This document shows, piece by piece, positions 1 to 46,440 of a DNA stretch of 46,440 nucleotides. Source of the DNA: Flavobacteriales bacterium (lineage in GTDB: Bacteria; Bacteroidota; Bacteroidia; Flavobacteriales_D; Sanyastnellaceae); assembly GCA_028823145.1 (NCBI GenBank), contig JAPKCA010000005.1:1-46440 (forward strand). The letters are read 5' to 3'. The notes beneath the pieces were generated by a model, which was not told the origin of the DNA, ran no database searches, and worked only from the letters and a program-made list of their open reading frames with translations. Made by a program: the position numbers and the translations under genes. Position 1 is the stretch's first letter. Each line of letters starts with the position of its first letter.

Positions 1-820
1 TCCGCAGGGGTTCTGCAACCTGGAGCAAAGCTTCATCGGTGATGAAATCCATCCGCCATGCAATTTCCTCGATGCACCCAATTTTCAAACCCTGCCGTTC
101 TTCGATGACTTGAACGTATTGCGATGCCTGCATCAACGACGCGTGGGTGCCCGTATCCAACCAAGCCATTCCACGATCCAATTTGGAAACAAAGAGTTTG
201 TCAGCTTCGAGATATGCTCGATTGACATCGGTGATTTCATATTCGCCTCGTGCACTTGGCTTCAAGTTTTTTGCAATCTCCACGACATCATTGTCATAGA
301 AATACAACCCGGGTACTGCATAATTTGATAGCGGGTTTTCAGGCTTTTCTTCAATGCTTTGAACACGACCCGCTTCATCAAACGAAACAACGCCGTATCG
401 CTCCGGATCCGTCACATAATAGGCGTAAACAATGGCTCCATCCGGGTCAGTATTCGCTCGCAACTGCCGACCAAATCCTTTGCCATAGAATATGTTGTCG
501 CCGAGCACCAGCGCCACTTTGTCATTCCCAACGAACGACTCTCCGATAACAAAAGCTTGCGCCAATCCATTGGGCACCTGTTGTTCGGCATATTGAATGT
601 TGCACCCAATGGAACTCCCGTCACCCAACAAGCGTTCGAAGCCTGGCAAATCCGTCGGTGTCGAGATGATCAAAATATCCCGGATTCCACTGAGCATCAA
701 CGTGGAGAGGGGGTAATAAATCATCGGCTTGTCATAGATGGGCATCAATTGCTTGCTCAGGGCCTTGGTCAAAGGCCAAAGCCGTGTACCTGATCCGCCT
801 GCTAATATGATTCCTTTCAT
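1..820 (-). CDS. rfbA: Glucose-1-phosphate thymidylyltransferase RfbA/RmlA, 3' end cut by window
   Basis: This enzyme joins dTTP and glucose-1-phosphate to make dTDP-glucose, the first step of dTDP-L-rhamnose synthesis for LPS or capsule in the cytoplasm. The reverse strand reads open from ATG at 820 to the window edge (about 273 codons of a family usually near 290), so only the C-terminal end is missing. The N-terminus [18 protein letters not shown] is the nucleotidyltransferase signature, followed by [28 protein letters not shown], a [16 protein letters not shown] stretch, [23 protein letters not shown] and [14 protein letters not shown], all typical of RmlA. No other rml gene is visible; they may lie beyond position 1. 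It is transcribed away from the MMPL gene, 55 bases downstream of it, so it could be cotranscribed or have its own promoter in that AT-rich gap. Family assignment is firm. Confidence 0.95.
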
Positions 821-875
821 GGTCGTGTGATTAAAGCCTTTGTTCATCTAAAATACGATGCATTTTAAAATAGAA

Positions 876-3415
876 TCATGATGACGATTCTTGGCCTCTT
901 TGTTTCAAGAGCTCTTCGTGCAGCTCTTCTCCCTTGCCCGGCGACATCCCCAATTGAATCTCGAGTTCTTCCAATTCAATGTCCTCTTCCTCATCCAAAA
1001 TGGAAAAGAACGGCTCCGAAAAAGATTTCGTGGTCAGCGACTTCTCAAATGCCAATAACAAGGAAGGCAGCAAAAGAAGATTGGTGAACATGGCCACGCC
1101 CAAGGTTATTGACACCAGCAGTCCCAATGATCTTGTCCCGTCAAAGCCGGACATCGCGAACATCAAGAAACCAAAAAGAGCACAATCGATGTGTACATCA
1201 TGCTCACGCCAGTCTCTTTCAACGCCAGAATGACCGACTCCCGAATATTCCACGATTTAAGATTGAGCTCCTGCCGGTATTTGGCCAAAAAGTGAATGGT
1301 GTCGTCCACGGAAATACCGAACGCAATACTAAAAACCAAAATGGTCGAAGGTTTAATGGCAATCCCCGTCCAACCCATGAATCCCGCGGTGAAAAGCAAG
1401 GGAAATAAGTTGGGAATCAGTGCGATTGCGACCATCCTAGCCGATTTAAATAACAATGCCATCATCAACGCAATAACACAAATGGCCAGGGCCATGGAAA
1501 TGCCCAAATTCTTGACCATATAGCTCGTCCCTTCCAGGAATACGACACTCGTTCCAGTCAGGATCAAGCCGAATTGGTCTGGAGGAAAAATGCTGTCCAG
1601 CCGAGGCCTAATTCGCGACATCAAATCCCTCATTTCCAACGTCCCTATGTCCGCCATTTGGGAGGAAACGCGGGCAATCGACTGGGTCGAATTGAAGAAG
1701 TTTCCTATCACTCCTTCCGCCTCAGAAGTTTTCTTCGCAGCCTCAGCTGTTCCACGAATCCAGGGGCCGATAAAGGAGCGTTCTTGCCTCGATGGCAAGC
1801 GATAGCGCCCTGGCGAGCCACCAAAATAAACCTGATTAGCAAACTTCGCCGCATCCACAGCACTGATCGAACGACTAAACTCGGGATAGGTTCTGAGCAA
1901 CAATTGCATTTTTTCAATGCGGTTTTGCACAGCCGGGTTGGTTGCCCCGTTAGGCTTATGGGTATCAACCATGATTTCAAATGGCATCGCTCCTTGGAAT
2001 CGAGACTCCATCCACTTCAAATCTTGGATGACCCGGTCATCATCCGGCAAATCATCTACGATATTTCCGGTGGTTTCCATTTGCCAAACACCTCCGAGAC
2101 TGAACAACAAAACAACCAAGGCTCCGATGTAGACTCGCGGACGGTGGTCTTGGACGATCACCACCAATCGATTGACGAATGCAAACATCCACCGTCGATC
2201 GAGGTGCCTCGTGTGCTTGACTTTTGGAGCAGGGAGCCAAGTCATCAAGGCTGGGATAATCACGATTGATATCCCAAACATCACCAAAATGTTGATGGAA
2301 GCGACGACACCAAACTCACGCAACATGTCGCTGTGTGTAAAAATGAAGGTCGCAAAACCCAAAGCCGTTGTGACGTTGGTCAGCAACGTCGCATTTCCCA
2401 CCTTCACAATCATGCGTTGCAAGGCCATCGCCTTGTTGCCATGCCGCTTGTATTCAGCATGGTACTTATTCACCAGATAAATGCAGTTCGGCACGCCGAT
2501 GACAATCATCAGCGGAGGAATCAAACTCATCAGCATGGTGATCGGGTAATCAAACAATGCTATGGTGCCCAATGACCAAATCACCCCTGTAGCAACCACC
2601 AGTAAACTCACCCCCATCACCACGAAATTCCGGAAAAAAAGAAGTAAAAGCAATGCCGTAACCAACATGGCGGCCCCAATGAACCAGCCGATTTCGCCTT
2701 TGACCTTGTTGGTCATTTCAGTTCGAATAAATGGCAATCCGCTGATGGCCAAATCCACTCCATGTTTCTCACTCCAAGCGTCGGACATGGCCACCAAGTC
2801 CTCTACGACAGTGCCCCTTTTCTTGGAATTGAATAAGGCCGCATCCAAAAAAACCGTCATCAGGGTGGCGTTCCCATCATTCGTATACAAGAGCCCCTCA
2901 TAAAAAGGAAGCTGAGAGATCGAAGCAAACAGACTATCCGTGAAGCCTTGTGTCACCTTCCCCCCGACCACCATAGTACCGTTGGGAATAAGAGGCTGCA
3001 ATTCAAACCTTCGGAGCGCCGTGTCTTTCACGAGTGTGAAAGCATGGGTCATGCAAAAAACACTATCGATGATCGGTAACGAGACCATATCATCTATTCC
3101 ATCATCCACGGTATCCAATCGGACATCCATTGAACGAATGCCCTCTGCCAATTCAAACCACGCTTGCAGCTGTTCCGGGTTTTGCAAGTCGCGCGCATCA
3201 GCTCCAATCAGCAATACATTGCCTTCTGAACCGAAAAGTTCAACAAACAGCTGGTGCTCTAACGCCGTGGAATCCGTCTTCGGAAGCAACCCCTTGAATG
3301 TATACTGCAACCGAGCATTGGGAATTTGCATAGCCATAAAGGCAGTTCCCAGCCCCAACAAAATCAACCACAAAAGCCGTTGACGTATGAGACGGGCGGC
3401 TATTCGATTCCACAT
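876..3415 (-). pseudogene. MMPL/RND-superfamily exporter, frameshifted near its C-terminus
   Basis: An inner-membrane RND-type transporter of the MMPL (HAE3-like) class, built as two repeats of one membrane helix, a periplasmic domain and a bundle of helices. Helix 1 is near residues 13-32. The second repeat carries FSIAFGISVDDTIHF, a conserved MMPL motif. The reading frame from ATG 3415 stops at 1163 after ...MYTSIVLFLVS, while the expected continuation (GFLMFAMSGFDGTRSLGLL, the last two membrane helices and an acidic tail) is open in another frame down to 876. Adding one T to the T5 run at 1177-1173 gives VLFFGFLMF and one continuous protein of about 846 residues. As written, the product would lack the last two helices. 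The substrate is unknown; related proteins export lipids or other hydrophobic compounds. The start at 3415 is chosen over a GTG at 3460 because the membrane-anchor sequence begins just after it. Either a sequencing indel or a real mutation. Confidence 0.85.
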
Positions 3416-3573
3416 GGGTGGGGTGGGGCGATTTCGGTATGGATTCCCAATTGTATACACAGCTCCGCCAAATCATTCTGACGCGTCCGCTGAACTACAA
3501 AGAAACATGATTTTCGTTCACAAGCCATGCTGGAGAAGGCATTGCTTCAGGCTCCAATGCGGTCGGTTCGCGT

Positions 3574-3581
3574 TACCTTTG
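3574..3581 (+). promoter_or_regulatory. Bacteroidota-type -7 promoter box (TACCTTTG) for lpdA
   Basis: TACCTTTG matches the TAnnTTTG consensus of the Bacteroidota primary sigma factor and ends only 4 bases before the lpdA ATG. Transcription would start at or next to the A of the ATG, giving a leaderless or nearly leaderless mRNA. The nearest upstream TTG (3542-3544) is 29 bases away, further than the usual 19-21, so the -33 element is weak or absent. Confidence 0.5.
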
Positions 3582-3585
3582 CACC

Positions 3586-4989
3586 ATGGAATCTTATGAT
3601 GTCATTGTCATCGGTAGCGGGCCAGGAGGTTACGTCGCTGCCATTCGTGCCGCACAGCTGGGAAATAAAACAGCCTTGATTGAAAAGTACAACGCTTTGG
3701 GTGGCACCTGCCTAAACGTCGGCTGCATTCCTTCGAAAGCGTTGCTCGACAGTTCGGAGCATTACCACCAATCCCAACACCAATTCGCAGAGCATGGCAT
3801 TCGAGCCACTGGCTGGAAGTTGGACTTCAAGCAGATGATCAAGCGGAAAGCTGGCGTGGTGGAACAAACCACTGCCGGCCTTGACTTCCTGATGAAAAAA
3901 AACAACATCACGGTCTGCCATGGATTGGGCTCATTTAAGGATAGCCATACGATTACGATCACCCCCGCCAAAGGAAAAGCATCCGAAATATCCGGGAAGA
4001 ACATCATCATTGCGACGGGGTCCAAACCCGCTTCATTGCCCTTCATTCAAATTGATAAAAAACGCGTCATTACGTCTACAGAAGCGCTGAGCTTGCCTGC
4101 GCTACCGAAGAGCCTTGTGGTTGTTGGGGGTGGTGTCATTGGGCTTGAGTTGGGCAGTGTTTATGCCCGATTGGGAACGGAGGTCCATGTAGTCGAATAC
4201 CAAAATGCCATCATCCCAACGATGGATCGAGCTATGGGAAAAGAACTGATGCGCTCCATGAAAAAACTGGGCGTGAAGTTCCATCTGCAACATGGCGTGA
4301 AAGAAGTAAAGGCCAGCGCCAAGAGCGTGGTGGTTAAAGCGAACGATCAGAAAGGGGCGGAAGTGATTTGGAAAGCGGATTACTGCTTGGTTTCGGTCGG
4401 CCGCAAGGCGTACACCGAGGGATTGAATTTATCCGCCGCCGGTTTGGGGGCAGATGACGGTGGTCGCATTCCCGTGGATCATCAAATGCGTACATCTGTA
4501 CCACACATTTTCGCAATTGGCGATGTGGTACGCGGTGCCATGTTGGCGCACAAAGCAGAAGAGGAGGGTGTGGTCGCGGCAGAAGTTATTGCTGGGCAGC
4601 AACCGCACATTGACTACAATTTGATTCCTAACGTTGTCTACACCTGGCCAGAAGTCGCCGGAGTTGGACAAACAGAAGAAGAGCTCAAAGCTTCTGGGAC
4701 TCCATACAAATCAGGGTCATTCCCTTTCAAAGCGAGCGCCAGGGCACGCGCTTCGATGGACACCGACGGATCCGTGAAAGTATTGGCGCATGCTGAAACC
4801 GATGAAATCCTTGGGGTGCACATGTGCGGGCCACGCGCAGCCGACATGATTGCGGAAGCTGTGGTGGCAATGGAATTCCGTGCATCTGCGGAAGACATCA
4901 GCCGCATGTCCCATGCTCACCCAACATTTACCGAAGCCATCAAAGAAGCAGCGTTGGCAGCTACGAGTGATCGCGCTTTGCACATTTGA
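3586..4989 (+). CDS. lpdA: Dihydrolipoyl dehydrogenase (E3)
   Basis: FAD enzyme that reoxidises dihydrolipoamide with NAD+ in the pyruvate and 2-oxoglutarate dehydrogenase complexes and the glycine cleavage system. At 467 residues it has family length. Visible features in order: FAD-binding GSGPGGYVAA (about 10-19); redox pair in GGTCLNVGCIPSK (Cys42, Cys47); central NAD-binding VVVGGGVIGLELGSVYARLG near 177; second FAD motif HIFAIGDVVRGAMLAHKAEEEG; and the C-terminal HAHPTFTEAIKEAAL near 442, which holds the catalytic His-Glu pair. All active-site residues are present. It stands alone, not beside E1 or E2 genes, as is common in this phylum where one E3 serves several complexes. It is divergent from the MMPL gene and 46 bases ahead of hemH. 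Confidence 0.97.
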   Translation: MESYDVIVIGSGPGGYVAAIRAAQLGNKTALIEKYNALGGTCLNVGCIPSKALLDSSEHYHQSQHQFAEHGIRATGWKLDFKQMIKRKAGVVEQTTAGLDFLMKKNNITVCHGLGSFKDSHTITITPAKGKASEISGKNIIIATGSKPASLPFIQIDKKRVITSTEALSLPALPKSLVVVGGGVIGLELGSVYARLGTEVHVVEYQNAIIPTMDRAMGKELMRSMKKLGVKFHLQHGVKEVKASAKSVVVKANDQKGAEVIWKADYCLVSVGRKAYTEGLNLSAAGLGADDGGRIPVDHQMRTSVPHIFAIGDVVRGAMLAHKAEEEGVVAAEVIAGQQPHIDYNLIPNVVYTWPEVAGVGQTEEELKASGTPYKSGSFPFKASARARASMDTDGSVKVLAHAETDEILGVHMCGPRAADMIAEAVVAMEFRASAEDISRMSHAHPTFTEAIKEAALAATSDRALHI

Positions 4990-5035
4990 TCCACTCATTG
5001 AACTACAGGGGAACCCACTTGTTGGTTAATGCATC

Positions 5036-6088
5036 ATGAAGACAGGACTGTTACTCATTAACCTCGGCACACCAGATGCCCCCACACCAGGGGCAGTTGG
5101 CCGTTACTTGCGTGAATTTTTGGGAGATGAGCGCGTCATAGACATCCCTTGGTTGGCCCGGAAGTTTTTGGTCAATGTGGTGATCGCTCCGATCCGAAGT
5201 TTTCGAAGCGCTCGGGAGTACAAAAAAGTTTGGACGACCGAAGGATCACCACTTTTGACCCACGGTGAGAGCGTCCGCGACGCATTGCAAGCCCGATTAG
5301 ATCGACCCGAAATGCAGGTTGCCTTTGAGGGGGCTGTGAAGGTGGAACTTGCTATGCGGTACCAAAATCCGTCCATGGATGGAGTGCTCAAACGCATGCA
5401 AAAAGAGCAATACGATCGCATCATTATTTTGCCATTGTATGCACAGTATGCATCTGCTTCTACAGGATCTACACTTCAAAAAGCTTTCGAAGTAATCAGC
5501 AAATGGTATGTCATCCCTGACGTCGTTTCCATTAGCCAGTATTGGGATTTCCCTGGGTACCTCGACGGCTTTGAACTACGCGCTTCCGCTTTCGACCTCC
5601 CAACATACCATCACATCCTTTTCAGCTTTCACGGATTACCGGAACGGCAATTGGATAAAGTCTACGATGATCGTCAATGCTCCAATCACAGTTGCGAAGA
5701 CGAAATCAACGATGAGAATCGGTTTTGCTATAAAGCCACATGTTATGCAACCGCACGTGCTTTAGCCGAACGATTAAACCTGAACACTGACCAATACACC
5801 GTGTGTTTTCAATCCCGCTTGGGAAAGGGATGGGTGGAGCCCTTTACCGATGTCGTCATCCAACAACGTGCAGCCCTTGGAGACCAAAAACTTTTGGTCT
5901 TCAGCCCTGCATTCGTTGCTGATTGCTTGGAAACCATTGTGGAAATTGGAGAGGAGTATGTGGGGTTGTTCCAAGAGCACGGAGGTGACTCCCTGGACTT
6001 TGTTCCAAGTCTCAACGATCATCCCCGTTGGATCGAAGGCCTCGAAGAACTCGTGCTGAGCAAAATTGGCCGTACTCCAATCTCCTGA
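5036..6088 (+). CDS. hemH: Ferrochelatase
   Basis: Inserts Fe2+ into protoporphyrin IX, the last step of protoheme synthesis. The 350-residue protein starts with GLLLINLGTPDAPT, has the catalytic histidine in FSFHGLPER (His199) and the conserved acid in CLETIVEIGEE (Glu299). Residues 215-236 carry four cysteines (Cys215, 220, 231, 236; QCSNHSC then FCYKATC), with Cys257 and Cys297 further on. Some bacterial ferrochelatases bind a [2Fe-2S] cluster through an internal cysteine group, so an iron-sulfur centre is possible here but unproven. It lies between lpdA and pabB on the same strand with gaps of 46 and 36 bases, so cotranscription is possible. A second heme gene, hemD, is at 43692. Confidence 0.96.
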   Translation: MKTGLLLINLGTPDAPTPGAVGRYLREFLGDERVIDIPWLARKFLVNVVIAPIRSFRSAREYKKVWTTEGSPLLTHGESVRDALQARLDRPEMQVAFEGAVKVELAMRYQNPSMDGVLKRMQKEQYDRIIILPLYAQYASASTGSTLQKAFEVISKWYVIPDVVSISQYWDFPGYLDGFELRASAFDLPTYHHILFSFHGLPERQLDKVYDDRQCSNHSCEDEINDENRFCYKATCYATARALAERLNLNTDQYTVCFQSRLGKGWVEPFTDVVIQQRAALGDQKLLVFSPAFVADCLETIVEIGEEYVGLFQEHGGDSLDFVPSLNDHPRWIEGLEELVLSKIGRTPIS

Positions 6089-6124
6089 ATTCATGTAGCG
6101 ACGTATCTTCCAACCGTGGAAACC

Positions 6125-7450
6125 ATGCTCGCCGAGAAATTGAACTCATCTGATGTTCGAGTCCCCTTAGACTCGCTGGAATTTACCGGCATCGCACTAC
6201 CTGATTTAGCCGAGGTGTTTGCCCGGGAAGCCCATGTTTCACTCCTTTTTGATGGACGCAAAGAAGGCCGCTGCCTCCTTGCTGTGGGGGCGAAGCGATC
6301 CCTGACTTGGGGCGTAGAACGTCCCGAGTGCATTGAAGCCTGGAATCAGTTTTTGAAAAACTCCAGCGGCGAAAAGACTTGGGCATTTGGCTGGCTGGGC
6401 TACGATCTCAAAAACGTGGTGGAAAAACTGCATTCGGAGCGCTCGGACAGCGCCGGGTTTCCCGTAATGCATTGGGTTGAGCCGCGAGTGGTTATTGAGT
6501 GGGGTGGGAACCGTTCCGAGGCTGAAGTGGTCTGCGGACAAAACGAACCAGATGCGAATTCCCTTTTGCAGGCCGTACAGCGTGATGCTCCGGAGACGAA
6601 TCCTCCAGCAGAGCGCATAGCCTTAAAGCCCCGGTGGGATCGATCCATGTATCTTCAGCGGGTTCATCGGGTCAAAAAACACATCCAACGAGGGGATGTC
6701 TATGAACTGAATTTGTGCCAAGAATGGCATGGTGATGGGGTGCTGCAAGATCCGTGGAGCGCTTACATTCGGCTTCAGCGATTGACCAAGGCTCCCTATA
6801 GCGCGCTGATGAAGGCTGGAGAACATCAATTGCTCTGTGGTTCACCTGAATTATTTTTGAAAAAGCGTGGGGATCAAATCACTTCCTCTCCCATTAAGGG
6901 AACCGCGCGAAGGGGAGCTGACCAAGAGGAGGATAACCGACTTGCCCGCCAACTGTTTAACGATCCAAAGGAACGGGCAGAAAACGTGATGATTTGCGAT
7001 CTCGTCCGGAATGATTTATCCAAGGTGGCTTTGCCTGGCTCGGTTTCCGTGCCTGAATTGTTTGGCATCCACCGATTCCAGACTGTCCACCAAATGATCT
7101 CTACGGTGCAATGCACCATGGCGCCCGAGAAGAGCATGCGCGATTTGATCGAGGCGACCTTTCCCATGGGTTCCATGACCGGTGCGCCGAAAATTCGAGC
7201 CATGCAGCTCATCGAAGAACTCGAAGGCACCCGCCGAGGAATTTATTCCGGCACGGTGGGATACGTCCGCCCCAATGGGGATTTGGACCTCAATGTGGTC
7301 ATCCGAAGCATTGCATGCAATGAACGCACACAACGTATTTCCTTGCAAGTCGGTGGCGCCATCACAGCGATGAGCGATCCAGAAAAAGAATACGACGAAT
7401 GCCTGCTCAAGGCAGAAGCATTGCTCCAAACTCTGAAGGGCAATGCCTGA
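6125..7450 (+). CDS. pabB: Aminodeoxychorismate synthase component I (PabB)
   Basis: Chorismate-using enzyme that makes 4-amino-4-deoxychorismate for p-aminobenzoate and folate. The chorismate-binding domain fills the second half: GDVYELNLCQEW, LLCGSPELFL, the PIKGT signature (Lys marks PabB, where TrpE has PIAGT), ENVMICDLVRNDLSKVA, VHQMISTV, FPMGSMTGAPKIRAM and GTVGYVRPNGDLDLNVVIR. The ATG at 6125 is taken as the start (441 residues); an in-frame GTG at 6116 adds three residues and cannot be excluded. The stop overlaps the tilS start by 8 bases, so the two are translationally coupled, an arrangement common in Bacteroidota. The glutamine amidotransferase partner (PabA/TrpG) and the lyase PabC are not in the window. 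Confidence 0.93.
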   Translation: MLAEKLNSSDVRVPLDSLEFTGIALPDLAEVFAREAHVSLLFDGRKEGRCLLAVGAKRSLTWGVERPECIEAWNQFLKNSSGEKTWAFGWLGYDLKNVVEKLHSERSDSAGFPVMHWVEPRVVIEWGGNRSEAEVVCGQNEPDANSLLQAVQRDAPETNPPAERIALKPRWDRSMYLQRVHRVKKHIQRGDVYELNLCQEWHGDGVLQDPWSAYIRLQRLTKAPYSALMKAGEHQLLCGSPELFLKKRGDQITSSPIKGTARRGADQEEDNRLARQLFNDPKERAENVMICDLVRNDLSKVALPGSVSVPELFGIHRFQTVHQMISTVQCTMAPEKSMRDLIEATFPMGSMTGAPKIRAMQLIEELEGTRRGIYSGTVGYVRPNGDLDLNVVIRSIACNERTQRISLQVGGAITAMSDPEKEYDECLLKAEALLQTLKGNA

Positions 7451-8408
7451 AGATCGCCGAGGCCTTCCCACGGTCGTTGAGCAATGGCTCCATGCTCATG
7501 GGATTGCAAAAGAGGACCTTCTCATTGTCGCCATGAGTGCCGGGCGAGACTCCATGGCACTGGGAGAAGCCCTGAATAGAATCGGGCAAAACATTCTCGC
7601 AGCACATGTTAATTATGGCTTGCGGGGCATTGATTCAGATGGCGATCAAGCATGCGTAGAAGCATGGTCTAAGCGTCACCAAGTTCCCCTGGAAGTTCAC
7701 AAGTCAATCCTGCAGGGCGATTCCGAAGGGACCCAATCAGAAGCGCGACGTGTGAGATACGTTTGGATGGAGCAATTGCGCCAAAAGCAAGGCACCGTGA
7801 GTTATATCGCCACGGGGCATCATGCCGATGATCAAGCGGAAACACTGTTGCTTCACTTGATTCGTTCTGCAGACCCTTTGGCCCTTAGCGCCATGAGCGA
7901 TGTCAGCCGAGAAGGAACCCTTTTACGGCCTTTTTTGGGGATCTCACGCGAAGAAATCAACGCTTGGGTAAAGTCCATTGGATTGGAATACAGAGACGAC
8001 ACAAACAACACCAATCCAGATTATTTACGCAATCGGCTCCGCCATGAGGTGTTGCCTTTGTTGGAAAGCTTGCGGGCCGGTTCGGGGCAACATCTGGCCC
8101 GACTAGCTGAGCGCTGGCGGCCGCTATCAAACGAATTGCACCAAAGCCTTGACGCGGCGAGAAACCGCTGTTTTCGATTCGATGATTCGGGTTCCGGTGT
8201 TTTGGAGCTTGACGCTTGGAAACAGGAGCCACTCGCAGATGAAATCCTTTATCGATTGGCAAAGGATTGGAAAATATCAGCGCGCGCCGTTCCAGAAATC
8301 CGCGCCTTAGCCCAAACTGACATTCGGTCTGGGGCCCGATTTGAAACAGCGCATGTCCTCATTTTTCGTGAGCGAAATAGCTTAATTTGGAATCAAACGC
8401 CATCTTAA
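7443..8408 (+). CDS. tilS: tRNA(Ile)-lysidine synthase, short form with variant PP-loop
   Basis: Modifies C34 of the CAU-anticodon tRNA-Ile to lysidine using ATP and lysine, so that it reads AUA. The N-type ATP pyrophosphatase fold is clear: LLIVAMSAGRDSMAL (28-40), AAHVNYGLRG, ATGHHADDQAETLLLHLIR, LLRPFLGISREEI, and DDTNNTNPDYLRNRLRHEVLPLL, the TilS-specific motif. Two oddities. The PP-loop, normally SGGxDS, reads SAGRDS (residues 32-37), with Ala for the second residue. The protein is 321 residues and ends after FETAHVLIFRERNSLIW, so it lacks the C-terminal TilS_C domain of the longer forms (about 430-470 residues); the next gene begins 9 bases later, so no lost domain follows. Aquifex TilS is similarly short. 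The function is usually essential and no second copy is seen here. Confidence 0.9.
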   Translation: MPEDRRGLPTVVEQWLHAHGIAKEDLLIVAMSAGRDSMALGEALNRIGQNILAAHVNYGLRGIDSDGDQACVEAWSKRHQVPLEVHKSILQGDSEGTQSEARRVRYVWMEQLRQKQGTVSYIATGHHADDQAETLLLHLIRSADPLALSAMSDVSREGTLLRPFLGISREEINAWVKSIGLEYRDDTNNTNPDYLRNRLRHEVLPLLESLRAGSGQHLARLAERWRPLSNELHQSLDAARNRCFRFDDSGSGVLELDAWKQEPLADEILYRLAKDWKISARAVPEIRALAQTDIRSGARFETAHVLIFRERNSLIWNQTPS

Positions 8409-8417
8409 TTTTCTCTT

Positions 8418-9128
8418 ATGAGTTCTGCCAAATCGAACGCTCTATCTATCCAGAAAAAAGAACTGGCCACGCGGATATACATGATTTTAGCAGGGCTTTT
8501 TATAGCCAGCTTAATCGCTTGCAACTTAATATTCAGAAAGTTCTTTCATTGGGCGCCCACCTCCTGGTTGACCTTCGAACAAAGTGTCGGGTTGCTGCCA
8601 TACCCCATCACCTTTCTCGTCACTGACCTCATCAGCGAGTGTTTTGGCCGCAAAAAAGCAAACCTAGTCGTGATATCTGGTCTTTTTGCTAGCCTATTTG
8701 TTTTAATCATTGTGACGGTTAGCCAAGCTGTTCCTGCGGCAATTTGGTCTCCTGTCAATGATGCTGAATTCGACCATGTCTTTGGCTCGACCGTTGTCGC
8801 GGTAGGTTCATCAATGGCCGCATACCTTTTAGCTCAACTCCTGGACGTGCGCTTATTCCATTTCTGGAAAGCGCGAACGAAAGGCAAAATGCTCTGGCTC
8901 CGCAACAATCTCAGCACAATTCCCTCGCAATTCGTAGACACGTTTACGGTGATTTTCTTGATGTGTTCCCTGGGGCAAATCGAATGGATTTTATTCTGGA
9001 ATCTGATCTTGTATGGCTTTCTTTTCAAAGTGTTCATCGCATTGTTCGACACTCCTTTGGTTTATTTGGGAAGCTGGCTGATTCGCAGACCCTTCGGGCT
9101 CAAACTCGGCGAGGAGATTGATCTATAA
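8418..9128 (+). CDS. yhhQ: Queuosine precursor transporter, YhhQ/DUF165 family
   Basis: Inner-membrane protein of the YhhQ family, which takes up queuosine precursors such as preQ0/preQ1 for the modified wobble base queuosine. The 236-residue protein has about six hydrophobic segments. Family motifs are visible: LLPYPITFLVTDLISECFGRKKA (about 55-77), SSMAAYLLAQLLDVRLFHFWK, LWLRNNLSTIPSQFVDTFTVIF and FKVFIALFDTPLVYLGSWLIRR. It follows tilS, another tRNA wobble-base gene, by 9 bases and precedes dsbD on the same strand. The preferred precursor cannot be read from sequence. Confidence 0.9.
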   Translation: MSSAKSNALSIQKKELATRIYMILAGLFIASLIACNLIFRKFFHWAPTSWLTFEQSVGLLPYPITFLVTDLISECFGRKKANLVVISGLFASLFVLIIVTVSQAVPAAIWSPVNDAEFDHVFGSTVVAVGSSMAAYLLAQLLDVRLFHFWKARTKGKMLWLRNNLSTIPSQFVDTFTVIFLMCSLGQIEWILFWNLILYGFLFKVFIALFDTPLVYLGSWLIRRPFGLKLGEEIDL

Positions 9129-9197
9129 TTGAAACTACAGCCTAGCAATGGACCGTCTGTTCAAGAGAGAATGGGCTTGCGTTATCTTCGCAGAACG

Positions 9198-11636
9198 ATG
9201 AATGAAATGAAACGACTTGCATTCCGCGCATTAACCGTTTTGACGGTGATAGTATCTAGCGCGCAATGGATCAATCTATCGGGTCAAATTTTGGATCCCG
9301 TAGAATGGGACATTGGCCTTTATGAGACTGAAACTCCGGGCGAATTAGACTTGGTGTTTCATGCCTCCGTAGAGCCCTGTTGGCACATTTACAGCCAATT
9401 TTTGGATAAGCCTGATGGTCCATTGCCTACTTGGTTCGAGATGACCCTGCCCGCTGATGCGGATTCCATTGGCCACGTTCAAGAATGTGAGCCATTGGTA
9501 GAGTACGACCCCAACTTTATGATGGACCTTAAATTCTTCGAAGAAGAGGTGTTTTGGGTCCAGCGAATTGAGACAAAAGAAGGGGCCAGCGGGCACATCG
9601 AAGGGTATCTGAGCTTCATGGTTTGCGACGCGTCTCGTTGTCTCCCACCGGAGGACATCGATTTCAAAATTGATATTCAAGATCGCCGTCCTGCAGATGC
9701 GCGATCCGATTATTGCCCCCCTCTCCAACACCTGTGTAGTGGTGAATTCGAGGGAGAGAAAAGTGAAATTCTCGAGCCCCTTACTTGGAACGTTGCCCTG
9801 TATGAGACCGCCGTTTTAGATGAATTCGATTTGGTGTTCCACGCCTCTTTAGATCCATGTTGGCACGTATTCAGCCAATTCATGGAACGCATGGACGGCC
9901 CGATACCGACCTCTTTCACCTTTGAATTGCCTCCAAATATGGAGCGCGTTGGGGAGGCAACAGAATGTGATCCAATAGTCGATTTCGATCCGGTTTTTGA
10001 CATGGACGTCCCTTATTTCGAAGAGGAGGTCTTTTGGGTCCAGAAGCTGAAGGGCTCCGCAGAAAAAGAGGAGTCAATCTCAGGTTTGATCACCTTTATG
10101 GTCTGCGACTCTGCAAAATGCATCTTTCCCCCAGACGCGACATTTTCACTTGACATAGGCCAAAAACTCCAGTCAAGCGAAGCGCCAGACTTCTGCCCTT
10201 CGCTGGAACATTGGTGCGGCGACGCGCCTGTTGAGGATAAGAAAAGCGAGAACTTATGGGGTGTCTTTTTATTGGGAATGCTTCTTGGATTTGCAGCTCT
10301 GCTCACGCCTTGTGTTTTCCCAATGATCCCGATGACCGTTAGTTTCTTCACGAAACAATCCAAAACCCGATCTGAAGGCATCCGCAACGCTCTGATCTAT
10401 GGATTCTTCATCATTTTTATCTACACAGGGCTTGGCCTTCTACTCACTGCATTTTTTGGGGTTGACGTGCTCAATGTTATCTCAACAGATCCCATTTTCA
10501 ACGTCTTTCTTTTTGCACTCCTATTGATTTTTGGCGCGAGTTTCTTGGGTGCATTTGAAATCCAACTCCCGACCAGTTGGGCAAACAAAACCGATAAAGC
10601 TGCTGACAAAGGTGGAATTCTCGGCATTTTCTTTATGGCCGCTACCTTAGCGATTGTCTCCTTTTCCTGCACGGGTCCATTGGTGGGAAGTGCCCTCGCT
10701 GGAGCAGCAACAGGTTCGTTCGCAGCTCCAATGGCTGTGATGTTTGGGTTCTCACTCGCTCTTGCCTTGCCATTCATGCTTTTCAGTGCATTCCCAGGAT
10801 GGCTCAACTCGTTGCCACAATCGGGTGGTTGGCTCAACAGCGTCAAAGTGGTCCTCGGTTTGCTCGAGATTGGATTCGCCTTCAAATTCCTTTCCAATGC
10901 TGACTTGGTTTTGCAACTGGGGTTATTGCAACGGGAGCTCTTTATTGCCATTTGGATTGCTGTTTCCTTGGCAATTGCGTTCTATTTATTCGGTTGGATT
11001 GCCTTCCCACACGATTCCAAAACAGAGCGTATCGGGGTTTTCCGTTTCTCCGTTGGAATGGTGTTCCTGACGTTTGCTTTGTATATGCTGCCTGGAATGT
11101 GGGGCGCACCCGTCAAATTAATCAGCGGCTTTCCTCCTCCCATATTTTATAGTGAAGCCGCGGGCATGGGCAGTGGCGAGCATGGCGCTGCAAATGGGCA
11201 TGTAGAAGCTCGTTTCACGGATTATGAGAAAGGCTTGGCCGCAGCCAAAGCAGAAGGCAAGCCAGTATTGTTAGACTTTACGGGGTGGGCGTGCGTGAAC
11301 TGCCGAAAAATGGAAGAGCAAGTCTGGCCAGACGCACGCGTTTCAACCATGCTCACTACCGATGTCGTACTCGTTTCACTCTATGTGGATGAGCGCAAGG
11401 ATCTGCCTGAATCAGAGCAACGCGAAGAATCTTATGGAGGAAAGGCCTTTAAAGTCCGCACGGTAGGAAACAAATGGTCCTACTTTCAAGCTTCGAAATT
11501 CAACACCAATTCCCAACCGTTTTATGTGATGCTGGATCACACTGGACAGCAAATTGGAGGAAGTGCTGGATATGACCCAGACCCTTCTGAATTCGTTGCG
11601 TTTTTAGAAGATGGGCTCGAGCAATTCACGCATTAA
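9198..11636 (+). CDS. dsbD: DsbD-type thiol:disulfide reductase with duplicated N-terminal domain
   Basis: Moves electrons from cytoplasmic thioredoxin across the inner membrane to periplasmic proteins. The ATG at 9198 gives 812 residues and a signal sequence (MKRLAFRALTVLTVIVSSAQW); the TTG-initiated upstream extension has no signal character. Domains: two consecutive DsbD-alpha-like periplasmic domains (about 36-165 and 196-330), each with an EPCWHIYSQF / DPCWHVFSQF motif, an FEEEVFWVQ motif and a cysteine pair in VCDASRC and VCDSAKC; a membrane core with the redox cysteines in LLTPCVFPMIPM (near 368) and FSCTGPLVGSAL (near 488); and a C-terminal thioredoxin domain with WACVNCRKME (CVNC, near 700). 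Family members normally carry one N-terminal domain. Both copies keep their cysteines, so both could be active. It may serve cytochrome c maturation or periplasmic disulfide repair. Confidence 0.93.
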   Translation: MNEMKRLAFRALTVLTVIVSSAQWINLSGQILDPVEWDIGLYETETPGELDLVFHASVEPCWHIYSQFLDKPDGPLPTWFEMTLPADADSIGHVQECEPLVEYDPNFMMDLKFFEEEVFWVQRIETKEGASGHIEGYLSFMVCDASRCLPPEDIDFKIDIQDRRPADARSDYCPPLQHLCSGEFEGEKSEILEPLTWNVALYETAVLDEFDLVFHASLDPCWHVFSQFMERMDGPIPTSFTFELPPNMERVGEATECDPIVDFDPVFDMDVPYFEEEVFWVQKLKGSAEKEESISGLITFMVCDSAKCIFPPDATFSLDIGQKLQSSEAPDFCPSLEHWCGDAPVEDKKSENLWGVFLLGMLLGFAALLTPCVFPMIPMTVSFFTKQSKTRSEGIRNALIYGFFIIFIYTGLGLLLTAFFGVDVLNVISTDPIFNVFLFALLLIFGASFLGAFEIQLPTSWANKTDKAADKGGILGIFFMAATLAIVSFSCTGPLVGSALAGAATGSFAAPMAVMFGFSLALALPFMLFSAFPGWLNSLPQSGGWLNSVKVVLGLLEIGFAFKFLSNADLVLQLGLLQRELFIAIWIAVSLAIAFYLFGWIAFPHDSKTERIGVFRFSVGMVFLTFALYMLPGMWGAPVKLISGFPPPIFYSEAAGMGSGEHGAANGHVEARFTDYEKGLAAAKAEGKPVLLDFTGWACVNCRKMEEQVWPDARVSTMLTTDVVLVSLYVDERKDLPESEQREESYGGKAFKVRTVGNKWSYFQASKFNTNSQPFYVMLDHTGQQIGGSAGYDPDPSEFVAFLEDGLEQFTH
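9306..10165 (+). repeat. Tandem in-gene duplication in dsbD (about 9306-9680 and 9786-10165)
   Basis: Two direct copies offset by 480 bases encode the two DsbD-alpha-like domains. Similarity persists at DNA level: TTCGAAGAAGAGGTGTTTTG in copy 1 against TTCGAAGAGGAGGTCTTTTG in copy 2, both followed by GGTCCAG, and TGTTGGCACATTTACAGCCA against TGTTGGCACGTATTCAGCCA. Most differences inside these blocks are at third codon positions. Confidence 0.85.
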
Positions 11637-11707
11637 GATCATAACTTAAACGGCACCGAATACAAAATTATTGGAGGATCTCACGGGGCATTTCCCAACT
11701 TCACGCC

Positions 11708-12283
11708 ATGAATCAAATCAACCGAATACAAGAACATTTTGACGAAGCAGCTCAGCTGTTGGAAACGGTCAAAAGGGATGGTGTCTTGATGCAGCGAATA
11801 GAGGAAGGTGGGCAAGCCATGATTGGAGCGTTGGCTAATAAAGGCAAAATCATCTCATGTGGAAATGGCGGTTCCATGAGTGATGCCATGCACTTCGCAG
11901 AAGAGCTGAGCGGGCGCTACCGGGAAAACCGTCCAGGCCTGGCAGCGATTTCTTGCAGTGATCCTTCGCACTTGACTTGTGTAGGCAACGATTATGGGTT
12001 TGAGCGTGTTTTTTCCCGATTCGTTGAAGCGCTAGGGCAACCGGGGGATATTTTGCTGGCCATCTCCACAAGTGGCAACTCTCAAAATATCATTCTTGCG
12101 GCCAAGGCTGCAAAATCCGCAGGCATGAAAGTGGTGGGATTAACCGGTCGTGGTGGAGGTGATCTCGCTCCGTTGTGCGACGTAGTCGTGAGTATTCCGT
12201 GGGAAGGATATGCCGATCGGGTCCAAGAGCTTCATATCAAGGTCATCCACGCTTGGATCGATCAAATCGAACAAGCTCAATAG
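11708..12283 (+). CDS. gmhA: Sedoheptulose-7-phosphate isomerase (phosphoheptose isomerase)
   Basis: SIS-domain enzyme converting sedoheptulose-7-phosphate to D-glycero-D-manno-heptose-7-phosphate, the first step of ADP-heptose synthesis for the LPS inner core. The 191-residue protein matches the family closely: CGNGGSMSDAMHFAEELSGRYRENRPG (near 51-77; GNGGS binds phosphate), DPSHLTCVGNDYGFERVFSRFVEALG, DILLAISTSGNS and the C-terminal GYADRVQELHIKVIH. The other heptose genes (hldE/gmhB) are not in the window. It sits between dsbD and the YifB gene. Confidence 0.93.
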   Translation: MNQINRIQEHFDEAAQLLETVKRDGVLMQRIEEGGQAMIGALANKGKIISCGNGGSMSDAMHFAEELSGRYRENRPGLAAISCSDPSHLTCVGNDYGFERVFSRFVEALGQPGDILLAISTSGNSQNIILAAKAAKSAGMKVVGLTGRGGGDLAPLCDVVVSIPWEGYADRVQELHIKVIHAWIDQIEQAQ

Positions 12284-12292
12284 CACTCATTC

Positions 12293-13867
12293 ATGTTGAT
12301 CACTACGTGTGGCGCCGGTTTTATCGGCACCAAGGGGCGGATTGTGTCCGTTCAGTTGCATCGAACGCGAGGGGCACGTTTCCACGTCTCGGGCCTGTCA
12401 TGGACTGCTGCAAGGCATGCGTTGGCCCGAATATATGCGGCTTTAGAAACCATTCATTTGCCTCGCCCGTCAGGAGCCATGACCTTGCATATTGGACCCA
12501 CGAATCATTCCATTGTGGAAGGCAGTTTGGACGTTCCTATTGCTTTGGCCATGTTGGCTAGTTCGGGAGAAATTGCATCAGACAAACTGGCTTCCTTGTT
12601 CTCGTGGGGAGAGCTGACGCTGGACGGTAAAATCCAACCTAGCTCACCTCAATCCATGCCCCTGCATGATGGAATGGAGTGGTTCATTCCAGGATCATCT
12701 GCGAGAATCCAACAGTGCTTCATTCCATTGGATGCAACACCCGATGTTCCCCAAGAAATTCCTGTTTACTCTCCCGGAGATCTTTACCAAGCTTGCGATG
12801 CATTGCAAGGAAAAGGCTCACTATCACGAGTGAACCTACAGCCCAAACACCTCCCTTCTATCCAAGCAAAATCCCCCCTACTCTACGATTCCATTGAAGG
12901 AGAACTGCTCAGCAAACAAGGGCTTGTCATCTCAGCGGCTGGACGCCATCACATGCTTCTCATAGGAGCTCCAGGGTCCGGCAAATCCATGATGGCACGG
13001 GCCCTCGTCGAACTTTTGCCTGCCGCAACTGATGCCGAATTCAAGCAATTCAAACAACTGCATGCCCGACGCGGAGAACCATACTCCGATAAGGGCCTAA
13101 GGCCCTTCCGGCAACCCCACAACCAAGCCACTGCCCATGCATTGATCGGATCCTGGAATTCCTCTGGAGCCGTTCCAGGCGAACTGGCCCTCGCGAGCGG
13201 TGGCGTCTTATGCTTGGATGAATTCCCAGAATTCTCACGCAATGCCATTGAAGCTCTGCGAAGCCCCTTGGAAAGAGGACGAGTCGAAATCGCTCGAGCA
13301 GACGGCAGCCAAACCTTCAATGCGAATGGCATCACCGTGGCTACAGCGAACCCCTGTCCCTGCGGCCATTTGACCAACCGAACTCGAACCTGTCGGTGCA
13401 CAAGAGGAGAAGTTCGGAAGTATTTGCGTCGAATATCTGGTCCGGTGATGGAGCGTTTCGCACTGCATCTGGAAACCCCCTCTGGGCAATTGTGCGAATC
13501 AGCTGCAACACCTTCTGGAGGCCCTTGGTGGAGTATGGATGGAGAGTCGGCGCGGAAAGCCATTCGAAACGTTTGGGAGGAGCGTCAGCAGGATCCGGTG
13601 TTCCATTGGCCTGAACAGGTGGAAGAACTATTCAAAAAATCCATGGCCAAATGGGCATTTTCGCACCGGGCTTCTCGGTCCATTCGATCCGTCACGGAAA
13701 CTTGTGCTCTGCTCGATGGAGCGATAATAGAAAATACGGGTGGGATTTGGGAAGTTTCCGAATCGAATCTGATTCTCGCCCTTCAATTCCGCATCTTTGA
13801 CAGGCCTTCATGGTTGGAACATTCATTCCAAAAACATTGGCCTGAACATCATTCAACATTGCACTAG
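12293..13867 (+). CDS. comM: YifB/ComM-family Mg-chelatase-like AAA+ ATPase
   Basis: AAA+ protein of the YifB/ComM family; ComM is a hexameric helicase that promotes branch migration during natural transformation in gamma-proteobacteria, and homologues are widespread elsewhere. At 524 residues it has family length. Domains: N-terminal ChlI-like region (about 1-160), with a divergent start (MLITTCGAGFIGTKG) compared with the usual family N-terminus; Walker A GAPGSGKSMMAR near 227; GGVLCLDEFPEFSRNAIEALR as Walker B near 306; ATANPCPCGHLTN followed by CRCT, a conserved cysteine-rich motif; and a C-terminal lid region with SHRASRSIRSVTETCALLD. It begins 9 bases after gmhA, with the gamma-carbonic anhydrase gene following after 6 bases. 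Its role in this organism is inferred only. Confidence 0.9.
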   Translation: MLITTCGAGFIGTKGRIVSVQLHRTRGARFHVSGLSWTAARHALARIYAALETIHLPRPSGAMTLHIGPTNHSIVEGSLDVPIALAMLASSGEIASDKLASLFSWGELTLDGKIQPSSPQSMPLHDGMEWFIPGSSARIQQCFIPLDATPDVPQEIPVYSPGDLYQACDALQGKGSLSRVNLQPKHLPSIQAKSPLLYDSIEGELLSKQGLVISAAGRHHMLLIGAPGSGKSMMARALVELLPAATDAEFKQFKQLHARRGEPYSDKGLRPFRQPHNQATAHALIGSWNSSGAVPGELALASGGVLCLDEFPEFSRNAIEALRSPLERGRVEIARADGSQTFNANGITVATANPCPCGHLTNRTRTCRCTRGEVRKYLRRISGPVMERFALHLETPSGQLCESAATPSGGPWWSMDGESARKAIRNVWEERQQDPVFHWPEQVEELFKKSMAKWAFSHRASRSIRSVTETCALLDGAIIENTGGIWEVSESNLILALQFRIFDRPSWLEHSFQKHWPEHHSTLH

Positions 13868-13873
13868 TTTCCA

Positions 13874-14389
13874 ATGCAAAAGCCACTTATCCTTCCGTGC
13901 CGCGGAATTGAACCTGCAATCGATGCCCAATGTTGGATTGCGCCCAATGCCACCATCGTTGGAGACGTTACGATTGGAACGAGCAGTTCCGTTTGGTTCC
14001 AAGCAGTCATCCGAGGAGATGTTGCCCCCATCCGAATTGGACAACGAGTCAACGTGCAAGACGGGGCCGTGGTACACGGTACTTTCGAAAAAAGTGAAAC
14101 GACCATCGAGGATGAGGCTTCTATCGGCCATAACGCCATTGTTCATGGTGCACACATTGGAAAATCCGCGTTGATCGGAATGGGCGCTGTGGTCATGGAC
14201 CACGCCGTCATTGGCGAAGAGGCGGTCGTCGCGGCTGGAGCGGTGGTACTAGCGGGAACCATTGTTCCCAAAGGGCGATTATGGGCCGGTGTTCCAGCGA
14301 AAGATTGCGGGGTCGTTAAGCCCGAGCTGAGGCAATCATTGAAAGCCACCGCGCAACGCTATGTGGAATATACCGACTGGTTTCGCTAA
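13874..14389 (+). CDS. Gamma-class carbonic anhydrase family protein (YrdA-like)
   Basis: A left-handed beta-helix protein of hexapeptide repeats, 171 residues, related to gamma-carbonic anhydrase, YrdA, PaaY and CaiE. The three zinc-ligand histidines of the family are present: His68 in GAVVHGTF, and His86 and His91 in IGHNAIVHGA. The repeat pattern (IGDVTIGTSSSVW, IRGDVAPIRIG, IGKSALIGMGAVV, IGEEAVVAAGAVV) runs through to the C-terminal LWAGVPAKDCG. Many such proteins show weak or no CO2 hydration, so the substrate is unsettled. It is the last gene of this plus-strand run and converges with murI, 22 bases away. Confidence 0.9.
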   Translation: MQKPLILPCRGIEPAIDAQCWIAPNATIVGDVTIGTSSSVWFQAVIRGDVAPIRIGQRVNVQDGAVVHGTFEKSETTIEDEASIGHNAIVHGAHIGKSALIGMGAVVMDHAVIGEEAVVAAGAVVLAGTIVPKGRLWAGVPAKDCGVVKPELRQSLKATAQRYVEYTDWFR

Positions 14390-14411
14390 TTTAAGAGCTC
14401 CGCTTCTGCCA

Positions 14412-15203
14412 TTAGAAATCCCACAAAGGACTCTCTTCCAAATGGACTTCCGAACCAAAAAATCGTTGAGCGCCCATGGAGAATGATGGCGTCAAATCGG
14501 AAACTATAAAACGCTGATTTGCCTTGCCTGATTTTTCCTCATCCATTTCGGATAAGGCTTCCGCAACCGAATTCGCCACCACAATTGAACTATCAATTAC
14601 CGCTACATGGTCTGGTAAGAAAGCTCTGATTTGAGACGTAATCAAGGGATAATGAGTGCATCCCAAAATCAACGCATCCACCTCATCAAACGTCCCCCCC
14701 CCCAAATAGGCCTCCAACAACGCGTCAGAAACGGAACCTTCGTGAAACCCCTCTTCGATGGCCGAAGCAAGGAGCGGTGTGGCCATGGCCGTCACTTCAC
14801 AACCGTGCCCTTTTAATAATTCCTGATAATGGCCTGATTCAATGGTCGCCCGGGTGCCGATAACCCCTATGCGCCCCCCAGGAAATCGCTTGATTGCCTC
14901 CTGTATCACAGGTGCAATGACATCAATGGCAGGGATTTTAGGCCCCAGTGCATCCTGCACCGCATGCAAGGCATTGCTCGATACTGAGTTGCATGCCACC
15001 ACCATGATCCGACATCCCTGGTCACGCAAATGATGAGAAATTCGGGACGCGTAATACTGGATCAATTCAGGGCTTTTTTCCCCGTACGGCAAATGGGCCG
15101 TATCCCCAAAATAAATCAACGGTACATGAGGCAAGCGATTAGCGATTGCCTTAGCGACGGTCAGACCGCCAATTCCTGAGTCAAAAATTCCGATGGGCTT
15201 CAT
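14412..15203 (-). CDS. murI: Glutamate racemase
   Basis: Makes D-glutamate for peptidoglycan. The 263-residue protein shows IGIFDSGIGGLTVAKAI (Asp8), FGDTAHLPYGEKS, the first catalytic cysteine in VVACNSVSSNAL (Cys71), GVIGTRATIESG, and the second catalytic cysteine in ALILGCTHYPLI (Cys182). The first motif is usually ACNTA, so ACNSV is a small variation. Residues 168-170 (Gly-Gly-Gly) are encoded by an uninterrupted G10 tract. It is the last gene of the envelope operon, 16 bases after an ompH gene, as in many Bacteroidota. Confidence 0.95.
   Translation of the reverse strand: MKPIGIFDSGIGGLTVAKAIANRLPHVPLIYFGDTAHLPYGEKSPELIQYYASRISHHLRDQGCRIMVVACNSVSSNALHAVQDALGPKIPAIDVIAPVIQEAIKRFPGGRIGVIGTRATIESGHYQELLKGHGCEVTAMATPLLASAIEEGFHEGSVSDALLEAYLGGGTFDEVDALILGCTHYPLITSQIRAFLPDHVAVIDSSIVVANSVAEALSEMDEEKSGKANQRFIVSDLTPSFSMGAQRFFGSEVHLEESPLWDF
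14694..14703 (-). repeat. G10 homopolymer tract inside murI
   Basis: Ten consecutive C on the plus strand (G on the coding strand), the longest homopolymer I found in the window. The murI frame is intact only at this length modulo three; a one-base slip would truncate the protein before its second catalytic cysteine. Confidence 0.9.
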
Positions 15204-15219
15204 GCACCAATCGGCCAGG

Positions 15220-15714
15220 TTACATACCCAGTTTGACCTTTACCAATTCTGAAATATCCTCTCCACCGTTGTAAACGGTAGCACCGGTGCTCGAGTCAAA
15301 AATGTAGGTAAATCCATTTTCCGCACCTACGGCATTGATGGCCGCTTGAACACGCTCAATCATCGGCATCAAAAGTTCCTGTTCCGTTGCCGCTAACTCA
15401 TTCTGAACCGTCGATCCAAATTCCTGCAAGCCCTGATCTAAACCCTGCAATTCCCTTTCCTTTTGTTCCCGAATGGCCGCTGGCCATGTTTCGCTCTTCG
15501 CCTGATACTCCGCGAATTTGGTCTGAAGATCCTCCTGCATTCTGGCAACCTCCGCTTGGTACTCGGCCGCCTGAGATTCAATCACTCCCTGTGCTTGCGC
15601 TCTTTCCGGCAAGTTCATTAATACTTCTTGTGCATTAATGTGGCCAAACTTCTGTGCTGATGCTGATGTAAAAAGGCCCAACGTCAGGATCGTTGTGAGG
15701 ATAATATGCTTCAT
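15220..15714 (-). CDS. ompH: OmpH/Skp-family periplasmic chaperone (second copy)
   Basis: Skp-like chaperone that holds unfolded outer-membrane proteins in the periplasm before BamA inserts them. It has 164 residues with signal peptide MKHIILTTILTLGLFTSASAQ, then KFGHINAQEVLMNLPERAQAQ, the typical family start. A charged, Gln/Glu-rich helical region (about 40-125) should form the coiled-coil tentacles, and the C-terminal part has FTYIFDSSTGATVYNGGEDIS. It lies between the longer ompH gene and murI in the bamA operon. The two copies probably arose by duplication and may prefer different clients. Confidence 0.92.
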   Translation of the reverse strand: MKHIILTTILTLGLFTSASAQKFGHINAQEVLMNLPERAQAQGVIESQAAEYQAEVARMQEDLQTKFAEYQAKSETWPAAIREQKERELQGLDQGLQEFGSTVQNELAATEQELLMPMIERVQAAINAVGAENGFTYIFDSSTGATVYNGGEDISELVKVKLGM

Positions 15715-15764
15715 TGTTTGATTAAAAATAGTTTGTCAAAAATAGTGCGGGATGTTTAATTTCT

Positions 15765-16454
15765 TCAGTCCTTCCCCTTACTGTTCACCGAATTGCCGCC
15801 TGGACGCAACCCTCCTGCACCACCACGCAACGCGCCACCGACCGCGTCACGGCCTTTATCCATCACGTCTTTCGCCTTGTCCTGGATGCTTTTTCCAGCT
15901 TCCTTATCGTCTTCCTCGCTTTCCAAGGTCTCTCCAGGGACGTAACCCAACGCCTTGATTAATCGGTCCGATATATCATATTTCGGATTGGTGTAAAGCA
16001 TGTTACTTTGATTGCTCTTGTCAAAAACCACCATATATCCACTTCCACTCGCAATGTCCTTGAGTTCCTCAAACACCAAGTCTTGAACCGGTTGAATCAA
16101 TTCTTGACGCTTCCTAAACAGCTCACCCTCAACGCCAAATTTCTCCTTCTGCAATCCCCGTGCCTCTTGACGCTTGGTCGTGATTTCTTCTTCACGCTTC
16201 TGCCGCATTTCTGGCGTTAAAAGAATGCGCTCTGCGCGATACGCCAGCTCCAACCGCTCAACAGATTCCATTTTCGTTTCTACCTCGACTTGCCAGTCGA
16301 TGGCTAACTGATTCAATTGCGCCTGTGCATCCGCATATTCGGGCAGGTGTAGCAGCACAAAGTCCGAATCGATGTAGGCAAATTTCTGTCCAAATGCATC
16401 CGATGAAAGCCACAAAAGGCTTACAATTAAGAGGAATGATGATGTCGTTTTCAT
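15765..16454 (-). CDS. ompH: OmpH/Skp-family periplasmic chaperone (first copy, extended tail)
   Basis: Directly downstream of bamA by 24 bases, this 229-residue Skp homologue has a signal peptide (LLIVSLLWLSSDAFGQ), the start KFAYIDSDFVLLHLPEYADAQAQL, a coiled-coil region with LERLELAYRAERILLTPEMRQKR, and the conserved GSGYMVVFDKSNQSNMLYTNPKYDIS. Beyond the usual family end (near residue 177) it adds about 50 residues, first acidic (ESEEDDKE), then with Lys/Asp and Gly (KAKDVMDKGRDAVGGALRGG and a Gly/Ser/Lys end). The tail looks disordered and its role is unknown. Confidence 0.92.
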   Translation of the reverse strand: MKTTSSFLLIVSLLWLSSDAFGQKFAYIDSDFVLLHLPEYADAQAQLNQLAIDWQVEVETKMESVERLELAYRAERILLTPEMRQKREEEITTKRQEARGLQKEKFGVEGELFRKRQELIQPVQDLVFEELKDIASGSGYMVVFDKSNQSNMLYTNPKYDISDRLIKALGYVPGETLESEEDDKEAGKSIQDKAKDVMDKGRDAVGGALRGGAGGLRPGGNSVNSKGKD

Positions 16455-16478
16455 GTGTTCTTTTTCAATGCGGGAGCA

Positions 16479-19028
16479 TCAAAGTTCTCCCATATTCATG
16501 CCCATGCTAAAATGAAATTGTCCGCGGGCCATATTCGGTTGAGAAGGGATGTCGTCCAATCGCCATCCATAATCCAAGCCCAAGAGCCCAAACATCGGAA
16601 GGAAGATCCGCATTCCAACCCCCGCAGATCGATAGACCTCGAACGGGTTAAATTCTCGAGCATCCGCCCAAGTTTTCCCCGCATCCACAAATCCCAGCAC
16701 AAAGATCGTTGCGCTGGGGTTAGTCGAAAGCGGATAGCGCAATTCCGCTCCATATTTCGCAATGACAGGAGCTCCCGTGTTTTGATTTGGCATGGTCAGT
16801 GCTAAGTCATCAAATCCACGCAAATTCACAATCTCCCTTCCGTCCAATACGTATCCGCTCAAGTATACACCGCCTAAATAAAAGCGCTCAAAAGGCGATA
16901 AACCAACCCGGCGATCGTATTGACCAATTAACCCAATCGCTGCGTGGGTTTTCAAAACCAACGATCGGGGGTTTTCCCCAGCTGACTGTGTCAAAGGAGT
17001 ATACCACTCTGCTTTGATCTTCCACTTGTGATACTCCACCCATTTGTACCGGTCCGCATCCTCAAGGTCGGCATAGTATTCATCGTCTTCACTACGAAAC
17101 GCAGAATAGGGAGGAGTCGCTTTGAGCGAGATGGAAACATTGGAGCCCCAAACTGGGAAAATGGGATCGGACATGGAATTTCGGGTGATCACGAAATCCA
17201 ATGCCAAGTTATTCGCCTTGCCGTTGGCAAAGCTGAAGAATACACCATAGTCGTTTAAAACGAAATGCTGATAGCTGAGAGAAACATCCATCCTGAACCA
17301 ATCATCGGGCTTTTTCATTCGTTGTCCCCAACCTATTCTTAATCCAGTAATTTCCAATGATTGACGCAATTCATTCACCACTCCCTCGATCTGCTTTGGT
17401 TGACCGTTGGTTTGGATAGAACGCCAAACTTGCAAGCTCAAGTTATTCGGCTTGCTACCTCCCAACCACGGCTCCATGAAACTCATGTTGTAACTCTGGA
17501 AGTAGAGGCCATTCGATTGCGCACGAACCGATAAGGTCTGCCCATCACCTGTTGGTATCGGTTTCCAAGCTCCCTTTTTGAACATATTTCGGGCGCTGAA
17601 ATTTGTAAAACTCACTCCCAAAGTACCGACCACTCTGCCTCCTCCCCATCCTCCACTCAATTCAATCTGATCGGACGGTTTTTCTTCCACAGCATATTCG
17701 ATGTCAACCGTGCCGTCCTCGGGATGTTGAATCGGGTTAATACCAAACGCTTCCTGGTTGAAGTAATTCAATTGGGCCAATTCCCGCTGCGTACGAATGA
17801 TGTCTGTTCGGCTGAATAAATCCCCTGGCCGCGTTCGGATTTCCCGATAAATGACATGGTCATTGGTCTTCGTGTTTCCTTTGACAATGACCTTGCCAAT
17901 GCGGAATTGCTTGCCCTCCATCATCCGCACTTCTATATCAATGGTGTCATTTTCAATGCGCGTTTCAATGGGAACAACCTGAAAGGTCAAATAACCATCA
18001 TCCTGATACAAGGAACTCAAATCCAGTCCCTTCGGGTCCATATAGACCCGGGTCTCCAGCCGTTCCAAATTGTATACATCCCCCTGCTTAATCCCTAAAA
18101 TCGAGTCCAATTGGGTTGAACGGTATTTGGCATTTCCCGTAAAGGCAATGTCGCCAAAATGAAATTGATTGCCTTCGTGGATGTCAAATTCAATCCCCAG
18201 TGAACCATCATCCAAGCGGTAAATTGAATCACTCAGGATTCGAGCATTTCGAAAGCCTTCCGTGTTGTACAAAGCAATGACCTGCGTCCGAGCGGCATCC
18301 AAATTGGTCTCAACGAACTTACTGGATTTGAATATGCGGTACCATTGCTTGGCTTTCAAATCCTTCATCGTGCGAAGGATCCGTTTCGTTTCAATTTGAT
18401 GCGTCCCTGCCAATACGATCTCGCCCACCTTGACTTTCTCTCCTTTCTTAATGGCAATGGTTAATCTCGCACCGTTCTCAAATGTGGAATCCGACCACTG
18501 GACGATGTCAATTTCTGCATCCCAAAAACCTTTGTCGTGATAGTGCTCTCTCAGGCGTTTTCGGGCCGTAGCCACCACATTTTCGTTGACCACACGTCCC
18601 GTCAACAACTCCACTTTACCCTTCAATGTTTCCTGTTCCGATCGGCTCACTCCCGTGAATGAATAGCGGGTCAAACGAGGCAATTCCTTCACTTGAATCA
18701 CCAGGTATACTTCATCTCCTCGGACTTCGGCCAATTCAATACCGATATCATCGAACAAGTCCTGGGCCCAAAGATTCCGAATGGAATTGGAAAGCTCCTC
18801 TCCGGGGATGGTCAGCTCCTGTCCAATCTGAAGTGCGCTAAAAAGTTTAACGGCCTGTGCATCGGTGTAATCCGCCCCCAAAACTGTCAAGCCCGCCAAC
18901 TTGTATTTCTTGCCCCACTCTATTCCAGGGATTTCCTGCCCCTGGACCTGAACAGAAAACATCAGTGTGAGTAGCAAAACCACAGCGCCGCAAATTGCCC
19001 TTCCGCAAATTCTATCGATCATCATCAT
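16479..19028 (-). CDS. bamA: Outer membrane protein assembly factor BamA
   Basis: Core of the BAM complex that folds beta-barrel proteins into the outer membrane. The 849-residue protein has a signal peptide (CGAVVLLLTLMFSVQVQGQ), a row of POTRA domains over about residues 35-450 (for example ARKRLREHYHDKGFWDAEID, YNTEGFRNARILSD, and VKGNTKTNDHVIYREIRTRPGDLFS as the last), then the Omp85 barrel with EKPSDQIELSGGWGGGRVVGTLG and an ending in FHFSMGMNMGEL. Its ATG overlaps the uppS stop (ATGA), so translation is coupled. The order uppS-bamA-ompH-ompH is conserved in the phylum. Confidence 0.96.
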   Translation of the reverse strand: MMMIDRICGRAICGAVVLLLTLMFSVQVQGQEIPGIEWGKKYKLAGLTVLGADYTDAQAVKLFSALQIGQELTIPGEELSNSIRNLWAQDLFDDIGIELAEVRGDEVYLVIQVKELPRLTRYSFTGVSRSEQETLKGKVELLTGRVVNENVVATARKRLREHYHDKGFWDAEIDIVQWSDSTFENGARLTIAIKKGEKVKVGEIVLAGTHQIETKRILRTMKDLKAKQWYRIFKSSKFVETNLDAARTQVIALYNTEGFRNARILSDSIYRLDDGSLGIEFDIHEGNQFHFGDIAFTGNAKYRSTQLDSILGIKQGDVYNLERLETRVYMDPKGLDLSSLYQDDGYLTFQVVPIETRIENDTIDIEVRMMEGKQFRIGKVIVKGNTKTNDHVIYREIRTRPGDLFSRTDIIRTQRELAQLNYFNQEAFGINPIQHPEDGTVDIEYAVEEKPSDQIELSGGWGGGRVVGTLGVSFTNFSARNMFKKGAWKPIPTGDGQTLSVRAQSNGLYFQSYNMSFMEPWLGGSKPNNLSLQVWRSIQTNGQPKQIEGVVNELRQSLEITGLRIGWGQRMKKPDDWFRMDVSLSYQHFVLNDYGVFFSFANGKANNLALDFVITRNSMSDPIFPVWGSNVSISLKATPPYSAFRSEDDEYYADLEDADRYKWVEYHKWKIKAEWYTPLTQSAGENPRSLVLKTHAAIGLIGQYDRRVGLSPFERFYLGGVYLSGYVLDGREIVNLRGFDDLALTMPNQNTGAPVIAKYGAELRYPLSTNPSATIFVLGFVDAGKTWADAREFNPFEVYRSAGVGMRIFLPMFGLLGLDYGWRLDDIPSQPNMARGQFHFSMGMNMGEL

Positions 19029-19795
19029 CCTTTCTTAGACATGGTACGGTTAGCATCCATGATGCCTCCAAAACGCCTATCGCGGTTTTGAAAATCACGC
19101 ACGGATTCATAAAAATGCTCTTTACTGAAATCGGGCCACAAAGTCGGCGTAAAATAAAGTTCTGCATAAGACAATTGCCAAAGCATAAAATTAGAAATCC
19201 GGTGCTCCCCACTGGTCCGAATCATCAATTCCGGATCTGGGATTTGATTCGTCGACAGATTCCGCGCTACATCGTCTGCCGTCAAGTCCTTCGGATCAAT
19301 GTCCGATTTCATCAACTGCTTGATCGCCTCAACCAATTCCCATTTCGAACTATAATTCAATGCTAAAATCAAGTCCAGCGATTGGAGATTCTTGGTGCCA
19401 TCCTCAGCCAATCGCAGTTGCTCTTGGCAATCAATGGGAAGCGCCGATAAATCACCGATGGTTCGAAGTCGCACCCCCTTATCCCCCAATGACTCCACCT
19501 CCTTTACCAAGGTCGTGACCAACAAATCCATCAAGGCATTGACCTCCTCGGCCGGCCGACTCCAGTTTTCCGTGCTGAAAGCATACAACGTCAAATGCCT
19601 CACTCCCAATTCAAGCGCCGCTTCTACAGATGACCGAACGGCATTGACCCCGTGAATATGTCCGAAAACCCGTGATTCATTTCGCTCTTTGGCCCAACGT
19701 CCATTGCCATCCATGATAATCGCTATGTGGCGAGGAATCCGATCACAATCGAGACCCAACGACAAACAGTTTTCACGGTGTTTAGACTGTCCCAT
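19025..19795 (-). CDS. uppS: Undecaprenyl diphosphate synthase (isoprenyl transferase)
   Basis: Cis-prenyltransferase that builds the C55 lipid carrier for peptidoglycan and LPS. From ATG 19795 it has 256 residues. The family signatures are intact: HIAIIMDGNGRWAK (catalytic Asp and phosphate-binding residues), HLTLYAFSTENWSRP, ALNYSSKWELVEA, and PDPELMIRTSGEHRISNFMLWQ with YAELYFTPTLWPDF. The start at 19795 is chosen because it forms a one-base TAATG overlap with the stop of the porG-like gene in its repaired frame, strong evidence of coupling. An upstream ATG at 19816 would add seven residues lying inside that gene. Confidence 0.96.
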   Translation of the reverse strand: MGQSKHRENCLSLGLDCDRIPRHIAIIMDGNGRWAKERNESRVFGHIHGVNAVRSSVEAALELGVRHLTLYAFSTENWSRPAEEVNALMDLLVTTLVKEVESLGDKGVRLRTIGDLSALPIDCQEQLRLAEDGTKNLQSLDLILALNYSSKWELVEAIKQLMKSDIDPKDLTADDVARNLSTNQIPDPELMIRTSGEHRISNFMLWQLSYAELYFTPTLWPDFSKEHFYESVRDFQNRDRRFGGIMDANRTMSKKG

Positions 19796-20707
19796 TAGAA
19801 TGGCTGGGCCCAACATGTCGTGGGCTTTTTGCTAATTCGAAAGCTGATGGACAAACTCAAGAAGGCATAATTATCGGCGCGGCCAGGGTCCCCACGTTGA
19901 AGTCCCCCTTGGTTGGAATCCCCGCCTTCTGGCGCGATAGTTTGATCCGCTAGAATCATGGTCAATTCGCTCCGTTCTTGTTGCAACACCAGCGCATCAG
20001 CATAAGAACCACTGACATCATCCAAGTAATCGGTCCAGGTCTTGCGAATTCCCCCAATCAAAACAGAGCGCAGCAAATGGCCCAATATTCGCCTTAAAGC
20101 CAAAGCCAAACGGAATAGACACTCCCGAAGTGCCGTATGACTCCAAGCCGCGAGACTCCCCCCAGGTTGTCCCCTGACCTTCCGTTCCTAACGGTTGTAA
20201 CGCAATCCATTGGCCCTCGATGAGCGCCTTAGGCATGTGATTGTAAAACCCTATTCCCGTAAACAAAAACGCTGTGAATCGATCTCCCGGATTGCCCATT
20301 CGATGCTCGAGGTAGTTCACCTCAATTACCGTGCTCAACTCACTTATTTCATTTCGAAAGTGCAAATTTCGATTGATTTGCCAATCATCCTTGCTATCCC
20401 GATCCCATGCCTCAACCTGGCCCTTGAATAAGTTCACCCGCATGGAAATTCTGCCACTAAAATTGTGGCGATAATATCCCCCAAAACCCACATGCAATTT
20501 TCCGCCGAGATGCTTCCCCGGATTAATATCACCCAAGTAATAACCGGTACCTATGGCCAATCCCAGCTCCTTTGATTGATCAAATCTGCGCTGAGCAATC
20601 CCTTCGTTGAAGGTGCCCAAAACAAAAAGGCTGCACAAAAAGGCATGAAAAACCCATTGGGATGGGATGGGATATTTATTCAGCTGAAATCGCATTGGAT
20701 TGCGCAT
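19795..20707 (-). pseudogene. porG: PorG-like (DUF6089) outer-membrane protein of the type IX secretion system, frameshifted
   Basis: Small beta-barrel protein between nadK and uppS. In Porphyromonas gingivalis the gene next to uppS-bamA-ompH is porG, an outer-membrane part of the type IX secretion system associated with the PorK/PorN ring, so the name rests on family and position. A signal sequence (WVFHAFLCSLFVLGTFNEGIAQ) is followed by ELGLAIGTGYYLGDINPG, FGGYYRHNFSGRISMRVN and FTGIGFYNHMPKA. The frame stops at 20018, but the family motif GIRKTWTDYLDDVSGSYAD continues in another frame to 19795. Dropping one G from the G5 run at 20055-20051 yields FDWGIRKTWTDYLDDVS, exactly the family pattern, and about 303 residues. 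The start 20707 is the first ATG; 20695 is also possible. Confidence 0.8.
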
Positions 20708-20803
20708 CGAAAAGCAAGACACTAACGCGCGAAATTAAGCCGTATTGCGCGAAGTAATTGAGAAAAACAGCTAACAAATCGCACTCAGTTGCCCACGTCA
20801 AAC

Positions 20804-21682
20804 TCAGCGATCCCGTGGGTCAATGCCCCAATGCATTTTTGCCCGAACCGTACTGAAAAATTCTTGGTGCTCTAGATTGATTAATATAAACTGAAAAGGC
20901 GCAGTCGTCACCCGCACTTTTCGCCCTCCATCGAGGATGAACATCCGCGAATCTAAACTCAATAAAAACTGATTTTCCCGACCCTCAGCCACCAGCTCAA
21001 GCCGGCCTTCTGACGGGACAATCAACGGACGGTTGTTGAGATTGTGAGGGGCCACTGGATTGATACACAATACATTGGATCCCGGCATCACAATCGGACC
21101 TCCCGCGCTCAAGGAATAGGCTGTCGAGCCGGTTGCTGTCGACACAATCAAACCGTCTGCCCAATAATTATTGACATAGGCATCATCCCGATAAACCTCA
21201 ACGGCGACCATGCTAGAAGTGTCACGCTTCATGATCGCAATCTCATTCAACGCATATGGGAATTCCCCCAATTCCATATCATCCACCTCTACATGCAACA
21301 GGGCCCTTCTTTCATACCAAACCCTCCCAGCAGCTAAAGCATCCATGGCGAGGTCAATTTCTTCGATGCCCACATTGGACAAAAATCCCAGGCGTCCAGT
21401 ATTTACGCCGAGCACCGGAATTTCAGTATCCCTCACCAGTGTAGCGGACTCTAGAATGGTCCCATCACCTCCGATGGCGATGAGCAAGTCATACCCTTTC
21501 AATTCATGATGCGCTTCAAAAGGCTTCAACTGATCCGACAAAGTCATCCGGTCATTGAGCATGCGCAAAAAGCCTGATTCCACTAATGCGTGAGGATCCA
21601 GAGCTTCGACGCGGCGCAAAATATGCTTGACCGCATCGTCAAATTCAAGCGCGAACGCCTTGCCATAAACTGCAATTTTCAT
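20804..21682 (-). CDS. nadK: NAD kinase
   Basis: Phosphorylates NAD to NADP. The 292-residue protein has the catalytic GGDGTIL motif in LLIAIGGDGTILESATLVRD (near 70-90), LGVNTGRLGFLSNVGIEEI, YALNEIAIMKRDTSSMVAVEVY, and the conserved DGLIVSTATGSTAYSLSAGG followed by CINPVAPHNLNNRPLIVP. All nucleotide-binding motifs are present. It follows the CBS gene by 5 bases and precedes the porG-like gene, in the conserved Bacteroidota order. Confidence 0.96.
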   Translation of the reverse strand: MKIAVYGKAFALEFDDAVKHILRRVEALDPHALVESGFLRMLNDRMTLSDQLKPFEAHHELKGYDLLIAIGGDGTILESATLVRDTEIPVLGVNTGRLGFLSNVGIEEIDLAMDALAAGRVWYERRALLHVEVDDMELGEFPYALNEIAIMKRDTSSMVAVEVYRDDAYVNNYWADGLIVSTATGSTAYSLSAGGPIVMPGSNVLCINPVAPHNLNNRPLIVPSEGRLELVAEGRENQFLLSLDSRMFILDGGRKVRVTTAPFQFILINLEHQEFFSTVRAKMHWGIDPRDR

Positions 21683-21687
21683 GACCC

Positions 21688-22338
21688 TTAGTTATCCAAA
21701 TAACGCATAAAAGCTTCATATCGTTCCCTCATTTCCTCTTCCAGTTCTGGCGCGTGATAAAAAGTTTGAATGCTGTATCCAAAACGTTGGAACGTCGCTA
21801 TGACCGGCTCCACGTCCTGGGTGTTCAATTTCAACGTCACTTCCACATTGCTGGAGTCATCTTTTTGAGAAGTTGTACAGGCAATGACTTTGGCGTCTGC
21901 ACCCTCCACCAAGCGAGCGATTTCGGCAATGGACAAATCATTCTTTGGCACTTCCAAGACGAGCACCGCTCCTAAACCTGCCCAATGCGTGCTTTCTGCC
22001 AAGAAACGAAGTACAGCCTTTGGCTCAATGCATCCGAGGAATTTGCCCTCGTGAACAACCGGCATGGCATCGACTTCTGATTCGACCAACCGGCTCACTA
22101 CATCGTATAAATGCAACTGTGGCTCCACTGAAACGGGTCGCGCTTCCATAGCCGCCAAGGGTGTTTCTTCGTCACGTTCCATGAGGTCCTCCTCATACAT
22201 GAGTCCTTTGAAAACTTCACCGTTGACCAAAGCCAAATGGCAAACTTTGTATTCATCCATTAACCGAAGCACCTTTCCAACGGAATCTTCCGGCCGGACA
22301 ACAGGTAAATTCAAAGACATGAGTCGCTGAGCGTACAT
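21688..22338 (-). CDS. CBS-pair protein with C-terminal ACT-like domain
   Basis: A cytoplasmic 216-residue protein. Two CBS motifs are visible: SLNLPVVRPEDSVGKVLRLMDEYKVCHLALV and then LYDVVSRLVESEVDAMPVVHEGKFLGCIEPKAVLRFL. They are followed by an ACT-like segment (GAVLVLEVPKNDLSIAEIARLVEGADAKVIA) and an acidic C-terminus. CBS pairs bind adenosyl ligands such as AMP or ATP, and ACT domains often bind small metabolites, so it is probably a sensor; the target is unknown. The start at 22338 leaves room for a divergent promoter region before pdxJ; a longer frame from 22500 would run antisense into pdxJ and is not credible. It heads the nadK-porG-uppS-bamA operon. Confidence 0.88.
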   Translation of the reverse strand: MYAQRLMSLNLPVVRPEDSVGKVLRLMDEYKVCHLALVNGEVFKGLMYEEDLMERDEETPLAAMEARPVSVEPQLHLYDVVSRLVESEVDAMPVVHEGKFLGCIEPKAVLRFLAESTHWAGLGAVLVLEVPKNDLSIAEIARLVEGADAKVIACTTSQKDDSSNVEVTLKLNTQDVEPVIATFQRFGYSIQTFYHAPELEEEMRERYEAFMRYLDN

Positions 22339-22342
22339 GGCG

Positions 22343-22350
22343 TAATTTTG
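22343..22350 (+). promoter_or_regulatory. Possible -7 box (TAATTTTG) for pdxJ
   Basis: TAATTTTG fits TAnnTTTG and lies 51 bases before the pdxJ ATG. No TTG at the usual spacing upstream, so this is a weak candidate. Confidence 0.3.
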
Positions 22351-22390
22351 TGACAATCCACCGATGGAAAGTACCGGAGGTGTTGAAATC

Positions 22391-22421
22391 GAAAGGTACG
22401 GATGACTCGACTCAGCATCAA
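22391..22421 (-). promoter_or_regulatory. Candidate promoter of the CBS-nadK-porG-uppS-bamA operon
   Basis: On the minus strand a TTG (22421-22419) is separated by 20 bases from TACCTTTC (22398-22391), one mismatch from the TAnnTTTG -7 box and at the spacing expected for Bacteroidota promoters. Transcription would begin near 22386, about 48 bases before the CBS start codon. The -33 element lies inside the first codons of pdxJ, so the divergent units overlap. Confidence 0.4.
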
Positions 22422-23133
22422 CGTCAATAAAATCGCCACCCTGCGCAATGCGCGTGGCGGGCGATATCCTGATGTAATTGAAGCCGCTATTCGCATTCAA
22501 TCATTTGGTGCACAGGGTATTACAGTCCACCCTAGACCAGACCAAAGGCACATTACGTATGACGATGTTCGTGCACTACGTCCAGAAGTTTATACTGAAT
22601 TTAACATCGAAGGATATCCCTCAGAAGCCTTCATTGACCTTGTTTGTTCTGTTAAGCCCGAACAAGTCACACTCGTCCCCGACCCCCCAGGAGCGATCAC
22701 TTCGAACGCTGGCTGGGATGTTTTGGGGAACAAACCCTTCCTCATAGCCATCATCGCAAAGTTCAAATCTGCTGGAATTCGCACCAGTTTATTCACTTCC
22801 ACCGAAGCGCCTCAAATTGAGGCCTCAGCATCTGTGGGGACAGACCGAATAGAACTATACACACAACCATTTGCAGAAGGTTTTGAGCAAGGCCATCTTG
22901 ATTCCGTTCTTGATTTTGCAAGAGCCGCAACGTTGGCCCATGGAATTGGACTGGGAATCAATGCGGGCCATGACCTGAACCTCACAAACTTGAAGTATTT
23001 CGCTCAAAACGTTCCATACCTGGAGGAAGTTAGCATTGGCCATGCCGTGATCAGCGATGCCCTTTACCTTGGGCTGGAATCGACCGTTGAGGCCTACCTC
23101 GAGCAAATTCGGCCCAACCAAGCGTCAGGATGA
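22402..23133 (+). CDS. pdxJ: Pyridoxine 5'-phosphate synthase
   Basis: Condenses 1-deoxyxylulose-5-phosphate with 3-amino-2-oxopropyl phosphate to give pyridoxine phosphate in the DXP-dependent vitamin B6 pathway. The 243-residue TIM-barrel shows LSINVNKIATLRNARGG, GITVHPRPDQRHITYDDV, the FNIEGYPS region, VTLVPDPPGAITSNAGWDV, RIELYTQPFA, LGINAGHDLNLTNL, and the C-terminal EEVSIGHAVISDALYLGLE. It is divergent from the CBS gene, as in many Bacteroidota, and overlaps the following hydrolase start by four bases (ATGA). Confidence 0.96.
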   Translation: MTRLSINVNKIATLRNARGGRYPDVIEAAIRIQSFGAQGITVHPRPDQRHITYDDVRALRPEVYTEFNIEGYPSEAFIDLVCSVKPEQVTLVPDPPGAITSNAGWDVLGNKPFLIAIIAKFKSAGIRTSLFTSTEAPQIEASASVGTDRIELYTQPFAEGFEQGHLDSVLDFARAATLAHGIGLGINAGHDLNLTNLKYFAQNVPYLEEVSIGHAVISDALYLGLESTVEAYLEQIRPNQASG

Positions 23134-23912
23134 TGGACCTTCCCGTGTCTTTGTATTATCGCCATTTGGGCCATCCTGATGGGAAGCCCCTCATTATTTT
23201 GCACGGACTGCTGGGGACCGCTGACAATTGGCATACACTTGGGAAAGCCTATGGAGAGCACCATCAGGTCTGGCTCGTTGATCAGCGCAACCACGGCCGA
23301 AGTCCCCACCATTCTTCCCACAATTACACAGATTTGGCATCCGATCTTCTTCAGTTTATGGATGATCAAGGGCTTCTTCAAGTCAACATTTTGGGCCACA
23401 GCATGGGGGGGAAGACCGCTTTGATGTTCGCTCATCTTCATCCTGAACGAGTGGACCGTCTCATTATCGCCGACATAGCTGCCCGCAGATACAAACCCCA
23501 TCATCAACCCATTTTCGACGCCATTCAATCTGCTCCTATTGAAGGCGCATCTTCTCGCTCCTCAATCGAAGCACATTTATCCAAAAACCTGAAAGATCCC
23601 GCTATGGTTGGGTTTTTAATGAAGAATCTTCGGCGAGACCGCGACCAAGGATTGATCTGGAGGCCCAATATTTCCGCCTTGAATTCCTCCGTTTCAGCTG
23701 TTGTTAAAGATGTTCCTTTGGAAACCAACACCATTCCCACTCTCTTGATTTACGGTGGGAAATCCGAATATGTCAATCCTTCAGATCAGGAACAATTTGA
23801 AAACCAATGCTTGCGCTTGGAAACGCATTGCTTAGAAGAGGCAGGGCATTGGCTGCATGCCTCACACCCTGAAGAGTTTTTTGATGTGACCTTTAAGTTT
23901 TTGAATGACTGA
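23130..23912 (+). CDS. Alpha/beta-fold hydrolase, YbfF-like esterase
   Basis: A 260-residue cytoplasmic serine hydrolase. Motifs: PLIILHGLLGTADNWHTLGKAYGEHHQVWLVD with the oxyanion region HGLLG (near 24), RNHGRSPHHSSHNYTDLASDLLQFMD, nucleophile elbow LGHSMGGKTAL, and the catalytic histidine in AGHWLHASHPEEF. The acid position before the histidine reads GGKSEYVNPSD, where YbfF-type enzymes often have an Asp-Tyr pair (SDYV), so Glu may serve as the acid or another acid is used. The substrate is unknown. The start overlaps the pdxJ stop (ATGATG; the second ATG at 23133 is an alternative), so the pair is coupled. Confidence 0.88.
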   Translation: MMDLPVSLYYRHLGHPDGKPLIILHGLLGTADNWHTLGKAYGEHHQVWLVDQRNHGRSPHHSSHNYTDLASDLLQFMDDQGLLQVNILGHSMGGKTALMFAHLHPERVDRLIIADIAARRYKPHHQPIFDAIQSAPIEGASSRSSIEAHLSKNLKDPAMVGFLMKNLRRDRDQGLIWRPNISALNSSVSAVVKDVPLETNTIPTLLIYGGKSEYVNPSDQEQFENQCLRLETHCLEEAGHWLHASHPEEFFDVTFKFLND

Positions 23913-23915
23913 TTT

Positions 23916-25697
23916 TCAATCCAAACTTGCTTCTTTGAGATAGCGACGGTAGGTGTCGAATAGCCTCGTGCGAGAAACGAAACCGATAAATCGACCACCA
24001 CTCAAAACAGGCAAATACCAAGCCCCTGTCCTTTCAAATTCAGTCATGACGACTTCCATTTTCGTCTGCGATTCAAGCACTGCTGCAGGCAACACCATGA
24101 ATTCATGAACCCTTAGTTCGTCGTATATACTTCGATCGAACATAATTTCCCTAATCTCTTGAAGATCTACCACTCCGAGAAGATTCCCTTCATTATCCAA
24201 AACGGGAAAGAGGTTATGCGAACTTCGTTCGATAATGGGGATTAACTGTCCCAACGTCCAATGCGGATTGGCCACTTCGTGATCTCGTTCGATTTCATCC
24301 ACCAACTTCATCAAGGTCAATACGGATTGATCCTTATCGTGCGTAAGGAGCTCTCCCCGCTCTGCCAGTTCTTGTGTGTAAATGCTGTGTTTCATCCACC
24401 ATCTCGCGACCTGGAAGCTGATTGCTGATGTAAGCATTACGGGGACAAACAATGCGTAACCACCGCTGACTTCAGCAGCCAACAATATCGCTGTGAGAGG
24501 CGCATGCAATACCCCTGCCAACATGCCTCCCAACCCGGCCAATACCGCGTTCCCTATTGGAATACCCCCATCCAAAAGGAATGAATTCAACCCCAATGCA
24601 TAAACATAACCCAGCAACGCACCACAAAAGATGGCTGGGGCAAAAATCCCCGCTACACCTCCTGCTCCAACCGTCATCCCGGTCAAAAGCGGCTTCAATA
24701 TCCAGGCAAGCATCAGGAATCCAATCAAAACCCACCCTTCAGGGTCCACCAAGTTCATGGTCATGTCGCCAGCCAAAATGGCGGAATGCCCCTTAAAGAG
24801 CCCATTGACCACATGGTATCCTTCACCGTACAAAGACGGAAAAAATATCACCGCACCACCCATGAAAAGCCCCGCCGCCCATATCCTAATCCTTGGATGC
24901 CGCATCCGAGCAATGCCATGACTTGCTGCTAAATAAATTTTAGAAAAAACCACCGATCCCAACGCGCAAATCACCCCCAAACCTGCGTACCACGGAAGGC
25001 GAGACAGATCAAAAGCTTGAAGAACCGGTGTTGATAACACGTCCTCCTGACCGAGAAACAATTCCGCTGTAATCAATGCCGTCAAAGAAGCCAGCAACAA
25101 AGGCACCAAGCTTGCGGCCGTCAAGTCAATCATGATGACTTCCACTGCAAAAATAATCGCCGCAACCGGGGCTTTGAACAAAGCCGCCAGGGAAGCAGCA
25201 GCAGCACAACCAATTAGCAGCATGCGCCGCTTAAATGTTCTTTTCGTTTGTCGACCAATTTCCGATCCAACGGCAGCCGCAGCCTGAAGGGCTGGTGCCT
25301 CCAATCCGCCAGAGCCCCCCAAACCAACTGACAGTGCACTCGTCAATAATGGAGCATACATCCACGTTCGCTTGATTCGACCTCGACGTTGTGAAAGGGC
25401 GTGCAAAATACTCGGAACTCCTGGCCCGGGGTGTTCTCCTCGCAACCACTTTTTGATAACCCATCGGGTGGCGAAAAGTCCCAGCAATGGGCCCGTACCA
25501 AGAAACCAACTGGCCTTCATCCATTCGCCTAGACCAAACATTCCTTCATGAAGTCCGAATACCGCTCGCTTGAGAATCACAGCCAGCACCCCAGCAAAAA
25601 AACCAGTCAAAATGGCCCATCCCAAAATGGATCGATCCGACTGTTTCCATTCCTCAAAACGAGGCAAGATGATTTTGCTCCAAATGGCACGCACCAT
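23916..25697 (-). CDS. ClC-family chloride channel/transporter with C-terminal CBS domains
   Basis: A 593-residue membrane protein: ClC membrane domain to about residue 430, then two CBS motifs (for example LFPVLDNEGNLLGVVDLQEIREIM and YLPVLSGGRFIGFVSRTRLFD). The filter motifs are GPGVP (91-95), GSGGLEAPALQ (gating glutamate Glu133) and VAGIFAPAIFCGALLGY. At the position of the internal proton glutamate of E. coli ClC-ec1 (Glu203) the sequence FAVEVIM places Val187, as in eukaryotic ClC channels; the residue matching the selectivity Ser107 is Pro92. This suggests altered ion selectivity and perhaps uncoupled, channel-like transport, an inference by hand alignment. It converges with the hydrolase gene (3-base gap) and is divergent from the UspA gene. 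Confidence 0.92.
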   Translation of the reverse strand: MVRAIWSKIILPRFEEWKQSDRSILGWAILTGFFAGVLAVILKRAVFGLHEGMFGLGEWMKASWFLGTGPLLGLFATRWVIKKWLRGEHPGPGVPSILHALSQRRGRIKRTWMYAPLLTSALSVGLGGSGGLEAPALQAAAAVGSEIGRQTKRTFKRRMLLIGCAAAASLAALFKAPVAAIIFAVEVIMIDLTAASLVPLLLASLTALITAELFLGQEDVLSTPVLQAFDLSRLPWYAGLGVICALGSVVFSKIYLAASHGIARMRHPRIRIWAAGLFMGGAVIFFPSLYGEGYHVVNGLFKGHSAILAGDMTMNLVDPEGWVLIGFLMLAWILKPLLTGMTVGAGGVAGIFAPAIFCGALLGYVYALGLNSFLLDGGIPIGNAVLAGLGGMLAGVLHAPLTAILLAAEVSGGYALFVPVMLTSAISFQVARWWMKHSIYTQELAERGELLTHDKDQSVLTLMKLVDEIERDHEVANPHWTLGQLIPIIERSSHNLFPVLDNEGNLLGVVDLQEIREIMFDRSIYDELRVHEFMVLPAAVLESQTKMEVVMTEFERTGAWYLPVLSGGRFIGFVSRTRLFDTYRRYLKEASLD

Positions 25698-25731
25698 TTC
25701 ACAAATTTCGCAGGATTGGTCGCATTGGTTT

Positions 25732-25739
25732 TACCTTCG
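25732..25739 (+). promoter_or_regulatory. Possible -7 box (TACCTTCG) for the UspA-family gene
   Basis: TACCTTCG differs by one base from TAnnTTTG and lies 23 bases before the ATG at 25763. No correctly spaced TTG; weak candidate. Confidence 0.3.
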
Positions 25740-25762
25740 CCCATAATTTGATTAACAATCTC

Positions 25763-26596
25763 ATGGCCAAGCACTGCATCCTCGTTCCTATGGATTTCAC
25801 AAGTGTTAGTGATATCGCCTTAGAACATGCATTTGTCGTAGGGAAAGCATTCAGCAGCGACATTCTTTTGCTTCATATCATCGGTTCGAAAAAAGAAATG
25901 CCTGATGCGCGCAAGCGCATGGAAGGCCTCCTAGAACGATTGGGGCAAGCTTATCCCTTTAGCTTGAGAACAGCTATTCGAATCGGGAGCATTTTCGAAG
26001 ACATTGATGACGTCGCGGTAGAGCAAGACGCCGATTTGGTCATCATGGGAACCCATGGCCTCAAGGGCATGCAGTTTATCACTGGAGGGCGATCGCTCCG
26101 CATTGTCACAAACTGCTCTACTCCATTCATCATTACCCAAGAAAAATCCATCAGGGAAAGCGGATACGATGATATCGTGGTTCCATTGGATTTACATCAA
26201 GACACCAAGCAAAAGCTTTCTACTGTGTCTGAAATGGCCGCTTATTTCAAAGGGCGCGTGCACATCATCAGCCCGGCGGAATCAGACGAGTTTTTGCAAA
26301 ATCAACTTTTGCGAAACATCGAATTTGCCAAAGAATATCTTACACAGAAGAAAATCGAATTCACAGTGAAAATCTCCGGGCACAGCGCTAGCGCTTTCGT
26401 CAAAGATGTCATTCGCTATGCAGCGGCCATTGAAGCAGATTTGATCAGCATCATGAATTTGCATGAGAAGAGCTTAATGGGCATTTTGGGGCAAAGTTAT
26501 GAGCAGCAAATCATTACCAACGAAGCTCAGGTTCCTGTACTTGTCATCAATCCGATTGAAACACGGGTGATCCGTGGTTCGGTGTTTGCCCAGTAA
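25763..26596 (+). CDS. Universal stress protein family, two tandem UspA domains
   Basis: A 277-residue cytoplasmic protein of two Usp folds. Domain 1 (1-132) begins KHCILVPMDFTSVSDIALEHAF and has the ATP-binding type sequence MGTHGLKGMQFITGGRS near residue 95, close to G-2x-G-9x-G-S/T. Domain 2 (about 135-270) begins DDIVVPLDLHQDTKQKL and ends VPVLVINPI, but its SIMNLHEKSLMGILGQSYEQ stretch lacks that glycine pattern, so it may not bind ATP. ATG 25763 is preferred to the in-frame TTG 25748 because the fold starts right after it. It is divergent from the ClC gene and converges with the phosphatase gene. Confidence 0.9.
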   Translation: MAKHCILVPMDFTSVSDIALEHAFVVGKAFSSDILLLHIIGSKKEMPDARKRMEGLLERLGQAYPFSLRTAIRIGSIFEDIDDVAVEQDADLVIMGTHGLKGMQFITGGRSLRIVTNCSTPFIITQEKSIRESGYDDIVVPLDLHQDTKQKLSTVSEMAAYFKGRVHIISPAESDEFLQNQLLRNIEFAKEYLTQKKIEFTVKISGHSASAFVKDVIRYAAAIEADLISIMNLHEKSLMGILGQSYEQQIITNEAQVPVLVINPIETRVIRGSVFAQ

Positions 26597-26599
26597 TAT

Positions 26600-28420
26600 T
26601 CAAATGCGGACCCCGATGACCAATACGTCATCGACTTGTTCTTCTGATCCTCTCCAATCATCAAAGGCTGAGGCCAAAGCCTCTTCCATGCCCGATGCGG
26701 GAAGGGATGCGATTTGAACCATCAATTCCCGGAATCTTTTTCGCATGAATTTCTTGCCATTGGGACCCCCGAATTGATCGGCAAATCCATCCGTGGCAGC
26801 AAAAACCACATCGCCCTTCACCAATTGGATGGTTTGCATTTCATACGTCTTTGTGCCGGGCTGAAAAGACGCAATGGCCATTTTGCTCGGCTTGAGCTCC
26901 TGAAGCATGCCTTTCCGCACCATATAAAGAGGGCAGTTGGCACCACTGTATTCCAGCTCCATGCGCTCACGATCAATACTGACCATTGCCAAATCCATTC
27001 CATCTTGAACGTATTCCTCGGCTTGGTCATTTTCAAACCCCTGAGGCCGCAATAGATCACAAGCGGCACGGTTCAATTGATCTAAAACCTTATCGGGTTG
27101 GGTGTAAACTTTCGTCACCCTCTCCAGGGCATGGTGCCCGATTAAACTCATAAAGGCGCCGGGCACCCCGTGTCCCGTGCAGTCCACCGCCGCAAACATT
27201 CGAATCCTCCCCACAGCGTGAAACCAGTAGAAATCTCCTGATACCACATCTCGTGGACGGTAAAAAACAGCGGCTTCTTCAAATACCAACGAACGATCCA
27301 TCGCGGTAGGCAAAATTGCTTGCTGGATTCTTTCCGCATAGTTAATGCTGTCCTTTAAATCGCCATACAAGGATTCGATGTGTGCTTTTTGACGCTCTAC
27401 CTCTGCCGTCCGCATCTGGACTTTTCCCTCCAATTCCATTTCGTTGGAGGCCAAATCATCTCGCATCTTCACAATGGCATGACCCAATGCATCGTCCTCA
27501 CTCAGCGGCACATAATCCGCTCCAAAATTTCCACCACCTACTTTCAAGGAAAATTCACGGGTTCGATTGAGGCCGTCTGCTAATCGGTTCACCGCTACAG
27601 CCATTTCGCCAATTTCATCCGACGAAATGGGCACCTCATGCTCAAGTGGTACACCTCGCCCCATGTACAGCAATGCCCGCTTCAAAGAGTTTACAGGACC
27701 TACAATGGACCGCGTCACGGCCCATGCAATGATTATTCCCAGTATCAAAACCCCCAATGCCACATTTCCCGCATACAACTGCAGCCGATCCCCTAGCGCT
27801 CCCATATCAGCTGTGGATGCTGTCAATGCATCCGTTTGCGCCTCTGACAAAGCATCAAAATGGTTGCGAATTGAAGCGGTGAACAATGGAATACTCGAAC
27901 CATCCAATGCGTAATATTCCGCATCCATCATGGCCAATGGATCATCGTAAGCCTGGAAGGACGGAAGCAATCGTGTGATTTCGATGTACGCCAAGAACAA
28001 ATGCTCGATATCGGTTTCCATTGAATCAAATCGAGCCTGAAGATCCGGACCCCACAAGGGGACCAAATGACGAATTGAAGCCAATTTCTCCGGAACCTCC
28101 TCATCCATCAAATGCAATAAATTCAATTTTTCCGGGTCCTTCGGGCCGGATTGCACCGAAATCCAATGCCGTATCAAAATACGCGTTTCAGAAACTGACC
28201 GATCCAAATCATCCAATGACTGGATGCTCGGCGTCAAAACCCCATCAATGTGTTGCCCCAATCCTCGACTCTCCTCCAGGGTATGGCGTGTCAATAAAAC
28301 CAACGCACCAACGGCAACCCCGAATAAGCCAAATCCAAGAGAAATGCGCCATCCAATGCCCCATTTACCTCGTTTTTGGCCCAACTCCGTTGTCGGAGAA
28401 GTGCTTCCGTTGCGAATCAT
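26600..28420 (-). CDS. Membrane HAMP-domain SpoIIE/RsbU-type PP2C phosphatase
   Basis: A 606-residue signalling protein. Order: short cytoplasmic start, membrane helix (about 23-44), a periplasmic mostly helical sensor region (45-215), second helix (about 216-236), HAMP (about 237-290), coiled coil (about 320-370, LEGKVQMRTAEVERQKAHIE), and a PP2C/SpoIIE phosphatase domain from about 385. Metal-binding acids are intact: VVSGDFYWF (Asp396), DCTGHGVPGAFMS (Asp413), DGMDLAMVSI, ATDGFADQFGG (Asp544) and QVDDVLVIG. It should dephosphorylate a serine or threonine phosphoprotein, typically an anti-sigma-factor antagonist, but no STAS or anti-sigma gene is in the window. It is the last gene of the yfiR-TPR-phosphatase run. 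Confidence 0.92.
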   Translation of the reverse strand: MIRNGSTSPTTELGQKRGKWGIGWRISLGFGLFGVAVGALVLLTRHTLEESRGLGQHIDGVLTPSIQSLDDLDRSVSETRILIRHWISVQSGPKDPEKLNLLHLMDEEVPEKLASIRHLVPLWGPDLQARFDSMETDIEHLFLAYIEITRLLPSFQAYDDPLAMMDAEYYALDGSSIPLFTASIRNHFDALSEAQTDALTASTADMGALGDRLQLYAGNVALGVLILGIIIAWAVTRSIVGPVNSLKRALLYMGRGVPLEHEVPISSDEIGEMAVAVNRLADGLNRTREFSLKVGGGNFGADYVPLSEDDALGHAIVKMRDDLASNEMELEGKVQMRTAEVERQKAHIESLYGDLKDSINYAERIQQAILPTAMDRSLVFEEAAVFYRPRDVVSGDFYWFHAVGRIRMFAAVDCTGHGVPGAFMSLIGHHALERVTKVYTQPDKVLDQLNRAACDLLRPQGFENDQAEEYVQDGMDLAMVSIDRERMELEYSGANCPLYMVRKGMLQELKPSKMAIASFQPGTKTYEMQTIQLVKGDVVFAATDGFADQFGGPNGKKFMRKRFRELMVQIASLPASGMEEALASAFDDWRGSEEQVDDVLVIGVRI

Positions 28421-28462
28421 GTTGGCAATTTAACGCGAGAACCTGAGGCTATGGCGTATACA

Positions 28463-29371
28463 TCATGGACGTTTTTCAATCAACCGGTCGATCGCATCAC
28501 GGTAGCGGGAAGATTCTTCCTGTTGACTCAACGCATAATGGATGGTCATCAAGCCTTTCAATGTCTCTAGTCGATTTGGCTTGAGTAAATGAGCCGCTTC
28601 CATGACCGGCAATGCTTGTTCAAACAAACCAACACAAGCTTCTTGAATCTCCATGAGCTCAAACATGGACGTTTCATGGTTAATCCGCTTCAATTGACGG
28701 ACGCCTTGGTTGTATAGGGTGATCGCCAAATTGTAACGTCCCGGATAATCCTTTGGGACCAATTCCAATGCCACTGAATAATGTGCGACAGAGCGTTCAA
28801 ACAGGATGGTTTCCAATGCTAAATCCCGTCCCTCCTGTCGGTCCAGCAGCAGTCCATTGGCCTGCCCCAAATACCTATACAAATCTGCCTTTTGTCCCGT
28901 GACGTTGGCCATCGGGTCCAAATTCAAAATAATGGCCTCGTACCTTCCAAACAAAGCCAGCGCTTCTTCATCCGATCCCTCCGTAAACCCTTCGATTCGA
29001 TCAATGGCATCCCGGAAAAAACTGCGTGCCAAAAAATCCAATGCCGCACGAATGAGTGCGTCATCTTCCCGATTTGGCCCCATAGACAAGGCGCGATCCA
29101 AACTATGGACAGCCCCCAGTCGTTCCGGTGCATTTAATTCACTGCTTCCCGATGCTTTGTGCAACTCCTTTTGAACATATCCCAGGACATACCACGCATG
29201 TGAGTCAGCTTGCCAAGGCATCTTTTTCACCTCCGGTTCTAGTATGATTAACGCTTGCGCCCAATCTCCACGCTGACCCAATGCCACCGCACGGTCCACC
29301 GGGGATTGCTGTCCGAAGACTGCAGTCGAGCAAACGACAAAACACATCATCAGAAAAGATTTGACACTCAT
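28463..29371 (-). CDS. Secreted TPR-like repeat protein
   Basis: A 302-residue protein with signal peptide MSVKSFLMMCFVVCSTAVFGQQ followed by helical repeats of TPR/Sel1 type, clearest at VDRAVALGQRGDWAQALIILEPEVKKMP, SVAHYSVALELVPKDYPGRYNLAITLYNQG and ACVGLFEQALPVMEAAHLLKPNRLETLKGLMTIHYALSQQEESS. It is probably a periplasmic scaffold; no enzyme motif is visible. The ATG at 29371 overlaps the stop of the YfiR-like gene (ATGA), and the phosphatase gene begins 42 bases after its own stop. Such coupling suggests that all three work together, perhaps linking the periplasmic YfiR-like protein to the phosphatase sensor. Confidence 0.82.
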   Translation of the reverse strand: MSVKSFLMMCFVVCSTAVFGQQSPVDRAVALGQRGDWAQALIILEPEVKKMPWQADSHAWYVLGYVQKELHKASGSSELNAPERLGAVHSLDRALSMGPNREDDALIRAALDFLARSFFRDAIDRIEGFTEGSDEEALALFGRYEAIILNLDPMANVTGQKADLYRYLGQANGLLLDRQEGRDLALETILFERSVAHYSVALELVPKDYPGRYNLAITLYNQGVRQLKRINHETSMFELMEIQEACVGLFEQALPVMEAAHLLKPNRLETLKGLMTIHYALSQQEESSRYRDAIDRLIEKRP

Positions 29372-29973
29372 TGAACCGATTTTACTGCCCAAGACATGAT
29401 CCTATTCCCAATCAACACCCCCCTTTCTGCTGCTTTCTCGGCATTGATTTCATAGCGCATGAGATGACCCACGGCAACAAAATTGATCAATGCTCCTCTG
29501 TCCAAAGCAGACTCTGAATTCGCTACCAAAAGCACAGGGTCATTCGCAATTCGTTCGGCCAACGCTTCCAAATTTATTCCTTCCAACTCAGCATAGATCA
29601 AGTGAGCAAATACATCTGCCGCAAGCGCATCAGACGAGGAGTAGTATACAATTTCCAATGATTGAGCCCCTATGAATTTTAGAGCATATTTATCGACCAA
29701 CTCATCAAACAACCGCTCATTGCCAATGATGGCCATGCGAAAAGGGCCTGATTTGACCTCTTCAGGCCATTCGTTCGCAGCGGCAAAATGAAACAAGAAG
29801 TTGGCCTTCATGATGGCCTGGGTATCGGCATCGTCGATTGCCCCCCCCTGCTGCTGCGGCACAAGCACCCAGCCGACAATCAATACCATGATTGCTGAGC
29901 ACAGGCCAACCATTGTTCGCATTTTCAGCGAACGCCTGAGGCCGAATTGCTTATGCTTGGGCGCCATGCTCAT
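29368..29973 (-). CDS. YfiR-family (DUF4154) periplasmic protein
   Basis: A 201-residue protein with a membrane/signal segment (MVGLCSAIMVLIVGWVLV, about 21-38). It then shows the YfiR pattern: MKANFLFHFAAANEWPEE, GPFRMAIIGNERLFDELV, SLEIVYYSSSDALAADVFAHLIYA, DPVLLVANSESALDRGALINFV and MRYEINAEKAAERGVLIGNRIMSWA. In Pseudomonas YfiR is a periplasmic repressor of the HAMP-containing diguanylate cyclase YfiN. Here the downstream HAMP protein has a PP2C output. A G8 tract lies just after the signal segment. ATG 29973 is preferred to a TTG at 29979. The gene begins 9 bases after the ferritin stop, so it may share that transcript. Confidence 0.85.
   Translation of the reverse strand: MSMAPKHKQFGLRRSLKMRTMVGLCSAIMVLIVGWVLVPQQQGGAIDDADTQAIMKANFLFHFAAANEWPEEVKSGPFRMAIIGNERLFDELVDKYALKFIGAQSLEIVYYSSSDALAADVFAHLIYAELEGINLEALAERIANDPVLLVANSESALDRGALINFVAVGHLMRYEINAEKAAERGVLIGNRIMSWAVKSVQ
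29841..29848 (-). repeat. G8 homopolymer tract in the YfiR-like gene
   Basis: Eight G on the coding strand directly after three CAG codons, encoding Gln-Gln-Gln-Gly-Gly at residues 40-44, just past the signal segment. A one-base slip would abolish the protein. Confidence 0.85.
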
Positions 29974-29982
29974 GCACAAAAA

Positions 29983-30486
29983 TCAATTGGCTGATTCTTT
30001 ACCAAGTCCAACTATATCCCGATCAAACAAATAAAGCGCCCCGCGATCTCCGCCAGCTAAGGCCAATTTATCCAATAACATCCGAGCCATAGATTCTTCC
30101 TCTATTTGCTCAGCTACATACCACTGCATGAAATTATACGTCGTGTAATCCTTGATGCTGAGGCATTGATCGACTACCGAATTGATGCTGGCAGTGACCG
30201 AGGTTTCATGAGCCAAAATGGATCGGAAAATTGCTTCGACACCATCATATGTCTCCACAGGCGCTTCCAGCGCTGGAACATTGGCCAACCCACCGCGTTC
30301 GTTGACAAACTGCATCAATTTAAGCATGTGCATACGCTCTTCTTCAGCTTGGGCATAGAGAAAGGTTGCTGTACCATCAAACCCATTTGTTTCCGCCCAT
30401 ACAGCCATCGCTAAATAGGTGTGGGAACTTTGGGCTTCGAGCTTGATTTGCTCATTGAGTGCTGTGGCTATTTGTTCGTGAAGCAT
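29983..30486 (-). CDS. ftnA: Ferritin (non-heme, FtnA-like)
   Basis: Iron-storage protein that oxidises Fe2+ and deposits it in a 24-subunit shell. The 167-residue four-helix protein shows ferroxidase ligands in the expected places: Glu in LNEQIKLEAQSSHTYLAM, the helix YAQAEEERMHMLKLM (Glu-Glu-x-x-His), ILAHETSVTASINSVVD, and FMQWYVAEQIEEESMARMLLDKL. No heme-binding methionine of the bacterioferritin type is apparent. ATG 30486 is preferred over an in-frame TTG at 30495. Upstream lies the GbsR-type gene; a TAACTTCG sequence (minus strand, 30510-30503) is a weak promoter candidate. The YfiR-like gene follows after 9 bases. Confidence 0.94.
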   Translation of the reverse strand: MLHEQIATALNEQIKLEAQSSHTYLAMAVWAETNGFDGTATFLYAQAEEERMHMLKLMQFVNERGGLANVPALEAPVETYDGVEAIFRSILAHETSVTASINSVVDQCLSIKDYTTYNFMQWYVAEQIEEESMARMLLDKLALAGGDRGALYLFDRDIVGLGKESAN

Positions 30487-30541
30487 GGGAGGCAATTTAA
30501 TCCGAAGTTAAGGTTTCCTTTTTTTCGTTTTGGAGTCGCAA

Positions 30542-31078
30542 TCAATTTCTTCGCAAACTGCGGAGGAACCATTGCTCCCACCACCGTTCGTCTTCTAAAA
30601 GAACACGAGACATAATAGTGTCAACGGCTTGAGCTTGCTCCGTTATCGCTTGCAACGTTTGTGCCAAACCCCGTGCATTGGGCTCATCGCAATGGTCTTT
30701 CCACGATGCCGACCAATCACTCAAGCTCAGAAGAGGCTGAAGTTCTCGTTTTCTTCGTTCCCGGGCAATGCAAATCATCATCTGCCATGGATCTTTTTCA
30801 GCCAAAAACGTGACCTGCCGCGTTCCCATCACTTTCAGGGAATAAACCAATCCCCATTCCACCAATCCCTGCAATTGGGTGTGTGCACTGCCACGACTTA
30901 AATCCAATGCGTCCATGACGTCATCCGTTGTCACGGGTTTCGCATGAGAAAGGAGCAAACCATGAATGGAGGCCATGGCCGGAGGAATCCCCCATGAGGA
31001 GGCCGCCTCACGCCAATGGGCAATGAATTCTTTCCGGATTTCTTCGAAATCCTTCCTCGATGAATGAGCGCGCTGCAA
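30542..31078 (-). CDS. GbsR/MarR-family transcriptional regulator
   Basis: A 178-residue winged-helix protein. Typical GbsR-like features: EEIRKEFIAHWREAASSWGIPPAMASIHGLLLSHAKPVTTDDVMDALDLSRGSAHTQLQGLVEWGLVYSL (about 12-82), the helix-turn-helix being LDLSRGSAHTQLQGLVEWGL, then the wing MGTRQVTFLAEKDPWQM and a helical dimerisation region. No ATG is available near the N-terminus, so the start is taken as TTG 31078, just after the oxidoreductase stop at 31088. It is the third gene of the kbl-oxidoreductase run and may control it; B. subtilis GbsR senses choline, but no betaine genes are present here. Confidence 0.87.
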   Translation of the reverse strand: MQRAHSSRKDFEEIRKEFIAHWREAASSWGIPPAMASIHGLLLSHAKPVTTDDVMDALDLSRGSAHTQLQGLVEWGLVYSLKVMGTRQVTFLAEKDPWQMMICIARERRKRELQPLLSLSDWSASWKDHCDEPNARGLAQTLQAITEQAQAVDTIMSRVLLEDERWWEQWFLRSLRRN

Positions 31079-31087
31079 GGTTCTTTT

Positions 31088-32155
31088 TCAGTTTTTTGTG
31101 AAACTACGAAACCTCTGGGGTCTAACCTCATCCGGGACTTGAAAATCAGGATTCAACGCACTTTCTACCACCCAACGTGCAGTTCTTGGCCCAATCAACA
31201 CGCCCCTTGTTCCCCAACCATTGCAAACCACATACCACGGATCATCATAGGATAGTGGACCGACAAGTGGACGCCGATCTGGACTTGCTGGCCGCAAACC
31301 TCCAAGATGCTGTTCGATATGATCTTTCCGAAACGGTTCCCCTGTTCGAGCAAGATTGACCTTTTCAACCAACTCATCTGCTGAAGACGCGAACGTTGTG
31401 GAGTCCACAACATCCCACCGGTAAGTTGATCCTACGCGCAACGAGCCATCCCCCAACGGCATGGCCCATGTGGCATTGTTCACGGTTTCGGAACCCAAAT
31501 CCTCCGTTGGACGAACCGTGATGACTTCGCCATGATTCGGACGCACTTCTAGTCCGAAGCGTTTCAAATCTTGCACAGCACCAACCCCACGGCAATCAAT
31601 GACACGATCAAATCCATTCGGACAACCATCCTTAAATTCCCAGGTCCTTTTCTCCCACTGTTCCGAAGATTTCCATGCTGCTCGACTCGATTCTATCAGC
31701 AATTGAACATCTACCCAACCTGCTTCCCGGATGCGCCCTGCTCCATGAGGTGCCTCGACCGATGCATGCCAATCCCCCGGAGTGCACCGTTCGATGAATT
31801 CGGAAACGGGATGCCTCTGAGCGATCCTGTCATCCCATGCATCCGCATAGGCCACATCTGGAAAGATGCGCAACAAGGGAGTCACTCGCCAAAATGTTTG
31901 ATTCAGCTCTTTTTCCAATTCGGTATAACAAGCCTTGGCCTCCTCCACGTGCTGTCTTGCATCCCAAACCGGCAATATCCGGCGAAAGGAAACTGGATTG
32001 AACATCCCAGCAGCCACATCTGATGCTCCTGGTGAGCCATTGCCCCATTGAACAAATGACACGCCGCGACGGTGCAATTCCCGCGTGATCAAGGTGCCGG
32101 CCAATCCATCACCGATGACCAAAATCCGAGGCGTCGTTTGGTTCTTTCCCGGCAT
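31088..32155 (-). CDS. FAD-dependent DAO-family oxidoreductase (DadA/glycine-oxidase-like)
   Basis: A 355-residue cytoplasmic flavoenzyme. N-terminal Rossmann motif RILVIGDGLAGTLITRELHRRG (GDGLAG replaces the usual GxGxxG), then GASDVAAGMFNPVSFRR, typical of DAO/ThiO relatives, a middle substrate domain, DRVIDCRGVGA, LEVRPNHGEVITVRP, SLRVGSTYRWD, and the C-terminal FAD contact GGLRPASPDRRPLVGPL followed by VVCNGWGTRGVLIGPRTARWV. Such enzymes oxidise amino acids or N-methyl amines; the substrate is unknown. Its ATG shares one base with the kbl stop (TGATG), so it is translationally coupled and may act on glycine or a related amine from threonine breakdown (inference). An in-frame TTG lies one codon upstream. 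Confidence 0.85.
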   Translation of the reverse strand: MPGKNQTTPRILVIGDGLAGTLITRELHRRGVSFVQWGNGSPGASDVAAGMFNPVSFRRILPVWDARQHVEEAKACYTELEKELNQTFWRVTPLLRIFPDVAYADAWDDRIAQRHPVSEFIERCTPGDWHASVEAPHGAGRIREAGWVDVQLLIESSRAAWKSSEQWEKRTWEFKDGCPNGFDRVIDCRGVGAVQDLKRFGLEVRPNHGEVITVRPTEDLGSETVNNATWAMPLGDGSLRVGSTYRWDVVDSTTFASSADELVEKVNLARTGEPFRKDHIEQHLGGLRPASPDRRPLVGPLSYDDPWYVVCNGWGTRGVLIGPRTARWVVESALNPDFQVPDEVRPQRFRSFTKN

Positions 32156-33357
32156 CAAACCGATTCCAAAACTCCCAATTCGCGTCCCACCTTTTCAAAC
32201 GCATTGATGGCCTGATCCAAATGCTCCACCGTGTGCGCAGCGGACAGCTGAACACGAATGCGTGCTTGATCCTTCGGCACAACAGGGTAGAAGAATCCAA
32301 TCACATAAATGCCTTCTTCCAACAACCGATTGGACATCACTTGCGACAACTTGGCATCTCCGAGCATCACAGGAACAATCGCTGATTCCCCGTCCTTAAA
32401 GGGCAAACCAACTCTTGCCATGCCCTTCTTGAAATAGGCTGTATTGGATTCCAATTTGTCCCGAAGTTCTGTCGACTCCTCTAACATATTAAAGACTTCA
32501 AGAGATGCCCCAACAATGCTCGGTGCCAAACTATTCGAAAACAAATATGGCCGTGACCGTTGGCGAAGCATCTCGATGATTTCCTTTCTGCCGGTAGTAA
32601 ATCCACCCATTGCCCCTCCCATCGCCTTTCCAAGGGTTCCCGTAATGATGTCAACCCGACCCAACGCGTTGCGAAGTTCAATGCTGCCGCGACCTGTTTT
32701 TCCAATAAATCCTGTTGCATGGCACTCATCTACCATGACCAAGGCATCATACTGATCAGCTAAGTCGCAAATTTTATCAATCTGAGCTACATACCCATCC
32801 ATCGAAAATACCCCGTCGGTCACAATGATTTTAAATCGATGACCCGCTTGGGAAGCCAATTTCAATTGAGCCTCCAAGTCCGCCATGTCGTTGTTGGCAT
32901 ACCGGTACCGCGCCGCCTTACATAACCGGACACCATCAATGATGCTCGCGTGATTCAATGAGTCTGAAATGATCGCATCTTCCTTCCCTAAAAGCGGCTC
33001 AAAGACGCCGCCATTCGCATCAAAAGCAGCCGCGTACAAAATGGTGTCTTCCGTATGATGAAACGATGCGATTCTAGCCTCCAATTCCTTGTGAATGTCC
33101 TGGGTGCCACAAATGAACCGAACGCTTGACATCCCAAAACCATGGGAGTCAATAGCCCGTTTCGCAGCATCTATAACACGCGGATGACTGCTCAAGCCCA
33201 AGTAGTTGTTCGCGCAAAAATTCAATACGTTGGATCCATTGGTCAAGGTGATTTCAGCATCCTGGGGGCCGGAAATAACCCGCTCATGTTTGAACAATCC
33301 CGCGGCTTCAATACTGGCCAATTCATCCTTTAGGTAATCCCCAATTTTTCCGTACAT
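32155..33357 (-). CDS. kbl: Glycine C-acetyltransferase (2-amino-3-ketobutyrate CoA ligase)
   Basis: PLP enzyme that splits 2-amino-3-ketobutyrate with CoA into glycine and acetyl-CoA, the second step of threonine catabolism. The 400-residue protein matches Kbl closely: [52 protein letters not shown]-type segment (here [16 protein letters not shown], near 209-224), and the PLP lysine in [15 protein letters not shown] (Lys244), followed by [22 protein letters not shown]. Threonine dehydrogenase (tdh), the usual partner, is not adjacent; the DAO-family gene follows instead. Its 5' leader is AT-rich with a T9 run on the plus strand (33385-33393). Confidence 0.94.
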
Positions 33358-33403
33358 TTTTTCAATTTAAAATGAAAGTAATCCTTTTTTTTTCAGATCA
33401 CCA

Positions 33404-33411
33404 CAAAATTA
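33404..33411 (-). promoter_or_regulatory. Possible -7 box (TAATTTTG) for kbl
   Basis: TAATTTTG on the minus strand fits TAnnTTTG and lies 46 bases before the kbl ATG. A TTTG at 33431-33428 is 16 bases upstream, slightly closer than usual and inside the end of the carboxypeptidase gene. It would give kbl-oxidoreductase-regulator its own transcript. Confidence 0.4.
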
Positions 33412-33419
33412 GTTCAAAT

Positions 33420-34289
33420 TCATCCCGCAAATGTGGGCCATGCTGAACCAAGCACCACAGGCCGATTCTTTCGTCCATGGCCTATAGGCAATCCCCATTC
33501 CACCTGTTTTTCAGAAGGGAAATGCTCGGCAACCATTGCTTTGATGTCCTGTCCAAATGGATTATCCGTCGCCTGTCCACAAGCAATCGTGTTGTCCTGT
33601 AAATCCGAAAATGAACCCAGCAGCAAACCATGCACCTTTTCAAAAACGCCTGCCAACCGAAGAGCCAAGAACATGCGATCGATGTGGTAAAGGAATTCAT
33701 CCAAGTCCTCAAGCAATAGCCAACAACCGGAAACATTTGGGAAGTATGGTGTCCCCAACAAACTGTAGAGAACACTCAAATTGCCCCCGATAACTGGAAC
33801 CCCATCCCGCGAATGATCTGCCTTTAAAAGCGACCAAATTTCTTCCCTATGAGCTTTTTCAGTCATCGCATACGTCCCTGCCATAGGTGCATGCAAAGAT
33901 GCCACTCCCTGTCGGTCTGCCCACGCATGGAGAGCTGTGATGTCACTGAACCCCACAATCCATTTAGGGTCTCGCCTGAATGCCTCTGCGTCGAGTAGCG
34001 GCAAAATTCGCCCGCAACCGTATCCTCCGCGTAGCACCCAGATAGCGCGTATTTCCGGGTCCCCGAAACCCTGATTCAAGCATGCTGCTCGATGTTCATC
34101 GGTTCCGCCGAATTGGCCATCTCGGGAAGTTATTCCAGCGGGAATGACCGGTAAAAAACCCGCAGATTCAACAGTTTCGATTGCCAATTTTAGCAATTCT
34201 TCCGTGGCAAATCGCGCCGGTGCAGCCAGCATGATTGGATCACCAGGAAGCAATCTAGAAGGGAATTGACGTGACTGACTTGTGCGCAT
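33420..34289 (-). CDS. LD-carboxypeptidase, S66 family (LdcA/MccF-like)
   Basis: A 289-residue serine peptidase of family S66; LdcA trims the terminal D-Ala from murein tetrapeptides during recycling, and MccF relatives inactivate microcin C. Visible: LLPGDPIMLAAPARFATEELL, RAIWVLRGGYGCGRILPLLD, nucleophile in IVGFSDITALHAW (Ser), LHAPMAGTYA, GGNLSVLYSLLGTPYFP, LLLEDLDEFLYHIDRML (Glu), and the histidine in GLPIGHGRKNRPVVLG. All three catalytic residues are present. No signal peptide, so cytoplasmic. It lies 62 bases upstream of kbl on the same strand and is divergent from metG. Recycling is more likely than immunity, since no microcin-like gene is near. Confidence 0.9.
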   Translation of the reverse strand: MRTSQSRQFPSRLLPGDPIMLAAPARFATEELLKLAIETVESAGFLPVIPAGITSRDGQFGGTDEHRAACLNQGFGDPEIRAIWVLRGGYGCGRILPLLDAEAFRRDPKWIVGFSDITALHAWADRQGVASLHAPMAGTYAMTEKAHREEIWSLLKADHSRDGVPVIGGNLSVLYSLLGTPYFPNVSGCWLLLEDLDEFLYHIDRMFLALRLAGVFEKVHGLLLGSFSDLQDNTIACGQATDNPFGQDIKAMVAEHFPSEKQVEWGLPIGHGRKNRPVVLGSAWPTFAG

Positions 34290-34357
34290 CCATGCAATAT
34301 GGCCATTGATCCCGGAATTTGAGCGAAATTCGCACCACCTTTTTGATTCAACTGTTC

Positions 34358-36445
34358 ATGGCCGACCCTGTTTCTCCTTCTGATACTCGCCGACTGATGA
34401 TGACCTCCGCGTTGCCATACGCGAATGGCCCCATTCACATTGGACACATTGCAGGAGCTTACCTCCCAGGCGATATTCGGGCTCGATTTGAACGATTGAG
34501 TGGTACGGATGTGCTGTGGGTGTGTGGGAGCGATGAACATGGTGCCGCCATTACGTTACGCGCCAAGAATGATGGTGTGACACCCCGGGAAATCGTGGAT
34601 CATTACCATGCAGATATGCAGGCTGCTTTCCATGGATTGGACATGTCGTTTGATCATTATAGCCGAACCAGTAGCTCTAAACACCACCAAATCGCCCAAG
34701 ATTTTTTCACCACGTTATTGAAAAAGGGCAGTTTCGAAGTCAAAACAGATGCGCAATTTTATGACCCCGAAGCATCTCAATTTCTAGCCGACAGGTACAT
34801 CACGGGAACCTGCCCCAAATGCGAGGCGCCTGGAGCATTCGGCGACCAATGCGAAAAATGTGGAAGCGCGCTATCTCCAAAAGAATTAATTGATCCGACT
34901 TCAACACTTAGTGGAGCAACTCCTGTATTGAAGGATACCACCTTGTGGTACTTGCCTATGGGCAATCACGAGGACTGGCTCAAAGAATACATTGAACAGG
35001 GCACTTTCAACGGGCAGCCGCATCACGACGCGCAAATATGGAAAGCGCATGTTACGGGGCAATGCCGCAGTTGGATCGAAGGCGGTTTGCAGAGCCGAGC
35101 CATGACTCGCGATTTGGATTGGGGGGTTCCCGTGCCGGTTGAAGGGGCAGATGGCAAGGTGCTTTATGTTTGGTTGGATGCTCCCATTGGATATATCACT
35201 GCCACCATGGAATGGGCGGAAGCCAACGGAAAAGATTGGAAGGACTGGTGGCAGTCGGACCAAACCGATTTGGTCCATTACATCGGCAAAGACAACATTG
35301 TTTTTCACTGCCTCATTTTCCCCATTCTACTTCGTGAGCATGGCGACTACATTTTACCAACCAATGTGCCCGCCAATGCTTTCATGAATTTGGAAGGTGA
35401 TAAAATTTCGACTTCACGGAATTGGGCCGTTTGGGTGACTGAATATCTGAACGATTTTCCCGAGAAGAGCGACGAATTGCGCTATGTGCTGGCTAGTATT
35501 ATGCCTGAACAAAAGGACAGCGAATTCACTTGGACCGATTATCGAGAACGTGTCAACAACGAATTGGCAGACGTTCTCGGCAATTTCATCAATCGGGTTT
35601 TGGTTTTGACCAACAAATACTATGATGGAGTTGCCCCTGCATTCGATCCTCATTCTGCAACGGAAGCGGAACATGCCGTGCTCGAAGCTCTGAGAATAGC
35701 TCCAGCCCGTGTCGGAAACTTCATCCGACGAAACCGCTTTCGTGATGCTTTGCAAGAAGCCATGGGGGTCGCTCGATTGGGCAACAAATACATGACGGAG
35801 CAGGAGCCTTGGAAGGTTCAAAAAACGGATCCCAAGCGAACGGAAGCCATCATGCATTGCTGCATCCAAGTCGCTGCGAATTGCTCCATTTTGCTGGAGC
35901 CGTTTATCCCCCGCACTGCCAGCAAACTCCAAGAGGCTTTGGGAATTGAGGGCGCGATTTGGAATACAGCCACCCCAGAGATCATTCCTGCAGGGCGTGT
36001 TTTGACGCAATTGCCCATCTTGTTTGAAAAAATTGATGAGTCCATTGTTGAAGCCCAATTGCTAAAACTTCATGCATCTCGCGCCACAGAACCCGAATCC
36101 GAAATCCCTCCAAGCAAACCAGAAATGACTTTCGAAGATTTTCAAAAACTCGACTTGCGGGTCGGCGAAGTGACCGCTTGCGAGCGGGTTCCCAAGGCAG
36201 ACAAGCTTCTGCAACTAACCATTCAAACTGGACTAGATGAACGGACCGTCCTCAGTGGAATTGCCGAACACTTCGCTCCGGAAGAGGTCGTAGGTCGCAG
36301 GGTCACCCTATTGGTGAATTTGGCCCCACGCAAAATCCGTGGAATCGAAAGCCAAGGCATGGTGCTCATGGCGGAATCAGCGGATGGTTCGTTGCGGTTC
36401 GTGACACCTGAAGAGGGCACGCAACCGGGAGACATCATCAGTTAG
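34358..36445 (+). CDS. metG: Methionyl-tRNA synthetase with C-terminal tRNA-binding domain
   Basis: Charges tRNA-Met. The class I core has ALPYANGPIHIGHIAGAYLPGD (HIGH at 27-30), a zinc knuckle with CPKCEAPGAFGDQCEKCG (four cysteines), and the KMSKS motif in the form KISTSR within GDKISTSRNWAVW (near 349). The anticodon-binding helical domain follows, then a linker rich in Pro/Glu and an EMAPII/Trbp111 domain from about 589 (DFQKLDLRVGEVTACERVPKADKL). Length is 695 residues from ATG 34358; a TTG at 34319 would add 13 residues. It is divergent from the LD-carboxypeptidase gene and converges with the TonB receptor gene. Confidence 0.96.
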   Translation: MADPVSPSDTRRLMMTSALPYANGPIHIGHIAGAYLPGDIRARFERLSGTDVLWVCGSDEHGAAITLRAKNDGVTPREIVDHYHADMQAAFHGLDMSFDHYSRTSSSKHHQIAQDFFTTLLKKGSFEVKTDAQFYDPEASQFLADRYITGTCPKCEAPGAFGDQCEKCGSALSPKELIDPTSTLSGATPVLKDTTLWYLPMGNHEDWLKEYIEQGTFNGQPHHDAQIWKAHVTGQCRSWIEGGLQSRAMTRDLDWGVPVPVEGADGKVLYVWLDAPIGYITATMEWAEANGKDWKDWWQSDQTDLVHYIGKDNIVFHCLIFPILLREHGDYILPTNVPANAFMNLEGDKISTSRNWAVWVTEYLNDFPEKSDELRYVLASIMPEQKDSEFTWTDYRERVNNELADVLGNFINRVLVLTNKYYDGVAPAFDPHSATEAEHAVLEALRIAPARVGNFIRRNRFRDALQEAMGVARLGNKYMTEQEPWKVQKTDPKRTEAIMHCCIQVAANCSILLEPFIPRTASKLQEALGIEGAIWNTATPEIIPAGRVLTQLPILFEKIDESIVEAQLLKLHASRATEPESEIPPSKPEMTFEDFQKLDLRVGEVTACERVPKADKLLQLTIQTGLDERTVLSGIAEHFAPEEVVGRRVTLLVNLAPRKIRGIESQGMVLMAESADGSLRFVTPEEGTQPGDIIS

Positions 36446-36470
36446 CCTATTGGCGCCTTCAAGAACGAGC

Positions 36471-39359
36471 TTAAAACATCATCTTGAGCGAAGCGCTAAA
36501 CGTTCGCCCATACGCCCAATAGCCCTCCAGTTTTCCGTTTTCGACGGTTCCCTGTTCCTTTTCCCCCGTTTGCGGATTGGTCATAAACGTTTCAAAGCCA
36601 TCCGAGATGTAGATGTTGTTCAACGCATTTTGCACGTTGACACTCGCGCGCCACTTCATGCCCCCAACTTCAAAGGTGCTGCTTGCTCTCAAGTCCAAGT
36701 AACCAAATGCTGGCAATTCAACCGGTTGCAGTCCGGCACGGTCTTCATTGGTTCGGTCTTCATCCACTTGGAATCGAGCGTACAAGTTCCAATTGTGCAC
36801 ATAGTTCGCCCCCAATCGAATGTCTTTTGTCAGATCGAAATTGGCGATAAATCCGATTTGAGATTGTGGCGCATCGCTCACCTTCAAGCCCGCAGAGTAG
36901 ATGTACAAGGACTCCAAGACCTCACCGCCTTCTTCTCCAATGATTTCAGCATCGACATCGTTGTCCCAGCGCCAGTTCCCGAATGATGCCATGCCTCCGA
37001 TTTCGATCCATTGATTGGGTCGGGTACGCCATTCGAACTCAATGCCATCATGGGTTTGAACCAATCCCGTGATAAATGCTCGGTATTCAACACCATCCGG
37101 GCGCAAAAGCGGACTGCTCATGATGCTCTTATCCCGCCACTGGGTGTGGTACGCATTGAAATCAAACGAAATGTTTTTCCATCGGAAGCGGTAACCCAAT
37201 TCCGCGGCAGACACTCTTTCATTGGTCAACCGGTCATTGCTCAGTATGTTGGAATAGTTGGTGAAAACGTATCTGATGAAAGGAGCGCGTGAATAGAATC
37301 CGCCATTCACATATACGTGACTCGTCTCTCCAATTCGGACGCTTCCGCCTGCCTTTGCATTGTAACCCCAACTCCCCGCATGCTCTGAACGCATGCCGTA
37401 GACAAACTGTTCATTTGTCACCAGTTGGCCAGTTGCCTCATTCAATTCAGTCACTTCCTGCACTCCCGTCTCCGCATAACGGAAGTATTTGTACGGGTCG
37501 ATTCGCAAATACGACGTGTAACTCATGGTGGCCGCCGTGAAAAGGCTAAACCGATCGTCCTTGTATTCCAGTTGAGCAAATCCGCCGCCGTAGCCGACTT
37601 GGCCGATGTCATCATAATCCACCACATCTCCTGGTTGTGCGGTCAGATTGTAGTCTGGATTCACCCCATAACCATCAGAACTGCTAAAAGATTGGAGGTA
37701 GTATTCTCCTCCCAAGAGATTGTCGACTTTGGTGAAGTGCTTTCCACGGTAAAAGCGACCGTCGAAGCCTGCAATCAACTGGATGCGATCACTGATATCA
37801 AAACGCAAGGTCGAAAGCAATCCGGTCCAGAAATGCTCATTGTGGGCATTTTCAATGAGACTCCGGCTGCGACCACCAACCAATGTGTCACCACCAGCGA
37901 CGACTGGGTCGCCGAAGAAATGCAAGGTGTCAATCCAAGCTTGGGCATCTTCATCGAACGCAATTTCATCCGCCGCATAGGTAGTCGATTGATTGTTGGA
38001 GACATTGGAGTCGTACAAATAATCCCAGTTCAACGTCGTCTTGACCGTGCGCGTAGCGCCCGTGCTGTCAACGTATGATTCACTCATGCGAGGACTGCTC
38101 GTCCCATCGTAACGGGATCCAAATCCTTTCCCTGTGCTGATGTAAAAGCTCGTGGAAAGGGTGGATCGTTCATTCAGTTGCCAATAGTGATTGAGTGCAA
38201 ATTGAGGTTTGTGGTATCCGTTGACTCGGCTATTGAATGTTGCGCTGTCTTTGCCTCCGCGATTCAGATACCCCCAATCTTCATTCCACCGGTGCGCTTC
38301 ATAACCCAATGCGTTGAGATCGTTGAATCGATCTACCGTCAATTGACCTCGACGCTGTCCGTGTGTTTGGGGAGCCCCAATGGCTGTGAAAACCAAGCGA
38401 TGAGCCCCAAAATCTTTGGCCGCTGTCAAAAAATAGCTCCAAGCATCAATGAATGTCGCATCGACATAAGCATTGCCCGCAGTACGGCTACCCACTGCAC
38501 TAATGGCCCAGCCATTGCGCATCATTCCAGTGCTCAACGACAGCATCGATTTGTAGCGACCATAATTGGTCAAGCTCGTCATAAAGCTTCCTCCTTTTTT
38601 CATGTCAGTCGCTTTAGTGATAATGTTGAGTGTGCCACCAACGGAGTTGATAGCCAGCTTCGAAGCCCCTAGGCCACGCTGCACCTGCATCATGTTAACG
38701 GCATCGCCCAAACCCGCCCAATTCGACCAATAAACCCACCCATTTTCCATGTCATTCACGGGGATTCCATTGATCAAAACAGCCACATTGCGTTGGTCAA
38801 AGCCGCGAATATTAATGCGGCTATCTCCGTACCCTCCTCCACTTTTAGTGGCATAAACGCCAGGAGTGATATTCAGGGTTTCGACCAGCTCTTTGTCTCC
38901 CATTTGCTCTTCAATAGTCCGGGCATCCAGCGTTGAAACAGCTACTGGCGTTTCTCTGTCAATCGCCACAGAAGCAATGACATTCGCTTCCGACAAACCA
39001 ATGGTCGATGATGTCATTCGAATCACTCCCATTTCGACGGATGGACGATTCAACTGATTTCCTCCTTGCACCCCTTGCAATTGGATGTAATTCCGATTTT
39101 TAACGTACCCGATCATGCTGACCACCACGTGCGCCTCACCCGACTGTTTCGTCGAGAACCGAAAAAAGCCCTCGAAGTCTGTCATCGTGCCAGTAGCATA
39201 TTCTTCCAAATAAACCGAAGCGCCAATGAGTGCTTCATTCGTTTCTTGATCGATGACTACTCCGCTAATAACCGTTTGAGCCTGAACCCCTACCGATTGA
39301 ATCAAGAGGACGAGCCCAAGGAAGAGGGAAGAAGAGAAAACGCGTGAGGCTGTATGCAT
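36471..39359 (-). CDS. TonB-dependent outer-membrane receptor with carboxypeptidase-like regulatory domain
   Basis: A 962-residue receptor from ATG 39359. Signal peptide MHTASRVFSSSLFLGLVLLIQSVGVQAQ, CarboxypepD_reg-like domain (VISGVVIDQETNEALIGASVYLEEYATGTMTDFEGFF), plug (TLDARTIEEQMGDKELVETLNITPGVY, INIRGFDQRNVAVLINGIPVNDMENG, NSVGGTLNIITKA), then a long barrel ending in GRTFSASLKMMF with the aromatic C-terminal residue required for BamA insertion. It is not a SusC type with a SusD neighbour: no SusD or glycosidase gene is near, so the cargo is unknown (siderophore, metal complex, peptide or other). An in-frame extension runs upstream to 39563 but lacks secretion features and is taken as noncoding. 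It converges with metG. Confidence 0.9.
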   Translation of the reverse strand: MHTASRVFSSSLFLGLVLLIQSVGVQAQTVISGVVIDQETNEALIGASVYLEEYATGTMTDFEGFFRFSTKQSGEAHVVVSMIGYVKNRNYIQLQGVQGGNQLNRPSVEMGVIRMTSSTIGLSEANVIASVAIDRETPVAVSTLDARTIEEQMGDKELVETLNITPGVYATKSGGGYGDSRINIRGFDQRNVAVLINGIPVNDMENGWVYWSNWAGLGDAVNMMQVQRGLGASKLAINSVGGTLNIITKATDMKKGGSFMTSLTNYGRYKSMLSLSTGMMRNGWAISAVGSRTAGNAYVDATFIDAWSYFLTAAKDFGAHRLVFTAIGAPQTHGQRRGQLTVDRFNDLNALGYEAHRWNEDWGYLNRGGKDSATFNSRVNGYHKPQFALNHYWQLNERSTLSTSFYISTGKGFGSRYDGTSSPRMSESYVDSTGATRTVKTTLNWDYLYDSNVSNNQSTTYAADEIAFDEDAQAWIDTLHFFGDPVVAGGDTLVGGRSRSLIENAHNEHFWTGLLSTLRFDISDRIQLIAGFDGRFYRGKHFTKVDNLLGGEYYLQSFSSSDGYGVNPDYNLTAQPGDVVDYDDIGQVGYGGGFAQLEYKDDRFSLFTAATMSYTSYLRIDPYKYFRYAETGVQEVTELNEATGQLVTNEQFVYGMRSEHAGSWGYNAKAGGSVRIGETSHVYVNGGFYSRAPFIRYVFTNYSNILSNDRLTNERVSAAELGYRFRWKNISFDFNAYHTQWRDKSIMSSPLLRPDGVEYRAFITGLVQTHDGIEFEWRTRPNQWIEIGGMASFGNWRWDNDVDAEIIGEEGGEVLESLYIYSAGLKVSDAPQSQIGFIANFDLTKDIRLGANYVHNWNLYARFQVDEDRTNEDRAGLQPVELPAFGYLDLRASSTFEVGGMKWRASVNVQNALNNIYISDGFETFMTNPQTGEKEQGTVENGKLEGYWAYGRTFSASLKMMF

Positions 39360-39602
39360 AACTCGTAGTTGAAGTTGCGAAAGATGGACGACTAAACGCG
39401 TGCAAGTTAGTTGGATTTCAAAAAGCCGAATGGCAAGGCCTGTAGTTAGAACTTCCATTTCCTTGAAGGATGCTTCCAACTCCCTCGTGATGTCATTCTG
39501 CTGTTCCTTGTCAAACCTTCTGATCGTTGACCGATAATTCATATCTGGCGCTCCCATTTTCAAACAAAATCCTGAGCTTTGAAGCGTTAAAATGACAGGA
39601 AT
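39360..39602. other. Divergent intergenic region between TonB receptor and lamin-tail protein
   Basis: The largest gap in the window (243 bases). It should hold promoters for both divergent genes, but no TAnnTTTG box with a well-spaced TTG is convincing; TAACTTGC on the minus strand (near 39409-39402) is the closest. The minus strand reads open through most of it (to 39563), yet the peptide is not signal-like. No RNA gene seen. Confidence 0.5.
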
Positions 39603-42600
39603 ATGGGGAATGGGGGGAGGATGGGCATTTGCCTTTGGCAGCTTGTTATGGTCCTAATAATAAACACCACGTGGAGTCAATCGGATGAGCCATGGAATGC
39701 GAATGGAACCTTGGAGAAATGGTGGTGGGACGGTTCAGGGTGGCACTTGAATGCATCCGAGCCCGGGCAAGCTTGGTTGTACACGTGCCCCACGTTGGCG
39801 GGGAATGAGCTGGGGGATAGCGGACGTCACATCAGATGGAAATGGACACAAGCGTTCCCTGGTTCAACCAACAATTTCAGCCGTTTGCATTTTTTTTCGT
39901 TGCCCTCCGGCGCAGATAGTTTGGAGGTGACCCTACCGATTGCAGGATGGTCCAATGACCAAGGCCTGGATTTTCCACCAGGTAGTTTCATTCACTTGGG
40001 GCAGACTGGCAGCACCGATGCATTAGAATGGCACCAGTCAGCAGGAACTCTGAATCCCGACGCCAGCTTTGAGTGGATGGGAGAAGCTTTGCCCGGGGAG
40101 TTTGCTCAAGGCATGGAAACGTGGTTTGAGTGGCATCAGAGCGACAGCATGACGACTGTTTTCTTTCAGCCCGTTGACGCTTTAACACCAATCCAACCCC
40201 TCTTCACTGAGAATCATTTCGCTCCGGATTGCATTGGGATATCCGCCCAATTCACATCCTCCAACACGCAAAACATTCGTTTCGAATTGTCTCATTTCGG
40301 GCCTTTCATCCCAGACACCATGCCTCCGCAGTTGCTCGGATATCAGTTCATCTCAGATTCTTCATTTTCGCTGCATTTCAACGAGCCCATCGCTCCTGGA
40401 TTCGGCGTTTGGCCATCGGGTGATACGACCCTCATGCAGGCTTCTGATGAGGCCTCACATATCGCCATCGCTCCGGTCGATACCACATGGATGCCCGGAA
40501 ATGCTCAATGGCTTTCGCTCCATCAATTTTATGACACGCTGAACAACGTACTTGCAGACACGTCCTTCCTGCTGATTCATACTTCCGCGCAACTGGGGGA
40601 TTATCATGATGTTGTTCTCACCGAGATCATGGTCGACCCTACGCCAAGCCAAGGACTCCCCAATTGTGAGTGGGCCGAGATTTTGAATCGCTCGACGCTT
40701 TGGTTCGACGTCCAACAATGGCATTGGTGGGATGAGTCTTCATCTTCACTTTGTTCAATGGAACCACGAGGTTCTTGGGATGGCATGTTGGCGCCCGGAT
40801 CAAGAGCTATTCTATCCACTTGCAACGAGCCCATCACAGCGAATCATCCTCAAGAAGCCCTCATCGTTGAGAATTCCTCCTTTTTGGACGCTGGTGATGC
40901 CATCGGGTTACTTCGCATGGACGGCATACCTCTTGATATCGTTCGATACGATCAATCTTGGTGGCCCGGAGAAAGCGGCGGAGTTTCTCTTCAAATTCTA
41001 GACCCCGGAGCTTGCTCCGGGCCTTCTAACTGGACGGGAAGTACATCCTCAAACGGTTCAACCCCTGGAGTACAAAGCGAACAGGAATTGATGGAAATTG
41101 CTCAAGCTGAACCTCTGGAAATCACATCTGTCGTTCCTACGTCCAATCTGACTGGTTTCCTCGACTTCAATGAGGCCATCGATTCACACTCCTTGGTACA
41201 TACCACGCCTCCGAGTTGGGGGTTTTTCCAAATCGATCCCTTAAATTCAAGACGGCTGCATTACACGAGGCAAATCTCCTCTCATCGTGACACCATCGAT
41301 TTCGAAATCCACGGTGTTAAGGCATGCCATTCGTACATGAATGCATCCGAAGTGAAATCCCATCATGTTCAAATAGTGCAAAATGGTTTTCCAACATCCC
41401 AGCAATTGGTGATTACAGAAATTTCAGCTTCTCCAGCAGGTAGTACGCTACCATGGGGAGAGTTTGTAGAAATTTGCAACCGAACAGACTCCTTGAAATT
41501 GGAATTAGGAGGCGTGATCTGTGGCCAACACATCATCCAAGACCGGATTGTTTTGGGGCCCAACGAAAGACGCATCATGTATCCTGGAAATTTACCCCAA
41601 AAAGGTGGGGAGATCCAGATTTTCAGCGCTTTAGGGGAGATTTTGGATGAGGTGAGATACTCCAAATGCTGGCATCACACCAAGGAATTGGAGACCTCCG
41701 GATGTAGCTTAATTCGAAAGGATCTTCAAGGGCCATCCAATGATGGAGAAAATTGGCGGTCGAGTTCACACCCTTCCGGCGCAAGCCCCGGTGAGTCCGA
41801 TCCTGCAGAATCCGCATTCACCGAGACCACCCCCGTTCAAATCACGCTTTGTGGAACCTTCTACGACGAATGGGTCGTGTTGCTCAGCTCAACGGCAACC
41901 CTTTTGGAGGAAAACTGGCGAGAAGTCGGGCTTTCTTCGGAGGAGCATTGGGCTCAGGATTGGGATCGCAAATACCTCTGGGCAACTCCTCAAGCTCTTC
42001 CATTTCCCGACTCGATTCGTCTTCAGGCTTCCAACGACACCATCTACACCATCGGAACGCATCAAATTTGCAATTCTTCAAGAACTCCAACAGGAGGATT
42101 TATCCTCAATGAAATCCGCGGGAATTGGAATCCCCAGAATGAACCCTTTGTTGAAATCATCCACCACTCAACGGGTGATTTGGGAACGATAAATTGGTTT
42201 ATCAGTTCCGAAGATTTGCCGTTTCCTGTTGACTGGAGGCCCCTTTCTGAAGATGTTGATTGGGCGATAGCCCAGGGTGAACCTTGGGCTTTTGCAGCTT
42301 GTCCCAATCGACTTTTCAGTGAACGAGCCATTCCGGCAGATCTTCCCAGTTTATACGGTGATCGCTGGATTCAGCTCGTGGATTTAACCGAGATGGCTAT
42401 TGAAACATTCGCCCTATCGAAAAATGATCATGCACCATGGGTTTCATCCACAGCTCCCGTTTCTCTTGAACGCGTATCCGCTCACATCTCTTCTTCCTGG
42501 AAATCCTGTGTTCACGTAAGTGGCGCTACACCCGGAGATGAAAACAGTTGGTCTCGGTTTCAACCCATGGATTCCGCGGCGGAATTCCCGCAACTGAAGA

Positions 42601-42932
42601 TTCACAACGACACTTGGTATCCCCATGCTTCAGGGGCTGATTCCTTCCATAACGGAATCACATTCTCGGTTATCCCTTCAAACGAAGGCACATTTCAATT
42701 GCAACTCGAAATCATTGACTCACAAGGGCGTGTCATTTTCGATTTTCAAAACGAACCACAAATGATAGCGCCGGGAAACCCCACGTGGACCGATGCATGG
42801 GATGGCCGCACTCTCCGTGGTTATTACGCACCCCCAGGGCCCTATTTATTTCGCGCTTTGTTCGTGAATCAAGAAACCAAATCCAGCTACTTTCAAGCCA
42901 GGCCCATTCACGTTGCTCCTTGGAATAGATAA
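39603..42932 (+). CDS. Large secreted protein with three lamin-tail-like modules and FlgD-like C-terminus
   Basis: A 1109-residue exported protein (hydrophobic start LWQLVMVLIINTTWSQ). Regions: an N-terminal Trp-rich beta domain (about 25-235); an SbsA/Ig-like domain (237-330, DTMPPQLLGYQFISDSSFSLHFNEPI); then three lamin-tail-like modules beginning VVLTEIMVDPTPSQG (near 336), LVITEISASPAGS (near 600) and FILNEIRGNWNPQNEPFVEI (near 830). Each closes with a ...SL...W...S..GATPG type linker (GSTPGVQSEQ, GASPGESDP, GATPGDENSW). The C-terminus (about 1015-1109, DSQGRVIFDF, AWDGRTLRGYYAPPGPYLFRAL) is FlgD-Ig-like. Lamin-tail proteins are common at Bacteroidota cell surfaces, but their job is mostly unknown. 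A clear type IX sorting domain is not apparent. The start could also be ATG 39621. Confidence 0.82.
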   Translation: MGNGGRMGICLWQLVMVLIINTTWSQSDEPWNANGTLEKWWWDGSGWHLNASEPGQAWLYTCPTLAGNELGDSGRHIRWKWTQAFPGSTNNFSRLHFFSLPSGADSLEVTLPIAGWSNDQGLDFPPGSFIHLGQTGSTDALEWHQSAGTLNPDASFEWMGEALPGEFAQGMETWFEWHQSDSMTTVFFQPVDALTPIQPLFTENHFAPDCIGISAQFTSSNTQNIRFELSHFGPFIPDTMPPQLLGYQFISDSSFSLHFNEPIAPGFGVWPSGDTTLMQASDEASHIAIAPVDTTWMPGNAQWLSLHQFYDTLNNVLADTSFLLIHTSAQLGDYHDVVLTEIMVDPTPSQGLPNCEWAEILNRSTLWFDVQQWHWWDESSSSLCSMEPRGSWDGMLAPGSRAILSTCNEPITANHPQEALIVENSSFLDAGDAIGLLRMDGIPLDIVRYDQSWWPGESGGVSLQILDPGACSGPSNWTGSTSSNGSTPGVQSEQELMEIAQAEPLEITSVVPTSNLTGFLDFNEAIDSHSLVHTTPPSWGFFQIDPLNSRRLHYTRQISSHRDTIDFEIHGVKACHSYMNASEVKSHHVQIVQNGFPTSQQLVITEISASPAGSTLPWGEFVEICNRTDSLKLELGGVICGQHIIQDRIVLGPNERRIMYPGNLPQKGGEIQIFSALGEILDEVRYSKCWHHTKELETSGCSLIRKDLQGPSNDGENWRSSSHPSGASPGESDPAESAFTETTPVQITLCGTFYDEWVVLLSSTATLLEENWREVGLSSEEHWAQDWDRKYLWATPQALPFPDSIRLQASNDTIYTIGTHQICNSSRTPTGGFILNEIRGNWNPQNEPFVEIIHHSTGDLGTINWFISSEDLPFPVDWRPLSEDVDWAIAQGEPWAFAACPNRLFSERAIPADLPSLYGDRWIQLVDLTEMAIETFALSKNDHAPWVSSTAPVSLERVSAHISSSWKSCVHVSGATPGDENSWSRFQPMDSAAEFPQLKIHNDTWYPHASGADSFHNGITFSVIPSNEGTFQLQLEIIDSQGRVIFDFQNEPQMIAPGNPTWTDAWDGRTLRGYYAPPGPYLFRALFVNQETKSSYFQARPIHVAPWNR

Positions 42933-42981
42933 GCGTACAACATCGCGGCCATGACGCTGTTTTTTTTCCAATCTTCGCAAC

Positions 42982-43668
42982 ATGTTCGAAGGCATTGCCG
43001 TCCACCCACCCACCCACCTCGTGTTTCTTCCAGTTTTGTGGGGATTGGCGGCAGCATTGGCCGCTACCATCTTATTGAGGATTCGGTTCAACCGAGAATG
43101 GCAACTCACCCTATGGACGGCTTATCGCATTCAACGTGTTTGGCAACGATTATCGGATGAATCCTCTAGAACAGGAGGAACCATTACGAGCCACTTCATG
43201 GGGATTCTCACGTGGGGTATAGCGGGGGGCGTTTATGCCATAGCCCAATTCGAATCAGGACTTCCCGATTCGAACTCCATTTGGCAAGGCATAGGTGACG
43301 GCTGCCTGTTTGGAATTGGTACGCTCGTTATTCGCTCCATAGGAGCAGGCCTCGGCGGATGGATGACATTGGAATATGCGGCGGTTCAAAAGGGGCTGGA
43401 AATCGATCGGCATATGCGCAATTGGTTGCTCTGGGTCGTTACACTTCTGGTCTTCCTGTTCGTTATTAAAAATCAGGGGTATCAAGAGGAAATAGCGCCT
43501 TTCCAGTTCCTTTGCATCGTCTGGTGGATCTGGCTCATATTAAAATGGGGCAGGCAGTTACAAATCGTATTTCGATCTCGACTTCATTTCGGGTGGGGAA
43601 TTGCGTACATTTGCACCCTCGAAATCGGGCCATCTTTGATCCTCTATTGGGAGATTCTGAAGGCTTAG
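42982..43668 (+). CDS. DUF4271 integral membrane protein
   Basis: A 228-residue inner-membrane protein of uncharacterised family DUF4271, placed by its position just before hemD and by helix pattern. About six membrane segments: VFLPVLWGLAAALAATILL, GILTWGIAGGVYAIAQF, GCLFGIGTLVIRSIGAGLGGWM, WLLWVVTLLVFLFVI, FQFLCIVWWIWLIL and the terminal IAYICTLEIGPSLILYWEILKA. Its last codons and hemD do not overlap (23-base gap to the hemD ATG). No catalytic motif. Linked by position to heme synthesis or envelope biogenesis, but the function is unknown. A T8 run lies 15-22 bases before the ATG. Confidence 0.82.
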   Translation: MFEGIAVHPPTHLVFLPVLWGLAAALAATILLRIRFNREWQLTLWTAYRIQRVWQRLSDESSRTGGTITSHFMGILTWGIAGGVYAIAQFESGLPDSNSIWQGIGDGCLFGIGTLVIRSIGAGLGGWMTLEYAAVQKGLEIDRHMRNWLLWVVTLLVFLFVIKNQGYQEEIAPFQFLCIVWWIWLILKWGRQLQIVFRSRLHFGWGIAYICTLEIGPSLILYWEILKA

Positions 43669-43691
43669 TATCGAGCAATGAAGACCTCATC

Positions 43692-44435
43692 ATGGCGCAA
43701 AAGATCAAGACCATTCTGATTTCTCAACCGCGGCCAACCACGGAAAAGTCTCCTTATTTCGATTTGGCTGATCGGCAGAAATTAACCATCGACTTTCGTC
43801 CCTTCATCCATGTTGAAGGGGTGGACGGGCAAGAATTCCGTCAACAACGCATTGCTTTAGCAGAGCACACGGCGATTATTCTGACGAGTCGCAACGCGGT
43901 AGACCATTTCTTTCGTCTCGCAGAAGAAATGCGGTTCGACGTTCCTGATACCATGAAATATTTCTGCATCAGCGAAGCGACGGCATTCTACTTGCAGAAG
44001 TATGTCGTCTATCGGAAACGAAAAATCTTCTACGGTAAGCAAAGCTTCCTAGATCTTATGGATCTTATCAAAAAGCACAAAACGGAAACGTTCCTGTTGC
44101 CTTGTAGCGATTTAATGAAGCCCTCCATTCCAAAATTACTTGAAGAAAGTAAAATCAACTTCAGTCGGGCCATGATGTACCGGACAGTTTGCTCTGACCT
44201 GAGTGATTTGAGCGACGTCAAGTATGACACGCTTGTTTTCTACAGCCCGAGTGGAATCGAAAGCTTGTTTAAAAATTTCCCAAAATTTATTCAAGAGGAT
44301 ACACGTATAGCCACGTTCGGCCCAACAACGGCCAAAGCAGCTAAAGAGGCGAATCTCAGAATAGACATTGCGGCTCCCACTCCTCAGGCACCGTCCATGA
44401 CAATGGCCATTGAGCAGTACATTTTGGGCAAATAA
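43692..44435 (+). CDS. hemD: Uroporphyrinogen-III synthase
   Basis: Closes hydroxymethylbilane to uroporphyrinogen III in tetrapyrrole synthesis. The 247-residue protein from ATG 43692 has the two-domain HemD pattern of Bacteroidota: ILISQPRPTTEKSPYFDLADR at the start, TAIILTSRNAVDHFFRLAEE, YFCISEATAFYLQKYV, FLLPCSDLMKPSIPKLLE, FSRAMMYRTVCSDLSDL, DTLVFYSPSGIESLFKNFP and ATFGPTTAKAAKEANLRID. The upstream in-frame extension to 43512 overlaps the DUF4271 gene and is rejected. A TACATTTG sequence at 43606-43613 could serve as a -7 box, but has no good TTG partner. The early heme genes hemA, B and C are not in the window. Confidence 0.9.
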   Translation: MAQKIKTILISQPRPTTEKSPYFDLADRQKLTIDFRPFIHVEGVDGQEFRQQRIALAEHTAIILTSRNAVDHFFRLAEEMRFDVPDTMKYFCISEATAFYLQKYVVYRKRKIFYGKQSFLDLMDLIKKHKTETFLLPCSDLMKPSIPKLLEESKINFSRAMMYRTVCSDLSDLSDVKYDTLVFYSPSGIESLFKNFPKFIQEDTRIATFGPTTAKAAKEANLRIDIAAPTPQAPSMTMAIEQYILGK

Positions 44436-44443
44436 CAACGCCC

Positions 44444-44869
44444 TTGTCTTTTTCCCATCAGGAAAACCAATCTTTTTCTCGGCCCTATCGATTGAAATCG
44501 AAGGATGCTTTGAATGCCGTATTCACCAAAGGTGAAAAAGCCCAAGCCTGGCCTATTGTGCTGCATTACTTAGATTTGGGGTTGCCGCAACCCGTTCCGT
44601 GTCAAGCGACAGTGAGCGTAAGCAAGCGCAGATTCAAAAAAGCGGTGGACAGGAACCGAATCAAGCGCTTGATTCGCGAAGCTTGGCGCTTAGAAAAAAC
44701 TCCATTAGAAAAATCACTGTTAGAGCAAGGAAAACAACGAGCCATCGTTTTCATCTTTGTGGGGAACGAAATCCCCACTTTCGATAAAATCCGGTCATGT
44801 GTCCAAGACGCCTTGAAAAAAATGAATCGCCAAACCAATCTCCCTTCTCATGACGAAGCTGTCTCCTGA
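44444..44869 (+). CDS. rnpA: Ribonuclease P protein component
   Basis: Protein subunit of RNase P, which matures tRNA 5' ends. The 141-residue reading frame shows RPYRLKSKDALNAVFTKGEK near the start and the RNR motif in SVSKRRFKKAVDRNRIKRLIREAWRL (about 58-84), the RNA-binding core, followed by FIFVGNEIPTFDKI. No ATG lies before this core; the start is taken as TTG 44444, 9 bases after the hemD stop. Its stop overlaps the S41 protease start by 20 bases. The usual neighbour rpmH is absent, as in many Bacteroidota. Confidence 0.93.
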   Translation: MSFSHQENQSFSRPYRLKSKDALNAVFTKGEKAQAWPIVLHYLDLGLPQPVPCQATVSVSKRRFKKAVDRNRIKRLIREAWRLEKTPLEKSLLEQGKQRAIVFIFVGNEIPTFDKIRSCVQDALKKMNRQTNLPSHDEAVS

Positions 44870-46355
44870 ACCGAGCAAGATTCGTCGGCCCATTTGGAAA
44901 CGGCTGATGATTTGGGGCATGCCCGCCGTGATTGCTCTCATCGCTGCTTCTCCCTTGCGCGAGAATTACTTTGAAATATCGAAGCAATTGGAGATTATGA
45001 CTGCCCTTTTTCGGGAATTGAACATCTATTATGTCGATGAACTTCAACCCGGAGAATTGATGGAAACAGGTGTCGATGCCATGGTTGAAAGTCTCGATCC
45101 TTATACCATTTACTACCCCGAATCCAGGGTAGAGGACCTCCGATTCATGACCACTGGAGAGTACGGTGGCGTTGGCGCAAGTATTCAAGTCATTCATGAG
45201 CGCCATACCATCGTCGATGTGATGCCTGATTTTCCGGCAGCAAAAGGAGGCTTGAAAATTGGTGATGTACTGCTTTCCATCGATGGTCAATCATTGGAAG
45301 GCATGGATAAAGATCTCGTTCCAGACTTGTTGCAAGGTGCGAGCGGATCGAAGGTCGCCGTGACTTTCCTGCGTTATGGCGCTGCGGAATCATCGACCGT
45401 TACGCTTGAACGTGAAAAAATCAAGCTCCCCGCAGTGCCTTATCGTGCGGGCATTGCTGATAGCACCGGTTACATCATCCTTTCACAATTCACCCGAGGA
45501 TCATCGCACGAAGTCCGTCAAGCCATTCGCTACTTGCGGGATAGCATCGGCATCAAACAACTTGTGTTGGATTTGAGAGGGAACGGCGGCGGATTGCTCC
45601 AAGAGTCCATTGGCATTGTCAATCTATTCGTGGACAAAGGGCAAGAAGTTGTCAGCACCCGTGGGAAAAAGTCCGAGTGGATGAAGTCCTATGTGACCCT
45701 GCAAGAGCCTTTGGTGCCGGATCTTCCTTTGGCGGTCCTCATCGATGAACATTCGGCATCCGCTTCAGAAATTGTGGCAGGGACTCTTCAAGATTTGGAC
45801 CGGGCTGTCATTGTCGGACAGGAAAGCTTTGGAAAAGGTTTGGTTCAGCAGAACAAACCTCTGGCTTATGGCACCAAGCTCAAAATCACGGTTGCGAAAT
45901 ACTACACAGCCAGTGGCCGATGCATCCAACGACTGGATTACGGCGGAAAACGTTCACAAGATGGCGGTGCACAGGCGGTGGCCGATTCGATGATTCAAGT
46001 GTTCTACACGAAAAATGGTCGTCCCGTTGTCGATGGGAAAGGAGTTCAACCTGATGTTTTCGTGGATATCCCTCTGATGAGCTATGTGCTCGAGGGGCTT
46101 TATGCTGAAGGACTGTTGTTTGACTATGCCAATGCCTGGGCGGCGAAACATGATAGCATTGCCTCCGCCCAATATTTCATCTGGAGCGATGAGGATTGGA
46201 AGGATTTTGTTGACTTTGCGCAAGACTCGGAGGACTTTACCTACGACTCGGAAAGTCGGATGGTTTGGGCTCAATTGCAGGAGATAGTTTTGTTCATTAG
46301 GGCACAGGCGAACAAAGCGTGTTGGTTCGAGAGCTGGAGTCGGGTCATCCCGTGA
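44850..46355 (+). CDS. S41-family C-terminal processing protease (CtpA/Prc-like) with PDZ domain
   Basis: A 501-residue periplasmic serine protease anchored by an N-terminal hydrophobic segment (LMIWGMPAVIALIAASPL, about 19-36). It has the N-terminal helical domain (VDAMVESLDPYTIYYPE), a PDZ domain (GVGASIQVIHERHTIVDVMPDFPAAKGGLKIGDVLLSIDG), and the S41 core LDLRGNGGGLLQESIGIVNLFV, with the catalytic serine region DEHSASASEIVAGTLQD (Ser in 302-306) and the lysine in GQESFGKGLVQ (Lys329). The Ser/Lys dyad is intact. The C-terminus (after about 470) is shorter than many family members (often near 540-560), but its TGA overlaps a GTG of a new frame, so the end looks genuine. Substrates are unknown. 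Confidence 0.93.
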   Translation: MTKLSPEPSKIRRPIWKRLMIWGMPAVIALIAASPLRENYFEISKQLEIMTALFRELNIYYVDELQPGELMETGVDAMVESLDPYTIYYPESRVEDLRFMTTGEYGGVGASIQVIHERHTIVDVMPDFPAAKGGLKIGDVLLSIDGQSLEGMDKDLVPDLLQGASGSKVAVTFLRYGAAESSTVTLEREKIKLPAVPYRAGIADSTGYIILSQFTRGSSHEVRQAIRYLRDSIGIKQLVLDLRGNGGGLLQESIGIVNLFVDKGQEVVSTRGKKSEWMKSYVTLQEPLVPDLPLAVLIDEHSASASEIVAGTLQDLDRAVIVGQESFGKGLVQQNKPLAYGTKLKITVAKYYTASGRCIQRLDYGGKRSQDGGAQAVADSMIQVFYTKNGRPVVDGKGVQPDVFVDIPLMSYVLEGLYAEGLLFDYANAWAAKHDSIASAQYFIWSDEDWKDFVDFAQDSEDFTYDSESRMVWAQLQEIVLFIRAQANKACWFESWSRVIP

Positions 46356-46440
46356 AATTTGGGTGTAATCCCCATGCCACCAAGCATTGCTCGATGTTGG
46401 AGCCAAGTCCAAAGGACAAGCTTCTTAGCCAAATGGAGCG
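46352..46440 (+). CDS. 5' end of a possible PurH-type AICAR formyltransferase gene
   Basis: A new open frame begins at GTG 46352, sharing four bases (GTGA) with the S41 stop, and stays open to the window edge (29 full codons). The N-terminus reads MKFGCNPHATKHCSML, which resembles the KYGCNP(H/N)Q start of one group of phosphoribosylaminoimidazolecarboxamide formyltransferases in purine synthesis. Only about 29 residues are seen, so the assignment is tentative; the coupled overlap favours a real gene. Confidence 0.4.
   Translation, partial: MKFGCNPHATKHCSMLEPSPKDKLLSQME

Follow-up and report, generated by a model that had tools for sequence, protein, structure and literature searches.

A conserved operon that may couple YfiR and a TPR-type protein to a SiaA-like phosphatase in Flavobacteriales

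YfiR and SiaC have so far been studied as controls of c-di-GMP signalling and biofilm formation. In the YfiBNR system of Pseudomonas aeruginosa, a periplasmic YfiR accompanies an inner-membrane HAMP protein; the modularity of YfiR was published in 2012, with GGDEF, GGDEF-EAL, Hpt and histidine kinase outputs, a phosphatase not being named (PMC3375315). Four conserved cysteines are described for Pseudomonas YfiR in the same paper (PMC3375315). In the SiaABCD system of P. aeruginosa, a HAMP membrane protein carries the SiaA-type PP2C domain, according to PMC7647112 and PMC8457831. Among the matches listed in the open-access literature, no paper with both YfiR and SpoIIE was found.

Layout and conservation of the locus

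The window, i.e. the whole stretch of DNA analysed (46,440 nt of contig JAPKCA010000005.1 from a Flavobacteriales bacterium), contained a co-directional run on the minus strand at 26600-30486, in the order ferritin, YfiR, TPR-type protein and HAMP-PP2C (SpoIIE) protein. The first gene encodes a non-haem ferritin (29983..30486; PF00210, E 2.6e-38), a conserved neighbour separated by 9 nt from the gene of a YfiR/DUF4154 (YfiR/HmsC-like) periplasmic protein (29368..29973; PF13689, E 5.5e-21). The next gene (28463..29371) encodes a secreted TPR-type protein of approximately 300 aa, placed in a family of its own by alignment, model and profile, with the signal peptide read by eye; its start lies over the YfiR stop in an ATGA overlap (29368-29371, minus strand). 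After a gap of 42 nt follows the gene of a membrane phosphatase with a predicted helical periplasmic sensor, HAMP domain, coiled coil and SiaA-like PP2C domain (26600..28420; Pfam, PDB, Foldseek and VIA). Outside the run, a convergent universal stress protein gene (25748..26596, plus strand; PF00582, E 1.7e-19) forms a conserved flank. The three same-strand genes, the ATGA overlap and the intact PP2C domain claimed in a sequence-only reading of this DNA were all confirmed by coordinates, Pfam and the metal-site aspartates.

Six proteins scanned at 25748-31078 included no OmpA-like outer-membrane lipoprotein YfiB and no STAS or HATPase gene product. Promoter and terminator scans, which fit Bacteroidota poorly, gave no excess in the region, with 4 sites found for the former (6.1 expected) and 4 for the latter (5.7 expected).

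All 54 other DUF4154 matches in relatives were fetched, the own locus being left out. YfiR was followed on the same strand by the same TPR family in 49 of the 54 loci, and the sensor-phosphatase gene came next in 47 of these 49. The PP2C part was visible in 44 of the 47, the remaining three being cut by contig ends; the two YfiR-TPR loci without the phosphatase gene (L061 and L075) both stop at a contig end. In the neighbourhood survey proposed with the sequence-only reading, the three genes thus proved to be neighbours in relatives, and the arrangement is not due to chance. A universal stress protein gene was found downstream on the opposite strand in 34 of the 49 relatives' triads.

In a wider survey of the order, the triad was observed in 19 of 20 loci picked, one of which coincides with L087. 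A profile from the TPR family alignment (26 sequences) matched 142 of 249 genomes of the order at E<=1e-20; this number is an upper bound because one match (L158, with a TPR frame of 423 aa) was generic and not a triad. Across the phylum, 59 of 296 genomes matched at E<=1e-8, full-length only in two (G000 and G025) and partially in the rest. Beyond the order, this 296-genome survey, in which few genomes of relatives from other orders were sampled, yielded no sign of the triad; some named MAGs carried no stated order. The triad gene set is conserved in marine bacteria.

Properties of the encoded proteins and exchange of outputs

As a single-sequence query against the PDB, the window YfiR matched no YfiR structure up to E 5, and a profile of 15 DUF4154 proteins (9 from triads) matched YfiR crystal structures with a best E of 6.1e-6. 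The NCBIfam YfiR equivalog NF053586 was not reached (14.4 bits, cut-off 85); the TOL_0243 model NF053591 scored better (70.1, cut-off 125). In all 15 of the DUF4154 proteins aligned, 9 of which belong to triads, an aromatic residue was read at the YfiR F162 position. Cysteines were counted from window residue 50 onwards in 45 triad YfiR proteins, own included, 5 of the 50 being omitted (missed by the first gene caller). None was present in 17 proteins, one in 22, two in 5 and three in 1, the commonest alignment column being occupied in 11 of the 45; the conserved cysteines of Pseudomonas YfiR were not kept in this set.

For the TPR-type protein, Pfam TPR models gave sub-threshold scores only, the highest being the 22.8 bits of TPR-S, whose cut-off is 27.6. 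Its model was an all-helical array with mean pLDDT 95.3, and its Foldseek matches were TPR superhelices with query TM-scores of approximately 0.2-0.4, so that the PDB matches support the repeat class only. Judged from gene order, the protein may modulate YfiR in the place taken by YfiB in Pseudomonas.

The phosphatase matched SpoIIE (E 2.5e-20) and HAMP (E 7.8e-7) in Pfam, with HAMP at aa 235-285 followed by the coiled coil and PP2C at aa 409-605. Aspartates D396, D413, D544 and D597/D598 were invariant in 16 aligned proteins, 2 of which are not from a triad, and the PP2C metal site is intact. SiaA (6k4e) was the closest PDB entry by sequence (E 6.4e-39, the next being 0.58), and the SiaA PP2C domain was the closest by fold (VIA Z 32.9, next 23.5; Foldseek E 3.0e-19). 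The domain behind HAMP is therefore classed, by sequence and model, as SiaA-type. The full-length SiaA equivalog NF038263 scored 214.3 bits against a cut-off of 700, with the best stretch at aa 310-606. A second SpoIIE protein of the genome was closest to Rv1364c (RsbU; 1.5e-11), with SiaA at 6.4e-7.

Since the VIA alignment rows hardly extended beyond residues 368-606, they bear little on the sensor fold, and domain placement in the phosphatase model (mean pLDDT 80.6) is uncertain because its pTM was 0.45. A YfiN-type sensor was ruled out, as no CHASE8 occurred among the families matched by 14 sensor halves and the region is helical in the model. The name 4HB_MCP is weak: a single member of the 14 matched it, at E 0.063, and a GAF-type relative did so at 5.6e-5 without reaching the cut-off; "helical" is the safe term for the modelled sensor. 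The HAMP protein of the earlier description is confirmed, with the correction that its sensor is not of YfiN's CHASE8/PAS type.

One relative (L083) carried an in-frame YfiR-PP2C fusion (DUF4154 E 5.7e-18, SpoIIE E 3.2e-23), and L079 had a divergent YfiR / sensor-PP2C pair. In other Bacteroidota, 7 of the 10 loci L193-L202 carried the same sensor immediately behind YfiR, with neither a PP2C nor a TPR-family match; GAF was the output in 5/5 sensor proteins scanned (L186, L193-L196). CHASE8 was present in the YfiR-linked kinases L034 and L042. These loci appear to hold one YfiR-sensor core whose output is swapped between lineages, one having PP2C and others GAF, which would make a clean case of output exchange. 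That YfiR is tied here to a phosphatase in place of a cyclase, as had been suggested, is supported by the neighbourhood in the 49 of 54 loci together with the fusion.

Candidate pathway and alternatives

The own genome encodes a pair of SiaC (E 1e-36) and SiaB-like DUF6272 (E 3.4e-17) proteins (L092), and the NTS residues around T68 of SiaC, the phospho-threonine motif, are kept (site taken from PMC7647112). Because the pair lies on another contig than the triad, the two are linked by type and co-occurrence. SiaC was found in 53 and DUF6272 in 56 of 60 genomes; the four genomes without a SiaA-type PP2C in our own classification had neither (Fisher p 7e-5 for SiaC, kinship ignored). Co-occurrence of SiaC with the triad itself was weak (47/50 against 6/10 genomes, p 0.011), the triad genomes without a SiaC match being G011 (80% complete), G020 (93%) and G030 (98%, with a divergent YfiR). 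A GGDEF protein encoded away from the locus was rejected as the likely output, no match having been found in the own genome (85% complete). GGDEF matches occurred in 2 of the 60 genomes, one of them above cut-off, leaving 58, own included, without a match; the lineage thus appears, from these genomes, to be without detectable c-di-GMP synthesis.

We consider it fairly probable that in this lineage a SiaA-type phosphatase acts on SiaC and is gated by YfiR together with the TPR-type protein. The triad would then be an envelope-to-cytoplasm switch in which periplasmic YfiR, with the secreted TPR-type protein, may bind or release the helical sensor; HAMP and the coiled coil would relay the change to the PP2C domain, which may remove the phosphate from the SiaC threonine. 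The SiaB-like kinase would re-phosphorylate SiaC, and free SiaC would act on a target unlikely to be a diguanylate cyclase, because none was found.

The substrate might instead be a STAS (RsbV-like) protein that acts on an anti-sigma factor in a classical partner switch. STAS proteins are frequent substrates of SpoIIE-type phosphatases, and the genome-wide look for such partners found a stand-alone STAS match (132-aa frame) and a HATPase_c_2 match (149-aa frame) on contigs other than the triad's. On STAS proteins as substrates, see also PMC9239204. However, the triad PP2C is of the predicted SiaA type, the genome's other SpoIIE protein being the one near Rv1364c RsbU, and the two genomes whose only SpoIIE is Rv1364c-like by score and length in our own classification (G044 and G052) are without SiaB and SiaC. 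This substrate is unlikely. The phosphoprotein partner-switch of the sequence-only reading is therefore retained as a switch present in the genome, with SiaC and its SiaB-like kinase, not STAS and an anti-sigma factor, as the likeliest partner.

Two further alternatives concern the upstream genes. YfiR and the TPR-type protein could bind an iron, haem or redox signal, the operon reporting iron status with ferritin as a co-regulated output. A ferritin gene preceded the triad on its own strand in 38 of the 49 cases from relatives, no more than 200 nt away in 33 of them, and in 18 of the 19 cases from the wider order set. A TonB-dependent receptor gene adjoined YfiR in 6/6 other loci scanned, the ORFs having been picked by eye as probable receptors. 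Against this, 11 of the 49 triads had no ferritin within the fetched stretch, and 39 of the 45 triad YfiR proteins have none or one cysteine, compared with the four conserved in Pseudomonas YfiR (PMC3375315). Co-expression with ferritin is not sensing, and we regard this reading as quite improbable; of the earlier iron idea, the ferritin gene 9 nt upstream stands and its link to the triad is conserved, an iron or redox input being conjectural. It is also conceivable that the genes are adjacent for joint expression only, YfiR and the TPR-type protein never touching the phosphatase, since ferritin is an example of an unrelated function within the run. The L083 fusion, the divergent L079 pair and the sensor with another output directly after YfiR in 7 of the 10 loci make this very improbable. 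Gating of the phosphatase by YfiR and the TPR-type protein remains the preferred reading.

Comparison with known systems

We put at about even the chance that two routes of c-di-GMP control in Pseudomonas, repression by YfiR and the threonine switch of SiaA/B/C, form a single pathway across a Bacteroidota order making no c-di-GMP, with a dedicated periplasmic TPR-type protein replacing YfiB and a non-cyclase target of SiaC. In a lineage where no diguanylate cyclase was detected, a conserved operon apparently joining YfiR and SiaC suggests general signalling roles for the two, which Pseudomonas would have tied to c-di-GMP; a role of SiaC outside c-di-GMP signalling would become directly testable.

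In the triad, as in YfiBNR (PMC3375315), periplasmic YfiR has a HAMP protein of the inner membrane as its neighbour, and the aromatic residue at the F162 position is common to Pseudomonas YfiR and the aligned DUF4154 proteins. It differs in its predicted helical sensor (not CHASE8/PAS), its PP2C output (not GGDEF), the TPR-type protein found instead of YfiB, and a YfiR without conserved cysteines. With the RsbU/RsbV/RsbW partner switches the triad shares a PP2C phosphatase by which a phosphoprotein would be set free; the triad PP2C is nearer to SiaA than to RsbU, and neither STAS nor HATPase was among the six locus proteins scanned. With SiaABCD, as described in PMC7647112 and PMC8457831, the triad shares a HAMP membrane protein with a SiaA-type PP2C domain, and its genome a SiaB-like kinase and a SiaC with the phosphothreonine motif. 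SiaD is missing from this genome, as judged from the GGDEF search, and siaBC lies outside the triad operon, to which periplasmic YfiR and the TPR-type protein are added.

Layout and conservation of the triad

In the direction of transcription, the minus-strand genes at 26600-30486 run from ferritin through YfiR/DUF4154 and a secreted TPR-type protein to a membrane phosphatase, the last three forming a triad at 26600-29973. Ferritin and the YfiR start are separated by 9 nt, the YfiR and TPR genes share an ATGA overlap, and 42 nt lie between the TPR and phosphatase genes; the same-strand run with ferritin immediately upstream, claimed in the sequence-only reading, was borne out by these gene coordinates. 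The flank at 23916-26596 carries a convergent gene for a universal stress protein and a gene for what we take to be a chloride-channel-like protein. By hand count, the former lies 3′ of 34/49 relatives' triads on the opposite strand and the latter 3′ of 25/49 on the same strand. Ferritin was found 5′ of 38 of the 49 relatives' triads (at 200 nt or less in 33), and this conservation supports shared expression.

DUF4154 gave 55 matches in 52 of 60 genomes, including the window's own (2.26 Mb, 196 contigs, 85% complete). The 54 other matches were fetched and scored with local profiles, the search being anchored on DUF4154 and not on the triad. At 49 of the 54 loci a TPR family gene came after YfiR with the same orientation, and in 47 of these the sensor gene was next, L061 and L075 stopping at contig ends; thus, the proposed three-gene neighbourhood recurs in relatives. 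The PP2C part was visible in 44 of the 47 sensor genes, with L040, L045 and L049 truncated by contig ends. The five non-triad loci comprised a YfiR-PP2C fusion (L083), a YfiR gene divergent from a sensor-PP2C gene (L079), two YfiR genes adjoining a CHASE8 hybrid kinase (L034 and L042), and one with no YfiR partner recognised by the local profiles (L084).

Across the order, the TPR-family profile had matches at E ≤ 1e-20 in 142 of 249 genomes, which represent 46 of the 64 genera; of 20 loci hand-picked from these, 19 carried the triad (L158 being the exception, and L171 a repeat of L087). Among 21 named-record loci (L172-L192), drawn from the best 80 of 114 relatives, 17 had YfiR, TPR and sensor genes, these 17 not being independent, as at least three (L172, L173 and L192) repeat genomes already counted; of the others, L174 and L183 were cut by contig ends, L186 had a GAF output, and L191 lacked YfiR and TPR. 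We hold with very high confidence that the triad is a real, conserved module.

Several variants were observed. Two tandem TPR family genes lie between YfiR and phosphatase in L078 (7417-9307; genome G028) and L080 (G027). In genus g10 (L087, L164-L167), YfiR is strongly diverged (scores 29-45) and the triad otherwise intact. In genome G045 (L083:2731-8626), three adjacent same-strand genes encode two SpoIIE proteins and the YfiR-SpoIIE fusion. Domain scans covered the fusion and one of the two, a TPR-SpoIIE protein; the TPR of the other was read by eye.

YfiR and its exchangeable outputs

The window YfiR scored 14.4 bits against an equivalog cut-off of 85 and, as a single query, matched nothing in the PDB at E values of 5 or less; a 15-protein DUF4154 profile found the YfiR chains, and Pfam also recognises the protein. 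An aromatic residue occupies the YfiR F162 position in 15/15 aligned proteins (read and counted by hand), which would fit a retained binding surface. The four conserved cysteines described for Pseudomonas YfiR in PMC3375315 are absent from the triad YfiR proteins, and therefore the known redox route is not transferable here.

Ten further loci (L193-L202; sources including Marivirga, Fulvivirga, Pseudochryseolinea, Bacteroidales and Salinivirgaceae records) carry sensor homologues without a PP2C match, and YfiR is immediately 5′ in seven, L199 beginning at a contig end. No TPR family member was found there among non-overlapping ORFs, a scope in which one could be missed. GAF was present in 5/5 scanned sensor proteins (L186, L193-L196), with HAMP above cut-off in three and PAS in one. 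Since the same sensor follows YfiR with other outputs, YfiR and sensor constitute the core, and PP2C plus TPR is the version of it seen in the window lineage. YfiR was also fused to histidine kinase in L142 (domain scan) and L143-L146 (by eye), in a set of ten of 48 matches chosen with long frames favoured, so that the fusions give no frequency. Gating of the phosphatase by YfiR is quite probable.

A TonB-dependent receptor gene adjoins YfiR in 6/6 scanned loci picked by eye (L034, L042, L142, L143, L145 and L146); YfiR goes with histidine kinase in all six (L034, L042 and L142 scanned, the rest by eye).

A SiaA-type phosphatase and its likely substrate

The phosphatase has HAMP at aa 235-285 and SpoIIE/PP2C at aa 409-605. 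Its model (mean pLDDT 80.6, pTM 0.45) displayed long helices at aa 22-88, 96-117, 125-151 and 176-254, which we interpret as a helical sensor flanked by two putative membrane helices. The metal-binding aspartates of PP2C were invariant in a 16-protein alignment that included one YfiR-PP2C fusion and the second SpoIIE of the same genome. SiaA of P. aeruginosa (6k4e) was the closest match to the PP2C domain by sequence (E 6.4e-39; second-ranked, 0.58) and by fold (Z 32.9; second-ranked, 23.5), and Foldseek matched it at E 3.0e-19. The sole other SpoIIE match in the genome was closest to Rv1364c (1.5e-11; SiaA, 6.4e-7). The window phosphatase missed the SiaA equivalog cut-off (214 vs 700 bits), as expected, because its sensor half differs.

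The genome encodes a single SiaC (E 1e-36), whose gene overlaps that of a SiaB-like DUF6272 protein. This SiaC retains the NTS residues that surround T68 of the P. aeruginosa protein, the SiaC site according to PMC7647112. SiaC occurred in 53/60 genomes and DUF6272 in 56/60; both were absent from the four genomes for which the matches listed show no SiaA-type PP2C, namely G042 and G047, which have no SpoIIE, and G044 and G052, whose only SpoIIE we classed as RsbU-like by size and score. SiaA-type PP2C co-occurred with SiaC (Fisher p 7e-5, relatedness ignored); the association with the triad was weaker (47/50 vs 6/10, p 0.011), SiaC not being found in three triad genomes (G011, G020 and G030, the last a member of g10). 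In G056 (L070), the triad is followed ~6 kb further 3′, on its own strand, by consecutive genes for SiaB, a SpoIIE protein (its front part read by eye as TPR-like) and SiaC. SiaC is probably the phosphatase substrate.

The SiaB/SiaC pair has a convergent or adjacent gene for a protein of ~955-1036 aa in L092 (4049-6976), L094-L101, L104-L107 and L109; the L092 protein, the one scanned, is an ABC transporter. In many relatives DUF6272 is also encoded at a second site, apart from SiaC (L252-L263); in L260-L263 this extra gene adjoins what by eye is presumably a PorP/SprF-like ORF.

Comparison with the Pseudomonas systems

Among top open-access literature matches for YfiR or DUF4154 with SpoIIE, PP2C or Bacteroidetes, no paper on this system was found. 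Section 12 of PMC3375315 presents YfiR-YfiN as a modular system and gives its outputs as GGDEF-EAL, Hpt and kinase, no phosphatase output being named; DUF1987/SiaC proteins are suggested in PMC8457831 to be general modulators of adjacent proteins. In the proposed pathway, YfiR would gate the SiaA-type phosphatase, which would act on SiaC, and SiaC would probably act on a non-cyclase end target. The chain from YfiR through phosphatase to SiaC, whose steps are not independent, is as a whole somewhat favoured. GGDEF was detected in 2/60 genomes (above cut-off in one), with no match in the window's own, 85% complete genome. According to the same sources (PMC3375315, PMC8457831), YfiR and SiaC of P. 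aeruginosa both act on diguanylate cyclases; the end target of the window pathway is probably different from these.
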